DNA from: Oligella urethralis DSM 7531
GTDB lineage: Bacteria; Pseudomonadota; Gammaproteobacteria; Burkholderiales; Burkholderiaceae_B
Length of the DNA: 64,000 bases
Direction: 5' to 3'
Assembly: GCF_000372065.1 (NCBI RefSeq)
Contig: NZ_AQVB01000003.1
Span: forward strand, 62,196-126,195
Under the pieces are notes generated by a model. It did no database searches. It saw only the letters and a program-made list of their open reading frames with translations, and was not told where the DNA came from. Within the stretch, counting starts at the first letter, position 1. Every line of letters begins with the position of its first letter. Below, piece by piece: positions 1 through 64,000 of this stretch. The position numbers and the translations under genes were made by a program.

Positions 1-1328
1 TAGGTGCTATTGCCGTTCCGCTATTTGCTTTGTTCGGCTTGGATGCGCTTAGTTTTAGAATCGCTCATGCCGGAATTACTACCCTAATTACCGATCAGGG
101 CGGCTTAGATAAAATCAATACGATACGTAGTGAAATTCCTTGTTTAAAAAATATTTTTAATATCAATCAAGAGTATAGCGATGAAAAGGCTCTTTCGTTC
201 TGGTCTGAGCTTAATGCTCAACCACTAACTTTTGAAGTCGCAAATACCCTCGCCGAAGATCCTGCTATCATTATTTTCACTTCAGGCACTACCGGTAAAC
301 CAAAGGGTGCCTGCCATGCACACAGGGTGTTACTCGGTCATTTACCTGGCGTTGAAACTTCCCACAACAATGAGATGGATAGTGATGATACCATTTTCTG
401 GACACCCGCAGACTGGGCTTGGATTGGTGGACTATTAGATTTGCTTTTGCCGGCATGGCATCACGGACGCCCTGTAGTTGCCTCTCGCGCCTCTAAATTC
501 AACGCAGAAGATGCTTTTAGTTTAATGAACAAACATCAAATCACCCATACTTTTTTACCACCAACTGCGCTTAAAATGCTGCGATTTTTAGAAAAACCAC
601 AGCAAAGGTGGTCACAATTAAAGTTACGTTCAATCGCTAGTGGTGGTGAAACACTCGGGAAAGAACTACTTGACTGGGGCCGAGACAATTTAAATCTCAT
701 AATCAATGAGTTTTATGGTCAAACCGAGTGCAATATGATTGTTTCTAGTTGTGCGAAAAAGTTTGCCCCTAAGTCCGGCAGTATGGGTAAAGCTGTACCC
801 GGCCATCATGTTACGATTATCAACTCCGCAGGTGAGCCCGTCGCTGCGGGTGAAGAAGGTGATATTGCTGTCTTAAAACCTGACCCAGTGATGTTCCTCT
901 ACTATTGGAACGACCCTGAAGCCACTAAGCAAAAATTTAATGGTGAATATCTACTCACCGGCGATCGTGGCGTGATGGATGAAGACTCTTATTTCTTTTT
1001 TATAGGGCGCGATGATGATGTAATTACTAGCGCTGGATACCGTATCGGCCCTGGTCCAATTGAAGACGGACTACTAAGTCACCCTGCTATCAGTATGGCG
1101 GCGGTTATCGGTATCCCGGATCCAGATCGCACAGAGATTGTCACAGCATTTGTTGTACTAAAAGAAGGCTATGTAGCAAGCGAGCAGCTTAAAAAGGATT
1201 TACAGGACCACGTACGTACTCGGGTCGCAGCACACGAATATCCGCGACAAATTCATTTTTTGGATGAACTGCCAATGACGACTACGGGCAAAATCATCCG
1301 TAAAGAATTACGTAATTTAAAAGCATAG
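1..1328 (+). CDS. Acyl-CoA synthetase (AMP-forming), 5' end outside window
   Basis: The reading frame is open from base 3, so the true start lies left of the window; a TTG at base 30 is internal. The protein activates a carboxylic acid as acyl-AMP and transfers it to CoA. Adenylate-forming signatures appear in order: FTSGTTGKPKG about 90-100 residues into the visible part, YGQTECN, a TGD motif, GRDDDVITSAGYRIGP, and the catalytic C-terminal lysine in TTTGKIIRKELRN. The overall pattern resembles medium-chain or acetate-type synthetases (ACSM-like), but the substrate cannot be read from sequence. It converges on the IclR gene, with two bases between the stop codons, and probably belongs to the same catabolic block. 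Family is sure; substrate is unknown. Confidence 0.9.
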   Translation, partial: GAIAVPLFALFGLDALSFRIAHAGITTLITDQGGLDKINTIRSEIPCLKNIFNINQEYSDEKALSFWSELNAQPLTFEVANTLAEDPAIIIFTSGTTGKPKGACHAHRVLLGHLPGVETSHNNEMDSDDTIFWTPADWAWIGGLLDLLLPAWHHGRPVVASRASKFNAEDAFSLMNKHQITHTFLPPTALKMLRFLEKPQQRWSQLKLRSIASGGETLGKELLDWGRDNLNLIINEFYGQTECNMIVSSCAKKFAPKSGSMGKAVPGHHVTIINSAGEPVAAGEEGDIAVLKPDPVMFLYYWNDPEATKQKFNGEYLLTGDRGVMDEDSYFFFIGRDDDVITSAGYRIGPGPIEDGLLSHPAISMAAVIGIPDPDRTEIVTAFVVLKEGYVASEQLKKDLQDHVRTRVAAHEYPRQIHFLDELPMTTTGKIIRKELRNLKA

Positions 1329-1330
1329 TC

Positions 1331-2122
1331 CTAACTATCTTTTTCTAATCTGGCAAAAATAGCGGCGAGCTCAGCCGCAGCTAAATGCATATCATCTAAA
1401 TAGCTGAGCAGTTCATCCATTGATTTTCTGACAGTGGGTGCATGAGTAAAAATCGTTGCGAAGGGTGTTTTATCACCATTAGGTACAGGTACAGAGCATG
1501 CCACCATACCAGGGATAAACTCTTCATTATCCACCCCATAGCCATTTTTATTCGTGTGTTTCAGACAGTTAATCAGTTCATCCTTATCGATAATTGTGTT
1601 TTTTGTCAAAACACGTATTGGCATACTATCAATAATTTTTTTTTGCTGTGCTACCGACATATAGGACAAAAGCAGCTTACCACTAGCACTAGCCCATATT
1701 GGTATTCGATGACCCTCAGGTATATTAATTTGCAAAGGCCAATTGGATAACACCCTATCCATATAAACAATCTCTAAATCCTGGATAAATGCAATCCCCA
1801 CCGTTTCCTGAATTTTATTGCTGAGTTTTTGCAAAACAGCTTGACGCTCTGTTTTATAAATAAAATTACTTTTTAGTAAACTCATCATCAACTTATGAGT
1901 TCGATGACCACAAATCACCCCACCTTGCACATCTAAGGTTAAAAAACCTTCTTCTTGTAATTGATTGACAAGGCGGTGAATACTGGGTTTAGGAATATCC
2001 AATTCTAAAGCAAGTTCGGCCGGGCTGACTGGACGAGGAGCCTCAGCAACCATCTCTATAATCTGCATTACCCGTTCAACACTAGAACCCTTTTTTCTTT
2101 TCACCGAGGCGACCCCTTGCAT
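1331..2122 (-). CDS. IclR-family transcriptional regulator
   Basis: This is an IclR-type repressor or activator. It has an N-terminal winged helix (SSVERVMQIIEMV, then DIPKPSIHRLVNQLQEEGFL) and a C-terminal effector-binding domain with IWASASGKLLLSYM and NEEFIPGMVACSVPV. The frame stays open to 2233, but those extra 37 residues translate AT-rich promoter-like DNA and do not look like protein. I therefore start at the ATG at 2122. A GTG at 2104 with AAGGGG upstream is an alternative start. The gene is divergent from the iron alcohol dehydrogenase, and a palindrome lies between them, so it most likely controls the dehydrogenase pair and perhaps the synthetase and TRAP genes. The effector is unknown. 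Confidence 0.9.
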   Translation of the reverse strand: MQGVASVKRKKGSSVERVMQIIEMVAEAPRPVSPAELALELDIPKPSIHRLVNQLQEEGFLTLDVQGGVICGHRTHKLMMSLLKSNFIYKTERQAVLQKLSNKIQETVGIAFIQDLEIVYMDRVLSNWPLQINIPEGHRIPIWASASGKLLLSYMSVAQQKKIIDSMPIRVLTKNTIIDKDELINCLKHTNKNGYGVDNEEFIPGMVACSVPVPNGDKTPFATIFTHAPTVRKSMDELLSYLDDMHLAAAELAAIFARLEKDS

Positions 2123-2195
2123 CAACGCTGTCGTTAAAAACCTAGAATAACCCCTAGATCTATTCCTAACATAATTACCATAAAATACAATTATA

Positions 2196-2212
2196 ACGAT
2201 ACAAATCGTATC
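2196..2212. promoter_or_regulatory. Candidate IclR operator (overlapping inverted repeats)
   Basis: ACGAT-ACAA-ATCGT (2196-2209) and GATAC-AAATC-GTATC (2198-2212) are two overlapping perfect inverted repeats. They lie in the divergent spacer, about 62-78 bases before the dehydrogenase start. IclR proteins commonly bind palindromes in such spacers. Assignment to this regulator is inference from position. Confidence 0.45.
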
Positions 2213-2273
2213 ACTATAAAAAATAAAAACCAACCAAATTTAATATCTTACTCTATCCTTTAGGAGACTAAGT

Positions 2274-3431
2274 ATGGCTAATACCATTATCCTGCCGCGT
2301 ATTATGGAAGTAGGCAAAAACGCTTGTGAGAGATTACCTGCAATTATGGAATCCCTTGGAGTTTCGAAGCCTTTGATTGTAACAGACAAGATGATGGTAC
2401 AACTTGGCTACGTTAAAAGAATACAAACCGTTTTGGATGCTCAACAATTTACTACCGAAGTCTTTGACGACACCATCCCAGAGCCAACTGACACCTCAAT
2501 TATGGGTGGTGTTAACATATTAAAAAACGGTGATTTTGACTGCCTGATTGCCTTGGGCGGCGGTAGCCCCATAGACAGCGCCAAAGCAATCGGCATTTTA
2601 GGAAAGTTCGGGGGCGTGATAGGTGACTACAAATTTCCACGCATAGTAAACGAAGAAAATCTGCCTATTATTGCTATTCCAACCACAGCGGGCACTGGAT
2701 CTGAAGCGACAAAGTTCACAATTATCACAGATGAAGCAAACAATGAGAAGTTGCTTTGCGTTGGCATTGCATTTATGCCGATTGCCACAATTATTGATTA
2801 CAGCTTAACACTCAGTGTACCACCACGTACAACAGCCGACACAGGTATTGACGCAATGTGCCATGCGATTGAGGCATATGTCAGTCAAAAACGTAATGCC
2901 TTTAGCGATCAGCAATGTCTTGCCGCTTTGCGCTTAATTGGCCCCAATATTAAAAGAGCCTATCACAATGGTAATGATGAACAAGCGCGTGAAAAAATGA
3001 TGTTAGGTTCAACCCTAGCTGGTATTGCCTTCAGCAATTCATCCGTAGCTTTAGTGCATGGTATGAGTCGTCCTATTGGTGCTTTTTTTCATGTACCTCA
3101 TGGACTTTCTAATGCAATGTTACTCCCCTCAGTCACTGAGTTCTCAATACCATTGGCCGCAACACGTTATGCAGAATGTGCCTTGGCTTTAGGTGTTGCC
3201 AATGAGGACGATGGAGTTGCTCAAGCCAATGCAAAACTAATTGAATTTCTGAAGGATTTAAATCAAGAACTACAAGTGCCCACCTTAGCTGAGTTCGGCG
3301 TAGAAAAAACAAAGTTTGATTGCGTAGTAGAAACAATGGTTGAACAGGCTTTTGCATCAGGTTCGCCTAATAACAACCCACGCATACCATCCAAAGAGGA
3401 AATGCTGAACTTATACCATGGACTATGGTAA
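2274..3431 (+). CDS. Iron-containing alcohol dehydrogenase
   Basis: A group III (Fe-dependent) NAD(P)-linked alcohol dehydrogenase of 385 residues, normal for the family. It shows the nucleotide-binding GGGSPIDSAK at 95-104, TTAGTGSEAT near 137, and the likely metal ligands D193, H197 (GIDAMCHAIEAY), H262 (VHGMSRP) and H276 (HVPHGLSNA). TAGGAG sits just before the ATG. The next gene is a CoA-acylating semialdehyde dehydrogenase 47 bases downstream, so the likely product is a semialdehyde. A 3-hydroxyacid such as 3-hydroxypropionate or 3-hydroxyisobutyrate would fit, and 4-hydroxybutyrate or a diol are alternatives. The enzyme class is certain; the substrate is inference. Confidence 0.93.
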   Translation: MANTIILPRIMEVGKNACERLPAIMESLGVSKPLIVTDKMMVQLGYVKRIQTVLDAQQFTTEVFDDTIPEPTDTSIMGGVNILKNGDFDCLIALGGGSPIDSAKAIGILGKFGGVIGDYKFPRIVNEENLPIIAIPTTAGTGSEATKFTIITDEANNEKLLCVGIAFMPIATIIDYSLTLSVPPRTTADTGIDAMCHAIEAYVSQKRNAFSDQQCLAALRLIGPNIKRAYHNGNDEQAREKMMLGSTLAGIAFSNSSVALVHGMSRPIGAFFHVPHGLSNAMLLPSVTEFSIPLAATRYAECALALGVANEDDGVAQANAKLIEFLKDLNQELQVPTLAEFGVEKTKFDCVVETMVEQAFASGSPNNNPRIPSKEEMLNLYHGLW

Positions 3432-3478
3432 GCGGTTCCAATGACTTATAAATACTTAATGTAATCAAGGAGAAGTCA

Positions 3479-4972
3479 ATGCAAAAAGTAGGTCATTATA
3501 TAAACGGCCAAGTAATAACTGATGGTGAGAGAAGCCAGCCAGTATATAACCCGGCAAAAGGGATTATCAGCAGAGAAGTTCTGCTTGGCAATACTAAAAC
3601 TATTGATCAAGCTGTAGCAGCCGCTAAAGTTGCTTTTCCAACGTGGAGCAAAACCACGCCCATACAAAGAGCGCGTATCATGTTTAAGTATAAGGAACTT
3701 CTTGAGCATCACGCAGATGAAATTTGTCATTTAATCGGCGAGGAACACGGAAAAATTGTCCATGACGCTCGCGGCGAATTACAGCGCGCTATTGAAAACG
3801 TTGAGTTTGCTTGCGGCATCCCTGAACTACTTAAGGGTGAGCACAGCCGCAATGTAGGTTCTGAAATTGATTCTTGGAGTCAATTCCACCCGCTCGGTGT
3901 TGTTGCTGGCATCACACCATTTAACTTCCCGGTGATGGTTCCACTATGGATGTTCCCACTAGCAATTGCTTGCGGCAATACTTTCGTTTTAAAACCATCT
4001 GAACGAGATCCAAGTGCCACCCTATTTGTTGTTGAGTTAATGAAAAAGGCTGGACTACCTGACGGTGTACTTAACTTAGTCAACGGTAGCAAAGAAACGG
4101 TTGATGCTTTACTAGAACATAGAGATGTAGAGGCTATCAGCTTTGTAGGCTCCACACCCATCGCCGAATATATTTACAGTAAAGCTACTGCTCATGGCAA
4201 GCGCTGTCAAGCCTTGGGCGGTGCTAAAAACCACGCAATTGTGATGCCTGATGCCGATTTAGACAATGTCGTTAACTCATTATTGGGTGCGGCTTTCGGC
4301 TCATCCGGTGAACGTTGTATGGCACTTTCAGTCGCGGTTGCTGTCGGCGACGAAATTGCTGACAAAATGATTGCTCAGTTGAGTGCAGCAATTGAGAAAC
4401 TGAAAGTCGGCGCCTACCACGACGCTAGCAATGATTTTGGGCCGGTTATCACAGCTGAGCACAAAGACAAAGTTATCGCTCATATACGCAGTTGTGTTGA
4501 GCAAGGTGCAACTCTTGTTGTTGACGGCACTGATACCAAGCCTGAAGGGTATGAGAATGGTTTTTTTGTTGGCGCCACGCTTTTGGACCATGTCACTAAA
4601 GATATGGATAGCTATAAAGCTGAGATATTTGGTCCCGTATTACAAGTGATACGTGTTAGCTCAATGGAAGAAGCCATGGAACTAATTAATCAGCATGAAT
4701 ACGGAAACGGCACTTGTATTTATACTCGTGACGGTGAAGCAGCTCGATATTTTAGTGACAATATTAAGGTAGGCATGGTTGGTATTAATATCCCCTTGCC
4801 AGTACCCGTTGCTTATCAAAGTTTCGGCGGATGGAAACGCTCTTTATTCGGCGATTTATTTATGTACGGGTCAGATGGTGTACGCTTCTTTACTCGTCGT
4901 AAAACCATCACACAACGTTGGCCGAGTGCATCAGTTCGTGAAGGGGTTCAGTTTTCAATGCCAACACTGTAG
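3479..4972 (+). CDS. mmsA: CoA-acylating methylmalonate-semialdehyde dehydrogenase
   Basis: The enzyme oxidises methylmalonate semialdehyde to propionyl-CoA, or malonate semialdehyde to acetyl-CoA, using NAD and CoA with loss of CO2. At 497 residues it is full length. ITPFNFP (about 145-151) holds the oxyanion asparagine N149. The nucleophile is C280 in GSSGERCMA, the family signature. As in this subfamily, ALGGAKNH replaces the ELGGK glutamate motif of hydrolytic aldehyde dehydrogenases. A strong AAGGAG precedes the ATG. It forms an operon with the upstream alcohol dehydrogenase and ends at a perfect hairpin. The catabolic context favours a dedicated pathway over general valine breakdown. 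Confidence 0.93.
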   Translation: MQKVGHYINGQVITDGERSQPVYNPAKGIISREVLLGNTKTIDQAVAAAKVAFPTWSKTTPIQRARIMFKYKELLEHHADEICHLIGEEHGKIVHDARGELQRAIENVEFACGIPELLKGEHSRNVGSEIDSWSQFHPLGVVAGITPFNFPVMVPLWMFPLAIACGNTFVLKPSERDPSATLFVVELMKKAGLPDGVLNLVNGSKETVDALLEHRDVEAISFVGSTPIAEYIYSKATAHGKRCQALGGAKNHAIVMPDADLDNVVNSLLGAAFGSSGERCMALSVAVAVGDEIADKMIAQLSAAIEKLKVGAYHDASNDFGPVITAEHKDKVIAHIRSCVEQGATLVVDGTDTKPEGYENGFFVGATLLDHVTKDMDSYKAEIFGPVLQVIRVSSMEEAMELINQHEYGNGTCIYTRDGEAARYFSDNIKVGMVGINIPLPVPVAYQSFGGWKRSLFGDLFMYGSDGVRFFTRRKTITQRWPSASVREGVQFSMPTL

Positions 4973-4988
4973 CCTGAACTTAGTCTTA

Positions 4989-5020
4989 ACAATAAAGCAC
5001 CTAAATAGGTGCTTTATTGT
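4989..5020. terminator. Bidirectional rho-independent terminator
   Basis: A perfect 14-bp stem (4989-5002 with 5007-5020) closes a 4-base AAAT loop, with A/T-rich outer arms on both sides. It lies between the converging mmsA and TRAP genes and should stop transcription from both directions. Confidence 0.85.
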
Positions 5021-5048
5021 TATGTATGAAAAGACCAACCTTTAAAAA

Positions 5049-6152
5049 TTACTTCGATGCACAAGCCTTGATTTTCTCTAAATCTGGACCCTCAATACTA
5101 CGACCTAAATTAAAAGGCTTAGACATTTCACGCCAATCTTTATAGTCATGAAGATACTCTATCTGACTTGCGTAGACTTTAGCGGCATCAGGGTTACTGC
5201 AAGCAACGTTAACCATCACTTCGTTAGTTACTTTCTGAATAGCTTCTAAGTCTTCTTCACTAAAGCGATGGATTTCTACACCTGCTTTCTGGAAGGTACG
5301 AACACCCTTAAGTGCTTGTTTTTCTGAATTAGTGATACCCCACATCATCGTGGCTTGAGCTGCAATCTTAAGCTTTTCCTGAGTAGCAGGACTTAAAGCA
5401 TCCCAAGCCTTTTTATTGATCATCACGCCAAAAACAGAAGCCGATTGGTGCCAACCTGGGGTAGTCCAATGCTTAGTCACCTGATGTAAGCCAGCAGACA
5501 CATCAACATTAGGGGTTGAGAATTCAGCGCCATCAATTACGCCTCGTTCTAGTGATTGATAAAGCTCCTGACCCGCCATAGAAACTTGGGTACCACCAAT
5601 CTTTTCAAGCACTTGACCTTGTTCTAGGCCAGATAAGCGTAAACGCTTACCTTTAATTTCGTCGATATTACGAACAGGATCAACTGTATGGAAGCCTGAT
5701 TCATTATTGGTGACATTAAATGGCAGATACACCATACCATACTTGCCGAAAATTTCATTATACATTTCGGCACCGCCCCACTCATTAATCCAGTTAGCAT
5801 AATCCATTGCATTAAACAAACTGGAGTGCGTTGCTAAAGGAGAAAATGCGGGGTTACGACCAGCCCAATAACCCGGCCAATCTGCACCTGCTTCAATAGT
5901 GCCTGATTCTACCGCACTAAAAACCTCACCACTTGGCACTAGCGAGCCACCCTCAAAGAATTCAATTTGTAATTCATCGCCGGCAAGCTTATTAACTAAT
6001 TCCACCCATTTCTTATCAGTTTCAATCAACTCAATAGAAGCTGGCCATGTACTGGTCATCGTCCACTTTTTTGGTGCTGCCTGTGCTAAACCCATGCCAC
6101 CCAAAATAGCAGTTCCTACTAATACGTGTACTGTTTTTTTAATTAATGACAT
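5049..6152 (-). CDS. dctP: TRAP transporter substrate-binding protein (DctP family)
   Basis: A periplasmic solute receptor of a tripartite TRAP transporter, 367 residues. A type I signal peptide ends near GMGLAQA (about residue 26). The DctP fold follows, with WPGYWAGRNPAF, NIDEIKGKRLRLSG containing the conserved arginine region that usually grips a carboxylate, and VIDGAEFSTPNVD. The sequence is closer to the receptors of 2-oxo or hydroxy acids than to sialic-acid receptors, which is my impression only. It is the last gene of a dctQ-dctM-dctP operon, with AAGGAG before its ATG. The ligand is probably an organic acid fed to the neighbouring dehydrogenases. Confidence 0.92.
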   Translation of the reverse strand: MSLIKKTVHVLVGTAILGGMGLAQAAPKKWTMTSTWPASIELIETDKKWVELVNKLAGDELQIEFFEGGSLVPSGEVFSAVESGTIEAGADWPGYWAGRNPAFSPLATHSSLFNAMDYANWINEWGGAEMYNEIFGKYGMVYLPFNVTNNESGFHTVDPVRNIDEIKGKRLRLSGLEQGQVLEKIGGTQVSMAGQELYQSLERGVIDGAEFSTPNVDVSAGLHQVTKHWTTPGWHQSASVFGVMINKKAWDALSPATQEKLKIAAQATMMWGITNSEKQALKGVRTFQKAGVEIHRFSEEDLEAIQKVTNEVMVNVACSNPDAAKVYASQIEYLHDYKDWREMSKPFNLGRSIEGPDLEKIKACASK

Positions 6153-6173
6153 TTTGTCTCCTTATCTTATAAA

Positions 6174-7496
6174 TTAATTCCCATATAACACTTGAGGTAA
6201 CCAAGTAATTAAACCTGGGAAAATAGCGCATAAAATACACATTAAAATAACGATGAAAATGAAAGGAATAACCCCCTTAACAATTTCAATCGTTTGGATC
6301 GATTTAGGCGTTATTGCCCGTAAATAAAACAAAGCGTAACCAAATGGTGGCGTTAGGAAAGAAGTCTGAAGAAGCACTGCTACCAACACAACAAACCATA
6401 AAATGCTAATACCCATTTCTTGAACTAAAGGTAACAAGATCGGGAAAGATAAAAGCACGATACCGGTCCAATCAAGGAAACAACCCAAGACAAAAACGAC
6501 AAATAACATCACAATAATCAAAGCCCAAGGTGCCATATCCAGACTTCGCATCAATTCCTGCACTGCACTTAAACCGCCCGTGATATTAAATACCCCGGTA
6601 AAAGCAGTCGCTCCTACCACAATAAATAAAATCATTGCAGAGGTACGACCTGTCTCATAAAGCGCACTCAAAAACATCCGCCAGCGAAACTTTCCGCGAA
6701 GTACCACAAAAATAAACGACAGCAAACAACCAATGGCAGAAGCCTCGGTGGCCGTTGCAACACCTAGAAGCATTGAGCCCAAAATACCCAAAATCAACAA
6801 AATAGGTGGCACGGCTTCAATAATAAGCATCTTCGTCAATTCAGCACGACTAATTTTCTCTTCAGGCTCCACAGACGGCGCACTGGCTGGGTCACGCCAA
6901 GCAACAAACACCACCCATGCGGCATATAACAGACCTAGTAAAAGACCAGGAATCAATGCCCCGGCAAACAACTCACCAATAGATAAAGGTGAATAACTGG
7001 CCATTAAAATCAGCATAATTGACGGTGGGATTAAAATACCTAAACAACCAGAAGCCGCAATCACACCCGTTGTAAGTCGCGGGCTATAGCCGTAATTAAG
7101 CATTGGACGCAATGCCATCATACCAGTGACAGTAATTGATGCGCCTATAATTCCAGTCGTTGCTGCCAACAGCATGGATAAAAACACAACAGCCAAAGCC
7201 AAGCCCCCACGCACGCGTGAAAGCAAATGACGTAGGGCTTCAAACATCTTATCTGTGACTTCTGAATCCGATAAAAATCGTGCCATTAAAATAAACAAAG
7301 GGATGGCAATTAAGGTATAGTTATCAAGCACGTCACCATAAATACGGTTGATCACAATACCCAAGACCATCGGCTTGCCAGCAATAAACGCCCCCAATAC
7401 CGCAACACCGCCCAAGACAAAAGCTAGGGGGTGCCCCATAAATAAACCTACCAAAAGTAGGCCACCCATAATTAATGCAATATATTCACCTGACAT
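6174..7496 (-). CDS. dctM: TRAP transporter large permease (DctM family)
   Basis: The large membrane subunit of the TRAP transporter, which couples substrate uptake to the sodium gradient. Its 440 residues contain about 12-13 hydrophobic helices. Typical features are the early GHPLAFVLGG, TGIIGASITVTGMMALRPML and IPPSIMLILMASYS segments, and LTPPFGYALFYLRA near the C-terminus. The ATG lies three bases past the dctQ stop, and its AAAGGA ribosome site sits inside the end of dctQ, so translation is probably coupled. dctP follows after 21 bases. Confidence 0.93.
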   Translation of the reverse strand: MSGEYIALIMGGLLLVGLFMGHPLAFVLGGVAVLGAFIAGKPMVLGIVINRIYGDVLDNYTLIAIPLFILMARFLSDSEVTDKMFEALRHLLSRVRGGLALAVVFLSMLLAATTGIIGASITVTGMMALRPMLNYGYSPRLTTGVIAASGCLGILIPPSIMLILMASYSPLSIGELFAGALIPGLLLGLLYAAWVVFVAWRDPASAPSVEPEEKISRAELTKMLIIEAVPPILLILGILGSMLLGVATATEASAIGCLLSFIFVVLRGKFRWRMFLSALYETGRTSAMILFIVVGATAFTGVFNITGGLSAVQELMRSLDMAPWALIIVMLFVVFVLGCFLDWTGIVLLSFPILLPLVQEMGISILWFVVLVAVLLQTSFLTPPFGYALFYLRAITPKSIQTIEIVKGVIPFIFIVILMCILCAIFPGLITWLPQVLYGN

Positions 7497-7499
7497 GAG

Positions 7500-7985
7500 C
7501 TATACATCCTTTTTAAACAGCAGGCGAAGCACTTCAGCCACTCCTTGCAAAAGCAACAGAGCAGCGGCAACAACCATCGAAATTTTTAGTGGATAAATGG
7601 GCAATTGCACAGCACCATAAGTAGTTTCTGCCTGTGCTACTGAACGCATAGCAAACTCATAACTGCGAGTTAAGAATATCCAACTAAAAGGAAAGAAAAA
7701 GATAAGGTATCCAGCAATGTCTACCCATTTCTGCGCTCTTCTTGATAAATGCTGGACCAGAAGATCTACACGCACATGAGCCTGGTGCTTTAGGGCATAA
7801 GCACCCAACATCATAAAATAAAAACCGTAAAGCTGCTTTGTAACATCAAATGACCATCGGGTGGGTTGATGTAAGGCGTAACGCATAAACACTTCATAGA
7901 TAATGATGACTGCAAAAATAATGGCTATGAAAGACACTATTTTCCCAATCACCTCATTTATCACATCAATAATTCGTATGATCAT
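7500..7985 (-). CDS. dctQ: TRAP transporter small permease (DctQ family)
   Basis: The small membrane subunit of the TRAP transporter, 161 residues with four predicted membrane helices. The family signature YEVFMRYALHQPTRWSFDVT spans about 30-50, followed by GAYALKHQAHVRVDLL. It is the first gene of the Q-M-P operon, and AAAGGGGG lies upstream of the ATG. Together with dctM it forms the membrane complex served by the DctP receptor. Confidence 0.92.
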   Translation of the reverse strand: MIIRIIDVINEVIGKIVSFIAIIFAVIIIYEVFMRYALHQPTRWSFDVTKQLYGFYFMMLGAYALKHQAHVRVDLLVQHLSRRAQKWVDIAGYLIFFFPFSWIFLTRSYEFAMRSVAQAETTYGAVQLPIYPLKISMVVAAALLLLQGVAEVLRLLFKKDV

Positions 7986-8293
7986 GGGCCCCCTTTATGT
8001 GTACATTCCAATATATAGTAATAGACAGTAACTAACTGTACATCGCCTTCCAACTGCTCGCAAGCTAGTACTTATCCCTGTTTTACATCATTGCTTTAGT
8101 ACAAATAAAAATTCGCCGTCCGAACCGAGGTCGTGACGACGAACTAATAAATTTACAAAATTAAAAAGCCACCCAACTTTCTCCTTTATTCATCATTTTT
8201 GTCGAGACAGCTTTTCATTACCCTACGAATCAATGAGTTAGTATCAAATAGAACTGTTTTTTATGGTGTCTGATAAACTATTAGCCCACCCCC
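7986..8293. other. Intergenic region upstream of the TRAP operon
   Basis: About 308 bases with no convincing gene. ACAGT-AACTA-ACTGT at 8025-8039 is an inverted repeat 40-54 bases ahead of dctQ and could be an operator of that operon. I see no clear minus-strand promoter hexamers and no terminator for the DUF2254 gene that would read into this space. Confidence 0.4.
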
Positions 8294-9553
8294 TCAAGCA
8301 AAAAGACGCTCATGCTTTTCCCGCAGCCGTTGCCGGTCCGCATCAAATACTAGCGCCTTTTCAGCGCGCTCAAGCGCCACCTCCGCCACCTCTTTTGCGG
8401 CATGACGCACACCAGATTCAGGCGCATGCTGAGCAATGCCGGCCAACACCTTTTGCATCACCAAATTCACTTCAAGCATATGCCCACCATCGCGCATTAA
8501 AGGCAAGAAAGCATCCACCAACCATTCTTGATAGTCAATAGCGACAATCGATAAGCGATCGAAGCTTGAGTCCGAGGCCTGTGCTTCATCTGTCTCTACC
8601 TCCTCAATCAGTAAAGACATCAAATCATACATCACTTGAATCGCTGTACCCGGATCGTTAACGGCGGGAGACAAGGCGCGCTGCCCCGCCTCACTCATCA
8701 CTAAAAAGCCCCATGCCGGATCCTGCTCAAAACTGCGCGCTACATCCACCACAAAACAACTCCTCATATTGGCTAGCGCCTGCTCACTATCATCATTCGA
8801 CCTGAATTGCACTAAGGCCAACACCGTACTAGGGAGAATCATTTCTCCTGGGCGCACCATAATATGCAAATAGCAGTCACTATCTTCAGCCTTTTTTTGT
8901 AAACCGGCTAAATCAATATGGGTTAAAAAACCGCTCTTGTTGTGCCTCAGCGCTTTTGCCCTGTCATCCACAGTGCCTTGCCAAGTCGCGCCTAAGTTGG
9001 GTCGTAGACGCACTTCACGCAAGGGCTTTTGCGTAGCGGCTTTAATCTTACTCAGCGTATTCGCTAAACGCCCCAATAACGATAAGGTATGCACCCAACG
9101 AATCAGCGTAATGATCAAATACAGCAATACAAATAATGTGGCAATAAATAAGGCAAAACGACCATTTTGTCCATAGTAGCCCAGTCCCAACGCAACTCTG
9201 GCAATAATGGCATAAATAAAAGCCGAAATAAAACTAGCAATTGCCATCCGTGTATTATCATCACTCATGACCAATTCGGTGGCACGCGGTGTAGCACCAT
9301 TGGAGGCGGAGGAAAAAGCCGACACCATAATGGATAAAGAAAAGGTACTGACCGCCAACATACTGGAAGCAATCACATCCAATAAGCTCTGCAGGGTATC
9401 TAAATCAATGTCTGGCAAAAAGCTTGGTGGCACAAATACATTGACCCAAGCCGCGGCAGCGGCAATCAACAACGCCAACAAGGCACCGGCCGTTGGCATT
9501 AACCATAACTGATTGCCAGGTTTACGCAAATTAACTATCAATCGGTAAAACAT
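8294..9553 (-). CDS. DUF2254 predicted membrane protein
   Basis: A 419-residue inner-membrane protein of the DUF2254 family, function unknown. The N-terminal third has about four hydrophobic segments (near 18-40, 60-85, 107-128, 132-155). The rest is soluble and carries the family hallmark SEAGQRALSPAVNDPGTA. The C-terminus is helical and charged. It lies after an MscS channel gene on the same strand, but a strong hairpin separates the two, so it is probably transcribed from its own promoter. Family assignment is firm; no role can be stated. Confidence 0.85.
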   Translation of the reverse strand: MFYRLIVNLRKPGNQLWLMPTAGALLALLIAAAAAWVNVFVPPSFLPDIDLDTLQSLLDVIASSMLAVSTFSLSIMVSAFSSASNGATPRATELVMSDDNTRMAIASFISAFIYAIIARVALGLGYYGQNGRFALFIATLFVLLYLIITLIRWVHTLSLLGRLANTLSKIKAATQKPLREVRLRPNLGATWQGTVDDRAKALRHNKSGFLTHIDLAGLQKKAEDSDCYLHIMVRPGEMILPSTVLALVQFRSNDDSEQALANMRSCFVVDVARSFEQDPAWGFLVMSEAGQRALSPAVNDPGTAIQVMYDLMSLLIEEVETDEAQASDSSFDRLSIVAIDYQEWLVDAFLPLMRDGGHMLEVNLVMQKVLAGIAQHAPESGVRHAAKEVAEVALERAEKALVFDADRQRLREKHERLFA

Positions 9554-9574
9554 AGCGATAACATAAAATAAAGC

Positions 9575-9617
9575 TTGGGCTAATAAGCGGGCACGCTGCG
9601 CCTAGTCATTAGCCCAA
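9575..9617 (-). terminator. Terminator of the MscS gene
   Basis: TTGGGCTAAT (9575-9584) pairs with ATTAGCCCAA (9608-9617). On the minus strand the stem is followed by a T-rich GCTTTATTTTA run. It lies just after the mechanosensitive channel stop codon. Confidence 0.75.
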
Positions 9618-9622
9618 AACAA

Positions 9623-10897
9623 CTACTCCACGTGCTCTTCCGCTTGCTTCAGAGTCGCTTCTGCTACACAGCGCCAGTCATAACCAGAGGGTGCCTGGAA
9701 AATACGCAATCCGAAGACATGAGCAACAGCAAAAATATGATCGAAAATATCGCTTTGAATCGTTTCATACTCGCCCCAGGCGGTGGTATTGGTAAAGCAG
9801 TAGACCTCCAACGGCACCCCTTCAGCGGTGGCTGCCATCTGTCGCACCATAATCGTCATATGCTGATGAATCCTCGGGTGCTGCTTTAAATAAGCCACAA
9901 TATAAGCCCTAAAGGTGCCGATATTGGTTAAATGGCGCTGATCCAAAAAGCGTGCCATCCCCTCTGCAGCAAGCTCCTTATTGTGCTCGGAAATTTCTTT
10001 ACTTTTAGCAACTAAGTACTGCGCTAAGCGACGACTGCCGCTCATTTTTTGCAACTCCTCAGCATCGATAAAACGAATGCTATTAATATCAATACACACT
10101 TGACGCTTAATACGGCGACCACCCGACTCCTGCATGCCGCGCCAGTTTTTAAAGGAATCAGAAATCAAAGCAGAGGTTGGAATGGTGGTGACCGTTTTAT
10201 CAAAGTTTTGCACCTTTACCGTGGTTAAACCGATTTCCACCACATCCCCATCCGCATTGTACTTGGGCATTTCAAGCCAGTCCCCTACTCTGAGCATGTT
10301 ATTAGCTGATAACTGAATACCTGCCACAAAACCCATAATCGGACTCTGGAACACCAACATCAACACCGCCGTCATCGCACCGAAACCACTGATCACAATG
10401 CCCGGCGATTGCCCCATCAGCACGGAAATAATCAAAATAATGGTGATGACCGCAATCACTAATTTAAACGTTTGTTGAAAACCCTGTACTGGTAAGGCGT
10501 CCAACTTATGATTACGTCTTGCCATGCGCCCTAGTACATCAACAAAGGAGGCAATGGAAAGGGCCGAAAAGATCAGTATCAACACACGTGCGACCATCAT
10601 AATCAACCGTAGAAAATCATCCTGTGACTCAAGCAACAACTCGCTGAGCGCACGGAAGACCATAATCACGGTGGTTAAATACACATAATGCAGGGTTTTT
10701 GACTGCCCTAAAATCGGTAAAAAGGAGCCTTTGGTCTTCTGTAAAAAACGACGAAAAATACGATCGACCAAGGTCTTAGCCGTAAAATAATAAACAACCG
10801 TGATGGTTAAAATACACAGAAGAAATACAATCTTGACGACTAGGGTGTTATCAGCTAGGCCAATACTCTCCAGCACTCCAAGAATACTATCTCTCAT
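9623..10897 (-). CDS. MscS-family mechanosensitive channel (YbdG-like)
   Basis: A mechanosensitive ion channel of about 424 residues, expected to gate under hypo-osmotic stress in the inner membrane. Several N-terminal helices precede the MscS core: LVFQSPIMGFVAGIQLSANN, then VGDWLEMPKYNADGDVVEIG and NFDKTVTTIPTSAL of the beta domain. The insert between the beta domain and the C-terminus (GRRIKRQVCIDINSIRF, DQRHLTNIGTFRAYI) resembles the YbdG/MscM branch. The frame opens at 10930, but the ATG at 10897 has AAGGGAG at good spacing and gives a natural N-terminus, so I use it. A hairpin ends the gene. Confidence 0.9.
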   Translation of the reverse strand: MRDSILGVLESIGLADNTLVVKIVFLLCILTITVVYYFTAKTLVDRIFRRFLQKTKGSFLPILGQSKTLHYVYLTTVIMVFRALSELLLESQDDFLRLIMMVARVLILIFSALSIASFVDVLGRMARRNHKLDALPVQGFQQTFKLVIAVITIILIISVLMGQSPGIVISGFGAMTAVLMLVFQSPIMGFVAGIQLSANNMLRVGDWLEMPKYNADGDVVEIGLTTVKVQNFDKTVTTIPTSALISDSFKNWRGMQESGGRRIKRQVCIDINSIRFIDAEELQKMSGSRRLAQYLVAKSKEISEHNKELAAEGMARFLDQRHLTNIGTFRAYIVAYLKQHPRIHQHMTIMVRQMAATAEGVPLEVYCFTNTTAWGEYETIQSDIFDHIFAVAHVFGLRIFQAPSGYDWRCVAEATLKQAEEHVE

Positions 10898-10932
10898 AAA
10901 AAGCTCCCTTGTTAATAACAATTCATGCAAAC

Positions 10933-10965
10933 AATTAAAGCTCCGTACAGATAGGAGCTTTAATT
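10933..10965 (-). terminator. Terminator of gor
   Basis: AATTAAAGCTCC (10933-10944) pairs perfectly with GGAGCTTTAATT (10954-10965) around a 9-base loop. It lies between the gor stop and the MscS start. The T-run after the stem is weak. Confidence 0.65.
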
Positions 10966-10985
10966 AATAGATGAAAAAAATTGCT

Positions 10986-12338
10986 TTATTCAGTCACCGG
11001 TTGACGCATCGTCACAAACTCTTCAGCTGCCGTCGGATGGATACCGATGGTGCTATCGAAAACTGCTTTGGTTGCACCAGCCTTTATTGCGACAGCAAAA
11101 CCTTGTGTAATTTCGCCGGCATCATCGCCCACCATATGCAATCCCACGACCCTATCACTGGCTTTATCCACCACGAGCTTCATCATGGTCCGGGCACTGC
11201 TGCCGCTAAGCGTATGCTTAAGTGGCCGGAAATCGGTGCGATAAATCACCACCTCATCAAATTGCTCACGCGCTTCTTCTTCGGTCAAGCCTACAGTCCC
11301 AATATTAGGATGCGTAAAAACAGCCGTTGGAATATTATCATAACTCAGCTTACGCTCACCCTTGCCAAATAAATAATGCACCAGCACCATGGCCTCACCG
11401 GTAGCAACAGGTGTTAGCTGAACCCGATCGGTGACATCGCCTAAGGCAAAAATGGATGGGATATTACTGCGATAGTTTGCATCAACCTGAATCTCACCTC
11501 GTTGACCGAGTGCTACGCCCACCCTTTCTAGGCCTAAATCAGCGGTTCTAGGGACACGGCCAGTGGCATACATCACGGCATCCACCTCAAGCGTGTCGTT
11601 ATTTTTGAGATGAACGAGATAATGATCCGCTTTTTTCTCAATCGAGGCGACATCGCTTTGAACCCGTAGATCAACACCTGCTTTACGCATTTCCTCGCTT
11701 ATATGCTGACGAATATCACCGTCAAAACCTCGCAACACCTGCTCGCCACGGTAAAGCTGGGTAACCTGGGAGCCTAAGGCATTAAAAATGGAGGCAAATT
11801 CACACGCAATATAACCGCCACCCACGATTAAAAAGCGCTTAGGAAATACTGGTAAATCAAACACCTCATTGGAGGTAATCACATGCTCCTTACCTGGTAT
11901 GTCGGGCACCATCGGCCAACCACCAGGCACAACTAAAATATACTTAGCGCTATACTGCTGCCCCTCAACCTCAACCGTATGCTCATCAAGCAACTTGGCC
12001 CAACCGCGAATCAGTTCAGCCCCTGAGTTTTTAATAAGATTATCGTAAATACCGTTTAAACGCGTGATTTCCTGAGCACGCTGACGCTTTAGCACCTCCC
12101 AATCCAAGCTAGTCTCACCCACTGACCAACCATAGCCGGCAGCTTCGCTAAAGGCCTCATTAAACTGGGCAGCATAACTATAGAGCTTTTTAGGAATACA
12201 ACCGACGTTCACGCAGGTACCGCCTAAATCCTTAGACTCGGCAATCGCCACTTTTGCTCCGGCTTGAGCAGCAAAACGAGCAGCTCTCACGCCGCCACTA
12301 CCTGCACCAATAACAAAAAGATCGTATTGATATTCCAT
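10986..12338 (-). CDS. gor: Glutathione-disulfide reductase
   Basis: An NADPH- and FAD-dependent flavoenzyme that keeps glutathione reduced in the cytoplasm; 450 residues, full length. FAD binding is seen in [13 protein letters not shown]. The redox-active pair C42/C47 lies in [13 protein letters not shown]. The NADPH-binding stretch is [14 protein letters not shown], and the dimer-interface catalytic motif is [14 protein letters not shown] with its histidine and glutamate. Dihydrolipoamide dehydrogenase is excluded by overall motif pattern and length. CGGGAG lies upstream of the ATG. The gene appears monocistronic, with its own hairpin. Confidence 0.95.
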
Positions 12339-12395
12339 AAAAACTCCCGATAAATTTAAACTTCAAAATAAATCATTAGGCAGCCGCCAATGAAA

Positions 12396-13952
12396 CTACG
12401 ACTTAGCACCTAAGTCATTTTCACCTGCTTCATAAATGACATTAGCACGACCCACCAATAAAGGATCGATTTTACCTACTGCCTTAATGTCTTTATTTGC
12501 GTAATCAAAGCGATGTAGTACGTAGCGCATCGCATTTAAACGTGCCCGTTTCTTACAATTGGATTTGACCACAGTCCACGGCGCATCACTGGTATCGGTA
12601 TGGTAGAACATCGCCTCTTTAGCGGCAGTATAATCATCCCATTTATCAAGCGAAGCCAAGTCAACCGGTGATAGCTTCCACTGCTTCAGGGGATGCGTCT
12701 GACGTTGCTTAAAGCGACGCAATTGCTCATCACGACTCACCGAGAACCAGAATTTAATTAAGTGAATGCCACTCGACACCAAGTTTCGCTCAAATTCTGG
12801 CACTTGACGCATAAACTCCATGTACTGCGCATCGGTACAGAAACCCATCACCCGTTCCACCCCGGCGCGATTATACCAAGAGCGGTCAAATAGCACGATT
12901 TCACCCTTGGTCGGCAAGTGCTGTACATAGCGTTGGAAGTACCACTGACCTGACTCTGTCTCGGTAGGCTTTTGTAGAGCCACCACACGTGCAAAACGTG
13001 GGTTTAAATGCTCCATAAAGCGCTTAATGGTGCCCCCCTTACCGGCAGCATCACGACCTTCAAAAATAATTACCACACGCTCGCCAGTCTCTTGTACCCA
13101 CGACTGCAACTTCAACAATTCAACTTGCAGATCGTACTTTTGGTACTCATAATTACGGCGTGACATCAGGTATTTGTAGGGATACACACCCTCAACATCA
13201 TAATCGTCTGCTAATACACGATCATATTCGGCTGCTCGTGCTGCGGCCATGCGACGTCTTTCTGAGCGAATTGCGCGCACCAGATCACGACGCTCATCAT
13301 CCGCCAGGCTATCTAAGAGATCACGAATAAACTCCTGCTGCTCATCAAAAGGCGCAGACAGCTTTTCGCCTAATAACTGTGAAATAATTTGCACCTGGCG
13401 ATCATGCTTCGCATCAATGCGGTCCTCTACGAAGAGCTTACGCGTTTCGTCAAGGCTGTCACCGTATAAGGTATCACCCTCAATGCTTTCAATTAACTTG
13501 CCAAGACGCTCAACGCTATTTTCCAACTCCTCCTTGCGCGCTTCGAGAATTTCCTTAATATCATCGGTGTCAGTGATGCTTTGTGGCGTAGCTGTATCAA
13601 GCTTGCTTGGCTCGATGACTTTGGCTTGCTTTGCTGGTCTTGTCGCTGGTGCTTTTCTGCTTGGCGCCTTAGTGGCAGGGGAAGCTTTTTTAGCCGTGGT
13701 GCGACGGGTTTTAGCTGCGGTGGAGGTCTTTTTAGCTGCCGTTGTGCCAGTCTTAGCTGCTACCCCAGTTTTTTTAGTGGCCGCTGAGGTGGTTTTGACC
13801 GCTTTAGCCACTTTTTTGACCGCTTTAGTCGCTTTTTTGGCAGTCGCTTTCTTAGCGCTACTCGCCTTTTTACCTACGCTAGTCGTGCCTTTGGGGGCAG
13901 CGGCTACGCTAGGGTCTGGGATTGTACTATTGTCTGTTGTGTTTTGAGCCAT
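12396..13952 (-). CDS. ppk2: Polyphosphate kinase 2 with histone-H1-like N-terminal tail
   Basis: A PPK2-family enzyme that transfers phosphate between polyphosphate and nucleoside diphosphates. The catalytic domain occupies about residues 255-500, with the Walker A motif GRDAAGKGG at 299-307, the DRSWYNRAGVE lid/Walker B region near 356, and the family block HLNPRFARVVALQKPT. Class I PPK2 proteins are usually near 300 residues, whereas this one has 518. Residues about 24-110 are a low-complexity Lys/Ala/Thr tail built of KKATAKKATKA-type repeats like histone H1 or AlgP. Residues 125-250 form a charged helical linker. AAGGTAGG precedes the ATG, and a TATAAT lies on the minus strand at 14009-14004. 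The fused tail is the odd feature; it may bind DNA or polyphosphate. Confidence 0.93.
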   Translation of the reverse strand: MAQNTTDNSTIPDPSVAAAPKGTTSVGKKASSAKKATAKKATKAVKKVAKAVKTTSAATKKTGVAAKTGTTAAKKTSTAAKTRRTTAKKASPATKAPSRKAPATRPAKQAKVIEPSKLDTATPQSITDTDDIKEILEARKEELENSVERLGKLIESIEGDTLYGDSLDETRKLFVEDRIDAKHDRQVQIISQLLGEKLSAPFDEQQEFIRDLLDSLADDERRDLVRAIRSERRRMAAARAAEYDRVLADDYDVEGVYPYKYLMSRRNYEYQKYDLQVELLKLQSWVQETGERVVIIFEGRDAAGKGGTIKRFMEHLNPRFARVVALQKPTETESGQWYFQRYVQHLPTKGEIVLFDRSWYNRAGVERVMGFCTDAQYMEFMRQVPEFERNLVSSGIHLIKFWFSVSRDEQLRRFKQRQTHPLKQWKLSPVDLASLDKWDDYTAAKEAMFYHTDTSDAPWTVVKSNCKKRARLNAMRYVLHRFDYANKDIKAVGKIDPLLVGRANVIYEAGENDLGAKS

Positions 13953-14066
13953 CGCTAAACCTACCTTTTTATTTTATATGCTTAAGAAAAACTGTATATT
14001 TAGATTATACTAGGCTCTAAAAAGCGATGAATTAAATCAAATTAATATCATGGATATTTTCACGAT

Positions 14067-14879
14067 ATGACACAACGTACCTTATCAATTGCTGGCGTTG
14101 ATCCCTCTGGCGGCGCTGGTGTTTTAGCCGACATTAAAGCCATGAGCGCCCTCGGCACCTATGCTTGCGGGGTGGTTGCCGCACTGACTGCACAAAGCAC
14201 CCAGGGCGTGACCGGGGTGATGCCAGTACCGCCCGAGTTTATTCGTTTGCAGCTCAAAACCCTTTTTAACGATGTTCAAATCGACGCCATTAAATTGGGC
14301 ATGCTTGGTGAAAGTCCAGTGATCGAAGCGGTTGCCGAAGAGCTAATCGCCTATGAGGGACATCGTCATTGCATCTTGGATCCCGTGATGGTGGCTAAGG
14401 GTGGCGATCAATTGCTACCGCATTCCTCAGTACCCACCTTGATTGAGGCGTTGATCCCGCAAACCACGATGATTACGCCTAACCTACCGGAAGCGGCGAT
14501 CTTAACCTCACAGTCCACCCCTGAGACCAAGAAGCAAATGTATCAACTAGCGGAAAAGCTGCATCAGCTGTTCAAGCAAACTGATGAACGTTGGGTACTA
14601 CTTAAAGGGGGTCATTTACCGCACAATGAACTGGTCGATTTACTATTTAACGGCGATCAAATGATCGAACTACCTAATCAGCGCATTAACACCAAAAACA
14701 CCCATGGCACAGGTTGTACATATTCGGCCGCCATTTGCGCCCTCGCCACCCGCGACGATGATATTGTTCGAGCCACCAAAGACGCCAAAGCCTATTTAAT
14801 CAAAGCCATTGAGCGTGCCGATGAGATGGAGGTAGGTTCAGGTCATGGCCCCCTACATCATTTCCATCAATGGTGGTAA
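14067..14879 (+). CDS. thiD: Hydroxymethylpyrimidine/phosphomethylpyrimidine kinase
   Basis: A ribokinase-fold enzyme that phosphorylates HMP and HMP-P in thiamine synthesis; 270 residues, normal for ThiD. SIAGVDPSGGAGVLADIK (5-22) is the substrate-binding start, and ILDPVMVAKGG lies near 108. NTHGTGCTYSAAI (about 211-223) holds the anion hole and catalytic aspartate/glycine region, here with GTGC. No obvious Shine-Dalgarno precedes the ATG. It is divergent from ppk2. No thiE or thiC lies nearby, so this is probably a stand-alone thiamine gene, perhaps also used for vitamin salvage. Confidence 0.92.
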   Translation: MTQRTLSIAGVDPSGGAGVLADIKAMSALGTYACGVVAALTAQSTQGVTGVMPVPPEFIRLQLKTLFNDVQIDAIKLGMLGESPVIEAVAEELIAYEGHRHCILDPVMVAKGGDQLLPHSSVPTLIEALIPQTTMITPNLPEAAILTSQSTPETKKQMYQLAEKLHQLFKQTDERWVLLKGGHLPHNELVDLLFNGDQMIELPNQRINTKNTHGTGCTYSAAICALATRDDDIVRATKDAKAYLIKAIERADEMEVGSGHGPLHHFHQWW

Positions 14880-14972
14880 ATCCCTAGTTTTAATTTAGTT
14901 TAAGCGTTAAAATTAAGCAATTTCAGAATTTATTGATGTTCCCACGCAACGTTTGATAATTGAGAGTCGGGT

Positions 14973-15650
14973 ATGAATAAACCTATTAATTCCCTAGAGC
15001 TTAGCCGCTACAACATGGTTGAGCAACAAATTCGCCCTTGGGGTATTCTTGACGATAAGGTCTTGGACGCCTTATTAGCGCTAGATCGCACTCGCTTTAT
15101 GGATCCTAAGTATCATAATATTGCCTTTGCCGATCTAGAGGTACCGATTGAGGTAGACGGCAGCAAAACCGGCGAATCCATGCTCTGCCCTAAGATGGAG
15201 GCACTGTTTGCTCAGGAATTACAGCTTCAGCCTGAAGACTCTGTACTAGAAATTGGTACCGGTAGTGGTTTCCAAGCCGCCTTACTAAGCCGTCTCTGTC
15301 GACAGGTGCACAGTGTAGAGATTGATTCTCGCATTGCGGCCCAAGCTCAGAAAAACTTAAGACAAGCTGGCATCACCAATGTACAGGTAGAGGTTGGTGA
15401 TGGCCGTGCCGGCTGGGGTAATAACGAGTTTAATGCCATTTTAGTGACTGGCTCGGTACCCACTGTGGCGGATTCATTAAAGTATCAACTAGCGATTGGC
15501 GGTCGTTTGATTATTACCGTTGGTCAAGCCCCATTAATGGAAGTGCATCGTATTGTGCGCACGGATGCCGCCAATTTTGAATCCGAGGTGCTATTAGAAA
15601 GCTATATCAAACCACTGCGTGGCGCCGTAGCCTCAAACTTTAAGTTCTAA
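14973..15650 (+). CDS. pcm: Protein-L-isoaspartate O-methyltransferase
   Basis: An AdoMet-dependent methyltransferase that starts repair of isoaspartyl residues in aged proteins; 225 residues. The start RYNMVEQQIRPWGILDDKVL resembles the PCMT family's MVxxQI opening. AdoMet motif I is VLEIGTGSGFQAALLSRLC (about 91-109), followed by an acidic VEID loop and a VGDGRAGW post-motif. LRGAV closes the protein. The family includes paralogues without proven repair activity, so the exact substrate is less sure than the fold. A perfect hairpin with a T-run follows. Confidence 0.88.
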   Translation: MNKPINSLELSRYNMVEQQIRPWGILDDKVLDALLALDRTRFMDPKYHNIAFADLEVPIEVDGSKTGESMLCPKMEALFAQELQLQPEDSVLEIGTGSGFQAALLSRLCRQVHSVEIDSRIAAQAQKNLRQAGITNVQVEVGDGRAGWGNNEFNAILVTGSVPTVADSLKYQLAIGGRLIITVGQAPLMEVHRIVRTDAANFESEVLLESYIKPLRGAVASNFKF

Positions 15651-15682
15651 CTTTGGGGCGCCCGAGTCAGAACGCACACATT

Positions 15683-15708
15683 AACCGGTATCTTGATACC
15701 GGTTTTTT
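15683..15708 (+). terminator. Terminator of pcm
   Basis: AACCGGTATC (15683-15692) pairs with GATACCGGTT (15695-15704) and is followed by TTTTTT. The T-run overlaps the last bases of the convergent rfaE2 gene. Confidence 0.85.
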
Positions 15709-16189
15709 ATTGTCTGATTTTTTTGACCAAGGCCGTGGTTGAGCGCTCGTAGACAAAAGGAATCGCCACTGCCCTGCCGCCCCAACTCTCAACCAACGTC
15801 GTTTCAGGCAACAAATGCATTTGATAATCACCGCCCTTAACAATCACATCAGGCCTTAAACGTTCAATCAGCTGATAAGGCGTATCCTCACTAAAGTGAG
15901 TTACTGCGCTCACGCTTGACAGCGCCGCTAGCAAGGCCTGCCTATCTTCGCAACAATTTAAAGGACGCTCCTCACCCTTAGCCAGGCGCTTCACCGAGTC
16001 GTCCGTATTAACCGCCACAATCAAGCTAGCACCTAACTGTGCTGCCTGGTCCAAATAACTGACATGACCGCGGTGCAAAATATCAAAGACCCCATTGGTA
16101 AAGATTAAAGGTCGCTTTAGCCTACCCTCGTCCAAGGCCTTTAAACACTCGTCCACAGTTAATATCTTATGTTCGAAGCGGATGTTCAT
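15707..16189 (-). CDS. rfaE2: D-beta-D-heptose 1-phosphate adenylyltransferase
   Basis: It adenylates heptose 1-phosphate to ADP-heptose for the lipopolysaccharide inner core. At 160 residues it matches the separate adenylyltransferase domain of HldE. The nucleotidyltransferase signature FTNGVFDILHRGHVSYLDQA (about 30-49) contains the HxGH motif as HRGH, and VNTDDSVKRLAKGEERP and the C-terminal YERSTTALVKKIR follow. The kinase domain (RfaE1) is not in this window, so the two activities are split here. It is the last gene of a run with ubiB, separated from it by two bases, so the pair is cotranscribed despite unrelated functions. Confidence 0.93.
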   Translation of the reverse strand: MNIRFEHKILTVDECLKALDEGRLKRPLIFTNGVFDILHRGHVSYLDQAAQLGASLIVAVNTDDSVKRLAKGEERPLNCCEDRQALLAALSSVSAVTHFSEDTPYQLIERLRPDVIVKGGDYQMHLLPETTLVESWGGRAVAIPFVYERSTTALVKKIRQ

Positions 16190-16191
16190 AA

Positions 16192-17739
16192 CTATCTCCA
16201 GTAAATCACAGCTAACACGGCAATGACTAATTGAGATATTGCCATCACATATAAAAGGAAACGATTATTTTTTTGGGATCGTCGCAGTGCCTTTAGCTCC
16301 GCGGCGATTTTAGGTAAATTGCCCTGCTCACTCAAGGCCGTATGCACTAAGCGCGGCACCTCTGGTAATAACTGAGCCCAATGCACCGATTCCTTTTTAA
16401 GCTTTTGCAATACACCTTGAGGTCCTACACGCTGATACATCCAGCGCTCCAAAAAAGGCTTGGCAGTTTGCCATAAATCCAGATCGGGATCGAGCTGTCG
16501 ACCCATGCCCTCTACATTTAATAGGGTTTTTTGTAGCAGCACCAATTGCGGCTGAATTTCCACATTAAAGCGCTTAGAAGTTTGGAATAAACGCATTAAT
16601 ACCGCACCTAAAGAAATTTCCGATAATGGCAAATCAAAATAGGGCTCGCACACTGCGCGCACTGCCGCCTCTAACTCCTCCTCGCGCGTCTCCGGTGGTA
16701 CCCAAGCCGATTCAATATGTAATTGAGCCACGCGCCGATAATCACGCTGGAAGAAAGCCAAAAAGTTTTGTGCCAAGTAGTTTTTGTCAAACTCGGACAA
16801 GGTACCCACAATCCCGAAATCCAAGGCCGCATAACGACCCCTAGCATCAATATCTTGGGTCACGAGGATATTACCCGGGTGCATATCAGCATGGAAAAAA
16901 CCATCATCAAAGACCTGAGTAAAGAAAATCTCTACCCCCTCGCGTGCGAGCTTTTTAATATCCACACCCTGGGCTTGAAGCTGTGCCATCTGATTAATGG
17001 GTATGCCCTCAATCCACTCCATGGTAAACACCTGGCTTGAGGTCAGTGGCCAATAAACCTCGGGCACCTTAAGCAGTTTTTCACGTCCTTCGAGTTCAAA
17101 ATTACGGCGTAACTGACTGCAATTTGAGGCTTCAATCTGCAGATCTAATTCATCATGTAAATACTTATCGAATTCAGCCACCACCTCTTTAGGACGTAAG
17201 CGACGCCCATCAGGTAATAACCAATGCACCACCGCTGCGGCTGAACGCATTAAAGCCAAATCGCTTTCAATGGTTTTAATAATGCCGGGGCGCAAAATCT
17301 TCACCGCCACTTGTTTTGCATCATGGGTTTCGGCACGATGCACCTGGGCCACTGAAGCCGAGGCAATAGGTTCACGCTCAAAGCGAGCAAATAACTGCGC
17401 AATTGGCTTACGCAGTGACTTCTCAACAATTGCCACCGCCTCTTCAGAGGAAAAGGGCGGCACCCTGTCCTGTAAGGCGACTAATTCCTCAGCAATGTCC
17501 AATGGCACAATATCGGGACGGGTGGAGAGTACCTGACCAAACTTTACATAAATTGGCCCCAAACTTTCTAAAGCAAGACGTAGTCGCACGCCACGCGGCT
17601 CTTTGTACTTAGACTTTCTGCCAAAAAAACTGATGATGCGTCGTAACAAAGGTCGTTGAGGAATGGCATCGATCAACAATTCCTCCAAACCATATTTGTA
17701 CATGACAAAGAGAATAATAAAGGCTCTGAATCTAAACAT
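16192..17739 (-). CDS. ubiB: Ubiquinone biosynthesis ATPase/kinase-like protein UbiB
   Basis: A membrane-bound atypical ADCK/ABC1 kinase-like ATPase needed for ubiquinone synthesis; 515 residues. The KxGQ motif is present as [16 protein letters not shown] (about 70-85). The nucleotide loop is A-rich, [14 protein letters not shown]. The metal-binding HADMHPGNI and ALDFGIVG motifs lie near 286-315. The C-terminus ends in a hydrophobic anchor ([20 protein letters not shown]), as expected. GGAG lies upstream of the ATG. It sits between ubiJ and rfaE2 in one unidirectional run. Confidence 0.95.
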
Positions 17740-17750
17740 GCTGAACTCCG

Positions 17751-18368
17751 CTATTGACCCTTAGCCAAAGTACTTTCTAAGGCACCTAAACGCTGTTCTA
17801 AGGCCTCAATCTCACGATTCAGATCATTAAACTGAACGCTTGCCACTAAAATTTCTTGATCATAGCTAAGACTGTCGGCGCCGACTCTCAATAGAGTCTT
17901 CACACCCGCTTGCCCCCGCTCCAACAGCAGGCGTTCGGTTCTAAGTAAATGCGACGTTAATACGGGTCCGATCAAATTAGCTAGATACGACGCTCGATCC
18001 CAACGCAAATCACGCGCCAAATCGGAAACTAAATTTGCCAAACCCGCCTCACCCTCAATGTATACATAAGACATCAAGCGCTTAATATCCGGCGTGCTAC
18101 CAGGCTTAGCACGACTTAATTCTTGTAGCAAAGCACTCATATCCTCTGCCTTCACGGTGACGATAACATTTGGCACCGCCTCCTTTTCGCTCAAAGCCAC
18201 TAAGCCATGCGCATTGATACTTAAAACCAAGGAAGACAGCGGCAATTGAAATTTGACTGTCTTGCCGAGGTACTGCCGCATACGCTCTTGCGCCCAAGGT
18301 TCTTGCTGCAGCAAGGAATTAAATAAACGAACCAAGATCAACTTTGGCTGAAACAGGGAGGACAGCAT
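17751..18368 (-). CDS. ubiJ: Ubiquinone biosynthesis accessory factor UbiJ (SCP2 domain)
   Basis: UbiJ carries an SCP2 lipid-binding domain and, with UbiK, scaffolds the soluble Ubi complex that hydroxylates and methylates ubiquinone intermediates. The 205-residue protein has an SCP2-like N-terminal part (about 20-110) and a C-terminal coiled coil ([20 protein letters not shown]). The match is by fold pattern and by the typical ubiE-ubiJ-ubiB neighbourhood, because sequence conservation is low. ubiB starts 12 bases after its stop, which suggests cotranscription. Confidence 0.85.
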
Positions 18369-18423
18369 ACAAATCCCGATTAAATTAAAAAAGATAGTTT
18401 AGCTTATCGAGCCGATAAAATGG

Positions 18424-18452
18424 TAAAGGCTTCTTTAAAAAAGAAGCCTTTA
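18424..18452 (-). terminator. Terminator of the Tim44-like gene
   Basis: TAAAGGCTTCTTT (18424-18436) pairs perfectly with AAAGAAGCCTTTA (18440-18452) around a three-base loop. It lies after the Tim44-like gene and before ubiJ on the minus strand, so ubiJ probably has its own promoter or depends on read-through. Confidence 0.7.
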
Positions 18453-18486
18453 TACCTAAAACAAGTCACGCTGAAAAGCGCTGGCA

Positions 18487-19521
18487 CTAAGACGCATAGC
18501 CCCCAGGGATTTGTTGAATCCCGGCAACTAACCAGCCACTATCCGCTGTCTTGTAGAGATTCCAAACCTCCTCAAAGCGGAAAGCCTCTTGGCCCGGCTC
18601 CTCACGCAACATACCGGAGAAGCGCACACTCGCTAAATGACCGCCGGCCACCTGCTCCATGCCGAGTAATTCAGCGTTAAGCAATACCACTTCGGTAGGG
18701 TGTGCCGCTTGCTCGGCCTGCTCACGGATTTGTGGGCTCAACTCTGTCAGCAAATCTTCTGTCAAGAACTCCTTTAATTGCTCCACATCGCCCCGATCCC
18801 ATAAGCCCTGGATACGCACAAACTGCTCCTTGGCCACCTTAAGGAAGGTCATGGTATCAAAACCTGCAGGCACAAACCACGAAGGATCGACTGGTTGTGC
18901 ACTCTCCATCGACTCAGCGACTGGCTGCGCTGCTGCGGACGGCTGCGCTTCCGGCGCACGATTAAACACACCTGGAGCGCGCGGCGGTTGTTGCGTATAG
19001 TCATGTGTCTCACGTTGGCTATAAAAATCCTGTGCTGCACCTTGCTGTGCACCAAAGGCACCCTGAGTGGCAGGTTTAGCCTGATTGCCACGTAAGCGAC
19101 GTACCACAAACATCACCGCAAAAATCACCAGAGCAATTAAAATCGCGCTTGATAAAAACTCTAACAAGGCACCGCTCAGACCTAAGCTAGATAATAAGGC
19201 GGCGATACCCAAACCGGCGGCAATACCAGCAATGGGTCCCAAAAAGCGGGACATACCGGAACGCTGAGCCTGGGCTCCAGCAGCTGCCGCACCGCTACGA
19301 TTAGGCGTGACTTGATTAGCATTTGGGGCGCTTTGTTGTTGATTAGCACGAGGCGCCTGCGCCGGTGTGCGATTCTTCATAACATTAGAGGATTGGCGAC
19401 CGAAACTACTACCGCCACCCATACGACGTGCCTCTGCTTCGTCCATCGTAACGCCAAGCATGGTCAGCGTAGAAATCACGATGGTAAAAGCGGCTACTAA
19501 GCGAGAAAATGATTTGCGCAT
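18487..19521 (-). CDS. Tim44-like domain protein
   Basis: A 344-residue exported or membrane-anchored protein. An N-terminal hydrophobic stretch (about 8-28) with EAEARRMGGGSSFGRQ behind it is typical of bacterial Tim44-like proteins. A Gln/Asn/Ala-rich linker and one or two membrane helices (about 93-140, GPIAGIAAGLGIAALL and ILIALVIFAVMFVV) follow. After a second disordered stretch comes the C-terminal Tim44 domain (about 220-340: FLKVAKEQFVRIQGLWDRGD, EEVWNLYKT). Tim44 domains bind membranes or preproteins in mitochondria; the bacterial role is unproven. It lies between ubiE and ubiJ, which hints at a role near quinone synthesis. Confidence 0.85.
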   Translation of the reverse strand: MRKSFSRLVAAFTIVISTLTMLGVTMDEAEARRMGGGSSFGRQSSNVMKNRTPAQAPRANQQQSAPNANQVTPNRSGAAAAGAQAQRSGMSRFLGPIAGIAAGLGIAALLSSLGLSGALLEFLSSAILIALVIFAVMFVVRRLRGNQAKPATQGAFGAQQGAAQDFYSQRETHDYTQQPPRAPGVFNRAPEAQPSAAAQPVAESMESAQPVDPSWFVPAGFDTMTFLKVAKEQFVRIQGLWDRGDVEQLKEFLTEDLLTELSPQIREQAEQAAHPTEVVLLNAELLGMEQVAGGHLASVRFSGMLREEPGQEAFRFEEVWNLYKTADSGWLVAGIQQIPGGYAS

Positions 19522-19587
19522 AACATAAAGCCTTTTAAAAAATCTTTAAAAAAATGATCCTGCAGGTACTTAGACCGACAATTATCA

Positions 19588-20415
19588 CTAAAGTTTTAAA
19601 CCCTCATGCAAGGCTACCACACCTGCTGTCAGGTTGTTGTAATTTACGCGATCAAAACCGACATTTCTCATCAGCTCAGCGAGCGTCTCCTGATCTGGAT
19701 GCATGCGAATCGACTCGGCTAAATAAGTGTAGCTGTCAGCATCACTGGCCACGTACTTACCTAATACGGGTAAAACATTAAAAGAGTACAAATCATAGAT
19801 CGGCGCCAAAGGCTTGTAAACCTTGGAAAACTCTAATACTAACAAACGGCCACCCGGCTTTAAGACGCGGTACATTTCTGCTAAGGCTTGATCCTTGTGC
19901 GTCATATTACGTAGGCCAAAGGCCACGGTCACCAGATCAAAATAATTATCCTCAAAAGGCAAATGCTCGGCATCACAGACGACGGAGGGCACTAAAAAGC
20001 CCTGATCCAACAGGCGATCACGACCGACCGCCAACATGGAGCTATTAATATCCGTATGCCACACCTCCCCGCTGGTACCTACCCGCTTGGCGAACGCGAT
20101 GGCTAAATCGCCCGTACCGCTGGCAATATCTAACACCTTCATGCCCTCACGTAGACGGGCTTTGCCGATGGTGAACTTCTTCCACAGGCGATGCAAACCA
20201 CCTGACATCAAATCATTCATCAGATCGTACTTGGCTGCCACTGAATGGAAAACTTCAGCCACGCGGCCAGCCTTTTCATCCTCTCGCACCGTACTGTATC
20301 CGAAATGCGTTTGGGCCGGTGCCTGGCCTTCGGTGACGCTCTGCTCGTGGCCTAAAACCTCCTCGCTCACTGACGGCTGAGAGGTATTTTTAGGCGCTTG
20401 CGGTTGTGTATCCAT
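19588..20415 (-). CDS. ubiE: Demethylmenaquinone/ubiquinone C-methyltransferase UbiE
   Basis: An AdoMet-dependent C-methyltransferase of ubiquinone (and menaquinone) synthesis. The core starts near residue 38 ([20 protein letters not shown]). The AdoMet site is [18 protein letters not shown], and [20 protein letters not shown] and [11 protein letters not shown] follow in the family order. At 275 residues it has about 30 extra N-terminal residues compared with E. coli UbiE; GGAAAG lies ahead of the chosen ATG, so the extension is probably translated. It is divergent from phoB across a Pho box. Confidence 0.95.
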
Positions 20416-20430
20416 GGTATTCTTTCCGTA

Positions 20431-20464
20431 ATGTCACAAACATGTCATATTCTATCGTTATGAT
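20431..20464 (+). promoter_or_regulatory. Pho box and -10 element of phoB
   Basis: ATGTCAC-AAAC-ATGTCAT (20431-20448) consists of two 7-base TGTCA-type direct repeats with an 11-base period, the known PhoB site architecture. TATGAT (20459-20464) follows after 10 bases, the spacing expected when a Pho box replaces the -35. The next gene on this strand is phoB, about 80 bases downstream, so autoregulation is likely. The site could also affect ubiE on the other strand. Confidence 0.75.
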
Positions 20465-20542
20465 CGGCAAAGCTGCTATATCAATACAAATAGCACCGCT
20501 AGCACGAATCAAAACCTATTAACTTTAACATTTTACTTCATT

Positions 20543-21235
20543 ATGGCAAGCACTATTCTCGTAGTTGAAGACGAACCGGCAATTCAGGAATTAATTGCCG
20601 TCAATTTAACTTTTGCTGGTCACAAGGTATTACGTGCCGATGATGCCGAGCAAGCAAAGTTACTGATCGATGCTGAACTGCCCGATTTAATCTTACTTGA
20701 TTGGATGCTGCCTGGTCTGTCAGGCTTACAAATGGCGCGCCAACTGCGCAACACAGAACGCACCAAGGAAGTGCCGATTATTATGCTGACCGCTAAAGGT
20801 GAGGAAAGCGACAAGGTTGAGGGTTTAGAAAGCGGTGCCGACGACTATATTACCAAGCCTTTTTCACCTAAGGAATTGATGGCCCGTATTAAGGCGGTAT
20901 TACGCCGCCGTGCGCCGCAATTGACCGACGATGAAATTGAGATCAACGGTCTACACTTAGATCCGGTATCTCACCGTGTCAAGGGCAATGGCAAGGAAAT
21001 CGCTTTAGGTCCTACCGAATTCCGCCTACTGCACTTCTTTATGACCCATCCAGAGCGGGTTTATAGCCGCAACCAATTATTAGATCAGGTGTGGGGCGAC
21101 CATGTTTTCTTGGAAGAGCGTACCGTTGATGTGCATATTCGTCGCCTACGCAAAGCCTTAAACACCACCGCACATGATCAGATGATTGAAACTGTGCGTG
21201 GTAGTGGTTATCGCTTTACTACAAAAAGCAATTAG
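20543..21235 (+). CDS. phoB: Phosphate regulon response regulator PhoB
   Basis: An OmpR-class response regulator that activates phosphate-starvation genes. Its 230 residues comprise a receiver domain (acidic pocket ED at 9-11, phospho-acceptor D53 in LLDWMLPG, lysine in ITKPFSPKE) and a winged helix with LGPTEFRLLHFFMTHPERVY and ERTVDVHIRRLRKAL. The WMLPG loop and recognition-helix text are typical of PhoB rather than other OmpR members. No clear Shine-Dalgarno precedes the ATG. phoR follows after 57 bases. No pst or phoU gene is present in the window. Confidence 0.94.
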   Translation: MASTILVVEDEPAIQELIAVNLTFAGHKVLRADDAEQAKLLIDAELPDLILLDWMLPGLSGLQMARQLRNTERTKEVPIIMLTAKGEESDKVEGLESGADDYITKPFSPKELMARIKAVLRRRAPQLTDDEIEINGLHLDPVSHRVKGNGKEIALGPTEFRLLHFFMTHPERVYSRNQLLDQVWGDHVFLEERTVDVHIRRLRKALNTTAHDQMIETVRGSGYRFTTKSN

Positions 21236-21292
21236 TATCAGCTAAACTACTAAATTCCTATCTTCTGATTGAAATTTAGCGCTGGAGTATTG

Positions 21293-22585
21293 ATGCGATT
21301 CAAATCACGGCTTATCTTTTTTGCCCTTCTCACGGTTTTTTTTGTTTTATTACAAGTGCAATTTGAGATAAGCTGGGCGATATTTCTTTATGCGCTCTGT
21401 ATTTTTATCTACTTATTGCTAGATTTTAAGAAGTACAAACAAGCCGCTAACTGGGCTCAGACTCCATCTGAGCCACCGCCGCCGCATGTGGGATTATATG
21501 AGGACATCATTCATCCCATCTATCGACATTTACGTCAACAAAGTCGCTATATAGAAAATCTAGAGCATACCAGTAACACCATCCTCTCCGCCGCTCAAGC
21601 ACTACCCTATGCTGCGATTACCCTAACGCCCGACTACCATATTGAGTGGGCAAATACCTTAGCGATGAGGATTTTGGGCATTAATCCCACCAAAGATGTG
21701 GGTTTTAATATTTTTAATCTCGTGCGTTTCCCCGAGTTTTATGACTATGCAAAAGGCGGCGAGTGGAATAAAGCGTTGATTTTAGAGTCGCATCAGAATA
21801 ATAAAGATATTATTTTGCGTTTTGAATTGACGCGTCACTCTAGTCGCGGCTTTTTACTGCTGTGCCAAGATATTACTCACCTGGAAAGACTACGCACGGC
21901 GCAACAAGATTTTGTGGCCAATGTGTCGCATGAGTTACGCACCCCTTTAACCGTACTGATCGGCTTTTTAGAAACGATTAATGACTTACCACCACATGCT
22001 CTGAGTGAGGAGCAACTTGCGCATTACGGCACCTTAATGCGTGAACAAGCCCATCGGATGCAAGCTATTGTGGCCGATTTACTGACCCTCTCTACCTTAG
22101 AGTCCAGCCAACTAAGCGGCGGCGAAAGCATCAAGTTAAGCTCCTTAATTAATGTTGCCTCAACCCAAGCTGAAACGCTGTCCAATGGTCAGCATGAGTT
22201 TACATACGCGATTGATCCTGAACTCAATGTTTTCGGTAACCAAACCGAACTACTGTCAGCCATTACCAATTTAATGACCAATGCAGTGCGCTATACACCG
22301 GCTGGTGGCAGCATTCAGGTACGCTGGGGACTCAAAGCTAACGGGGATGCTGTGTTTAGCGTCAAGGATACTGGCTTAGGGGTTGCGCCGCAGGATATTC
22401 CTCGCTTAACCGAGCGCTTTTACCGCGTGGATAAAAGCCGCTCCCGCGCTTCTGGCGGCACCGGTCTGGGTCTAGCCATCACCAAGCATATTGTGCTTCG
22501 CCATAACGCTCAACTCAAAATTGAAAGTGCCCTGCACAAAGGCAGTACCTTTAGTATTATTTTCCCTAAAGATGTGATAACCTGA
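21293..22585 (+). CDS. phoR: Phosphate regulon sensor histidine kinase PhoR
   Basis: The membrane sensor kinase partner of PhoB, about 430 residues. Two close membrane helices (about 5-42) have almost no periplasmic loop, as in PhoR. A PAS-like domain (about 100-190) leads to HisKA, with phospho-accepting H213 in FVANVSHELRTPLT. The ATPase has N-box NLMTNAVRYTP, DTGLGVAPQDI and GGTGLGLAI. The frame opens at a TTG (21269), but CTGGAG and the ATG at 21293 fit better. Signal input usually comes from PstSCAB-PhoU, which is encoded elsewhere. Confidence 0.93.
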   Translation: MRFKSRLIFFALLTVFFVLLQVQFEISWAIFLYALCIFIYLLLDFKKYKQAANWAQTPSEPPPPHVGLYEDIIHPIYRHLRQQSRYIENLEHTSNTILSAAQALPYAAITLTPDYHIEWANTLAMRILGINPTKDVGFNIFNLVRFPEFYDYAKGGEWNKALILESHQNNKDIILRFELTRHSSRGFLLLCQDITHLERLRTAQQDFVANVSHELRTPLTVLIGFLETINDLPPHALSEEQLAHYGTLMREQAHRMQAIVADLLTLSTLESSQLSGGESIKLSSLINVASTQAETLSNGQHEFTYAIDPELNVFGNQTELLSAITNLMTNAVRYTPAGGSIQVRWGLKANGDAVFSVKDTGLGVAPQDIPRLTERFYRVDKSRSRASGGTGLGLAITKHIVLRHNAQLKIESALHKGSTFSIIFPKDVIT

Positions 22586-22629
22586 GATGTTATTCCTATA
22601 TACACTTTAGCTAATTAGCACCTCAGATC

Positions 22630-24150
22630 ATGGCTGTAGACAACTATCTTAAACGCATTTTGACTTCTAAAGTCTATGACGTTGCTTTTGAAACTCCCCT
22701 CGAAAGGGCCAACATCCTCTCTGCCCGTATGCACAATACGATTTTACTAAAGCGCGAGGATATGCAATCGGTGTTCAGCTTTAAGATACGTGGTGCCTAC
22801 AATAAAATGGCCAATCTTCCCGAGGAGGCTTTAAAGCGCGGTGTGATTGCCGCCTCAGCCGGTAACCATGCCCAAGGCGTGGCCTACTCTGCCAACAAGC
22901 TTGGCTGTAGAGCCGTGATTGTAATGCCGGTGTCGACCCCTGAGGTCAAGGTGAATGCGGTTAAGCGCTTTGGTGGTGAGGTCGTGTTACATGGTGACAG
23001 CTATTCTGATGCCTACGCTCACTCGGTCAAGCTGCAGGAGCAAGAGGGCCTAACCTTTGTCCACCCCTTTGACGATCCCGATGTGATTGCCGGTCAAGGT
23101 ACCGTGGCGATGGAAATTTTACAGCAACACCCTAATCATATTGATGCGGTTTTCGTACCCATTGGTGGGGGTGGTTTAATTGCCGGTGTGGCCGCTTATA
23201 TCAAAGCGCTCAAGCCTCAAACCAAGGTCATCGGCGTACAGACTGAGGATTCCTGTGCCATGGTAAAAAGTGTGCAGCGCAATCGCCGGGTTAACTTACC
23301 AGAGGTCGGTCTTTTTTCTGACGGTACGGCGGTAAAGCAGGTAGGCGCCGAGACCTTCCGCCTGACCAAACTGCATGTGGATGATTTTATTACCGTGACC
23401 ACGGATGAGGTGTGTGCAGCGATTAAGGATGTGTTCCAAGATACGCGTAATGTCTTAGAGCCCTCCGGCGCACTATCACTGGCTGGCACGAAAAAATATA
23501 TTCAACAGCATCAGCTACGGGATTGTACCTTTGTAGCAATTAATAGCGGCGCTAATATGAACTTCGACCGCTTGCGCTTTGTGGCTGAACGTGCCGATGT
23601 GGGTGAGGCGACAGAAGCGCTGTTAGCCGTGACGATTCCTGAAGAAAGGGGTAGTTTCAGACGCCTTTGTGAGGCGGTAGGTAATCGTCCTGTGACGGAG
23701 TTTAACTATCGCATTTCACATGCAGATATTGCACATATTTTCTTAGGGGTCGCCATTCATAACGCGAGTGAAGCGGATGAGCTCCATCAGGAAATTAAAA
23801 AAGCCGGCTTTGAAGTGCATGACCTCAGCAAAAACAGCCTAGCCAAAACGCATCTGCGCTATATGGTAGGAGGCCACTCACCCTTTGCGGTTAATGAGCA
23901 ACTGTTTAGATTTGAGTTTCCGGAAAAGCCTGGTGCCTTGAAAAACTTCTTAGGGCAAATGAATCCGGATTGGAATATCAGCTTATTCCACTACCGCAAT
24001 AATGGCGGCGACTCTGGCCAGGTTTTGGTCGGCATTCAAGTACCGGAAAAAGATAATCCGCAATTAAAAAGCTTTTTAGCCAATATCGGCTATCCCTATG
24101 TGGATGAGACGGATAATCCGGGCTATAAATGGTTCCTCGGTAGCCACTAG
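22630..24150 (+). CDS. ilvA: Threonine ammonia-lyase, biosynthetic
   Basis: A PLP enzyme that deaminates threonine to 2-oxobutyrate, the first step of isoleucine synthesis. The PLP lysine is K52 in FSFKIRGAYNKM; SAGNHAQGVAYSA and the glycine-rich phosphate loop PIGGGGLIAG follow. At 506 residues it is the long biosynthetic form with two C-terminal ACT-like regulatory domains (about 330-410 and 420-506: FRRLCEAVGNRPVTEFNYR and RFEFPEKPGALKNFLGQ). Isoleucine inhibition and valine activation are expected. It starts 44 bases after phoR without a clear ribosome site. Confidence 0.94.
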   Translation: MAVDNYLKRILTSKVYDVAFETPLERANILSARMHNTILLKREDMQSVFSFKIRGAYNKMANLPEEALKRGVIAASAGNHAQGVAYSANKLGCRAVIVMPVSTPEVKVNAVKRFGGEVVLHGDSYSDAYAHSVKLQEQEGLTFVHPFDDPDVIAGQGTVAMEILQQHPNHIDAVFVPIGGGGLIAGVAAYIKALKPQTKVIGVQTEDSCAMVKSVQRNRRVNLPEVGLFSDGTAVKQVGAETFRLTKLHVDDFITVTTDEVCAAIKDVFQDTRNVLEPSGALSLAGTKKYIQQHQLRDCTFVAINSGANMNFDRLRFVAERADVGEATEALLAVTIPEERGSFRRLCEAVGNRPVTEFNYRISHADIAHIFLGVAIHNASEADELHQEIKKAGFEVHDLSKNSLAKTHLRYMVGGHSPFAVNEQLFRFEFPEKPGALKNFLGQMNPDWNISLFHYRNNGGDSGQVLVGIQVPEKDNPQLKSFLANIGYPYVDETDNPGYKWFLGSH

Positions 24151-24162
24151 TCTAGTTGCGTT

Positions 24163-24187
24163 GCAGCCCAGGCGTGTCATGGGCTGC
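24163..24187. terminator. Hairpin between ilvA and apt
   Basis: GCAGCCCA (24163-24170) pairs with TGGGCTGC (24180-24187) between the convergent ilvA and apt genes. There is no T-run on either side, so it may act only as a weak terminator or as a 3'-end stabiliser. Confidence 0.4.
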
Positions 24188-24208
24188 CATCATACTGTAC
24201 GTTAAGCA

Positions 24209-24748
24209 CTAAAACTGACACACCGCAAATACGTTAAGCCCCTCTTCCTCAATCAACTTAGAGCCACCGAGCTCGGGCAAATCAATAATACACACTGCCT
24301 CCACCACATTGGCCCCCAAGCGCTGTAGCAAACGGCTCGCTGCCAACATCGTACCGCCGGTAGCAATTAAATCATCCACCAATAAAACGCGCTGCCCTGG
24401 ACGCACGGCGTCAGTATGAATTTCTACGGAGGAGGTACCGTACTCTAGCTCATAATCCTCGCACAAGGTATCAAAGGGCAATTTACCCTTTTTGCGCACT
24501 GGCACAAAGCCAACGTTTAGCTCATAAGCCAGCACACTACCGACAATAAAGCCACGCGCATCTACCCCAGCCACCAAATCGATACGAGTACGCATATAGC
24601 GATACACGAAAATATCAATGAGCGAACGAAAACAGACGGGGTCCTGCAAAACAGGGGTAATATCCCTAAAGGTAACGCCCTTTTCAGGCCAGTCGGGAAT
24701 ATTACGAATCGTGTTAAGAACACGTTGGCGGGGGTCAGTGATACTCAT
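24209..24748 (-). CDS. apt: Adenine phosphoribosyltransferase
   Basis: A purine-salvage enzyme that makes AMP from adenine and PRPP. About 179 residues from the ATG at 24748, the usual APRT length; the frame extends upstream to 24805 but that part adds no family-like sequence. [18 protein letters not shown] is the APRT N-terminus. [16 protein letters not shown] and the PRPP loop [20 protein letters not shown] follow. CAGAG lies ahead of the ATG. It is divergent from kdsD and convergent with ilvA, so it is probably monocistronic. Confidence 0.94.
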
Positions 24749-24836
24749 CTCTGTTGCAGCTCTTAAACAATGAAAACACAGCGTTTCATTATAACGATTA
24801 AACAATTAAAGCACTGCATTAGTCTGCCGCCTAACG

Positions 24837-24842
24837 TATAAT
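24837..24842 (+). promoter_or_regulatory. -10 box placing the kdsD start at its ATG
   Basis: A perfect TATAAT at 24837-24842 predicts transcription starting near 24849, one base before the ATG at 24850. The -35 region (CTGCAT, 17 bases upstream) is poor. No Shine-Dalgarno can fit, so the transcript would be leaderless. Confidence 0.5.
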
Positions 24843-24849
24843 TTTGCAT

Positions 24850-25839
24850 ATGGACAACAAAAAAAGCTTTGACCCCGCAGTGATTCTAGCGACTGGCCAG
24901 CAAACCGTGTTTGCCGAAGCCGAGGCGCTGACTCAGCTTGGACAGCGCTTGGGTGATGACTTTGTTGCCGCAGCACAATTAATCCTCGCTTGTCAGGGGC
25001 GTGTGGTGGTGATGGGGATTGGTAAGTCTGGCCATATCGGTCGCAAAATCGCCGCCACCCTTGCGTCTACCGGTACACCCGCATTTTTTGTCCATTCCGC
25101 AGAGGCCCTGCATGGCGATCTGGGCATGGTGACTGGTAGTGATATTGTGTTGGCCATCTCTTATTCAGGACAAAGCATTGAGCTCTCCACTAGCTTACCC
25201 GTGGTCAAGCGCTTAGGCACTAAAATTATTGCCATCTCTGGTGACCGTCAGTCGGATTTAGCCAAGCTGGCCGATGTTTATTTAGACGGTGCCATTGAGC
25301 GTGAGGCTTGTCCTTTAAATCTTGCCCCGACTAATAGCACCACCGTCGCCCTGGCGCTAGGTGATGCCTTGGCGATTGCGTGTTTACAAGCTAGAGAGTT
25401 TGGGGCAGCGGATTTTGCCTTATCGCACCCAGGCGGAGCCCTTGGTAGACGTTTACTCACGCATGTGCAGGATGTGATGCGCAGCGGCGAGGATTTGCCG
25501 ATCATCACGCCCGAGTACCTGCTGCCCGAGGCCTTGGCGGTAATGAGCGCCAAGCATCTTGGCATGACGATTATTATCGATAATCAGCGCAAGCCCATCG
25601 GCATTTTTACGGATGGTGACTTACGCCGTTTAATTTCCCGTGAGGGTGATATACGCAATTTAACAATCCAGGATGTGATGAGCCATCATCCTAAAACCAT
25701 TCATTTTAAGGCCCTAGCGGTTGATGCGGCCTCATTGATGGAACAAAACAAATTAAGCCAAATCATTGTGATTGACGATGATGGCGCTTTAGTGGGCGCA
25801 CTTAATATGCATGATTTAATGAGCGCCAAAGTCATTTAA
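24850..25839 (+). CDS. kdsD: D-arabinose 5-phosphate isomerase
   Basis: It converts ribulose 5-phosphate to arabinose 5-phosphate for Kdo synthesis. An N-terminal SIS domain (about 30-200) has VVMGIGKSGHIGRKIAATLASTG-type substrate loops (only its core is quoted: GIGKSGHIGRKIAATL) and SYSGQSIEL. Two CBS domains (about 210-330) with VMRSGEDLPI and GIFTDGDLRRL follow. The frame also offers a TTG two codons earlier; the ATG at 24850 is preferred. It opens the kdsD-kdsC-lptC-lptA-lptB operon. Its promoter appears to give a leaderless message. Confidence 0.94.
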   Translation: MDNKKSFDPAVILATGQQTVFAEAEALTQLGQRLGDDFVAAAQLILACQGRVVVMGIGKSGHIGRKIAATLASTGTPAFFVHSAEALHGDLGMVTGSDIVLAISYSGQSIELSTSLPVVKRLGTKIIAISGDRQSDLAKLADVYLDGAIEREACPLNLAPTNSTTVALALGDALAIACLQAREFGAADFALSHPGGALGRRLLTHVQDVMRSGEDLPIITPEYLLPEALAVMSAKHLGMTIIIDNQRKPIGIFTDGDLRRLISREGDIRNLTIQDVMSHHPKTIHFKALAVDAASLMEQNKLSQIIVIDDDGALVGALNMHDLMSAKVI

Positions 25840-25866
25840 TCCATCACTCACGATAAAGATAGTCTT

Positions 25867-26466
25867 ATGAAAAAACCTCATATCCCCCACCCGGTCGAAT
25901 CCTTAGTTCTTTCTAAAATACCCGCTGCGGTCAAAGAGCGCGCCAGTCTGATCGAATTAGTGATTTTTGATGTGGATGGCGTACTAACCGATGGTGGCTT
26001 GTACTATACAGCCAATGGTGAAAGTCAAAAGCGCTTTCATGCGCTAGACGGGCACGGCCTTAAAATGCTTAAGCAAAGCGGCATTGAGGTCGCACTCATG
26101 ACGGGTCGCCAAAGTGAAATCACCACCCGCCGCAGCGCCGAATTGGGTATCACGCATTTACTACAAAATGTCCGCAACAAGGCTGATGCCTTAGTTGAGC
26201 TCAGCAAGACCCTAGCTATCGAGCTAGAACGGGTGGCCTTTATCGGTGATGATGTGATTGATCTCCCCGCCATGCGTCGCGTCGGACTCGCCTTATCAGT
26301 CCCAAATGCGCCCGTCTATGTACAGCAAGCTGCCGATTGGGTGAGTCAATTAGCCGGTGGTCATGGTGCTGCGCGCGAGCATTGCGATATGATTCTAGCG
26401 AGTCAGGGTCTACTCGGACCGCTTCTCAGCCATGAGCAGCCAATGATCGGTGAAGTCATTCAATAA
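25867..26466 (+). CDS. kdsC: 3-deoxy-D-manno-octulosonate 8-phosphate phosphatase
   Basis: A HAD-superfamily, tetramer-forming phosphatase that releases Kdo from Kdo-8-phosphate; 199 residues. The catalytic motif is VIFDVDGVLTDGGLYYT (nucleophile and acid/base aspartates). ALMTGRQSEITTRR gives motif II, LLQNVRNKADAL holds the motif III lysine, and FIGDDVIDLPAMRRVG is motif IV. KdsC proteins have a minimal cap and a C-terminal GAARE motif, seen here as HGAAREHCDMIL. It starts 27 bases after kdsD in the same operon. Confidence 0.94.
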   Translation: MKKPHIPHPVESLVLSKIPAAVKERASLIELVIFDVDGVLTDGGLYYTANGESQKRFHALDGHGLKMLKQSGIEVALMTGRQSEITTRRSAELGITHLLQNVRNKADALVELSKTLAIELERVAFIGDDVIDLPAMRRVGLALSVPNAPVYVQQAADWVSQLAGGHGAAREHCDMILASQGLLGPLLSHEQPMIGEVIQ

Positions 26467-26486
26467 ACGCTACTGCAGGACCCCGT

Positions 26487-27089
26487 ATGAAAGATCGTCT
26501 ACCGGCCATCATCGCCTGCTTTATCCTGTTGGGACTGGTTGCTATCACATGGTGGGCAGCGGATTATGCCGACCGTGCCTTTCCAGTAGAGACTCAGGTT
26601 GCCGAGAGTCGTGAGCCGGATGCTTGGTCTGGTAGCTTTACCATGCTCCAGGCCGATGCCGATGCTTTGCCGGTCACCCGCTTGGACGGTTCAGAAATGC
26701 GACATTATCCGCATAACGGCGCCTACGAGATTAGTAAGCCTCAGCTTATCAGTCAGCGGCCCGATTCACCACGCGTTATTGCCTCTTCTAACACTGCTTG
26801 GGCTTATAATAATGTATCGCTCATCCATATGCTGGGCAAAGGGCATGTACATCGTTTTCCTACCGCTGACAGCAAGGCATTAGACATCACCAGCGAAAAG
26901 CTCATCGTTCACCCGGATGAGGATATCATTGAAACCGATGAACCGGCGATCGTGATTCAGGGTGATTCTCGCTTAGTAGGTGAGGGAATGAAATACAATA
27001 ATAACACCAGAAAACTGGAGGTATATGCCAATAGCGGCGTACGTATTGCGCCTAAGGATATGCCTAACTCTAACAGCAACTCAAATTAA
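26487..27089 (+). CDS. lptC: LPS export protein LptC
   Basis: A bitopic inner-membrane protein that passes lipopolysaccharide from LptB2FG to LptA. The 200-residue protein has one N-terminal membrane helix (about 7-29, AIIACFILLGLVAITWWAA) and then a periplasmic beta-jellyroll LptC domain (SGSFTMLQAD, MRHYPHNGAYEI, SEKLIVHPDEDIIET). The sequence is divergent, but size, topology and position between kdsC and lptA fix the call. The C-terminal tail is Asn/Ser-rich. lptA starts 8 bases after its stop. Confidence 0.9.
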   Translation: MKDRLPAIIACFILLGLVAITWWAADYADRAFPVETQVAESREPDAWSGSFTMLQADADALPVTRLDGSEMRHYPHNGAYEISKPQLISQRPDSPRVIASSNTAWAYNNVSLIHMLGKGHVHRFPTADSKALDITSEKLIVHPDEDIIETDEPAIVIQGDSRLVGEGMKYNNNTRKLEVYANSGVRIAPKDMPNSNSNSN

Positions 27090-27097
27090 AGAGGCCT

Positions 27098-27703
27098 ATG
27101 AACACTTTCTCCGCCTTAGCACTTAGCCTTAGCGTCTTACTCAGTTCCTATGCCTACGCTCAAACAGAGCAGGCGCAAGAGCCCGAGACCCTGGTGTTGT
27201 CTGATACCTTAAATTATGATGATCTCTCTAAAACCACCCAATTCAGTGGTAATGTGATCCTCACCCGCGGTCTCTTTAGACTTAGCTCCGACCAGCTAAA
27301 TATTGTCGAAGATGCCGAGGGCTTTAGACACGGCAAAGCCACCATGACTTCTTCTAAACTTGTGGAACTACTGGAAGAGGATTTAGAAAACTACGAGCTA
27401 ATTCGAGCGATCGGCTCACGCGCTGAGTATAACGGCAAGACTGAGGTAGTCACCATGATTGGGCAGGCTGTTGTCACCCGCTATGTATGCGGTCAACCGG
27501 TGGATACGGTACGGGGCGAACGGGTGGTTTATGATAGCAAAAATAAAACCTATGCCGCTCAAGGCGGTCCCCAAAGCCCCGAACCTGGTCGCGTGCGCTC
27601 ACTGGTACAGCCTCGTAGTAAGGCTGATCGTGCAGTCGAAGCATGTCGTAGCAAGTACCAGGGCAAACCCATGCCCTCCAGCATTCAAACTCCCGATATC
27701 TAA
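27098..27703 (+). CDS. lptA: LPS transport periplasmic protein LptA
   Basis: The periplasmic bridge protein of lipopolysaccharide transport, 201 residues. The signal peptide ends near SYAYA-QT (about residue 21). An OstA/LptA beta-jellyroll follows: [60 protein letters not shown]-terminal basic region ([16 protein letters not shown]) extends beyond the fold. It starts 8 bases after lptC and runs into lptB, so the operon order is that of other proteobacteria. Confidence 0.92.
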
Positions 27704-27711
27704 AAAGCACT

Positions 27712-28506
27712 ATGCCTGAGACAGAAATACTGAGCAAGCAAAACACAGCCAGTAGTAAAGCCTTCAATCTACTGCAAGTCACCGGCTTACGTAAGGTCTA
27801 TGGTAAGCGAGCGGTGGTACAAGATGTTTCAATGACCGTACGCAGCGGTGAGGTGGTGGGTTTACTTGGACCTAACGGCGCTGGTAAAACCACCAGCTTT
27901 TATATGATTGTTGGCCTGATTCCAGCTGATTTTGGTCGCATTGAGGTAGACGGTAAAGAAATCACCGCCTATCCCATTCATCAACGCGCTAAACTAGGTT
28001 TATCCTATTTACCCCAGGATGCCTCGGTTTTTAGACGTTTAACGGTTGAACAAAATATTCAGGCAGTGTTAGAGTTGCAGTATGATAAGACTACGGCTAA
28101 GCGCTTTACTCGAGCACAGATTAAGGAAAAATTAGAGCAGCTGCTGGATGAGTTACAGATTCAACATATACGCAGCAATACAGCTATGTCGCTGTCCGGG
28201 GGCGAACGTCGTCGAGTAGAAATTGCTCGCGCCCTTGCTACGCAACCACGCTTTATCCTGCTGGACGAGCCCTTTGCCGGCGTCGATCCCATTGCCGTGA
28301 TTGAGATTCAGCGCATTATCCGCTTCTTAAAAGAGCGTCAAATCGGCGTTTTAATCACCGACCATAATGTACGAGAAACCTTAGGCATTTGTGACCGCGC
28401 CTATATCATTAGTGAGGGTAAGGTGCTAACAAGCGGCACCCCGAGCGAGGTCATTCAGAACCCAGATGTGCGTAAGGTCTATCTGGGTGAGCACTTTAAA
28501 ATGTAA
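27712..28506 (+). CDS. lptB: LPS export ABC transporter ATPase LptB
   Basis: The cytoplasmic ATPase of the LptB2FG extractor, 264 residues. Walker A is [15 protein letters not shown] (about 53-67), the Q-loop is [11 protein letters not shown], the signature is [15 protein letters not shown] and Walker B is [13 protein letters not shown]. The H-loop is [12 protein letters not shown]. It starts 8 bases after lptA and ends at a strong terminator. In related betaproteobacteria rpoN normally follows lptB; here it does not. Confidence 0.96.
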
Positions 28507-28519
28507 GCACCGACATGAT

Positions 28520-28559
28520 AAAAGCCCACTGATTCCTGATGGAAAAAGTGGGCTTTTTT
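28520..28559 (+). terminator. Terminator of the kds-lpt operon
   Basis: AAAAGCCCACT (28520-28530) pairs with AGTGGGCTTTT (28547-28557), followed by TT. It lies 14 bases after the lptB stop. Confidence 0.85.
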
Positions 28560-28639
28560 GCTTTTGCTATGGTGCTTGCAGCGCTCGAGTTAATGGCTAC
28601 TTAAAGCGCTCGCAGCTATCGACCTTTAAACCAGATAAT

Positions 28640-30559
28640 TTACTTTAAAAATAAACTATTCATGCGTTTCACAAAAGCGGCAGGATCAGCGATCTGCGCC
28701 CCCTCTGATAACATGGCCTGATCTAACAACACACTAGCCCAATCGGCAAAATCCTCATCGCTAGCGGCTTCAATACGCTTAATCAAGGCATGCTCTGGGT
28801 TAATTTCCAAAGTCGGTTTGACATTAGGCACCTCTTGACCAGCCGCTTTTAACATACTGACCAAGTGCGGGCTTAATTCATGCTGACCAACAACCACGCA
28901 AGCCGGTGAATCGACTAGGCGCCAAGACACTTTAACCTCTTTAATTTGTTCACCAAGGGCCTGCTCCAGTCTTTCAACTAAAGGCTTGAATTCTTCACTC
29001 ACCGCCTCTTGACGTTTTTTCTCATCCTCATCGGCAAGCGCATCTAAATCCAAAGCACCTTTGGAAACCGAGACTAGCTTTTTGCCCTCAAACTCCGTCC
29101 AGAAAGAGACCATCCATTCATCAACCCGCTCAGACATGAGCAAGACCTCAATGCCTTTTTTACGGAAAATCTCTAAATGAGGACTACTCTTAGCGGCCGC
29201 AAAACTATCGGCAGTCACATAATAAATGGCATCCTGCCCCTCTTTCATACGTGACACATAATCCGCCAAGCTAACCTCTTGGGCATCCGAATTATCGTGC
29301 GTTGAAGCAAAGCGCAATAACTTCGCAATGCGCTCCTGATTACCACGATCCTCACCAATACCCTCTTTTAGCACTTGACCAAACTCACTCCAAAAAGCTT
29401 TATAATCCTCTGGGCGATTTTCTGCTAAATCCTCTAGTAAAGACAAGACGCTACGCGTCGAACCATCACGAATGGCTTTGACATCACGACTTTCTTGCAG
29501 AATTTCACGAGAGACGTTTAAGGGCAAGTCGGAGGAATCAATCACCCCACGCACAAAACGTAAGTACATCGGCAATAACTGCTCTGCGTCATCCATAATA
29601 AAGACACGCTTCACGTACAACTTCACGCCATGTTTAGCATCACGATCCCAAAGATCAAAAGACACTCGCTTAGGAATATAGAGTAGCTGTGTGTACTCAT
29701 TACGACCCTCAACACGGCGGTGGGTCCAGGCTAAGGGATCCTCAAAGTCATGGCTAATATGCTTATAAAATTCCGCATATTGCTCATCACTGATCTCATT
29801 ACGATTACGCGTCCACAGCGCACTCGCTTGGTTAATGGTTTCCCATTCGCCAGGCTTGGTGGTTTCGCCCGTTTCCTGATCGTAATTTTCCTGCTCCATT
29901 TGTACGGCAATGGAAATATGATCAGAATAGCGCTGCATAATGCTGCGTAGCTTCCAACTATTTAAAAACTCTTCAGCATCTTCTTTTAAGAATAAAATAA
30001 TATCCGTACCACGACTGTCTTTACTAATGGGCTTGATACTAAATTCACCCTCGCCCCGTGACTGCCACTCGACCGCCTCATCCGCAGCCAAACCGGCACG
30101 GCGGGTACGTACTACCACCTCATCGGCCACAATAAAGGAAGAATAAAAACCTACCCCGAATTGACCGATCAATTGCGTATCTTTTTGCTGGTCACCGGTG
30201 AGTTTAGAAAAGAACTCCTTGGTGCCTGAACGAGCAATAGTACCGAGGTTATTAATCACCTCTTCCTCGCTCATACCAATCCCATTATCACTAATGGTGA
30301 TGGTTTTTAGCTCCGGATCGAAACTGACGCGAATGCGCAGATCACTATCATCTGCCAGTAATTGTGGATTAGCAATGGCCTCAAAACGCAATTTATCACA
30401 AGCATCAGAGGCATTAGATACCAACTCTCTTAAAAAAATCTCTTTATTGGAATAGAGGGAATGAATCATCAACTGCAAAAGCTGTTTGACCTCGGTCTGA
30501 AAACCCATGGTACGTGCTTCAGCGCCTTGATTCTGACTTTGATTTGTCTGATCTACCAT
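28640..30559 (-). CDS. htpG: Chaperone protein HtpG (Hsp90)
   Basis: The bacterial Hsp90 chaperone, 639 residues, full length. The GHKL ATPase domain has [41 protein letters not shown] and [12 protein letters not shown]. The middle domain contains [29 protein letters not shown] and the catalytic arginine region, and the C-terminal dimerisation domain completes the protein. AGGA lies about ten bases before the ATG. A sigma-32-like promoter is readable upstream, so heat-shock control is expected. It is monocistronic. Confidence 0.97.
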
Positions 30560-30604
30560 TATTTTAAATCCTATTATTCTTAACCATAAAGTCTATGGTG
30601 TTAT

Positions 30605-30633
30605 TAGCTGAGGACTGAATCGACAATTTCAAG
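30605..30633 (-). promoter_or_regulatory. Sigma-32-type heat-shock promoter of htpG
   Basis: On the minus strand CTTGAAA (30633-30627) exactly matches the sigma-32 -35 consensus. After 13 bases CCTCAGCTA (30613-30605) resembles the CCCCATnTA -10. The start would lie near 30598, about 40 bases before the htpG ATG. Confidence 0.65.
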
Positions 30634-30799
30634 AGCAAAAGGCACTACAAAGCCCTATGTTTTACAAGCAGTGATTGAAAAAGTTTAATCCTAAATCAAG
30701 TTAGCACCACCTAATATAGCTTTAGTTAATATAGATAAATAGCACACAACGCTTTGCTGGCTATTTTTTAAGCGCTAATAGACGTTAATACAGAAAAGG

Positions 30800-30834
30800 G
30801 CTTATTCATGCCAAGGTAAACGCAATGAATAAGC
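30800..30834 (-). terminator. Terminator of dsdA
   Basis: GCTTATTCAT (30800-30809) pairs with ATGAATAAGC (30825-30834). On the minus strand the stem is followed by CCTTTTCT. It lies about 30 bases after the dsdA stop. The rest of the 30560-30862 gap holds the htpG promoter and nothing else I can name. Confidence 0.6.
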
Positions 30835-30862
30835 TCTCCGACGATTAAATTGAGGCCCCTGC

Positions 30863-32155
30863 CTAAGCCTTATTATAGGCCTTATCTAAGGCCATACCAC
30901 GTTTCCAAAAGGCCTGATACTCCGAATCTGGCATCAAACTACCACCGGTGGCCCAGACAATATGATTAGCTTGGTGCATGTACTCCTGAAGACCATGCTG
31001 TTGCAGATACTGCTGCCCCTCTGCGGTATCGAAGATTGCTTGCGGCCCACTCAGCGAGGCAGCAGCCGAGGGCTCTATTTGAATCCCCTCCTGCACTTTT
31101 AGCAGATACAGATTGCGCAGTAAATTATCCTCACCAATCACCACCACACCCGATAAACGTGGACGCATTTCCTTAACCGCTAATTGGGATGCCACTGGTA
31201 CGGCTAAGCCATCCGCCTCCGTTTGATTCTGTTGTCCAACATCATAAATACTGATGCCTGGCTGATCAAGGTGCTGTAACTGCACCGCAAAGCAAGAAGA
31301 GTCCTCAGGCTCCACAAAAAACACATGCACATGGTCGCCGAACTCCTCCTTTAGGCCATAGGCAATACCACCTGGTGCGCCCCCAACACCACAAGGAATA
31401 TACACAAACAGCGGGTGCTCTGCATTCACTGTGAGCTGTAGTTGCTCCAATTGTGCCTTTAAGCGGCGACCGGCAACGGCATAACCGCAAAATAAAGAAA
31501 TCGAATGCTCATCATCCACGAAATGATTAAAGGCATCTGCTAGCGCCTCCGTTCGCCCGACCTCCACCGCTTGGCTGTAGTCGCCAGCATGCTCAATGAC
31601 TTGCGCCCCTCGCTCACGAAGACGCTGCTTTTTCCACTCCTTGGCTTCAGTTGACATATGGACAGTAGCTTGCATCCCCAATGCAGCCGCCATAATCCCC
31701 ACACTCATGCCAAGGTTGCCGGTGGAGCCTACCGTCACCTGATACTTAGCCAAAACCTCTAGGGCGCGTTCGGACAACAAATCGATAACGGAGTTATTTG
31801 GCATCAAACAGTACTTCTCACTTAATTCATCAACAATCTCCAAGACCTCATGAATACCACCGCGCGCCTTCACCGAACCGGCCACCGCCAAGGCATGGTC
31901 GCCCTTTAGCCAAAAGCGTCCACCCTTGGAGGCATAGGCGCTATAGTGAGTCAAGGGCAACAGCTCTGACTCAATGATACCCTGCGATTTTTCCAATTCT
32001 GGAAATAAATAAGCCAACAATGGCGCAAAGCGCTCCAAACGCTCAGCCGCACTCTGCACCATGGTGCTAGTGATATTATTGGTTGGATAATGAGCGCTTA
32101 CGCTCTGCAACTCATTATTCAGCACAAGATTAATACTCATGCGCAAATCGCTCAT
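30863..32155 (-). CDS. dsdA: D-serine ammonia-lyase
   Basis: A PLP-dependent dehydratase that turns D-serine into pyruvate and ammonia, relieving D-serine toxicity. The cofactor lysine is K96 in VAGSVKARGGIHEVL, the DsdA-specific version of the SFKxRG motif. GSTGNLGMSVGIMAA and PCGVGGAPGGIAYGL are the phosphate-binding loops, and EPEDSSCFAV is family-typical. About 430 residues against 442 in E. coli. The frame opens at 32182, but AGAGG before the ATG at 32155 decides the start. No dsdX or dsdC lies next to it, unlike enteric dsd loci. Confidence 0.94.
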   Translation of the reverse strand: MSDLRMSINLVLNNELQSVSAHYPTNNITSTMVQSAAERLERFAPLLAYLFPELEKSQGIIESELLPLTHYSAYASKGGRFWLKGDHALAVAGSVKARGGIHEVLEIVDELSEKYCLMPNNSVIDLLSERALEVLAKYQVTVGSTGNLGMSVGIMAAALGMQATVHMSTEAKEWKKQRLRERGAQVIEHAGDYSQAVEVGRTEALADAFNHFVDDEHSISLFCGYAVAGRRLKAQLEQLQLTVNAEHPLFVYIPCGVGGAPGGIAYGLKEEFGDHVHVFFVEPEDSSCFAVQLQHLDQPGISIYDVGQQNQTEADGLAVPVASQLAVKEMRPRLSGVVVIGEDNLLRNLYLLKVQEGIQIEPSAAASLSGPQAIFDTAEGQQYLQQHGLQEYMHQANHIVWATGGSLMPDSEYQAFWKRGMALDKAYNKA

Positions 32156-32332
32156 GAAATTACCTCTAAAGATAGATACCATTAATTAACAATAACCAGC
32201 TGTTATGATACGTCAGCCCAAGGGCTCTAAAAAGCAGTATTTATACTAGCGAAGATGATGGAAGATTGAAAAGCGTGAAGAGTCGGCAGCTAACCATAGC
32301 TGCCTAAGCCATTGATAGCTTAGAGGGATTTG

Positions 32333-32417
32333 TGGTGCCCGGGGCCGGACTTGAACCGGCACGCCTTGCGGCGGGGGATTTTGAGTCCCCTGCGTCTACC
32401 AATTTCACCACCCGGGC
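32333..32417 (-). tRNA. tRNA-Leu (anticodon CAA)
   Basis: Read on the minus strand, the GCCCGGG acceptor pairs with CCCGGGC, the D-arm contains GAAATTGGTAGAC, and the anticodon loop CTCAAAA has CAA inside a GGGGA/TCCCC stem. A long variable arm typical of leucine tRNA and a GGTTCAAGTCC T-arm follow. CCA is encoded (32335-32333). It reads UUG codons. Confidence 0.96.
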
Positions 32418-32462
32418 ATTTGACTGAAAACACTAGAACGTGTTCTCGTAGGGAAGTAGAAA

Positions 32463-32491
32463 ATTATATTCCTTTTTTATAAATATATCTA
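32463..32491 (-). promoter_or_regulatory. Promoter of tRNA-Leu
   Basis: On the minus strand TAGATA (32491-32486), 17 bases, then a perfect TATAAT (32468-32463). The start would fall about 39 bases before the tRNA. AGAACGTGTTCT, a small palindrome near 32434-32445, lies in the leader. Confidence 0.5.
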
Positions 32492-32671
32492 CTCATCTTT
32501 TAAGAAAAAGACAAAATTCTGCGCCTTCCAAACAATTCGTCTACATATTGCTACCAAAAGTATTGATTTAATCGCCCTCTCACACCATATAATAGCCTGT
32601 CACTTGAGAATTGCTGCACGCACCTCATGACTTCGTTTAGAACTCTTTTTTCAAATCAAGGATACGCTAGG

Positions 32672-33469
32672 ATGCCCACCCACGTCACTCCCATTGATGC
32701 GCTGGCCAAAGCCTTAGCCAGTCAACTTCACCCAAAAATGCTGATGGCGGTACTGATGCCATTTGGCGTGACCGTGCTTAGCTTAGTTTTATTATTAATT
32801 GTTGCCTGGAACCCTTTGGATAACTGGTTTATCGCCAGTGCCAACAAATGGAGTTGGTTTAGCAGCTTTACCTCGCTCTGGGGCATGAGTACCTTGAGCG
32901 ACTGGCTAAGTGCTTTAATTGCCTTTATTGCCTTGTCAGCCATTAGCTTAGTGATTGGCTTAGCCGTTGCTGCAGTTGCTGTGACGCCGCTAGCAGTCAG
33001 TTTACTCGCAAAGACGCATTATCAAGACCTGGAAAAGCGCGGTAAATTTATCGATTCACGCAGTATCTTTAATGCGATCAAAGTCGGTGTGATCTTTGTG
33101 GTGGGTTGGTTAGTCACCCTACCACTGTGGCTAATCCCCTTTGCATCCATTGTATTAAGTGTTTTTTGGACCGCTTATGCCTTTTCCCAAATTGCCAAAG
33201 TCGATGCCATCACCGAGCACGCCTCACCCGCCGAGCGCACATTTATTCTAAAAAAATATCATAAAGGCTTTTGGATTATCGGCTTGGTTTGCGGTTTACT
33301 CTGCCTCATTCCCTTTATGGGTTTAGTGATGCCAGTCTATGCAATTTTGGCCTGTACCCACTACGGTTTGAGTGCGCTCAGAGAATTACGCCAAGGTGCG
33401 ATTGATATTGACAGCCACTTTAGCGCAGATGCCTCAGCGCGTATTACTAGCAATAAAAATAAGGCTTAA
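32672..33469 (+). CDS. EI24-domain membrane protein
   Basis: An integral membrane protein of about 265 residues related to the EI24 (etoposide-induced 2.4) / CysZ-like group. Hydrophobic helices lie near 24-48 (AVLMPFGVTVLSLVLLLIVA), 80-110, 145-180 and 210-240, separated by short basic loops. WLVTLPLWLIPFASIVLSVF and GLLCLIPFMGLVMPVYAILA are typical. An upstream ATG at 32627 is possible, but only the ATG at 32672 has an AAGGA at reasonable distance. It converges on ubiX with touching stops. Function is unknown; CysZ homologues handle sulfate, which cannot be assumed here. Confidence 0.75.
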   Translation: MPTHVTPIDALAKALASQLHPKMLMAVLMPFGVTVLSLVLLLIVAWNPLDNWFIASANKWSWFSSFTSLWGMSTLSDWLSALIAFIALSAISLVIGLAVAAVAVTPLAVSLLAKTHYQDLEKRGKFIDSRSIFNAIKVGVIFVVGWLVTLPLWLIPFASIVLSVFWTAYAFSQIAKVDAITEHASPAERTFILKKYHKGFWIIGLVCGLLCLIPFMGLVMPVYAILACTHYGLSALRELRQGAIDIDSHFSADASARITSNKNKA

Positions 33470-34039
33470 CTAGCCCTGAGTGCCCTGCCAAGTCGGTGCG
33501 TCGACACGAATATCAAAGATTTCCAAAAGTCGCGCATTGGTGTGAGCTACCATTTCCTCAATGGAGCTAGGATGATGATAAAAGGCAGGCAGTGGTGGAT
33601 AAATAATGCCGCCCATCTCGGTGACTGCCGTCATATTACGTAAATGGGCTAGATTAAAGGGCGTTTCACGTACCACCAAGACCAGCTTACGACGCTCCTT
33701 AAGATGCACATCGGCGGTACGGGTAATCAGATTATCCGATAAGCCAATGGCACACGAGGCCAAGGTATGCATGGTACAAGGTAAAATCAGCATACCATCA
33801 GTCTTAAAACCACCGCTGGCAAGGGTTGCACCAATATCTTTGAAGTGATAGCAATGATCTGCCATGGCATAGAGCTCATGACGATCCATGCCCATTTCAT
33901 ACTTTAAATTCACAACACCAGAGGAAGACACCACTAAGTGCGTTTCTACCTCTGGTATTTGCTGGAGCGTCTGCAGCATACGCACCGCATAAATCGCGCC
34001 CGTTGCTCCAGTCACCCCAATGACTAATCGCTTTTTCAT
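33470..34039 (-). CDS. ubiX: Flavin prenyltransferase UbiX
   Basis: It makes prenylated FMN, the cofactor of the UbiD decarboxylase in ubiquinone synthesis. The 189-residue protein has the flavoprotein start VIGVTGATGAIYAVRML, VVSSSGVVNLKYEM, ILPCTMHTLASCAIGLSDNL and LVLVVRETPFNLAHLRNM, all UbiX signatures including the PCSM-like serine loop written here as PCTM. It starts 5 bases after grxD on the same strand. UbiD is not in the window. Confidence 0.95.
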   Translation of the reverse strand: MKKRLVIGVTGATGAIYAVRMLQTLQQIPEVETHLVVSSSGVVNLKYEMGMDRHELYAMADHCYHFKDIGATLASGGFKTDGMLILPCTMHTLASCAIGLSDNLITRTADVHLKERRKLVLVVRETPFNLAHLRNMTAVTEMGGIIYPPLPAFYHHPSSIEEMVAHTNARLLEIFDIRVDAPTWQGTQG

Positions 34040-34044
34040 GAAAA

Positions 34045-34380
34045 CTAGTCGGCAGTCGCACCTGAGGCGTCAAGTAGCTCTTTAAGCTCACCACTGCTTT
34101 GCATCTCTTCCATAATATCGGAACCACCAATGAACTCACCCTTAACATAAAGTTGAGGAATGGTCGGCCAGTTAGAGTAGACCTTGATCTCTTCACGCAC
34201 TTCCTGATCATCAAGCACGTTAACCGTCACTAATTTGCGCACACCCAAATCGCGTAAAATGCTGACCGCCTTGGCCGAGAAACCGCACTGAGGGAACTGA
34301 GCAGATCCCTTCATAAACAAGACCACCGGGTGTTCTTTAACAGTTTCATCAATAAAGGTACGAACATCTGTACTCATCAT
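34045..34380 (-). CDS. grxD: Monothiol glutaredoxin (Grx4/GrxD family)
   Basis: A 111-residue monothiol glutaredoxin with the CGFS active site in SAQFPQCGFSAKAVSIL. It binds a bridging [2Fe-2S] cluster with glutathione and passes clusters to target proteins. KGEFIGGSDIMEEMQSSGEL completes the glutathione site, as does WPTIPQLYV with its cis-proline. It starts 134 bases after prmC on the same strand and is followed 5 bases later by ubiX, so these two are cotranscribed. Confidence 0.95.
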   Translation of the reverse strand: MMSTDVRTFIDETVKEHPVVLFMKGSAQFPQCGFSAKAVSILRDLGVRKLVTVNVLDDQEVREEIKVYSNWPTIPQLYVKGEFIGGSDIMEEMQSSGELKELLDASGATAD

Positions 34381-34514
34381 ACTTCCTTAATTAAAATTCG
34401 TTACTAATCGCTTGCACACTGTGCAATAACTGCCTGGATACTAAGCGTCTATTTTAGCTTAATTCGGGTCTTAACAACACGATACACCCGAACTTTATAG
34501 GGCTTGACCTAGGT

Positions 34515-35399
34515 TTAAGCGGCGGACTCCCAGAGCCCACCGCTAATTCTTTCGATACCCGCCAAATCTTGCAGGCTTTGCACCAGCTTAAAGCCTTGTT
34601 GAGTTAGTAACGACTCCACCGACGCCGCCTGCTCCCAACCATGCTCTAGCCAAAGTGCGGTTGGTAGCGCTTGATTTGGCGCCGAGCTTTTTAAAAACCG
34701 CGGCGCCTCAGCCACTAAACGCCGGATCAAACGCAAACCATCGGCATTGTCAGTTAAGGCCATTAGCGGCTCAAAACGCACATCACCCTGCTGCAAATGG
34801 GGATCGTCACGATCAATATAAGGCGGATTTGAGACGATTAAATCAAAGCCATTGTCTGAGGCGTTGAATGCCTCAAACAAATCACTTTGTAGCAGCTCAA
34901 TGTCTACCTGAAGCGTACGTGCATTGTCCCGGGCTATGGCCAAGGCCTCCGCACTCAGATCCAGTGCCCATACCTCAGCCTCTGGAAAATAATGCTTAAT
35001 ACTAATCGCAATAATGCCGCTGCCAGTACCAATATCCAAGACGCGTGGACGCTTTAGACCCTGAACCTTTAATGCCTCTAAAAAGGCGATGGCCTGTTCC
35101 ACCAACAGCTCCGTTTCTGGGCGCGGTATCAGCACTGCGGGTGTGACTTTAAAACTTAAGCTCATAAACTCGCGCTGAGCAATTAGATAGGCTAAGGGCT
35201 CACCTTCCAAACGACGCTCAAACAGCGCCTGCAACTGCGCTTTGTGCTCAGTACTCAGTATTTCATCATCATGACTGATAAACCAAGCGCGCGGCTTATC
35301 CAACACAAACTCCAACAGCATTCTGCGCTCTAACAATGGCAACTGCGGGAGCGCCAAGACATCTCTAATACGATGACAATCCTGTAGACTCTTAGTCAT
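34515..35399 (-). CDS. prmC: Release factor glutamine methyltransferase
   Basis: PrmC methylates the GGQ glutamine of peptide release factors 1 and 2. The 294-residue protein has an N-terminal helical domain (about 1-90), then AdoMet motif [19 protein letters not shown] and the catalytic NPPY in [28 protein letters not shown] and [14 protein letters not shown] are family-typical. Its ATG overlaps the prfA stop (ATGACTAA), so the enzyme and its substrate are translationally coupled. Confidence 0.96.
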
Positions 35400-36471
35400 G
35401 ACTTAAAGCAGCCAACAATTCTGCTTGTCGCTCTGCCATTAAAGCACCGGTGAGCTCATCTAAAGAGCCGTCCATAATTTGCTGTAATTTATATAGGGTC
35501 AAGTTAATACGGTGATCTGTCACGCGCCCTTGCGGGTAATTATAGGTACGTATACGCTCAGAGCGATCACCGCTACCGACTAAGCTTTTACGTTCAGCTG
35601 CCTCAGCCGCCTCTCTTTCCTGGCGTTGAATATCATTAATACGCGCCGCCAATACACTCATGGCTTGAGCCTTATTTTTGTGTTGGGAACGGTCATCCTG
35701 ACATTCTGCAACAATACCGGTAGGGATATGGGTAATACGCACGGCCGAGTCGGTTTTATTGACGTGCTGACCACCTGCACCACTGGCACGGAAGGTATCA
35801 ATACGCAAATCCGCTGGATTGAGCACCACTTCGGCTAATTCATCCGCTTCTGGCAGAATGGCGACAGTACACGCCGAAGTATGCACACGTCCCTGCGACT
35901 CCGTTTCGGGCACACGCTGCACACGGTGCGCACCGGACTCATACTTCAAGCGACCATAAGCACCCTCACCATCAATTCTAGCGATCACCTCACGGTAACC
36001 ACCTAATTCAGAAGGCGCCTCAGAAATCAACTCGACACGCCAGCCCTTTTCCTCCGCATAACGTGTATACATTCTTAATAAATCGCCAGAAAAAAGCGCA
36101 CTCTCATCACCGCCAGTACCCGCACGAATTTCCAAAAACACGCTGCGACTGTCATCCGGATCTTTAGGCAACAGCTCAAGCTGTAACTCGTCTTCAAGCG
36201 CTGTCAATTTCTCTTTTAGTAAATGATATTCCTCCTCACCCATTTCTTTGAGCTCGGGATCTTTCATCATTTCTTGCGCCGCTGATAAATCCGCTTCGGC
36301 ACCTTCATATTCATTAAAAAGCTGCACCACGGGATCGATTTCCGCACGCTCGCGTGAGAGCTTACGAAAATTATCCATATCATTCACAGCTTCAGGCTCA
36401 GATAACATCGCATCTAACTCGATTAAACGGTGAGACAATTGCTCTAAGCGAGATCGCATTGAGTCTTTCAT
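35392..36471 (-). CDS. prfA: Peptide chain release factor 1
   Basis: RF1 recognises UAA and UAG stop codons and triggers peptide release. About 359 residues. The GGQ motif is in [20 protein letters not shown] and the codon-recognition PxT-type loop lies near the middle. The frame extends upstream to 36531, but [12 protein letters not shown] aligns with the usual RF1 start, so the ATG at 36471 is chosen. The Shine-Dalgarno is weak. prmC overlaps its stop. hemA lies upstream on the same strand, giving the common hemA-prfA-prmC order. Confidence 0.96.
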
Positions 36472-36565
36472 AATTAAAATTCTATCTAGGAAGAAGGTTG
36501 AAATATAGGGTAAAAACACTCGCCTACGCAATATCGGCGAGCAAAGCAGATAACAAGGAGCCTAG

Positions 36566-37843
36566 CTAATGCTGCTCTGAATCAAAGGGAAATAACTGCG
36601 GCACGATATTTAGTAGCTCTTGACGCTGCACACCCTCGGAACGGTTAAGCTGCGACATCGGCGCATGCAGATACTTCTGCGTGAGATTGCGCGCTAAGTA
36701 CTCAAGCACCGCTTCGGGATCCTCACCTCTAGCCAACAGTCGACGCGCCTTTGCCAGCTCCGCTTGACGTAAGCTCTCAGCATGATGATTTAAGTCCTGA
36801 ATCACCGGCACCACCAGACGGCGTGACTCCATCCATTGCATAAAATTCAAGACGCGGGCATCAATAATGGCCTCGGCCTGCCCAACTGCACGCTGACGCG
36901 AATCCTGACCCATTTGTACGTAGCGGCCTAAGTCATCAACCGTGTATAAGTAAATATTATCCAGCTGAGCGACCTCCGGCTCCACATCACGTGGCACCGC
37001 TAAATCAACCATCACAACCGGCTTAGAACGACGCTTGCGACTAAGCTTTTGTACCATACCCAAGCCTAAAATAGGTAGGGTGGAGGCGGTACAGGTCACG
37101 ACCACATCAAATTTATGTAACTGCTCTGGCAACTCAGACAACTTCATGGTGCCACCATTAAAACGGGAGGCTAGTAGCTGTCCACGCTCAGGCGTACGGT
37201 TAGCCACGGTGATGGAGCGAGGATTAGCACCAGAAAAATGTGCGGCACAAAGCTCAATCATCTCACCGGCACCGATAAACAGCACATCGCTATTTTTGAG
37301 ATCTCCAAAAACCCGCTCTGATAAGCGCACCGCCGCTGCCGCAAATGAAATCGACTGCGCCCCGATGGCGGTATTGGTACGCACTTCCTTAGCGACCGAA
37401 AAGGTCCGTTGAAACAACTGATGGAGGGTAGAGCCAAGGGTACCTGCCTCATCTGCTGTACGTACTGCAGTTTTTAATTGACCGAGAATTTGCGCCTCGC
37501 CCAAAACCATCGAGTCCAAGCCACTGGCCACACGAAAAGCGTGACGCACCGCCTTATCCTGATCCAATTGATAAATATAGGGTCTTAACTCATCGTCTTT
37601 TAATGAGTTAAACTCAGCCAACCATGCTGGAATATCAGCCGCAATCGATTGATCGGCCGCACAGTAAATCTCGGTGCGATTACAGGTTGAGAGAATAGCC
37701 GCTTCTTTGACCGAATTACCAAAAATCGAACGCAAACCATGTAAGGCCGGTAATACAACATCACCAGCCATCGACACTCGCTCCCGAATATCAACCGGGG
37801 CAGAGTGATGGTTAACGCCAAATGTTAAAACATCGGTGGACAT
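36566..37843 (-). CDS. hemA: Glutamyl-tRNA reductase
   Basis: The first committed enzyme of C5-pathway haem synthesis, which reduces glutamyl-tRNA to glutamate 1-semialdehyde with NADPH. The 425-residue protein has [15 protein letters not shown], catalytic C54 in [24 protein letters not shown] and the NADPH site [17 protein letters not shown]. The C-terminal dimerisation helix follows. A good sigma-70 promoter is visible about 100 bases upstream. The order hemA-prfA-prmC is conserved in many proteobacteria. Confidence 0.96.
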
Positions 37844-37951
37844 ATCGACTCAAAACTAGGTAATAAAAACTAAGACGCACGCCAGACTGCACCGGTTAAG
37901 CCCTTAATTCGCAAAGAAAAAACTATCGACAATTCTTATTTATAAGGCTAT

Positions 37952-37980
37952 ATTATATGCCCCTTAGCTATTTTTCACAA
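37952..37980 (-). promoter_or_regulatory. Promoter of hemA
   Basis: On the minus strand TTGTGA (37980-37975), 17 bases, TATAAT (37957-37952). The predicted start is near 37945, leaving a leader of about 100 bases before the hemA ATG. I see no clear leader hairpin. Confidence 0.6.
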
Positions 37981-38131
37981 ACTGAAATGATTGATTGCGA
38001 CTTTCTATTTGCAATCTTGGCAACGCATGGTAAAAACTCAGCCGCAACTCAAACAGGCGCTGTCAAAAAACAACAACTCAGCAGGCTTTAGATCATTAAT
38101 TGAGTATTTTTAATCAATTTTCAATAAAGTC

Positions 38132-38160
38132 TTCACATTTACCCAATCTTTGTATATAAT
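38132..38160 (+). promoter_or_regulatory. Promoter of tRNA-Phe
   Basis: TTCACA (38132-38137), 17 bases, TATAAT (38155-38160), near consensus. The start would fall about six bases before the mature tRNA. The rest of 37844-38172 holds only this and the hemA promoter. Confidence 0.75.
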
Positions 38161-38172
38161 AACTTTTTTGTT

Positions 38173-38248
38173 GGCCAGGTAGCTCAGTCGGTAGAGCAGA
38201 GGATTGAAAATCCTTGTGTCGGCGGTTCGATTCCGCCCCAGGCCACCA
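38173..38248 (+). tRNA. tRNA-Phe (anticodon GAA)
   Basis: A 76-base cloverleaf with the GGCCAGG acceptor, the TAGCTCAGTCGGTAGAGCA D-arm, the anticodon loop TTGAAAA with GAA in a GGA(T)/TCC stem, GGTTCGATTCC in the T-arm, and an encoded CCA. A strong promoter precedes it and a hairpin terminator follows. Confidence 0.97.
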
Positions 38249-38258
38249 GAGATTCTTT

Positions 38259-38292
38259 AAACTCGCTAGCTTTAAGGGTTAGCGAGTTTTTT
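38259..38292 (+). terminator. Terminator of tRNA-Phe
   Basis: AAACTCGCTA (38259-38268) pairs with TAGCGAGTTT (38280-38289) and is followed by a T-run. It lies 11 bases after the tRNA CCA. Confidence 0.85.
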
Positions 38293-38483
38293 ATTGCCAT
38301 AATGCTACAATCGCCCCCTACAGTGGCACACAGCTCAAATACCAGCATAACTCACGCTCACTTTCATCAAGCGCTTTTCCTCGCTACTGCAGTTCACGCC
38401 ACTACTGTGCTAAGCTGAATCATAACACCTACCTACACACACCACCTAAGCCAAGGCCGTCACAAGCCCAGCAACTATCACCT

Positions 38484-38945
38484 ATGAAAGCTTTAGAACT
38501 CCTGCTACCACCACCCCTTATCGCCTTTTTAAGCGCACTACTTATGTACTTTGTGGCCAAACCGTTACCCATTATTCATATCACTTGGCAAGCAAAGTTA
38601 ATCATTAGCACTTTACTGATGCTGCTTGCTTTAACTATCGGTCTAAGTGCCATTATCGCTTTTGTTCGTCACAAAACCACAGCCAATCCAAAACGCCCGA
38701 GTGCGAGCACTAAATTGGTTATGACAGGTATTTATCGTTATAGTCGTAATCCCATGTATCTAGCCATATTATGTTTACTTTTAGCGTGGGCCGTGTATTT
38801 ACAAAGCCTATTTGCAAGCATCGGGATTATCTTCTACTTGCTCTATATAACGCGATTTCAGATTATGCCCGAAGAGCGTGTGTTAGGAAGCAAATTTAAG
38901 GCTGAGTTTAGCGCCTATAAACAGCAGGTACGGCGTTGGTTATAA
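38484..38945 (+). CDS. Isoprenylcysteine carboxyl methyltransferase-family membrane protein
   Basis: A 153-residue membrane protein of the ICMT / phospholipid methyltransferase-like family. Four hydrophobic helices lie near 8-26, 36-58, 84-102 and 104-122. The family block TGIYRYSRNPMYLAILC (about 80-96) is the AdoMet-binding RHPxY region, here RNPMY. EERVLGSKFKAEFSAYKQQV near the C-terminus holds the conserved glutamate pair. The methyl acceptor is unknown; bacterial members methylate lipids, amines or are uncharacterised. No Shine-Dalgarno is obvious. The 191 bases before it show no other gene. Confidence 0.82.
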   Translation: MKALELLLPPPLIAFLSALLMYFVAKPLPIIHITWQAKLIISTLLMLLALTIGLSAIIAFVRHKTTANPKRPSASTKLVMTGIYRYSRNPMYLAILCLLLAWAVYLQSLFASIGIIFYLLYITRFQIMPEERVLGSKFKAEFSAYKQQVRRWL

Positions 38946-39079
38946 CCCCTTGAATTAGTTCCAAACCACCCCATCTCTAAAAAAGGAGCCCCAACATCGC
39001 CTGCTTGATAGCAAGAAGCTGCCTAGTGCAGTATGATTGAGTATTCAAGCACTCTCAACACATTCCAAAGCGTATTTAT

Positions 39080-39661
39080 ATGTCCAAATTCACCAAGCTC
39101 GTCCAATCAACCGTAGCGCGAAGTCGTCAATCAACGCCGCTAGATAAAGAAAAGCTCTCCATTGAGGAATTACAGCTACTTAGAATCCGCGACGAATGCT
39201 ATGAAATGGTTAATACCAGCTCATTCTTTTCAGGTGCGGTGGCGGCGGTACCGATCCCCGGCATGGATATCGCCACAGACGTCAGTATTTTGATGAAGCT
39301 ACTGCCCAAAATTAATAAGAAATTCGGTTTATCCGCTGAGCAAGTAGAAGCCTTAGACCCGCAATTAAAGCAAATAACCTTAATTGCCATTACCAAAATC
39401 GGCACCAGCTTAATCGGCAAATACATTACGCGCGAAGCGGTGGTTAAATCCGTGACTACCGCTGGTGCTAAAATTGCCGCTACCAGCACAGCCAAAACCG
39501 GCTTTAAATTTGTGCCCTTTTTAGGCCCTGTCCTATCTGGTGGCATTAGTTATGCAGCGATGCGGATTGTTGGCCGAGCCCATGTCAATGATTGTTATCA
39601 AGTCGCCCTTGAAGTGCTGCAGCAAAAACAAAAGCTCGCTAACTTAGACACGACGAAGTAA
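39080..39661 (+). CDS. Unknown protein with IRG/DUF697-like hydrophobic hairpin
   Basis: A 193-residue protein I cannot assign to a characterised function. Residues about 45-70 read SGAVAAVPIPGMDIATDVSI, resembling the C-terminal membrane-associated region found in IRG-type GTPases and DUF697 proteins. A second hydrophobic segment (TGFKFVPFLGPVLSGGISYA) lies near 140-160. There is no GTPase domain, so it would be the membrane part alone. The N-terminus is basic (MSKFTKLVQSTVARSRQ). It stands alone between two genes and ends at a bidirectional hairpin. Confidence 0.7.
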   Translation: MSKFTKLVQSTVARSRQSTPLDKEKLSIEELQLLRIRDECYEMVNTSSFFSGAVAAVPIPGMDIATDVSILMKLLPKINKKFGLSAEQVEALDPQLKQITLIAITKIGTSLIGKYITREAVVKSVTTAGAKIAATSTAKTGFKFVPFLGPVLSGGISYAAMRIVGRAHVNDCYQVALEVLQQKQKLANLDTTK

Positions 39662-39676
39662 CTCATCAAACATAAG

Positions 39677-39714
39677 AAAAGCGCCGTTTCTCACATGAGA
39701 ATGGCGCTTTTTAA
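39677..39714. terminator. Bidirectional terminator
   Basis: AAAAGCGCC (39677-39685) pairs with GGCGCTTTT (from 39703), and the inner part TTCTCA/TGAGAA extends the stem with a small bulge. It separates the convergent unknown gene and the NlpE-like lipoprotein gene. Confidence 0.75.
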
Positions 39715-39735
39715 GTTGACTTAAGCTGCTATATG

Positions 39736-40527
39736 CTACATTGTCGGACAAAAGGTCTCGGCCACTTGCAAGAACACACTCTCCTCGCTGTTGTTGCCTA
39801 GCTTCCAACCACCCTTAACCATTTGGGGCACATCAACAATACGCTCACCCAGGGCATCGGCTTCTGGGTAATAGCCAGCATCCTTAAAGCTCACATGCTG
39901 CTTGGCACAATCAATCATCACTTCACCCTTGACCGACTTGAAACCACCGTTTTGCGGTTCTTTAAAGTTTAATAAACCACTAAAAAACACATGATTATCC
40001 TCAACCCGAATGCTTTGTAAAGGCAAAATCAATTGCTGTGAGCTGGCTCGATACTCAGCCTGTTTACTCAATTGATAATCGGGCATCAAATTACCCTGGG
40101 CATCTAGATAAACGGCCAGGCCCTCAGCAAACTGCATCCGCAACTTAGCGCCTTTTGCACCTTTATAACCATTAAAAGTTAGCACACGTGTCGTTTCATC
40201 CCAGCTTAAGGAACCTTTATTGACTGAGACCTTGTGAGGTGATTCCAGTTCAGCCTCACGCATTAAATAGGTACCATCAGTGTTAAAAATAAGATCCACC
40301 TCAATACCAGCGCAATGACCGCAGGGAATCACGCCATTCCATCGTCCATCCCAATCCACGACGTGTGGGGTAGGATCAGCATTTGCTTGAGCTTCAGTGC
40401 TTGCATCGGCAACCGCCTCTTTGACACTCATCTCTTCAGCTTGCGGCTGAGCTTCTTTGGTCGCTTGAGCGCAGGCTGAGGATAAGGCAGCCACCACACC
40501 CACTAAAGCAAATGCTAACTTTTTCAT
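39736..40527 (-). CDS. NlpE-like copper-resistance/envelope-stress protein (long form)
   Basis: A 263-residue exported protein with an NlpE N-terminal domain. The start MKKLAFALVGVVAALSSAC is a signal sequence with a cysteine at 19, so it may be a lipoprotein, although the lipobox (SSAC) lacks the usual leucine at -3. The NlpE motif with CxxC is VIPCGHCAGIEVDLIFN (about 68-84), then a beta-rich barrel. The C-terminal half (after about 170) may be a second beta domain and ends in a single cysteine (AETFCPTM). In E. coli NlpE signals surface and copper stress to CpxA. A shorter paralogue lies just upstream. Confidence 0.8.
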   Translation of the reverse strand: MKKLAFALVGVVAALSSACAQATKEAQPQAEEMSVKEAVADASTEAQANADPTPHVVDWDGRWNGVIPCGHCAGIEVDLIFNTDGTYLMREAELESPHKVSVNKGSLSWDETTRVLTFNGYKGAKGAKLRMQFAEGLAVYLDAQGNLMPDYQLSKQAEYRASSQQLILPLQSIRVEDNHVFFSGLLNFKEPQNGGFKSVKGEVMIDCAKQHVSFKDAGYYPEADALGERIVDVPQMVKGGWKLGNNSEESVFLQVAETFCPTM

Positions 40528-40568
40528 AAAGAACTTCCTAGGAAACGGATTAATATGTTAAGAACTAA

Positions 40569-41117
40569 TTACTGCGCTCTTTTTAACATATAATCAGCGC
40601 GTGCGTTACCTTCGGCGTCAATATATAGTAATTGACCATCTTTTAATAACAAGTGACGGCTTTCATTATCAGCAGTTGTTAAGGTAAGCACACCGTTAGT
40701 TGCGGTATAACTCGCCGTACCACTGGTACTAAATTCACCATCAGCCGACTCTCGATAGCTCTCGTTCATAGTAAAGGTACCGTCAGCATTAAGCGTTAGC
40801 TTAACATCAATGCCAGGGCAAGATGCACAAGGTACGGTACCAACCCATAGACCCTGAGCTTCTTGAGCCAAAGGTGCTGCCGCTTGGTTTGGTGCTTGAT
40901 TTGGCGTTTGGTTTGGCGCAACTTCAGTCACGGTCACTTTCTCATCAATACGCGCCTCACCCTCTGCAACTGGGGTCGCAGTCACCACACTCTCCGTGAT
41001 ACGGATTTCGGCATTACTGTTTAAACTATCGGTGGCCGCAACATCCGCAGCCGTTTGAGCATAAGCACTAGTCGCTAAGGCCACGGAAGTACCTAAAATA
41101 AATGCTAATTTCTTCAT
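40569..41117 (-). CDS. NlpE-like secreted protein (short form)
   Basis: A paralogue of the neighbouring gene, about 182 residues. The frame opens at 41189, but GGAG before the ATG at 41117 and the natural signal peptide MKKLAFILGTSVALATSAYA decide the start. It has no lipobox cysteine, so it should be released into the periplasm. A Thr/Val/Glu-rich region and a small APNQ repeat lead to the NlpE-type domain with VGTVPCASCPGIDVKLTLN (CxxC) and a YILKD-like C-terminus. The two genes are 41 bases apart and may be a duplication. Confidence 0.8.
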   Translation of the reverse strand: MKKLAFILGTSVALATSAYAQTAADVAATDSLNSNAEIRITESVVTATPVAEGEARIDEKVTVTEVAPNQTPNQAPNQAAAPLAQEAQGLWVGTVPCASCPGIDVKLTLNADGTFTMNESYRESADGEFSTSGTASYTATNGVLTLTTADNESRHLLLKDGQLLYIDAEGNARADYMLKRAQ

Positions 41118-41326
41118 CTTCTTACTCCTTAAATAAGTTGAAAATAAGCGAATAAAAAATCGTTTAATCTTTAACAAGATGCCTCTCATCTTAGCCTGTT
41201 ACAAAGTCAAAGATCATTAAATTTCGTTTTAAAAAGTAAGTAAATATCCTTTAAATCGATACAATTTCAGCCACATCATTGACTAAGCAATTGTTTTAAA
41301 AGGCTTAATTATGCAGCTTTCAGTAG

Positions 41327-41355
41327 CTTACAAAAATCTGAATGGATGGTAGAAT
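41327..41355 (+). promoter_or_regulatory. Possible nhaA promoter
   Basis: CTTACA (41327-41332), 17 bases, TAGAAT (41350-41355) is a moderate sigma-70 match, about 52 bases before the nhaA ATG. No NhaR-type site can be recognised. Confidence 0.3.
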
Positions 41356-41407
41356 AAAATCCTTTTAGCAAAAAAATCAAACCGCTTTTAAACGGTCTTA
41401 TCATCTT

Positions 41408-42574
41408 ATGACGCAACATACTCAACGCTTTATTGCAAAAATTCTTAATAGCCCACAAGCGGCCGGCGTAATTCTGATCCTGGCCTCAATTATCGGCGTC
41501 GTCTTTGCTAACTCCGCTCTGGCCAATGGCTATTTTGCTTTCTTAGAAGCCAAATTCCTCAATCTATCCATACTGCATTGGATTAATGATGCCTTGATGG
41601 CTATCTTCTTTTTACTGGTTGGGTTAGAGGTTAAACGAGAACTTTTAATAGGCGACTTAGGTACCCGTCAAAAGCGCATTCTTCCTTTTGCAGCCGCCTT
41701 TGCTGGGGTTACGCTACCGGCGCTGATTTATCTCTATTTTAATTGGAACGAACCGCTAACCGCCCCCGGTTGGGCTTCACCTGCCGCCACCGACATTGCC
41801 TTTGCACTCGGTATCTTGGCCTTGGTGGGTAGTCGCGTCCCCATCTCATTAAAAATCTTTTTAATGGCCTTGGCCGTGATTGATGATTTAATTGTGATCG
41901 TCATTATCGGCCTATTCTATACCCAACAATTACAAATCATTTATTTATTCATTGCGCTAGTGGTTATCGTAATGCTGGCGATCTTGAATCTTAAAAACCA
42001 CCAGCGTAGCCTACCCTATTTAGTATTAGGCTTATTACTCTGGTGGTTAATTCTTAATTCAGGTATTCACGCTACCCTAGCCGGAGTTATCTTGGCCTTT
42101 ACCATTCCCGTGACGGAGCCAGATAAGGCACACTCACAGCATGATGCCGAGCCCTTGTTATTACGCTGGGAACATGCCTTATCTAACTGGGTCTCCTTTT
42201 TAATTATTCCCATTTTCGGCTTTGCTAATGCCGGCGTCTCCTTCGGCGCCTTCTCTTATGAACAGCTATTTCATCCGGTGGTCTTAGGTATTACACTGGG
42301 ACTCTTTGTAGGTAAGCAACTCGGTATCTTTGCGACAGTTTTTTTGATGATCAAAAGCGGCTTTGCGCCTAAACCACATGGCGCTACTTGGTTACAGCTT
42401 TATGGTGTGTCAACGCTTTGCGGTATTGGCTTTACCATGAGTCTATTTATTGGCATGCTTGCCTTTGTTGAGGCTGAGCACCAAGACCTCGCCAAAATCG
42501 GCGTCTTTATCGGCTCAATTCTCTCGGCTGTGATAGGATTTTGTATTTTAAGATTCGCACCAACTAAGTCCTAA
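41408..42574 (+). CDS. nhaA: Na+/H+ antiporter NhaA
   Basis: A 388-residue inner-membrane antiporter that exports sodium in exchange for protons. Twelve hydrophobic helices are apparent. The ion-binding pair lies in FLMALAVIDDLIVIVI (two adjacent aspartates equivalent to D163/D164), preceded by ATDIAFALGILALVG (equivalent to D133). The NhaA start with SPQAAGVILILAS and HWINDALMAIFFLLVGLEVK is standard. It is likely monocistronic, with a terminator behind. The sodium-coupled TRAP transporter at 5-8 kb would depend on such a sodium gradient. Confidence 0.95.
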   Translation: MTQHTQRFIAKILNSPQAAGVILILASIIGVVFANSALANGYFAFLEAKFLNLSILHWINDALMAIFFLLVGLEVKRELLIGDLGTRQKRILPFAAAFAGVTLPALIYLYFNWNEPLTAPGWASPAATDIAFALGILALVGSRVPISLKIFLMALAVIDDLIVIVIIGLFYTQQLQIIYLFIALVVIVMLAILNLKNHQRSLPYLVLGLLLWWLILNSGIHATLAGVILAFTIPVTEPDKAHSQHDAEPLLLRWEHALSNWVSFLIIPIFGFANAGVSFGAFSYEQLFHPVVLGITLGLFVGKQLGIFATVFLMIKSGFAPKPHGATWLQLYGVSTLCGIGFTMSLFIGMLAFVEAEHQDLAKIGVFIGSILSAVIGFCILRFAPTKS

Positions 42575-42590
42575 GTGGAACGATAAACAT

Positions 42591-42614
42591 CAAAAGCCGC
42601 CATGGCGGCTTTTG
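42591..42614. terminator. Bidirectional terminator between nhaA and the YggS gene
   Basis: CAAAAGCCGCC (42591-42601) pairs perfectly with GGCGGCTTTTG (42604-42614) between convergent genes. The outer A/T pairs give T-runs on either strand. Confidence 0.8.
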
Positions 42615-42631
42615 ACTTAAGATTTAAGGGC

Positions 42632-43387
42632 TTAACGAGCTCGGTCTTCAGGCCAGAAATGTGCTAATTCATTCGGAATATCACGTGAGCCGAAAATCAT
42701 CTGCCCTACTCGGATATCGGTCGCCCCCTCCTCGATGGCAATTTCAAAGTCCCCCGACATACCCATCGACAAACGACGTACCGTGGGATGCTTTGACTGT
42801 GCCTGGTCACGCAACTGCCTTAGGGTACGGAAGCATTGGCGCACTTCCTCCTCATTTTTACTATTCATAGCCAAAGTCATTAAACCAACCACCCGCAAAT
42901 GGCTAAAGGCTGCGCACTCATCAATAAAATCCAAGGTCTCTGCCACCGGCAGACCATACTTACTCTGCTCCAAGCTTGTATTAACCTGCACATAAACTGG
43001 CAGCACCCGCCCTGCTTCTGCCATAAAGCGATTGACCCGTGCAGCGAGGCGTAAAGAATCCAAGGCATGAAACTCACTCACATAATCGGCTAGAAAACGT
43101 GCCTTATTACTTTGTAAATGACCGATTAAAATCAACTCCAAATCTGCATACGCACCATCCTGCTTAAGTGCCTCGTACTTATCAACCAACTCCTGCACCT
43201 TGTTTTCGCCTACTTGCTTATAACCATTCGCATAAGCCACCTCAATGGCTGTTGGCGCAAACTCCTTGGTCACAGGAATCACGCGCAGCTCGTCCGGGCT
43301 ACGACCAACGCGCTCGCAGGCTGCCGCAATACGCTGGGCTAATAATTCGAAATTTTCTTTGATTTTCTCAGGGGCAAACAGCGCCAT
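42632..43387 (-). CDS. YggS-family PLP homeostasis protein
   Basis: A PLP-binding alanine-racemase-fold protein that helps regulate vitamin B6 pools; no catalytic reaction is known for the family. The PLP lysine is in VIPVTKEF (near residue 40). GENKVQELVDKYEAL and LIGHLQSNKARFL are family blocks, and SMGMSGDFEIAIEEGATDIRVG carries the phosphate-binding loop. A TTG at 43396 is also in frame. The ATG at 43387 is chosen: AAGGAGG lies 12 bases ahead, versus only three from the TTG. It follows the gamma-carbonic-anhydrase gene by 17 bases. Confidence 0.93.
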   Translation of the reverse strand: MALFAPEKIKENFELLAQRIAAACERVGRSPDELRVIPVTKEFAPTAIEVAYANGYKQVGENKVQELVDKYEALKQDGAYADLELILIGHLQSNKARFLADYVSEFHALDSLRLAARVNRFMAEAGRVLPVYVQVNTSLEQSKYGLPVAETLDFIDECAAFSHLRVVGLMTLAMNSKNEEEVRQCFRTLRQLRDQAQSKHPTVRRLSMGMSGDFEIAIEEGATDIRVGQMIFGSRDIPNELAHFWPEDRAR

Positions 43388-43404
43388 ATCAGTCAATGAC
43401 CTCC

Positions 43405-44007
43405 TTATTTATTTAATAAATACTCCGGCAGAATCTGCTCCGGGGTCAAGCGTGGGCGATCGGCTGGGAGCTCACGCAAGGGTTGCACGCGCACCAAACT
43501 TGCTTTGCTGCGTCTGGCTAAGCGCTGATACTTGTGTGTACCTAAGATTTTGTGCCGCAAGTCCTCGTCACTTAATTGCTTAATGATTTTGGCAGGGGCA
43601 CCTGCCACTAGACTGTACTCAGGAATCATCATGCCCTTTTTCACAAAGGCCATGGCGCCAATGATGCTATTTGCGCCAACCGAGACCTCATCCATCACCA
43701 CCGCATTCATACCGACTAAGACATTACGTCCGATCACGCAACCATGCAGTACTGCACCGTGCCCAATATGACCATCCTCCTCAACAATGGTGTCTTGACG
43801 CCCGTCCCCATGAACTACGCAGGTGTCCTGGATATTTGAACCCTCTTTCATCACGATACGACCGAAATCACCACGTAAACTCGCCATCGGCCCCACATAC
43901 ACCCCAGGACCAATAATCACATCACCAATAATCACTGCCGTCGGGTGGACAAAGGCACTTTCATGAATGACCGGAACAATCCCATCAATCGCATAAATAT
44001 GATCCAT
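43405..44007 (-). CDS. Gamma-carbonic-anhydrase-family protein (PaaY/YrdA-like)
   Basis: A left-handed beta-helix, hexapeptide-repeat protein of about 200 residues. Repeats such as [20 protein letters not shown] and [18 protein letters not shown] are visible, with the histidine-bearing segments TCVVHGDG and [11 protein letters not shown] that bind zinc in this family. Members include real carbonic anhydrases, thioesterases (PaaY) and inactive forms, so catalysis is unproved. The frame opens at 44031. GAGGAGG placed before the ATG at 44007 decides the start. It precedes the YggS gene and may be cotranscribed with it. Confidence 0.88.
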
Positions 44008-44159
44008 CACTTCCTCCTCTATATTTAACAAATATCATAGCTTAAAACGCCACCTAATCTTTCTAATTACTAAATCATCACTTGAGAAAAGCCATAGCTC
44101 CGGCGCCATGCTATCTGCTACACTTAGCGTTATTTAAAACAACTAGTGGGAGACTGTAG

Positions 44160-44762
44160 ATGAGTGATAGTAAGTATTTAACGGCCGCAGAGACGGCACT
44201 CAAAGAAGCCGCCATACAAACGCTCTTTGAGCAAACCGCAGCCTACCTGCGAGAAGGCGTCACTCGGCAAAGCCTCACTCAAGTGATGCACGCCTTGATT
44301 GAGCTGGCTTCACATCAACATTGGTGGAGTCTAGCTCAGTATGAAGTACCCGATGACGAAAGCCTGCAAAACCGCTACTTAATTCACCAAGCATCGGATG
44401 ATGGCTTTACCCTCTATCTTAATGTGATGAAACCGGGCAAAAAAATCGTTCCCCACGATCACACCACGTGGGCCTGTATTGCTGGCGTAGTTGGCACCGA
44501 GACGAATTTTGTCTATGAGCGTCTTGATGACGGCGCGGTCCCAGGTAAAGCCACCTTAGCGCTAAGTGAGACCGTGTTAGTTGGACCGGGTAGCGGAATT
44601 GCTTTATTAGCCGATGATATTCATGCCGTTAAGATTGAGGATACGGTGATTCGCCATCTGCACTTTTACGGTCGTCCCTTGGAGCAACTGAGCGCTCGCA
44701 AAGCCTTTAATCTCGACGATAATACTTACACTAGTAAAGACCTTGGTGTCACCTCACGTTAA
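44160..44762 (+). CDS. Cysteine dioxygenase-family thiol dioxygenase
   Basis: A small cupin iron enzyme, 200 residues, that oxidises a thiol to its sulfinate with O2. The cupin ligands are H99 and H101 in KIVPHDHTTWAC and H155 in ADDIHAV. R72, 27 residues before the first histidine, may be the arginine that grips the cysteine carboxylate in true cysteine dioxygenases. 3-mercaptopropionate dioxygenase is a close relative and cannot be excluded. A multi-rhodanese gene starts 10 bases after the stop and ChrA follows, so it opens a sulfur operon. Confidence 0.88.
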   Translation: MSDSKYLTAAETALKEAAIQTLFEQTAAYLREGVTRQSLTQVMHALIELASHQHWWSLAQYEVPDDESLQNRYLIHQASDDGFTLYLNVMKPGKKIVPHDHTTWACIAGVVGTETNFVYERLDDGAVPGKATLALSETVLVGPGSGIALLADDIHAVKIEDTVIRHLHFYGRPLEQLSARKAFNLDDNTYTSKDLGVTSR

Positions 44763-44771
44763 TCTAGCAAG

Positions 44772-46412
44772 ATGAAAAAAATAAGTGCTTCAAGTTTAAA
44801 AAAACTACTCCGCTCCGGTCAGGAAATAGCATTGCTGGATGTGCGTGAACATGGTCAATATGGGGCCTGTCATTTATTCTTTGCAGTTTCTATTCCCTAC
44901 AGTCTATTAGAATATCGGGTAAGGGAATTAGTCCCCAATCTACATACCCCGATTGTCTTCTATACCAATGCGCAACAACACCAACTCATGCAGCAAGTCA
45001 GTGAGCGCTTAAAGAGCCTAGCTTATGACAATGTGGCTGTCTTAGAGGGTGGCATTGAGGCTTGGCAAGAGGCTGGCTACAACACCTTTGCTGGGGTTAA
45101 TTTGCCCAGCAAAACCTTTGGTGAATTAGCAGAACTGAAGTACCGCACACCTCACCTAAGCGCTCAGCAACTGCATGCCCTGATGAATGATCCGAGTGCC
45201 AAGCTATTAATGCTCGATGGACGACCGCTGGCAGAGTACCAAAAAATGAATATTCCTGGTGCCATCTGTTGCCCTAACGGTGAATTGGCTTTGCGGGCGA
45301 CACAAATGGTGGCCGATGAAAGTACCACCATCGTGATTAATTGCGCCGGTAGAACACGCAGCATTATTGGCGCTCAAAGCCTGATTAACTTTGGCATTAA
45401 GAATCCCGTTTATGCCCTAGAAAATGGCACCCAAGGCTGGTATTTAGAAGATTTTAAGCTGGAACACGGCGCAACTCGGCAGTATCCTGAAGCCATTGAT
45501 AGCTCCCTCCAAAGCGCTTTGCAAGTCAAAGGGCAGGCACTACAACAGCGCTTCGAACTGCCAACCATCACGCTTGAAGATTTGATAAATTTACTGGCAT
45601 CAGAGCAAGGCACGACCTATGTATGCGATATTCGCACCCAAGAGGAGTTTAAGCGTGCTGCTTGGTCAAGCATCGTTCGTCACACACCTGGCGGTCAGTT
45701 AATCCAAGCCACGGATGAGTTTATCGGGGTCAGAAATGCCAACCTCGTCTTAATTGATACCGACGGTATTCGTGCCCCTGTCGTTGCTTCATGGTTAAAG
45801 CAACTCGGTTGGTCAGTCTATTTGCTGCCGCTCAGCGAGGGCACTAAGGACTTGAGCAAACGACTCCCCGAACGGCCTAGCGTTGAACTTGTTTTAAGAC
45901 ACAGCACTGAGATAGCAGCCGAGGCTCTAGAGGATTTTATCCAGCAACACGCCGATTTGCTAATTGCCGACACACGCAACAGCATGGATTTCAAAAAGCA
46001 GCATTTAAACAACGCCATCTGGCTCAATCGTAGCCATTTGCTGCATCAACATGAACTGCTACAACCCCTATTCAATGCGCCTAAATCCCAAGCCATTCTC
46101 TTAATGGGTGACAATCAGGCTAAAAATAGACTGTTAGCGGCCGATCTGGCGCATTTAGGCTTTAAGCATATCTATTTAGTCCAGATTGAGCCAAAGTTTT
46201 TTGCTAATACTAATCATGCACTGAGCCAAGACGACGCGCTACTGAGTGAAGCGGATTGCATCGACTATTTGTTTTTCTTGCATGATAGACATCAGTACAA
46301 TAAGGCCGCCGCAAGGCAATACCTTAAATGGGAAACCGACCTTATATCTAAAACTGATGAAGATGAAAAGGCCGTCTTTAACTTTAGCTACGCAAAACCT
46401 CATAGCAATTAA
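44772..46412 (+). CDS. Four-domain rhodanese-like protein, one active site
   Basis: A 546-residue protein with four rhodanese folds in tandem (about 5-105, 118-230, 262-355, 370-460). Only the second has a catalytic cysteine, C191 in VINCAGRTRSII. The corresponding loops of domains 1 (FYTNAQQHQ), 3 (LIDTDGIRAPV) and 4 (LMGDNQAKN) lack it. It should move sulfane sulfur, perhaps to or from thiosulfate. Its position between a thiol dioxygenase and ChrA suggests a role in thiol sulfur breakdown. A C-terminal helical tail after about 480 is unassigned. Confidence 0.88.
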   Translation: MKKISASSLKKLLRSGQEIALLDVREHGQYGACHLFFAVSIPYSLLEYRVRELVPNLHTPIVFYTNAQQHQLMQQVSERLKSLAYDNVAVLEGGIEAWQEAGYNTFAGVNLPSKTFGELAELKYRTPHLSAQQLHALMNDPSAKLLMLDGRPLAEYQKMNIPGAICCPNGELALRATQMVADESTTIVINCAGRTRSIIGAQSLINFGIKNPVYALENGTQGWYLEDFKLEHGATRQYPEAIDSSLQSALQVKGQALQQRFELPTITLEDLINLLASEQGTTYVCDIRTQEEFKRAAWSSIVRHTPGGQLIQATDEFIGVRNANLVLIDTDGIRAPVVASWLKQLGWSVYLLPLSEGTKDLSKRLPERPSVELVLRHSTEIAAEALEDFIQQHADLLIADTRNSMDFKKQHLNNAIWLNRSHLLHQHELLQPLFNAPKSQAILLMGDNQAKNRLLAADLAHLGFKHIYLVQIEPKFFANTNHALSQDDALLSEADCIDYLFFLHDRHQYNKAAARQYLKWETDLISKTDEDEKAVFNFSYAKPHSN

Positions 46413-46423
46413 AGGAGTCGACT

Positions 46424-47605
46424 GTGTCTACCAACAGCCCCTGGTCCGTGTTTCTTATTTTCTTACGCCTAGGGCTAACCTCCTTTGGTGGTCCGGTTGC
46501 TCATCTAGGTTATTTTCGTGATGAACTGATCGTCAGAAGACGCTGGATGACAGAGCAACAATACGCTGACTTAATTGCTTTATGTCATTTTTTACCCGGC
46601 CCCTCCAGCAGTCAAGTGGGTATGGGCTTGGGTATTTCGCAAGCCGGCTATGCCGGTGCCTTTGCTGCCTGGCTGGGCTTTACCATGCCCTCGGCGCTGT
46701 TGCTTATACTGATTGCTTACGCCATCAATAGCGAGAGCGCTCTGCTCCCGCCCTCAGTCTTACATGGTTTAGCCATTGTGACCGTGGCTGTCATTAGCCA
46801 AGCGGTGTGGGGCATGGGGCGTAGTCTCTGCCCAGACAAATCGCGTTTTACCCTAATGATCGCCGCCACCTGCTATTTACTGCTATTTCCATCGACTTGG
46901 GGTCAGATCCTGGTCATGCTATTAGCAGCCCTCATTGGCGTAGTGTGCTTTAAGCCAGAAACGCAAAGGCAAGATGCCGAGCTCAAAAGTCCAATGTCAA
47001 AACGTCACGGACTCCTGTTTTTAAGCCTCTTTTTCATACTTTTATTACTACTGCCACTGGCCGCAAAACTATTCCCCAACCAGGCGCTGATACTGTTTGA
47101 CGCCTTTTATCGCGCCGGCTCCTTGGTCTTTGGCGGAGGCCACGTGATGTTGCCTTTATTACAGGCAGAAACCGTACCTTCCGGTCTAGTCAGCGCAGAG
47201 GCCTTTATGGCAGGGTATGGTGCAACACAAGCCGTGCCAGGTCCTTTATTTACCTTTGCCGCCTTTTTAGGGGCTTCAATGCATACAGCTTACGGTCCCT
47301 TTATCACCGGGATGCTTTGCTTATTAGCCATTTTCTTACCCTCCTTTTTATTAGTGTTGGGCGCCTTGCCTTTTTGGGAGAGTTTACGGCGCTTAGGCCC
47401 TATTCGTGCCGCCTTAATGGGCGTCAATGCGGCGGTAGTCGGTCTGTTATTGGCGGCGCTTTATCGTCATGCTTGGCTAGATGCGATCGACTCCAGTCAA
47501 GATTTTGCACTTGCTTTAATTGCGCTCTGTGCGCTTATGATTTGGCAACTACCGCCTTGGTTGGTAGTGATTGGCGGTAGTCTCATTGCCTGGTTGCTCT
47601 ATTAA
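46424..47605 (+). CDS. chrA: ChrA-family anion transporter
   Basis: A CHR-family transporter, 393 residues, with the two homologous halves fused (FLRLGLTSFGGPVAHLGYF near 10 and DAFYRAGSLVFGGGHVMLPL near 226). About ten to twelve hydrophobic helices are apparent. Known members export chromate, probably using the sulfate-like shape of the anion. AAAGGAG precedes a GTG start at 46424. The coding region begins 12 bases after the rhodanese stop, so the three genes form one operon. In this setting sulfate or sulfite could be the real substrate, which is inference. Confidence 0.9.
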   Translation: MSTNSPWSVFLIFLRLGLTSFGGPVAHLGYFRDELIVRRRWMTEQQYADLIALCHFLPGPSSSQVGMGLGISQAGYAGAFAAWLGFTMPSALLLILIAYAINSESALLPPSVLHGLAIVTVAVISQAVWGMGRSLCPDKSRFTLMIAATCYLLLFPSTWGQILVMLLAALIGVVCFKPETQRQDAELKSPMSKRHGLLFLSLFFILLLLLPLAAKLFPNQALILFDAFYRAGSLVFGGGHVMLPLLQAETVPSGLVSAEAFMAGYGATQAVPGPLFTFAAFLGASMHTAYGPFITGMLCLLAIFLPSFLLVLGALPFWESLRRLGPIRAALMGVNAAVVGLLLAALYRHAWLDAIDSSQDFALALIALCALMIWQLPPWLVVIGGSLIAWLLY

Positions 47606-47619
47606 CAATTAAAGCGTCT

Positions 47620-48522
47620 CTACTTCGTTGTTTTCACCAAAGCACAGGCCGCTTGCTCACCCAATTCACAGGCCTTAAGAAAATAGCCCTGCGCTGTTGC
47701 CGCATCAGCGACTGTGCCTAAGCCCTGTTGATACATTTGCCCAAGGCGATAATTAGCGCCGGCATGATCTTGGGCCGCTGCCTCAGCATACAGCGTCAAC
47801 GCAGCCGCATCATCACGTGGCAGCTTAAGCCCTTCAAAATACAGCGTCGCTAAGTGATACTGTGCTTCTACAAAACCCAGCGAAGCCGCATTTTTATACC
47901 AGCGCAAGGCGTTTTGCAGATTCACTGCAACACCCAGTCCCTGGTCATAAATGGTCGCCAGATTATAAATCGCCCGCGGATAACCACGCGCTGCCGCCGC
48001 ACGAATCAACTCGCGGCCCTTGGCATAATCCTGCTGCACACCCCGCCCCTGCATATACAGCATACCTAAGCCATTTTGGGCAATGGGATCCTCACGCTCA
48101 GCAGCATGACCATACCATTGAAAGGCTTTTTCATAATTGATGGTGATGCCACGCCCCTCTTCATACATTTGCGCTAAAAAGGTCTGCGCCTCGGTTAAAC
48201 CAGCCTCTGCCGATAATTTAAACCAACGAAAAGCCTCTGCTTGATTAATGGCGGTACCTAAACCATTTTGATAAATCACGCCCAATAATCCTTGCGCCTC
48301 CGCATCACCTGCCGCAGCAGCCTGCAATAGCCACTTATGGGCTTCACTATAATTACGCTCGGACGCATTGCCATTAAGTAAACGCGCCCCCAATTGCCTT
48401 TGCGCAACCACTTCGCCAGACTCGGCACGCTCATATAAAGCATCACTACCTTTTGAACCAGAACTAAAGGAGATAAAATAAAAAGCGGCAACGCAGACAA
48501 AAATTAAGATAAAAAATCGCAT
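47620..48522 (-). CDS. Sel1-repeat protein
   Basis: A 300-residue protein with an N-terminal hydrophobic anchor or signal (FFILIFVCVAAFYFISF, about 3-19) and about seven Sel1-like repeats of 36 residues, with the pattern LGxxYxxGxGVxxDYxxAxxWYxxAAxxG. Such alpha-solenoids scaffold protein complexes, often in the periplasm. The stop faces the chrA stop 15 bases away. No partner can be named from context. Confidence 0.88.
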   Translation of the reverse strand: MRFFILIFVCVAAFYFISFSSGSKGSDALYERAESGEVVAQRQLGARLLNGNASERNYSEAHKWLLQAAAAGDAEAQGLLGVIYQNGLGTAINQAEAFRWFKLSAEAGLTEAQTFLAQMYEEGRGITINYEKAFQWYGHAAEREDPIAQNGLGMLYMQGRGVQQDYAKGRELIRAAAARGYPRAIYNLATIYDQGLGVAVNLQNALRWYKNAASLGFVEAQYHLATLYFEGLKLPRDDAAALTLYAEAAAQDHAGANYRLGQMYQQGLGTVADAATAQGYFLKACELGEQAACALVKTTK

Positions 48523-48595
48523 AGTAATCGCTTATCTGATGGAGCTACCATTCTAACAAATGCCGCAAGTCTCGCATGAGATGACTAGAGGCGAT

Positions 48596-49081
48596 TTACT
48601 TTGTCGCCTCAATCGGCTTAACACCGATTTGCAGTAATGCCTCAGGCGTGATTTTTAGGCTAAGGCCGCGACGACCGCCATTAATAAATAGGCTGTCCAT
48701 CTCAAAAATACTACGTTCAGCATAAATCGGAAGCTTCGCCTTAATCCCAAAGGGTGAGGTGCCGCCAAACTCATAGCCGGTCCATTTGTGAGCCAACTCA
48801 TAGGAGGCTGGCACAATGTTTTTAACACCGAATAGCTTTCTTAAGGTTTTAGTATCAATGGTTTGATCACCGTGTTGTAAGACCATGTAGCCCTTATGCT
48901 TCTCATCGCTCAGCACAATACTTTTAATCACCTGATGCGTGGGCACCCCCAAAAACGATGCCATAAACTCTGCCGTACCTTCAATCTCGCCCTGACACTC
49001 AAATACCTCATAAGGTATTTTTTGACGATCTAAAAATAAGGTTGCGGGTGTTTTGATGGTGTTTTTCTTAGCGTGTTTCAT
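48596..49081 (-). CDS. ybaK: Cys-tRNA(Pro)/Cys-tRNA(Cys) deacylase YbaK
   Basis: A YbaK/EbsC family trans-editing enzyme that removes cysteine mischarged on tRNA-Pro; 161 residues from the ATG at 49081. The frame extends to 49123, but the chosen start gives MKHAKKNTIKTPATLFLDRQ, the natural family opening. VIKSIVLSDE carries the substrate-binding lysine, GGTSPFGIKAKLPIYAE is typical, and GGRRGLSLKI closes the fold. The Shine-Dalgarno is weak. Confidence 0.93.
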   Translation of the reverse strand: MKHAKKNTIKTPATLFLDRQKIPYEVFECQGEIEGTAEFMASFLGVPTHQVIKSIVLSDEKHKGYMVLQHGDQTIDTKTLRKLFGVKNIVPASYELAHKWTGYEFGGTSPFGIKAKLPIYAERSIFEMDSLFINGGRRGLSLKITPEALLQIGVKPIEATK

Positions 49082-49456
49082 GGTGATGCTCAGCCTTTGT
49101 CTTAACAGCCGGATAATCAGCAAACCAGCTGGAAGAGTATATGGTCAGATGACGATTGGTATGTAAGTCATCACTATAGCCTAAAATAGTGCTTTATTGC
49201 CTATATGCTAATACCATCTTAAGGTGAAGAGTAAATAATCGCATCGCCGCTATGATACTAAGACTGGTGATTATGCGAAAAAGAACTGAAGCTTACAACA
49301 CTAGGCCACAAAACGGTCTTTTGCGCAGCGATATGCAGCCACTTCCACCTATTCTATACAAAATCCTGAAAATGTCTATCCGTAATTTGCCATCTTGTTT
49401 TTAACTGGCAGCATGCTAGAGTAGAAGTTCATGACGATATATTAAGAGAGGTTCCT
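49082..49456. other. 375-base gap between ybaK and hpf
   Basis: No tRNA, no strong terminator and no clear promoter were found. A 43-codon plus-strand ORF (49273-49404) starting MRKRTEAYNT has no ribosome site and is probably chance. CCAGCTGG near 49126 is a short palindrome. The hpf leader ends in AGAGAGG. Confidence 0.4.
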
Positions 49457-49780
49457 ATGAGTTCTGCTAATTTATCTATTAACGCTCATCGTTTGGAAGT
49501 AACTCCTGCTATCAGAGAGTATGTGCTTAAGCGCTTAGACCGTGTCTTACGTCACACCGAGGGTGCGACGGCTGCGATTGTTAATCTCTCGGTGGAGCCG
49601 CTTAAGCATTGCGCTGATATTACGGTACGAGTACCCGGCAAAGAGCTGTTTTGCGAATCCGTTGCCGATGATTTATACGCTGCGATTGATGCCTTGGCAG
49701 ACAAGGCCGACCGTATGGTGCTAAAGCACAAGGGTAAGCAGCATGACCGCTCACATTCAGCTCGCCGCGCGGCTGTCTAA
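49457..49780 (+). CDS. hpf: Ribosome hibernation promoting factor (short form)
   Basis: A 107-residue HPF/YfiA-family protein that inactivates ribosomes as dimers in stationary phase. It opens LSINAHRLEVTPAIREYV, with EPLKHCADITVRVPGKE in the middle, and closes with a short basic tail. The long C-terminal dimerisation domain of long HPF is absent. AGAGAGG precedes the ATG. In relatives it lies after rpoN; here it has its own region and a terminator, then ptsN. Confidence 0.93.
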   Translation: MSSANLSINAHRLEVTPAIREYVLKRLDRVLRHTEGATAAIVNLSVEPLKHCADITVRVPGKELFCESVADDLYAAIDALADKADRMVLKHKGKQHDRSHSARRAAV

Positions 49781-49812
49781 GGGTCTACAGTCTTAAGATA
49801 TTAGGTAGCATG

Positions 49813-49844
49813 GCCGATTAAACCACCTATTTAATCGGCTTTCT
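49813..49844 (+). terminator. Terminator of hpf
   Basis: GCCGATTAAA (49813-49822) pairs with TTTAATCGGC (49830-49839), followed by TTTCTT. hpf is therefore separate from the ptsN transcript. Confidence 0.8.
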
Positions 49845-49908
49845 TGAATTATATTTGCCACTAGCATATCATCAACTTTAAAGTATTTACCTGGCTTGAT
49901 GCTAGTTT

Positions 49909-49938
49909 TTGATTCTTAACATGATTTTTGGTTATGAT
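49909..49938 (+). promoter_or_regulatory. Promoter of ptsN-hprK-rapZ
   Basis: TTGATT (49909-49914), 18 bases, TATGAT (49933-49938). In the leader CCTC-TCATT-GAGG forms a small hairpin whose right arm is the only Shine-Dalgarno-like GAGG before ptsN, so it could hide the ribosome site. Confidence 0.5.
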
Positions 49939-49970
49939 AGAAGCCTCTCATTGAGGAAATTAACTCACCT

Positions 49971-50420
49971 ATGAACCATTTTGCTAATATTTTAAGCGTC
50001 AACAACATCCTTTTGGATATCAATGTCACTAGCAAAAAGCGTGCTTTTGAACAGGCAGCGCTACTCTTTGAAAACACTCAAGGCATCCCTCGTGCCACCG
50101 TCTTTGATAGTCTTTTTTCCAGAGAAAGACTCGGTTCGACGGCACTAGGTCATGGTGTGGCCGTGCCCCACGGGCGCATCCCTAATTTGACCAAGCCAGC
50201 GGCTGCTTTTATGCGCCTGAGCAACCCAATCCCTTTTGATGCACCGGACAATCAAAATGTTGGCATCATGGTGATTTTGCTCGTGCCTGAAAACGCCACC
50301 CAAGAGCATTTGGAAATTTTAGCCTCACTTGCCAAAACGCTTTCTAACGCAGAGACGAGAGAGCAGTTACTCAGTTTGGATGAGCCTGAGGCCATCTACG
50401 ATTTATTCACTCAGCAATAG
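49971..50420 (+). CDS. ptsN: Nitrogen PTS enzyme IIA (EIIA-Ntr)
   Basis: The EIIA-Ntr regulatory phosphocarrier, 149 residues, which couples nitrogen and potassium state to regulation and does not transport sugar. The phosphoryl-accepting histidine is in GSTALGHGVAVPHGRIP. FSRERLGSTALG and LVPENATQEHLEILASL are family-typical. It heads a ptsN-hprK-rapZ-rlpA run. Neither ptsH nor ptsP/ptsI lies in the window. Confidence 0.95.
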   Translation: MNHFANILSVNNILLDINVTSKKRAFEQAALLFENTQGIPRATVFDSLFSRERLGSTALGHGVAVPHGRIPNLTKPAAAFMRLSNPIPFDAPDNQNVGIMVILLVPENATQEHLEILASLAKTLSNAETREQLLSLDEPEAIYDLFTQQ

Positions 50421-50435
50421 GTACTCGACAGCGTT

Positions 50436-51365
50436 ATGGTTACTATCCGGGATCTGATCAACGAGCATAAAGACAGCTTAAAATTATCTTGGATAGCCAA
50501 CGAGGAGCATGGCGACAGAGCCATCACTGATGAAGCACTCTCCTCCGCCGACCTAGTGGGTCATTTAAACATGGTTCATCCCGACCGCATTCAAGTGTTT
50601 GGGATCGAAGAGGTGACTTTTTATAATCGCCTACCAAAGCCTACTCAAAATCGCTTACTTAAAGAGCTGAAAACACATGATGTGCCCTGCATTATTATTG
50701 CCGAGGGGCTTGAGGTACCCACCTCCTTACATCGTTTTTGTAGCAAACAAGGGGTCCCACTCTTAAGCAGTCCAGCCGAAGCCGCCTACTTAATTGAGGT
50801 GATACGGATTTATCTAAGTCGTTATTTTGCACCCAAAACGACCGTTCATGGTGTTTTTATGGACGTGCTGGGCTTAGGTGTATTAATTACCGGTGAATCT
50901 GGACTGGGTAAAAGTGAACTTGCCCTGGAGCTTATATCACGCGGACATGGCTTAGTGGCTGATGATATCGTCGAATTTACACGTCCTTCACCACATGTGA
51001 TCGAGGGTCGCTGCAACCCCCTCTTACAAAATCTCTTAGAAGTGCGTGGTATCGGTCTGCTGGATATTAAAACCATCTTCGGTGAAACCTCCGTTCGGCG
51101 CAAGATGAATTTAAAGTTGATTGTGCATTTAGTGAAGTCGCACGGTGAAGATTTCGAGCGCTTACCATTCCAAGATCAAAGCGAAGACATTTTAGGCGTA
51201 CCCACACTGCGTGTTAAACTGGCCGTACTGGCCGGACGTAACTTAGCGGTATTGGTTGAAGCCGCTGTGCGTAACACCATTTTAAAACTGCGAGGCATTG
51301 ATACCCTAGCCGAATTTATGAAGCGCCAATCCTTAGCCATACAGGAAAGCTCAAACAATGAATGA
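50436..51365 (+). CDS. hprK: HPr kinase/phosphorylase
   Basis: It phosphorylates and dephosphorylates HPr on serine. The 309-residue protein has an N-terminal lobe and a C-terminal P-loop domain with GESGLGKSELALELISRG (about 154-171), LVADD and the HprK-specific EVRGIGLLDIKTIFGE. FEDRLPFQDQ-type residues appear as FERLPFQDQ, followed by KLAVLAGRNLAVLVEAA. The rapZ ATG overlaps its stop (AATGAATGA). Proteobacterial HprK is linked to regulation rather than catabolite control as in Firmicutes. Confidence 0.95.
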   Translation: MVTIRDLINEHKDSLKLSWIANEEHGDRAITDEALSSADLVGHLNMVHPDRIQVFGIEEVTFYNRLPKPTQNRLLKELKTHDVPCIIIAEGLEVPTSLHRFCSKQGVPLLSSPAEAAYLIEVIRIYLSRYFAPKTTVHGVFMDVLGLGVLITGESGLGKSELALELISRGHGLVADDIVEFTRPSPHVIEGRCNPLLQNLLEVRGIGLLDIKTIFGETSVRRKMNLKLIVHLVKSHGEDFERLPFQDQSEDILGVPTLRVKLAVLAGRNLAVLVEAAVRNTILKLRGIDTLAEFMKRQSLAIQESSNNE

Positions 51366-52239
51366 CGAGATAACTCCCTTAGTTGTTATCACCGGTATCT
51401 CAGGTTCAGGCAAAAGTGTTGCCTTAAATCAATTAGAGGATCTGGGCTACTACTGTGTCGATAATTTACCCATCCAATTACTGCATGATTTTGTGGCAAC
51501 CACGCGTGAAGCCGAGATTAAAAAGGTCGCCGTCGCCATTGACATCAGAACACCGGGGGATATTGGGGACTTACCAAATATTATCACCGCCCTACGGAGT
51601 CAGGGCACGCCGATACTTACTATTTTTCTAGAAGCAAATGATCAGACGATTCTACAGCGCTATTCCGAATCGCGGCGGCGTCATCCCTTAACTGAGCGAC
51701 TCAGCCTTGCCGGTCACGCAGCACCTTCTTTGGAGGAATGCGTGCGCTACGAAAGAAAGTATTTAGCACCGCTTAAGTTGCAAGAACACAACATTGACAC
51801 TTCAAACTTAAAGCCTGCGCAACTTCGTGCATGGATAAAGGAGCTCGTCGGGATCGATACGAGCAATATCCTCTTAACCTTTGAGTCATTCGCCTTTAAG
51901 ATTGGCGTACCAACTAGTGCTGATTTAGTTTTTGATGTAAGATGTCTACCTAATCCTTATTACGACCGTGAACTGCGTCCCTTGACTGGTCGTGATGAGC
52001 CCGTAGCATTATGGTTAGCACAATTTGATATTGTGCACGAATTAATTAGCGATATTGCCAATTACATTCAGAAGTGGCTACCCTATTATCAACAAGACAC
52101 ACGCAGTTATCTCACCGTAGCCATTGGATGTACTGGCGGTCAGCATCGCTCGGTTTATGTAGTAGAGCAACTGGCTAAATTATTCTCCGACCATAAGCCG
52201 CTACGCGTCAGGCATCGAGCCCAGACGCCCAACCAGTAA
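51358..52239 (+). CDS. rapZ: RNase adapter RapZ
   Basis: A P-loop protein that in E. coli senses glucosamine-6-phosphate and directs RNase E to the GlmZ small RNA. The 293-residue protein has Walker A GISGSGKSVALNQLEDLGYY (N-terminal), DIRTPGDIG, SESRRRHPL (written YSESRRRHPLTERL) and the C-terminal sensing domain with CTGGQHRSVYVVEQLA. Its start overlaps hprK by eight bases, so they are coupled. rlpA follows after 4 bases. Confidence 0.95.
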   Translation: MNDEITPLVVITGISGSGKSVALNQLEDLGYYCVDNLPIQLLHDFVATTREAEIKKVAVAIDIRTPGDIGDLPNIITALRSQGTPILTIFLEANDQTILQRYSESRRRHPLTERLSLAGHAAPSLEECVRYERKYLAPLKLQEHNIDTSNLKPAQLRAWIKELVGIDTSNILLTFESFAFKIGVPTSADLVFDVRCLPNPYYDRELRPLTGRDEPVALWLAQFDIVHELISDIANYIQKWLPYYQQDTRSYLTVAIGCTGGQHRSVYVVEQLAKLFSDHKPLRVRHRAQTPNQ

Positions 52240-52243
52240 GCAT

Positions 52244-52966
52244 ATGAGTATTAAAAAGTCATTATTAACGGTGTTAAGTGCCGGCGGTTTAATCCTCGCA
52301 GCTAATTCTGCCTCCGCCGCCCTGCAGCAAAACACCTCAATAACTGAGATCGTCGATGGCTCAAGCAGCGCCAAGACTGAGTCTTTCCGTATCACTGTGC
52401 ATGGTATTTTCCCAGAGAGCGAGTACGAGCGCCTCTTTAATGGCTCCTTGGAAAATGCACCCACCTATAGTGAAGAGAGCCTAAAAGAGGCTGTTAATCC
52501 GCTAGCGGAGGATAAAGCGACCACTGATTTAGACACAGCGCCAGCTCTACGCGCTAAAAGCCAAAAGGGTTTAGCAACTGAGCACTTACGTGCCAAGCGT
52601 GGTAAATCCTACGTTGTTAAGGGTCGACGCTATACACCTTTTGCCTCTATCTCTGAATTTACCGAGACAGGTGAAGCCTCATGGTATGGTCCTGGCTTCC
52701 ATGGTCGCAAAACGGCTAATGGCGAGCTTTATAATCAGCACAGCTTAACTGCTGCACACAAGGAGCTACCGCTAAATAGCGTCGTTCGTGTGACGCATGA
52801 GGTCACCGGTAAAAGCGTTGTTGTACGCATTAATGATCGCGGTCCTTTTCATGACAACCGCATCATTGACGTATCCTACGCTGCTGCCAAAGCACTTGGC
52901 ATGGTTCAAAAAGGCAAGGCCCAAGTAAAAATCGAGCTTTTACCTAAGGGTAAACCGACGCTCTAA
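52244..52966 (+). CDS. rlpA: RlpA-like septal lytic transglycosylase (no SPOR domain)
   Basis: A double-psi beta-barrel protein of 240 residues that cleaves naked glycan in septal peptidoglycan in some species. The signal peptide MSIKKSLLTVLSAGG...ANSASA is type I with no lipobox. A disordered linker leads to the RlpA domain (about 145-240): GEASWYGPGFHGRKTANGE, NSVVRVTHE and VVRINDRGPFHDNRIIDVS. The usual C-terminal SPOR domain is missing, so septal targeting may be lost. It is placed at the end of the rapZ run. Confidence 0.92.
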   Translation: MSIKKSLLTVLSAGGLILAANSASAALQQNTSITEIVDGSSSAKTESFRITVHGIFPESEYERLFNGSLENAPTYSEESLKEAVNPLAEDKATTDLDTAPALRAKSQKGLATEHLRAKRGKSYVVKGRRYTPFASISEFTETGEASWYGPGFHGRKTANGELYNQHSLTAAHKELPLNSVVRVTHEVTGKSVVVRINDRGPFHDNRIIDVSYAAAKALGMVQKGKAQVKIELLPKGKPTL

Positions 52967-53021
52967 GACCTAGCGCTGATGGTAGGTAAAATCGTTTAAG
53001 CCAACAAGGCAATATGGATAG

Positions 53022-53050
53022 GCAGCTGTCATTTTTACAGCTGCTTATTT
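53022..53050 (+). terminator. Terminator of rlpA
   Basis: GCAGCTGT (53022-53029) pairs with ACAGCTGC (53037-53044), followed by TTATTTGTCTTTT. It touches the end of rsmI on the other strand. Confidence 0.6.
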
Positions 53051-53992
53051 GTCTTTTAGCGCTAGCGCTGCTTGGTAGGCTTCGTCTCTGGCTACACCCA
53101 TGGTTTTGTGCAGGATTTTTGCGCTGTCACGCACAGAGATCCCGTGGGCTAACAACTCCTTTAATAAAGGTTCATAGTCCTGCTTAGCTTGTGCCTGTGT
53201 CGCCGCTTCAAGCACCAACACAAATTCGCCCTTTTCTCGTTGAGGATCCTCGCTTAGCCAATTAACAAGCTCAACTATCGGTAACACCGCAATTTCTTCA
53301 AAGCGCTTGGTTAATTCACGCCCCACCATAATTCGCCGCGTCGGTTCCTCAGCCGCAAGAGCTACTAAGGCTTTAAAACAATCTTTAAGACGATGCGGTG
53401 CTTCATACATGATCACGGCCATTGGCTGAGCTAACCAATATTGAAGCCAGGCCTGGCGTGCGCCTTTTTTGCTCGGGACAAAACCTGCAAAAGCAAAGGC
53501 AGGCTGCTCATCACTACTAAATCCACTGGCCATCAATGCAGTAATCACCGCAGAAGGTCCAGGTATAGCACACACGCGATAACCTGCCGCATGCACCTTA
53601 GCCACAATTTTACCGCCCGGATCGCTCACCGCTGGGGCCCCGGCATCAGACACCAGCGCCACCCGTTGACCCGCAGCCAACCGTTCAATCAGCTTATCAG
53701 CCACACCCGCCTCATTATGCTGATGCGCGGCAATTAAAGGCTTATGAATGGAGTAAGCATTTAATAAGACTTGGGTCGCACGGGTATCTTCACAGGCAAT
53801 CACATCCGCCAATTGCAAAGCGTAAAGCGCACGTTGCGAAATATCGCTTAAATTACCAATGGGGGTTGCGACCACATACAACGTGGCGCTAGGCCAATGC
53901 TGAGTCTGCACACGTGACTGTATGGATGCGTTAGTCAATTCCTGCGCCACCGTATCGGCTGTGGATGGATAAACTTGCCCGTCTTTTGTCAT
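53045..53992 (-). CDS. rsmI: 16S rRNA (cytidine1402-2'-O)-methyltransferase RsmI
   Basis: A tetrapyrrole-methylase-fold enzyme that methylates the ribose of C1402 in 16S rRNA; 315 residues. LYVVATPIGNLSDISQRA opens the domain, with ACEDTRATQVLL, VALVSDAGAPAVSDPG and PGPSAVITALMASGF following, and a C-terminal helical extension. Its start is 62 bases from yraN on the opposite strand. In enteric bacteria lpoA sits between the two genes; here it does not. Confidence 0.94.
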   Translation of the reverse strand: MTKDGQVYPSTADTVAQELTNASIQSRVQTQHWPSATLYVVATPIGNLSDISQRALYALQLADVIACEDTRATQVLLNAYSIHKPLIAAHQHNEAGVADKLIERLAAGQRVALVSDAGAPAVSDPGGKIVAKVHAAGYRVCAIPGPSAVITALMASGFSSDEQPAFAFAGFVPSKKGARQAWLQYWLAQPMAVIMYEAPHRLKDCFKALVALAAEEPTRRIMVGRELTKRFEEIAVLPIVELVNWLSEDPQREKGEFVLVLEAATQAQAKQDYEPLLKELLAHGISVRDSAKILHKTMGVARDEAYQAALALKDK

Positions 53993-54054
53993 TTTTTGCT
54001 TTCCCCTATCTAAGATGAAGATTTTAACCGCTAGTTCTGCTAAAGGGGTCGTTT

Positions 54055-54621
54055 ATGGAGCAGGCTAAGACTAAAATCAATATCCACGAGAGCACAATTA
54101 AGAATCACATGCAGCACCAGCCCGCAGAGCAAGCGCTAGTGTTTAAACTGGCGGCCGCAGCGCCTTTAAAAAGGTCCTATGGTAACTATGGGCGCCATCG
54201 CACCAAGGCAAAAAGACGCCAACAAAAGCACAAGCAGCTAAGCACACAAAGCAAGCTCTCAGCTACACAAGCGCAGGGACAACGGTATGAAGCCTTAGCG
54301 ATTGATTTTTTAAAAGCCCAAGGCCTGTTGCTACTGGCTAAAAACCTACGTTGCAAGGTGGGTGAGATTGACTGCCTGATGCTGGACGCTCAAACGCTAG
54401 TCTTTGTCGAGATTAGACAACGCAGCTATGCCTACTATGGTGGGGCGGCAGCCAGCATTAATCAACAAAAGCAACTACGCATCAAGCTCGCCGCAAATTA
54501 CTTTTTACCCCAAATCTGTCATCGTCTAGGTCTAAAGCAAATGCCTTACTGCCGCTTTGATAGTGTGACTTTTGATGGTAAAAAGCAGGATATGCAATGG
54601 TTGAAAAATGCCTTCTCATAA
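54055..54621 (+). CDS. yraN: UPF0102 protein YraN with basic N-terminal extension
   Basis: A 188-residue protein with a YraN (UPF0102) endonuclease-like fold in its C-terminal 115 residues: GQRYEALAIDFLKAQGLLLL, KVGEIDCLMLDAQTLVFVE and IRQRSYAYYGGAAASI. In this lineage the canonical VEVK lysine is replaced by arginine (VEIRQR). The first 75 residues are an extra basic, Gln/Lys-rich tail (RTKAKRRQQKHKQL) not found in short YraN; a later ATG at residue 19 is possible. The function is not established. Confidence 0.85.
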   Translation: MEQAKTKINIHESTIKNHMQHQPAEQALVFKLAAAAPLKRSYGNYGRHRTKAKRRQQKHKQLSTQSKLSATQAQGQRYEALAIDFLKAQGLLLLAKNLRCKVGEIDCLMLDAQTLVFVEIRQRSYAYYGGAAASINQQKQLRIKLAANYFLPQICHRLGLKQMPYCRFDSVTFDGKKQDMQWLKNAFS

Positions 54622-54714
54622 AATGACCGTACAACGTCAGATCGACCTGAGTCTCATTCAACTTTAGGCTATGATAGTAGTCTACGTTTTGAATCCATCA
54701 CGAGAACCTTTGAA

Positions 54715-55302
54715 ATGAGCATCTTAAATCGTATTGAGCAACACTTCCAGGATCATGCAGCCCTGATCCAAAAAAGTCTAGACGCGCTTGCTGAGCCTTT
54801 ACAACAAGGGATTGATTTATTATTTAATACCATTAGCAATAATGGCAAGGTGCTCGCTTGTGGCAATGGCGGCTCAGCAGCCGATGCACAGCATTTTATT
54901 GCCGAATTAGTGGGTCGCTTTGAGCGTGAGCGCTTTCCTTTAGCTGGGGTAGCACTTAATACGGACACCTCAATTATGACCGCCGTGGGTAATGACTACG
55001 GTTTCGATCAGGTGTTTGAACGCCAAGTGCGTGCTTTGGCACAACCCGCCGACTTATTGGTGGCAATTTCCACTAGCGGCAACTCCACCAATGTCATTCG
55101 TGCGATTGATGCGGCCAAGGAGTATGATATTCCAATCATTGCCTTAACCGGTCGCAATGGTGGAACTATCGGGCAGATGTTAACATCTAATGATGTTCAT
55201 CTTTGTGTACCTCACGAGCGCACGATGCGAATTCAGGAAGTGCATATTTTACTATTACACATTTTATGTGATGGTCTAGATGCGGCCATACTTGGAGACT
55301 AG
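54715..55302 (+). CDS. gmhA: Phosphoheptose isomerase GmhA / DiaA-type SIS protein
   Basis: A SIS-domain protein of 195 residues. GNGGSAADAQHFIAELVGRF (about 51-70) and STSGNSTNVIRAIDAAKEY bind the sugar phosphate, and RTMRIQEVHILLLHILCDGL closes the fold. GmhA makes the precursor of ADP-heptose, and DiaA is the DnaA-binding paralogue found in the same yraN-diaA-yraP order. rfaE2 in this window supports a real heptose pathway, but the locus matches diaA, so the two cannot be separated from sequence alone. Confidence 0.88.
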   Translation: MSILNRIEQHFQDHAALIQKSLDALAEPLQQGIDLLFNTISNNGKVLACGNGGSAADAQHFIAELVGRFERERFPLAGVALNTDTSIMTAVGNDYGFDQVFERQVRALAQPADLLVAISTSGNSTNVIRAIDAAKEYDIPIIALTGRNGGTIGQMLTSNDVHLCVPHERTMRIQEVHILLLHILCDGLDAAILGD

Positions 55303-55305
55303 TCG

Positions 55306-56040
55306 ATGCTATCTACTTCTTTTGCACCTAGCAATAAAACCAAATTCTCACTGCTCAAGTCTCGCCAATTCCTCATGGTAGGTATCGTTGCCGCCAGCAC
55401 GCTGTTATCAGCTTGCGTGCCATTGATGGTGGGGGGCTTAGCCACTGGCGTAGCAACCGTGGTCAGTGACCGTCGTCCGCCGAGCATGCAGGCCAATGAC
55501 AAGAAAATCAGTCTCTATGCTGAACAAAAAGCTGGCGGCGCAGTGCCTGCCAATACCTCCCGTATTAATGCCATGACCTTCAATCAACGTGTCTTATTGA
55601 CTGGTGAGGTGGCTAGCGAAGAGCATAAACGCGTGGCCGAGCAAGAGGTTCGGGAAATTGATGACGTTAATGAGGTGGTAAATCAGCTCCGCATCGGTCC
55701 AGTCGCTGATTTTTCAACCCGCAGTAATGACACCTGGATTAGCACCAAGGTTAAGACCGATTTATTAGCAACCTCTGGTGTGCCTAGCGGTACCATCCTG
55801 ACCACCACCTCTCAAGGCGTGGTTTATTTGATGGGACAAGTCACTGCACAAGAAGCTGACGCCGCCGCCAACGCCGCTGCCGGTATTGCTGGGGTAAAGG
55901 GCGTGGTCAAGGTATTTGATATTGCTTCAAGCACTGACAAGGTATCTTCTACGCCACCAAAAACCAACCCTAGCAATGCCAATACAAACAGCAACCCTGC
56001 TACCAGTGGCGGTACACAAACCTTTCCTTTAACTAATTAA
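55306..56040 (+). CDS. BON-domain lipoprotein (DolP/YraP-like)
   Basis: A 244-residue outer-membrane lipoprotein with two BON domains. The lipobox is LLSAC with the cysteine near residue 37. The first BON domain (about 75-135) holds FNQRVLLTGEVASEEHKRVA, and the second (about 140-205) holds DTWISTKVKTDLLA, GVVYLMGQVTAQEADAA and GVKGVVKVF. The C-terminus is a Ser/Thr/Asn-rich tail. In E. coli DolP supports outer-membrane integrity. It starts 4 bases after the SIS gene. Confidence 0.9.
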   Translation: MLSTSFAPSNKTKFSLLKSRQFLMVGIVAASTLLSACVPLMVGGLATGVATVVSDRRPPSMQANDKKISLYAEQKAGGAVPANTSRINAMTFNQRVLLTGEVASEEHKRVAEQEVREIDDVNEVVNQLRIGPVADFSTRSNDTWISTKVKTDLLATSGVPSGTILTTTSQGVVYLMGQVTAQEADAAANAAAGIAGVKGVVKVFDIASSTDKVSSTPPKTNPSNANTNSNPATSGGTQTFPLTN

Positions 56041-56071
56041 GATGATTTGAAATTCAACAGGGTCTGATTAG

Positions 56072-56575
56072 ATGAAGAAAAATTTTGTTCTCCTTATCGT
56101 TGTTGCCGTCATCGCTATTCTAGGTGCAGTGGTTTATAACACGGTTTTTAGTAGCAAGACCGTCCCCGAAGTCACGCTTCACAGTATTGACGGGCGTCAA
56201 TTCACAACCCATGATTTGCAGGGCAAGGTGACCATGTATAAATTTTGGGCCACCGACTGTGTGACCTGCATGCGTCAAATGCCTGATACGGTAGCACATT
56301 ATGCTAAGTACAAGGATCAAGGCTATGAGACGGTTGCAGTCGCCATGAAGCACGACAGCGTTGCGGCCATTAATCGCTTAGTACAAGAACGCGGGTATGA
56401 GTTCACCATTGTGCATGACGCGGATGGTTCTATTGCCAAGGCCTTTGGTGATGTGCGCTTTACCCCAGTGGCTTTTTTAGTTGATCGCAAAGGCAAAGTG
56501 ATTAAAAGCTTTATCGGCAACTACGATAAAAACCAATTTATTGAAGCGCTCGAAAAAGCCCTTGCACACAGCTGA
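56072..56575 (+). CDS. TlpA-type thiol-disulfide protein
   Basis: A membrane-anchored thioredoxin-fold protein of 167 residues. One N-terminal helix (about 3-24, FVLLIVVAVIAILGAVVYNT) anchors it, and the active site is CVTC in FWATDCVTCMRQMPD. RFTPVAFLVDRKGKV holds the cis-proline. Members reduce or isomerise disulfides in the periplasm, for cytochrome c maturation or similar. It is placed after the dolP-like gene and before argB, in an order that gives no clear partner. Confidence 0.9.
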   Translation: MKKNFVLLIVVAVIAILGAVVYNTVFSSKTVPEVTLHSIDGRQFTTHDLQGKVTMYKFWATDCVTCMRQMPDTVAHYAKYKDQGYETVAVAMKHDSVAAINRLVQERGYEFTIVHDADGSIAKAFGDVRFTPVAFLVDRKGKVIKSFIGNYDKNQFIEALEKALAHS

Positions 56576-56612
56576 TAAACCCTTTACACAACCCCTTTTA
56601 TAAGAGCTAACC

Positions 56613-57500
56613 ATGACTGAGACAGCTATCACGCCTGCCATTAAAGCGGAGATTATCTCCGAAGCCATGCCCTATATTCGTCGTTTTCATGGCAAAACCA
56701 TCGTTATTAAGTTCGGCGGCAATGCCATGGTGGACGAGCATTTACAAAAAACCTTTGCGCATGATGTGGCTCTACTAAAATTAATCGGCTTAAACCCGAT
56801 CGTGGTTCATGGTGGCGGCCCCCAAATTGACCAAGCCCTTAAGCGTTTAGGCAAGGAGGGTACTTTCCTCCAAGGAATGCGCGTCACCGATGCCGAAACC
56901 ATGGAAGTGGTTGAGTGGGTATTAGGGGGTCAGGTGCAGCAGGATATTGTAATGATGATCAATCAGGCGGGCGGTAAGGCCGTCGGTTTGACGGGTAAGG
57001 ATGGCGGGCTGATTAAGGCCAGAAAAAAGCTAATGGACAATGCCGAGAATCCAGACCAACCATTGGATATCGGTTATGTAGGGGAGATTCAATCCATTGA
57101 TCCAGCGGTGATTAAGGCCTTACAAAACGATCAGTTTATTCCTGTGATTAGCCCTATCGGCTTTAATGAGGAGGATAATGCGGTCTACAACATTAATGCC
57201 GACTTAGTAGCCGGTCGTTTGGCGCAAGTATTGATGGCTGAAAAGCTAGTGCTATTAACCAATATCCCCGGTGTGCTCGACAAGGATAAAAATCTCTTAC
57301 GCCGTCTTAATACCAAGAGCATCAATGACTTAGCAGAAGACGGTACGATTTCTGGTGGTATGCTACCGAAACTGGCCGGTGCGCTTGAAGCAGCGAATGC
57401 TGGGGTCAATTCGGTCCACATTATTGATGGTCGTGTACCGCACAGCTTATTGCTCGAAATTCTGACCAATGACGGTGTAGGCACCATGATCACGGTCTAA
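56613..57500 (+). CDS. argB: Acetylglutamate kinase
   Basis: It phosphorylates N-acetylglutamate in arginine synthesis; 295 residues. [18 protein letters not shown] opens the amino-acid kinase fold, [17 protein letters not shown] follows, VINPVISPIG is present as [11 protein letters not shown], and [18 protein letters not shown] is the conserved end. The N-terminal helix of arginine-sensitive NAGK forms is present in part. The gene stands alone; other arg genes are not in the window. The next gene starts 17 bases after its stop. Confidence 0.95.
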
Positions 57501-57516
57501 GCAAGCAACGGACCGC

Positions 57517-58257
57517 ATGCTTCGGACTCGTTTTATTCATCCCTTGAGGGCCAAAAGCCATCGCTATCGCGCGCAGACATCACCCGCTGCGCGCGTCTGG
57601 TTTTTTGACCTAGATAACACCATCCATGACGCTTCCCATGCCATTTTTGAGCAGATTAGCCTCGGTATGGTGAAGGCAGTGATGCAGCATTTGCACATTG
57701 ATGCCGTTGCCGCCAAGCAGCTTTGTGAACGATATTGGCAACGCTATGGTGCCACCATGATTGGTATGCATAAGCACCATCAATTGGATCCCGAGCAGTT
57801 TTTACTAGATTCACATAACTTTGAAGTGGCGCAATACATGCGCTTTGAGCATCATTTAGCCACCCTGCTAGATGCGGTGCCCGGCACGAAGTATGTTTTA
57901 ACCAATGCACCTGTACATTATGCCGTGCAAGTGTTAGAGGGCTTGAATATCATCCAATGCTTTGCTGGTATCTGTGCGATTAATCATATGCGGGTGCTAG
58001 GTGAATACAAGCCGAAGCCCTCGCCCGCACTATTACGACAACTACAAGCCAGTTTAGACCTAAAGCCGCAGCAATGTGTGTTGGTTGAGGATACGCTCAG
58101 CAACCTCAAATCCGCCAAAAAAGAGGGATGGCAAACTGTTTATATTTACCACCCCGGCACGCCCTTTGGTCCTCAACACATTATTCGACCGAGCTATGTC
58201 GATCTGCGTGTGCGCTCTCTAGCTGCGCTCCTAAGGCACCCCTTTGCACATCATTAA
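57517..58257 (+). CDS. HAD-family pyrimidine 5'-nucleotidase
   Basis: A 246-residue HAD phosphatase of the Sdt1/pyrimidine 5'-nucleotidase branch. WFFDLDNTIHDASHAI carries the nucleophile and acid aspartates; LTNAPVHYAVQVL is motif II, KPKPSPALLRQLQ holds the lysine, and VLVEDTLSNLKSAKKEGW is motif IV. A helical cap lies between the first two. The likely substrate is UMP/CMP or a modified nucleotide. The N-terminal 25 residues are basic and probably disordered. dsbC converges from the other side. Confidence 0.9.
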   Translation: MLRTRFIHPLRAKSHRYRAQTSPAARVWFFDLDNTIHDASHAIFEQISLGMVKAVMQHLHIDAVAAKQLCERYWQRYGATMIGMHKHHQLDPEQFLLDSHNFEVAQYMRFEHHLATLLDAVPGTKYVLTNAPVHYAVQVLEGLNIIQCFAGICAINHMRVLGEYKPKPSPALLRQLQASLDLKPQQCVLVEDTLSNLKSAKKEGWQTVYIYHPGTPFGPQHIIRPSYVDLRVRSLAALLRHPFAHH

Positions 58258-58262
58258 AAAAG

Positions 58263-59003
58263 CTACTCTGCCTTAGCCTGCATGGTTTGGCGCATACGCT
58301 CTGCATCGGCAAAACCGTTAATCCGTTTGCCATTATCAAAAAAGATCGCTGGTGTCCCTGCGACATTTGAATGCTGCATCAGGGCTAGTACCTCGTTAAT
58401 CGGTAGCTCACATCTGTCCTGCTTTTTAGGACTGATATTTTTAGCCATCCAATCTTTCCAGGTTTGTACCGGATCCTTGGCACATAAGATATTTTCTGTC
58501 TTAGTAAATGAGTCAGGGCTTAAGATTGGCGTCACAAAGGTATAGACTGTCACATCCATTTGCTCAAACTCTGCTTGTAGCCTTTTACACCAAGGGCAAT
58601 TCGGATCTTCAAAGGTCACTAAACGGTTTTTACCATCACCATAAACCATTTTAAGTGCTTTATCTAGCGGCAAGCTGTCAATATCAACACGATTCATCTC
58701 CTCTAACGCCAATTCAGTGAGGTTAGTATTCTTCTCCAAATCGTAAAGCTGGCCGCCGAAAATCACAAACTGCCTAGCTGCATCGGTATACACCACCGAA
58801 CCCTGCACACGCACCTCGTAAAGATTATCAAAGGGCGTTTTTCTAACCTCGGTGACAGGCTGCTGAAGACGCTTTGTAAGACCCTCCTTAATCGACTCCT
58901 CAACACTTGTTGCCATAACAGTCTGTGAGGCTAGTAGCGCAAAAGCTGCCACACCACAATAGCTAATTTGCTTCAACATTGACCTAACTTGATTTAACAC
59001 CAT
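58263..59003 (-). CDS. dsbC: Thiol:disulfide interchange protein DsbC
   Basis: A periplasmic disulfide isomerase of 246 residues. The signal peptide ends near SQTVMA (about residue 31). An N-terminal dimerisation domain (about 35-95) precedes the thioredoxin domain with C136/C139 in EDPNCPWCKRLQ; enteric DsbC has CGYC, whereas CPWC is a variant. FVTPILSPDSFTKTENILCA and NVAGTPAIFFDNGKRING follow. AAGGA lies ahead of the ATG. Its reductant DsbD is not in the window. Confidence 0.92.
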   Translation of the reverse strand: MVLNQVRSMLKQISYCGVAAFALLASQTVMATSVEESIKEGLTKRLQQPVTEVRKTPFDNLYEVRVQGSVVYTDAARQFVIFGGQLYDLEKNTNLTELALEEMNRVDIDSLPLDKALKMVYGDGKNRLVTFEDPNCPWCKRLQAEFEQMDVTVYTFVTPILSPDSFTKTENILCAKDPVQTWKDWMAKNISPKKQDRCELPINEVLALMQHSNVAGTPAIFFDNGKRINGFADAERMRQTMQAKAE

Positions 59004-59051
59004 AATTCCTTTCCAATGACTGATTCACTCTATGATTACGATCTAAAAGCC

Positions 59052-60245
59052 TTAGTTCCCAGCAGCTGCGCGCACAAAGTACTTTTTCAATGGCGCAATC
59101 CTATCCACCAGTGATAAGCCGGTATTGCGCAACATCGCAAGTGCTGGTGAATTAAGGGCAAAGAGACGATATAAGCCATCCGTTGCAAAGCGCATATTAA
59201 AAATCGCCTCGGCTCGTTGATGCTTATAACGCTGCAATAAACGCATATCGTTTAAATCACGCATGGACTCACGCTCAATTAATACCTTACATAGCGTCTC
59301 CACGTCCCCTAAACCCAGATTTAAGCCCTGACCTGCCAAGGGGTGAACCCGGTGAGCGGCATCCCCCACGAGTGCCACGCCAGGACCCACCATAGCCGAA
59401 CTCTCTAAGGTCAATGGAAAGCCATACATGGGACTACGTAATTGAATCTCACCTAAACGCTGACCTGCGATGGCCTGTAAGGCTGGCGGTAGACGTTGCG
59501 CCAGCTCCTCAGCTGACATCGCCAAATACTTATCAGCAATCGCCTGACGGGCCGACCACACCATCGACACCTGATGGCCATCAGCGGTATCCGGCAAGGG
59601 CAAAAAGGCCAACACACCACTGCCATCAAACCACTGAATGGCGGTATTAAGATGTGGTTTTTCTACGTTCAATTGCGCCACTAAACCGATATCGCCATAG
59701 GCTTTGAACTCATGTCGGATGGCGCAAATCTCACGCACGGTGGAACGAGCGCCATCTGCCCCTATCAGTAGCTTAGTCTGCAACAACTGACCGGATGCAC
59801 AACGCACCTCGCCCTGCCATTGCTCATAGCCCTGAATCCTATCCTCTATCCAAGGCACACCGTAAACCTTAAGCGCATTAAACAGGGCCTGTTCAATTTC
59901 ACCTGACTCAACAATATAAGCCAACTCGCTCATTTGTGACTGCTGTGCGTCCAACACAATCACCCCGTCCAGGTCACCGTGAACCTCCATCTGACGCACT
60001 GGATTGCGACGCTCAGCCGGCATCATCTGCCACACGCCCAGGCTTTCAAGAAACTGCTGGCTGGCAAGTGATATCGCGTAAATCCGCGGGTGATACTGCT
60101 CACCCAAACTATGCTTAGGCTGTACTTTAGGGGCTAAAATAGCGACCTTAAATTGATTTTTTGCTAATTGCAAAGCGGCTGCCATACCAGCAATGCCGGC
60201 ACCACAGACCACCACATCGTAACTCATGCTCTGACTCCCGCTCAT
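59052..60245 (-). CDS. UbiH/UbiF-family ubiquinone ring hydroxylase
   Basis: An FAD-dependent monooxygenase of 397 residues that hydroxylates the ring of a ubiquinone precursor. It shows the FAD motif VVCGAGIAGMAAALQLAKN, the central GADGARSTVREI, and ALVGDAAHRVHPLAGQGLNLGLGDVETL near the C-terminus. The exact ring position (C5, C6 or C1 in UbiI, UbiF, UbiH terms) cannot be told. Its ATG overlaps the mltA stop (ATGA), so the two are coupled. dsbC lies downstream on the same strand. Confidence 0.92.
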   Translation of the reverse strand: MSGSQSMSYDVVVCGAGIAGMAAALQLAKNQFKVAILAPKVQPKHSLGEQYHPRIYAISLASQQFLESLGVWQMMPAERRNPVRQMEVHGDLDGVIVLDAQQSQMSELAYIVESGEIEQALFNALKVYGVPWIEDRIQGYEQWQGEVRCASGQLLQTKLLIGADGARSTVREICAIRHEFKAYGDIGLVAQLNVEKPHLNTAIQWFDGSGVLAFLPLPDTADGHQVSMVWSARQAIADKYLAMSAEELAQRLPPALQAIAGQRLGEIQLRSPMYGFPLTLESSAMVGPGVALVGDAAHRVHPLAGQGLNLGLGDVETLCKVLIERESMRDLNDMRLLQRYKHQRAEAIFNMRFATDGLYRLFALNSPALAMLRNTGLSLVDRIAPLKKYFVRAAAGN

Positions 60246-61507
60246 CTTGCGTTAGGCTCCCCCATGCCAACCGGCCATAAGACCCACACCTGCGTATCCT
60301 GCTTCATACGGCCGGCCTGCTCACCTGCCGCATCACCACTACCCCAGAAAAAATCCACCCGAGCAGCGCCCTTAATCGCACTACCGGTATCCTGCGCAAA
60401 CACGACTTTTTCTAAAGGCGCATTAGATGCTGGATAGGTGGTGGCTAAATACAACGGGCTACCCAATGGCACATAGTCTGGGTCCACCGCAACGGTTCTT
60501 TGTGCCACCAAGGGAATGCCATAAGCGCCTTTTGGTCCGGCGATGCTGTCTTGAATCGCCTCTTCTCTGAAAAAGACCATGGCTTCGTTAACATTTAGCA
60601 TTTCATCAACCCGATGCGGGTTTTGCTGCGCCCAGGCTTTGATATTTTGCATGGAAGTCTGAGCCAGCGGTAATTCGCCTTGGTCGGCTAACCAACGACC
60701 AATGGAGGTATAAGGACGACCATTATGATCAGCGTAGGCTAAGCGAATTGAACGACCATTATCCAATTGCACGCGACCAGATCCCTGAACCTGCAGAAAA
60801 AAGGCCTCCACCGGATCGTTTAACCAAGCAATCACTGGTGGTTTATCAGCACGAGCGGCAATTTGTGCTCGGCTATCATAAGGCACGACCTTATTGCCCT
60901 CCACCTTGCCGCGTACACGCTTACCAGCCAACTCAGGATAGACGCCAGCTAAATCAATAGTTAATAAATCCTTAGGCACTGCGTACATTGGCCATTGATT
61001 TTGACCGCCACGTGATTTGGAGCCATGTACGATGGGCTCATAATAACCAGTCGCCATGCCACGCCCAACGAGAGCCCAAGGCTGCAAATGCTGTTCTAAG
61101 AAAAACTTCATCGCACCAAGCTCAGGCGTTTCACCATGTTCACGGCTAAACTCTGCCACATCACGACAGAATGGCTGCCAATCCTGGGGTGTTGCCCGCG
61201 CTGGAATCGTCAACGAGCCTGACACTGGACGCATCAGACCGCGACAGTTATTAATCAGCGTAATCCACAGATGCTCGCCATTATCCTCGGACCAGCCGGG
61301 TAACTCATGCCATTGTGCCGGTCGATACTGCCCCTGCAAGGCCCGCGGTGCCGTTTGCGCAAAACTTGACAATGCGGGCACCTGTAAAGGCGCATGCATA
61401 TCAAACGCCACCGACTCCACCTCAGCCGAATAATCTGAAGAAGTACTACAAGACAACAGAGCTAGACCAACGAGCCCGGCGATAAGCGATAGAGATAACT
61501 TCTTCAT
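60242..61507 (-). CDS. mltA: Membrane-bound lytic murein transglycosylase A
   Basis: An outer-membrane lipoprotein that cleaves peptidoglycan glycan chains; 421 residues. A signal peptide with the lipobox LLSC (C20) opens the protein. The MltA domain (about 100-300) has FLEQHLQPWALVGRGMATGYYEP and VQGSGRVQLDNGRSIRLAYA, and the 3D domain (about 320-400) ends with aspartates in FAQDTGSAIKGAARVDFFWG. Its catalytic aspartate is part of that DTG-AIKG-DFFWG set. The UbiH-type hydroxylase follows with a four-base overlap. Confidence 0.94.
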   Translation of the reverse strand: MKKLSLSLIAGLVGLALLSCSTSSDYSAEVESVAFDMHAPLQVPALSSFAQTAPRALQGQYRPAQWHELPGWSEDNGEHLWITLINNCRGLMRPVSGSLTIPARATPQDWQPFCRDVAEFSREHGETPELGAMKFFLEQHLQPWALVGRGMATGYYEPIVHGSKSRGGQNQWPMYAVPKDLLTIDLAGVYPELAGKRVRGKVEGNKVVPYDSRAQIAARADKPPVIAWLNDPVEAFFLQVQGSGRVQLDNGRSIRLAYADHNGRPYTSIGRWLADQGELPLAQTSMQNIKAWAQQNPHRVDEMLNVNEAMVFFREEAIQDSIAGPKGAYGIPLVAQRTVAVDPDYVPLGSPLYLATTYPASNAPLEKVVFAQDTGSAIKGAARVDFFWGSGDAAGEQAGRMKQDTQVWVLWPVGMGEPNAR

Positions 61508-61568
61508 ATAAAAAACCTTTAAATCAACTCTATTAAGAATGAAATGAATATAATATATTTAGTCTTAT

Positions 61569-61670
61569 GTCTTATATAAGACTTTATTCTGCTTATATAA
61601 GATTTATTTTTGCCAATTGCTTAAAATCAATCAGGTATTAGTGTAAGATTTTCATCATAACATTATGATG
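61569..61670 (+). promoter_or_regulatory. Palindromic control region of acnD
   Basis: In the 224-base mltA-acnD spacer a perfect 14-base palindrome GTCTTATATAAGAC (61569-61582) is followed by a second CTTATATAAG (61592-61601) 21 bases away, or two helical turns. CATCATAA-CA-TTATGATG (61653-61670) is a third, 8-2-8, inverted repeat. TTAAAA (61621-61626), 17 bases, TAAGAT (61644-61649) is a moderate promoter whose start would overlap the third repeat. A repressor operator is likely; the regulator is unknown. Confidence 0.5.
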
Positions 61671-61731
61671 CACTAGGCTAAATACGCCTATCAAATCTTT
61701 GGAAATATTATTAAACCTCTGAGGATATCAA

Positions 61732-64000
61732 ATGACCCAATCTGCTTTCAAAAAAACGCTAGCAGGTCGTTCGCTGCATTACTACGATGCGCGTGCCGCC
61801 GTTGAAGCGATTCGCCCCGGTGCTTATGATAAGCTGCCCTACTCTTCACGTGTATTAGCTGAGAACTTAGTTCGTAAAGCTGACGGTCAAACAGACCAAG
61901 AGACCTTAAACACCTGGTTAACTCAGTTAACTGACAGAAAGCGTGAGGTGGACTTCCCATGGTTCCCTGCACGTGTGGTCTGTCATGATATTTTAGGTCA
62001 AACGGCTCTCGTCGACTTAGCTGGTCTACGTGACGCCATTGCCGACAAGGGTGGTGACCCCGCCAAAATCAATCCAGTCGTACCAACCCAGCTGATTGTC
62101 GATCACTCCCTAGCGGTAGAGTACGGCGGCTACGATCCTGACGCTTTCGAGAAAAACCGCGCCATTGAGGATCGTCGCAACGATGACCGTTTCCACTTTA
62201 TTAATTGGAGCAAAACCGCCTTTGAAAACGTCGATGTGATTCCACCGGGCAATGGTATTCTCCACCAGATTAACTTAGAGCATATGTCACCGGTGATTGA
62301 AGTGCGCGATGGCGTTGCTTTCCCGGACACCTTAGTCGGCACTGACAGTCACACCCCGATGGTGGATGCACTTGGTGTGATCGCTATCGGTGTTGGTGGT
62401 CTTGAGGCCGAAACGGTGATGCTCGGACGTGCCTCCTGGATGCGCTTACCGGATATTGTCGGTGTCAAACTAAGTGGCAAACCGGGTGTAGGCATTACCG
62501 CCACTGATATTGTCTTAGCCTTAACTAAGTTCCTCCGTGATGCTAAAGTGGTTTCTGCCTATCTAGAGTTCTTCGGTGAGGGTACTGCCAACCTCAGCCT
62601 CGGTGATCGTGCCACCATTGCTAATATGGCGCCTGAATACGGTGCGACGGCAGCAATGTTCTATATCGATGACAAAACTATCGACTACTTAAAGCTAACC
62701 GGTCGCGAGCCAGAGCAAGTCGAGCTTGTTGAGCAATACGCTAAAACCACCGGCCTTTGGGCTGATGCGCTAAAGACCGCTGAGTACGAACGTGTTCTTG
62801 AATTTGATTTATCTACGGTTGAGCGTACCTTAGCCGGTCCGTCGAACCCACACAATTTATTACCTGTGAGTGAGTTGGGGAATCGTGGTCTGCTAGGTGA
62901 CTACGAGAGCAAAGACGGCAAAATGCCAGATGGCGCCGTGATTATTGCAGCCATTACCAGTTGCACCAATACGAATAACCCCCGTAACGTCATTGCCGCC
63001 GCCCTCTTAGCACGCAATGCCAACCGTTTGGGTCTGTTACGCAAGCCGTGGGTTAAAAGCTCATTTGCCCCTGGCTCTAAAGCCGTTGCGCTGTATCTTG
63101 AAGAAGCAGGGCTGATGCCTGAGTTAGAAAAGCTCGGTTTTGGTGTGGTTGCCTTTGCCTGTACCACGTGTAACGGTATGTCCGGCGCCTTAGATCCTAA
63201 GATCCAAGAGGAAATTATCGAGCGTGATCTATACTCGGTTGCCGTGCTTTCTGGTAACCGTAACTTTGACGGTCGAATTCACCCTTATGCTAAACAAGCT
63301 TTTCTCGCCTCACCACCTTTAGTAGTCGCCTATGCGATTGCGGGTAGCATCCGTTGTGATATTGAAAAGGATCCACTCGGCTTTGACCAGGACGGCAATC
63401 CGATCACGCTTAAGGATATTTGGCCAAGCGACGAAGAAATCGACGCCATCCAAAAGCAAGCGGTGAAACCTGAGCAATATCGTAAGGTGTATATCCCTAT
63501 GTTTGCCAAGGACGAGACCACGCAAAAAGCGGATAGCCCACTTTATAACTGGCGTCCTATGTCTACTTATATCCGTCGCCCTCCTTATTGGGAAGGCGCC
63601 TTAGCGGGTGAGCGTAGTCTCAAAGGCATGGTGCCTTTAGCGGTCTTGGGTGATAACATCACCACTGACCACTTATCACCATCCAATGCCATCCTACCTA
63701 GTAGTGCTGCTGGTGAGTACCTCGCCAAGATGGGTCTACCTGAGGAGGACTTTAACTCCTATGCTACGCACCGTGGCGATCACTTAACAGCCCAACGCGC
63801 CACCTTTGCTAACCCTAAATTGTTTAACGAAATGGTTCGCAATGAAGACGGCTCTGTTAAGCAGGGTTCACTCGCTCGCATTGAGCCCGAGGGCAAAGTC
63901 ACTCGCATGTGGGAAGCCATTGAAACCTATATGGCGCGCGAGCAGCCGCTGATTATTATCGCTGGCGCCGACTACGGTCAGGGTTCGTCGCGTGACTGGG
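61732..64000 (+). CDS. acnD: 2-methylcitrate dehydratase AcnD (Fe/S aconitase family), 3' end outside window
   Basis: An aconitase-fold enzyme of the 2-methylcitrate cycle, which oxidises propionyl-CoA; with PrpF it converts 2-methylcitrate to 2-methylaconitate/isocitrate forms. About 756 residues are visible. The [4Fe-4S] ligands are C411 (AITSCTNTNNP) and C477/C480 (CTTCNGMSG). AcnD rather than AcnA is indicated by RVVCHDILGQTALVDLAGLR, VPTQLIVDHSLAVEYGGYD and NLGDRAT-type text (GDRATIANM), which are characteristic. GAGG lies ahead of the ATG. The C-terminal swivel domain is incomplete, with the frame open at base 64000. Confidence 0.93.
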   Translation, partial: MTQSAFKKTLAGRSLHYYDARAAVEAIRPGAYDKLPYSSRVLAENLVRKADGQTDQETLNTWLTQLTDRKREVDFPWFPARVVCHDILGQTALVDLAGLRDAIADKGGDPAKINPVVPTQLIVDHSLAVEYGGYDPDAFEKNRAIEDRRNDDRFHFINWSKTAFENVDVIPPGNGILHQINLEHMSPVIEVRDGVAFPDTLVGTDSHTPMVDALGVIAIGVGGLEAETVMLGRASWMRLPDIVGVKLSGKPGVGITATDIVLALTKFLRDAKVVSAYLEFFGEGTANLSLGDRATIANMAPEYGATAAMFYIDDKTIDYLKLTGREPEQVELVEQYAKTTGLWADALKTAEYERVLEFDLSTVERTLAGPSNPHNLLPVSELGNRGLLGDYESKDGKMPDGAVIIAAITSCTNTNNPRNVIAAALLARNANRLGLLRKPWVKSSFAPGSKAVALYLEEAGLMPELEKLGFGVVAFACTTCNGMSGALDPKIQEEIIERDLYSVAVLSGNRNFDGRIHPYAKQAFLASPPLVVAYAIAGSIRCDIEKDPLGFDQDGNPITLKDIWPSDEEIDAIQKQAVKPEQYRKVYIPMFAKDETTQKADSPLYNWRPMSTYIRRPPYWEGALAGERSLKGMVPLAVLGDNITTDHLSPSNAILPSSAAGEYLAKMGLPEEDFNSYATHRGDHLTAQRATFANPKLFNEMVRNEDGSVKQGSLARIEPEGKVTRMWEAIETYMAREQPLIIIAGADYGQGSSRDW

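Follow-up and report, generated by a model that had tools for sequence, protein, structure and literature searches.

The closest described counterpart of the locus reported here is the Msdo cluster of Advenella mimigardefordensis DPN7 and Variovorax paradoxus B4, which likewise joins a mercaptosuccinate-type dioxygenase to a rhodanese-domain protein (PMC5373536). In the excerpted text of that report, the Advenella cluster comprises the Msdo-type enzyme, a cystathionine beta-lyase, the rhodanese, an amino-acid ABC transporter, and a LysR regulator, and the expressed Advenella homologue MIM_c37420 oxidized mercaptosuccinate to a product that spontaneously gave succinate and sulfite (PMC5373536). 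The dioxygenase-rhodanese pair is widespread and already published (PMC5373536). A second system, 3mdo-tst of Pseudomonas (PA2602-PA2603; c14110-c14100 in P. protegens), also places a sulfurtransferase gene after a thiol dioxygenase gene, and the PAO1 sulfurtransferase homologue is annotated as a thiosulfate sulfurtransferase (PMC12947264). However, the dioxygenase there belongs to the 3-mercaptopropionate class, which the enzyme in the window (the whole 64,000-nucleotide stretch of Oligella urethralis DSM 7531 DNA analyzed here) resembles only weakly; in the excerpted account, deleting tst in P. protegens made no significant difference to 3-mercaptopropionate (PMC12947264).

The locus consists of three genes on the plus strand: a 200-aa open reading frame (ORF) for a predicted Msdo-type cupin thiol dioxygenase (44160-44762), a 546-aa ORF for a four-module rhodanese-like sulfurtransferase (44772-46412), and a 393-aa ORF with a GTG start for a long-chain CHR (ChrA) anion transporter (46424-47605). 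These same-strand, closely spaced ORFs were present as the original prediction had described them, with gaps of 9 bases (dioxygenase/rhodanese) and 11 bases (rhodanese/chrA), and a ribosome-site-like stretch, AAGGAG, can be read before the chrA GTG start. Upstream, across a divergent intergenic stretch (44032-44159), lies a divergent gene for a hexapeptide-repeat protein (43405-44031, minus strand; PF00132), which we take to be of the gamma-carbonic-anhydrase type; downstream, a convergent gene encodes a Sel1-repeat protein (47620-48522, minus strand; PF08238). Unlike the Msdo cluster as excerpted, the window has no neighboring LysR, cystathionine beta-lyase, or amino-acid ABC transporter gene and has chrA instead (PMC5373536); no LysR gene adjoins the trio, and the pair is bordered by the chrA, hexapeptide, and Sel1 genes, with no lyase or amino-acid transporter gene adjoining it. 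The LysR protein of Advenella faeciporci, used as a query without a positive control, gave no match at E 1e-30 in eight genomes of the genus. The locus is a lineage-specific variant of the known Msdo-rhodanese operon.

Judged by sequence, gene 1 is an Msdo-type enzyme. No Pfam or NCBIfam model matched it at E 0.01. Its best match among solved structures was mercaptosuccinate dioxygenase (PDB 8vni; E 2.9e-52; 49% identity over the aligned stretch), whereas structures of cysteine and 3-mercaptopropionate dioxygenases matched far more weakly (E 3.4e-6 and weaker), values that rule out assignment to either of the latter types. Residues H99, H101, H155, H168, and Y170 were invariant in nine aligned dioxygenase sequences, and we take the first three to be the cupin metal-binding histidines. 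The expectation of a thiol dioxygenase was therefore borne out, and sulfur oxidation was right in kind; cysteine, the substrate first proposed, gave way to what its relatives indicate is most likely Msdo-type chemistry. By analogy with those relatives, the enzyme would most likely convert mercaptosuccinate to sulfinosuccinate, which would yield succinate and sulfite, and the thiol-oxidation half of the earlier reading is plausible.

The rhodanese matched a thiosulfate sulfurtransferase structure (PDB 1yt8; E 6.4e-92; residues 10-531), presumably that of Pseudomonas aeruginosa PA2603, and is 50 to 52% identical to the rhodaneses of Advenella species other than A. mimigardefordensis. PF00581 matched it in three stretches. 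The four modules that had been anticipated are present, but a catalytic-type cysteine is limited to module 2, in the loop C191-A-G-R-T-R-S; modules 1, 3, and 4 have no Cys at the equivalent positions. The CAGRTRS motif was invariant in 12 rhodanese sequences. NCBIfam also holds a rhodanese family, ChrE, named as a chromate-resistance protein, and the trio might on that ground be taken for a chromate-resistance operon with the rhodanese acting as ChrE. However, the protein scored 16.3 bits against the ChrE cut-off of 120, which rules out that assignment, and four-module rhodaneses of this kind are tied elsewhere to thiol dioxygenases. As had been noted, no chrB was seen among the nearest genes of the trio, and no chrB, chrC, or chrF lies directly beside chrA, where the adjoining genes were identified as other families. 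A chromate-resistance operon is hardly credible here.

Gene 3 proved to be the CHR transporter expected. Like other long-chain CHR/ChrA transporters, it has two PF02417 (Chromate_transp) domains (137.4 and 116.7 bits; cut-off, 28.6) and exceeds the TIGR00937 cut-off (332.8 bits against 171.7), but in contrast to the chromate transporters of that group it stands behind a dioxygenase-rhodanese pair and without adjacent chromate-type partners. The window genome yielded no second CHR protein, and a sequence search at E 0.01 returned no solved structure for this ChrA. A plasmid collection contained 2373 matching records, with 1898 at 60 to 80% identity and one at 80 to 90%. Of 25 rows sampled in even steps, a sample outside which the single 80 to 90% record falls, 20 carried a chrA annotation and another was labeled a putative chromate transport protein; 16 of these rows showed chrA-annotated proteins with 62.7% identity to the window ChrA, and the lower rows fell to 24 to 38%. 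The window protein shares about 62 to 65% identity with plasmid-encoded proteins, most of which bear a chromate efflux transporter annotation, and looks like an ordinary long-chain chromate-type transporter. ChrA relatives in two genomes (G002 and G059) adjoin genes that we take to resemble arsenic-resistance genes.

Linkage between dioxygenase and rhodanese was wide, and linkage of either to chrA was narrow. In a family sample of 151 genomes, 73 had the rhodanese (E 1e-20), 91 had the dioxygenase (E 1e-5), and 110 had ChrA (E 1e-10). At the 56 strong dioxygenase places in these genomes (E 1.8e-50 or better; counted by eye), a rhodanese lay within 1.5 kb at 52, the exceptions being in G009, G056, G020, and a second copy in G113; chrA was near the dioxygenase at two, in the window genome and its congener G057. 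The flanks of the best 80 of 548 confirmed rhodanese loci (up to 6 kb, some cut by contig ends) held a dioxygenase in 71 cases, LysR in 65, cystathionine beta-lyase in 61, and an ABC binding protein in 30; chrA appeared in a single case, L061, which represents the same congener as G057 (MAG: Alcaligenaceae bacterium isolate S5R_St_25). Five Pseudomonas loci among these 80 had no chrA in their flanks. Among the 250 genomes of an order sample, 11 had the dioxygenase (E 1e-25) and 35 had ChrA (E 1e-40); five had both (G000, G003, G045, G052, and G189), and the genes were adjacent in the window genome only, G057 not being among the matches of this sample. Together, the three surveys rule out a broadly conserved three-gene module. 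The conservation of gene order that had been proposed as a check extends to G057, where the order is intact, and to no third genome in these surveys. The titles and abstract openings listed from the open-licence literature yielded no thiol dioxygenase operon with chrA.

Within the genus (eight genomes, the window genome included), ChrA was present in seven genomes and the rhodanese in two. In G057, the second carrier of the pair, the trio stands in the same order as in the window. Three other genomes (G084, G125, and G151) have the order hexapeptide protein, ChrA, SBF-family transporter, and Sel1 protein, with the pair absent, and in G106 the slot is split over two contigs with the same neighbors and chrA without the pair. 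The SBF label was based on Pfam for G084 and G106, on similarity for G151, and on the first residues for G125. The hexapeptide gene lies upstream of the pair or of chrA in all five of these genomes (G057, G084, G125, G106, and G151), and a Sel1 gene lies downstream of chrA, either directly or behind the SBF-family gene, in the same five and in G142. Since four congeners keep chrA in this slot without the pair, chrA is probably there independently of it. G142 resembles both carriers in that chrA adjoins Sel1 directly, without an SBF gene; its contig ends inside chrA, so that the upstream side lies beyond the contig, and the rhodanese was not found in this genome, which is 88% complete. Neither ChrA nor the rhodanese was found in G022.

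This distribution bears directly on the role assigned to ChrA. In the original prediction, ChrA may export sulfite or sulfate; in a broader form, ChrA would export sulfite, sulfate, or sulfinate produced by the pair, and the trio would be a single pathway for disposing of thiol sulfur. Tight gene spacing in both carrier species is in keeping with such a pathway, and sulfate has been suggested as an ion that CHR proteins transport or co-extrude, in the title of Nies 1998 and in the excerpted text of PMC8940164. However, the export claim was drawn from adjacency, and chrA, near 2 of the 56 strong dioxygenase places, is mostly pair-free in the genus. The pair loci examined, including the best 80 of 548, showed no chrA outside the two carriers, and congeners without the pair retain chrA. 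Gene order thus speaks only faintly for sulfite or sulfate export by ChrA, and that half of the earlier reading is unsupported. No title or abstract opening listed from the open-licence literature dealt with sulfite export by CHR proteins.

The sulfite dehydrogenase proteins SorT (642.5 bits against a cut-off of 570) and SorU (101.3 against 100) were identified side by side in the window genome with NCBIfam models, and we take both to be located in the periplasm. Four TauE-family proteins, which are possible sulfite exporters, are also present. A periplasmic SorT/SorU would need sulfite delivered to it, and SorT occurs in both carriers, which would suit an exporting ChrA; but SorT is also over the cut-off in G142, where the rhodanese was not found, and the TauE-family proteins offer another possible route. 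Since SorT/SorU and four TauE-family proteins are present, ChrA is not needed to account for sulfite removal. SorT exceeded its cut-off in three of the eight genus genomes, namely G142 and the two carriers, and G106 gave a broken partial match; three of eight is too few for SorT to carry meaning as a partner tracking the pair. We therefore regard a thiol-sulfur disposal pathway ending in ChrA as unlikely, and its evolutionary version, in which a CHR transporter was drawn into a thiol-dioxygenase operon in this genus and now exports its sulfite, sulfate, or sulfinate, as distinctly unlikely. If true, a sulfur-anion role would give these transporters, known as a family for chromate, a biological sulfur substrate and would help explain the commonness of CHR transporters. 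Because near relatives have chrA both with and without the pair, the locus is well suited to addressing this question.

The account that we favor, with some reservation, is that a reduced Msdo-rhodanese operon was set before a chrA kept by most of the genus and that ChrA has an oxyanion job of its own. The chrA slot would run from the gamma-carbonic-anhydrase-type gene to the Sel1 gene, with the pair following the divergent promoter region and preceding the chrA start. By analogy with Msdo, the dioxygenase would most likely act on a carboxylated small thiol (mercaptosuccinate or a natural analogue), giving a sulfinate that would break down to a carboxylate and sulfite. The rhodanese would probably pass on sulfane sulfur, for example by exchange with the released sulfite, again by analogy. 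Other genes, SorT/SorU and perhaps a TauE-family exporter, would deal with the sulfite, and ChrA, while probably sharing the transcript, would keep its own export job for an oxyanion of the chromate type. On this account, the locus mostly illustrates an operon-like layout arising beside an existing gene, and it warns against inferring function from gene order in a single genome.

The intergenic stretch at 44032-44159, compared by eye among genomes, contains TGCTACACT, which resembles an extended -10 element, and similar motifs lie upstream of chrA in G125 and G106; this stretch probably holds a promoter. A consensus promoter scan predicted none in 44032-44159, and no terminator-like sites were found between the trio genes on the plus strand. 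The scan carries little weight, since its promoter and terminator sites were overall no more numerous than in shuffled sequence. The trio is likely co-transcribed, with chrA on the shared transcript. The chrA frame of G057 begins inside the end of the rhodanese gene, and because the trio order is kept in two species and this overlap exists, co-expression may be selected. The two carrier species share about 79% protein identity at flanking genes. Presumably, the genes flanking the G057 trio include NhaA and YggS. These two, together with the hexapeptide and Sel1 neighbors, also keep their place in G057, so the trio is not unusual in having its order conserved across both species.

Co-expression could also have a protective meaning: thiol-fed, sulfate-starved cells would raise sulfate uptake and import chromate, which a co-expressed ChrA would then expel. 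SrpC of a cyanobacterium, a sulfur-regulated relative of ChrA, offers a precedent for such a link. Sulfate transporters admit chromate (PMC8940164), as the scheme demands; yet in the excerpted text of the same source, a Bacillus CHR pair was held down, not raised, under limited sulfur uptake (PMC8940164). The adjacency evidence is as weak as for sulfur export, with chrA at 1 of the best 80 of 548 loci, and we consider this protective role very improbable.

Returning to the favored account, in which the pair was set before an existing chrA, the trees and the genus slots together allow two histories: either the pair was gained before chrA in the ancestor of the carriers, or it was lost elsewhere. 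A three-protein tree of six genus genomes, from which G142 and G022 are omitted, placed the two carriers together (support, 1.0) with G084 beside them (0.999). In the ChrA tree, G057 grouped with G142 (0.927). Because the G142 contig ends inside chrA, the pair could have stood upstream there, and in light of the G142 evidence the history may include loss, with carriers perhaps numbering three of eight rather than two of eight. Gain of the pair would be simpler than loss. A foreign base composition was considered for the pair and rejected, its GC3 values (0.48 and 0.47) standing against 0.45 to 0.47 for NhaA, HprK, and RapZ and 0.51 for chrA.

A tree of 25 chosen rhodaneses grouped the carriers with Pelistega (0.997) and then with A. 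faeciporci and Advenella alkanexedens (0.951). The loci of the latter two species contain LysR, dioxygenase, and rhodanese genes, with no lyase gene between, on contigs that stop no more than about 0.3 kb past the rhodanese gene. The Pelistega locus has the pair without LysR or lyase, with about 1.2 kb visible downstream; the rhodanese frame there seems to be interrupted close to its end. The full cluster is present in Advenella incenata and Advenella kashmirensis, and stepwise loss of the other cluster genes would fit this series. Five family genomes have more remote matches to the dioxygenase and the rhodanese within the same open frame, and one such fused frame was read as a single 737-aa ORF.

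A sequence search of the family sample returned a single open frame of 702 to 772 aa spanning both the dioxygenase and the rhodanese matches in five genomes (G003:C6, G118:C1, G075:C1, G008:C1, and G092:C1, as genome and contig), all of them more distant matches. One of these five cases, that of G092, was read as a single 737-aa ORF (positions 3180 to 5393 of fetched locus L152). Since the two proteins are naturally fused there, the frames support a functional link between the dioxygenase and rhodanese genes.

The same rhodanese was also found at three loci (L084, L110, and L127) with the dioxygenase absent from the neighborhood; judging from N-termini, the genes ahead of it presumably represent a gidA-gidB-parA-parB block.

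An SBF (bile-acid-symporter) family protein is encoded next after chrA in congeners G084, G106, and G151, and probably likewise in G125 (SBF-family genes at L043:5880-6809 and L150:7586-8515). No such gene lies beside chrA in the window, G057, or G142. In congener G057, three ORFs absent from the window separate the YbaK and Sel1 genes (L041:1859-4659). The start of one resembles that of a DNA adenine methylase, and the stretch is perhaps a small defense island.

Within the window, two adjoining minus-strand genes (39736-40527 and 40569-41189) have domain matches to the NlpE N-terminal domain, one with an additional surface-adhesin E match.
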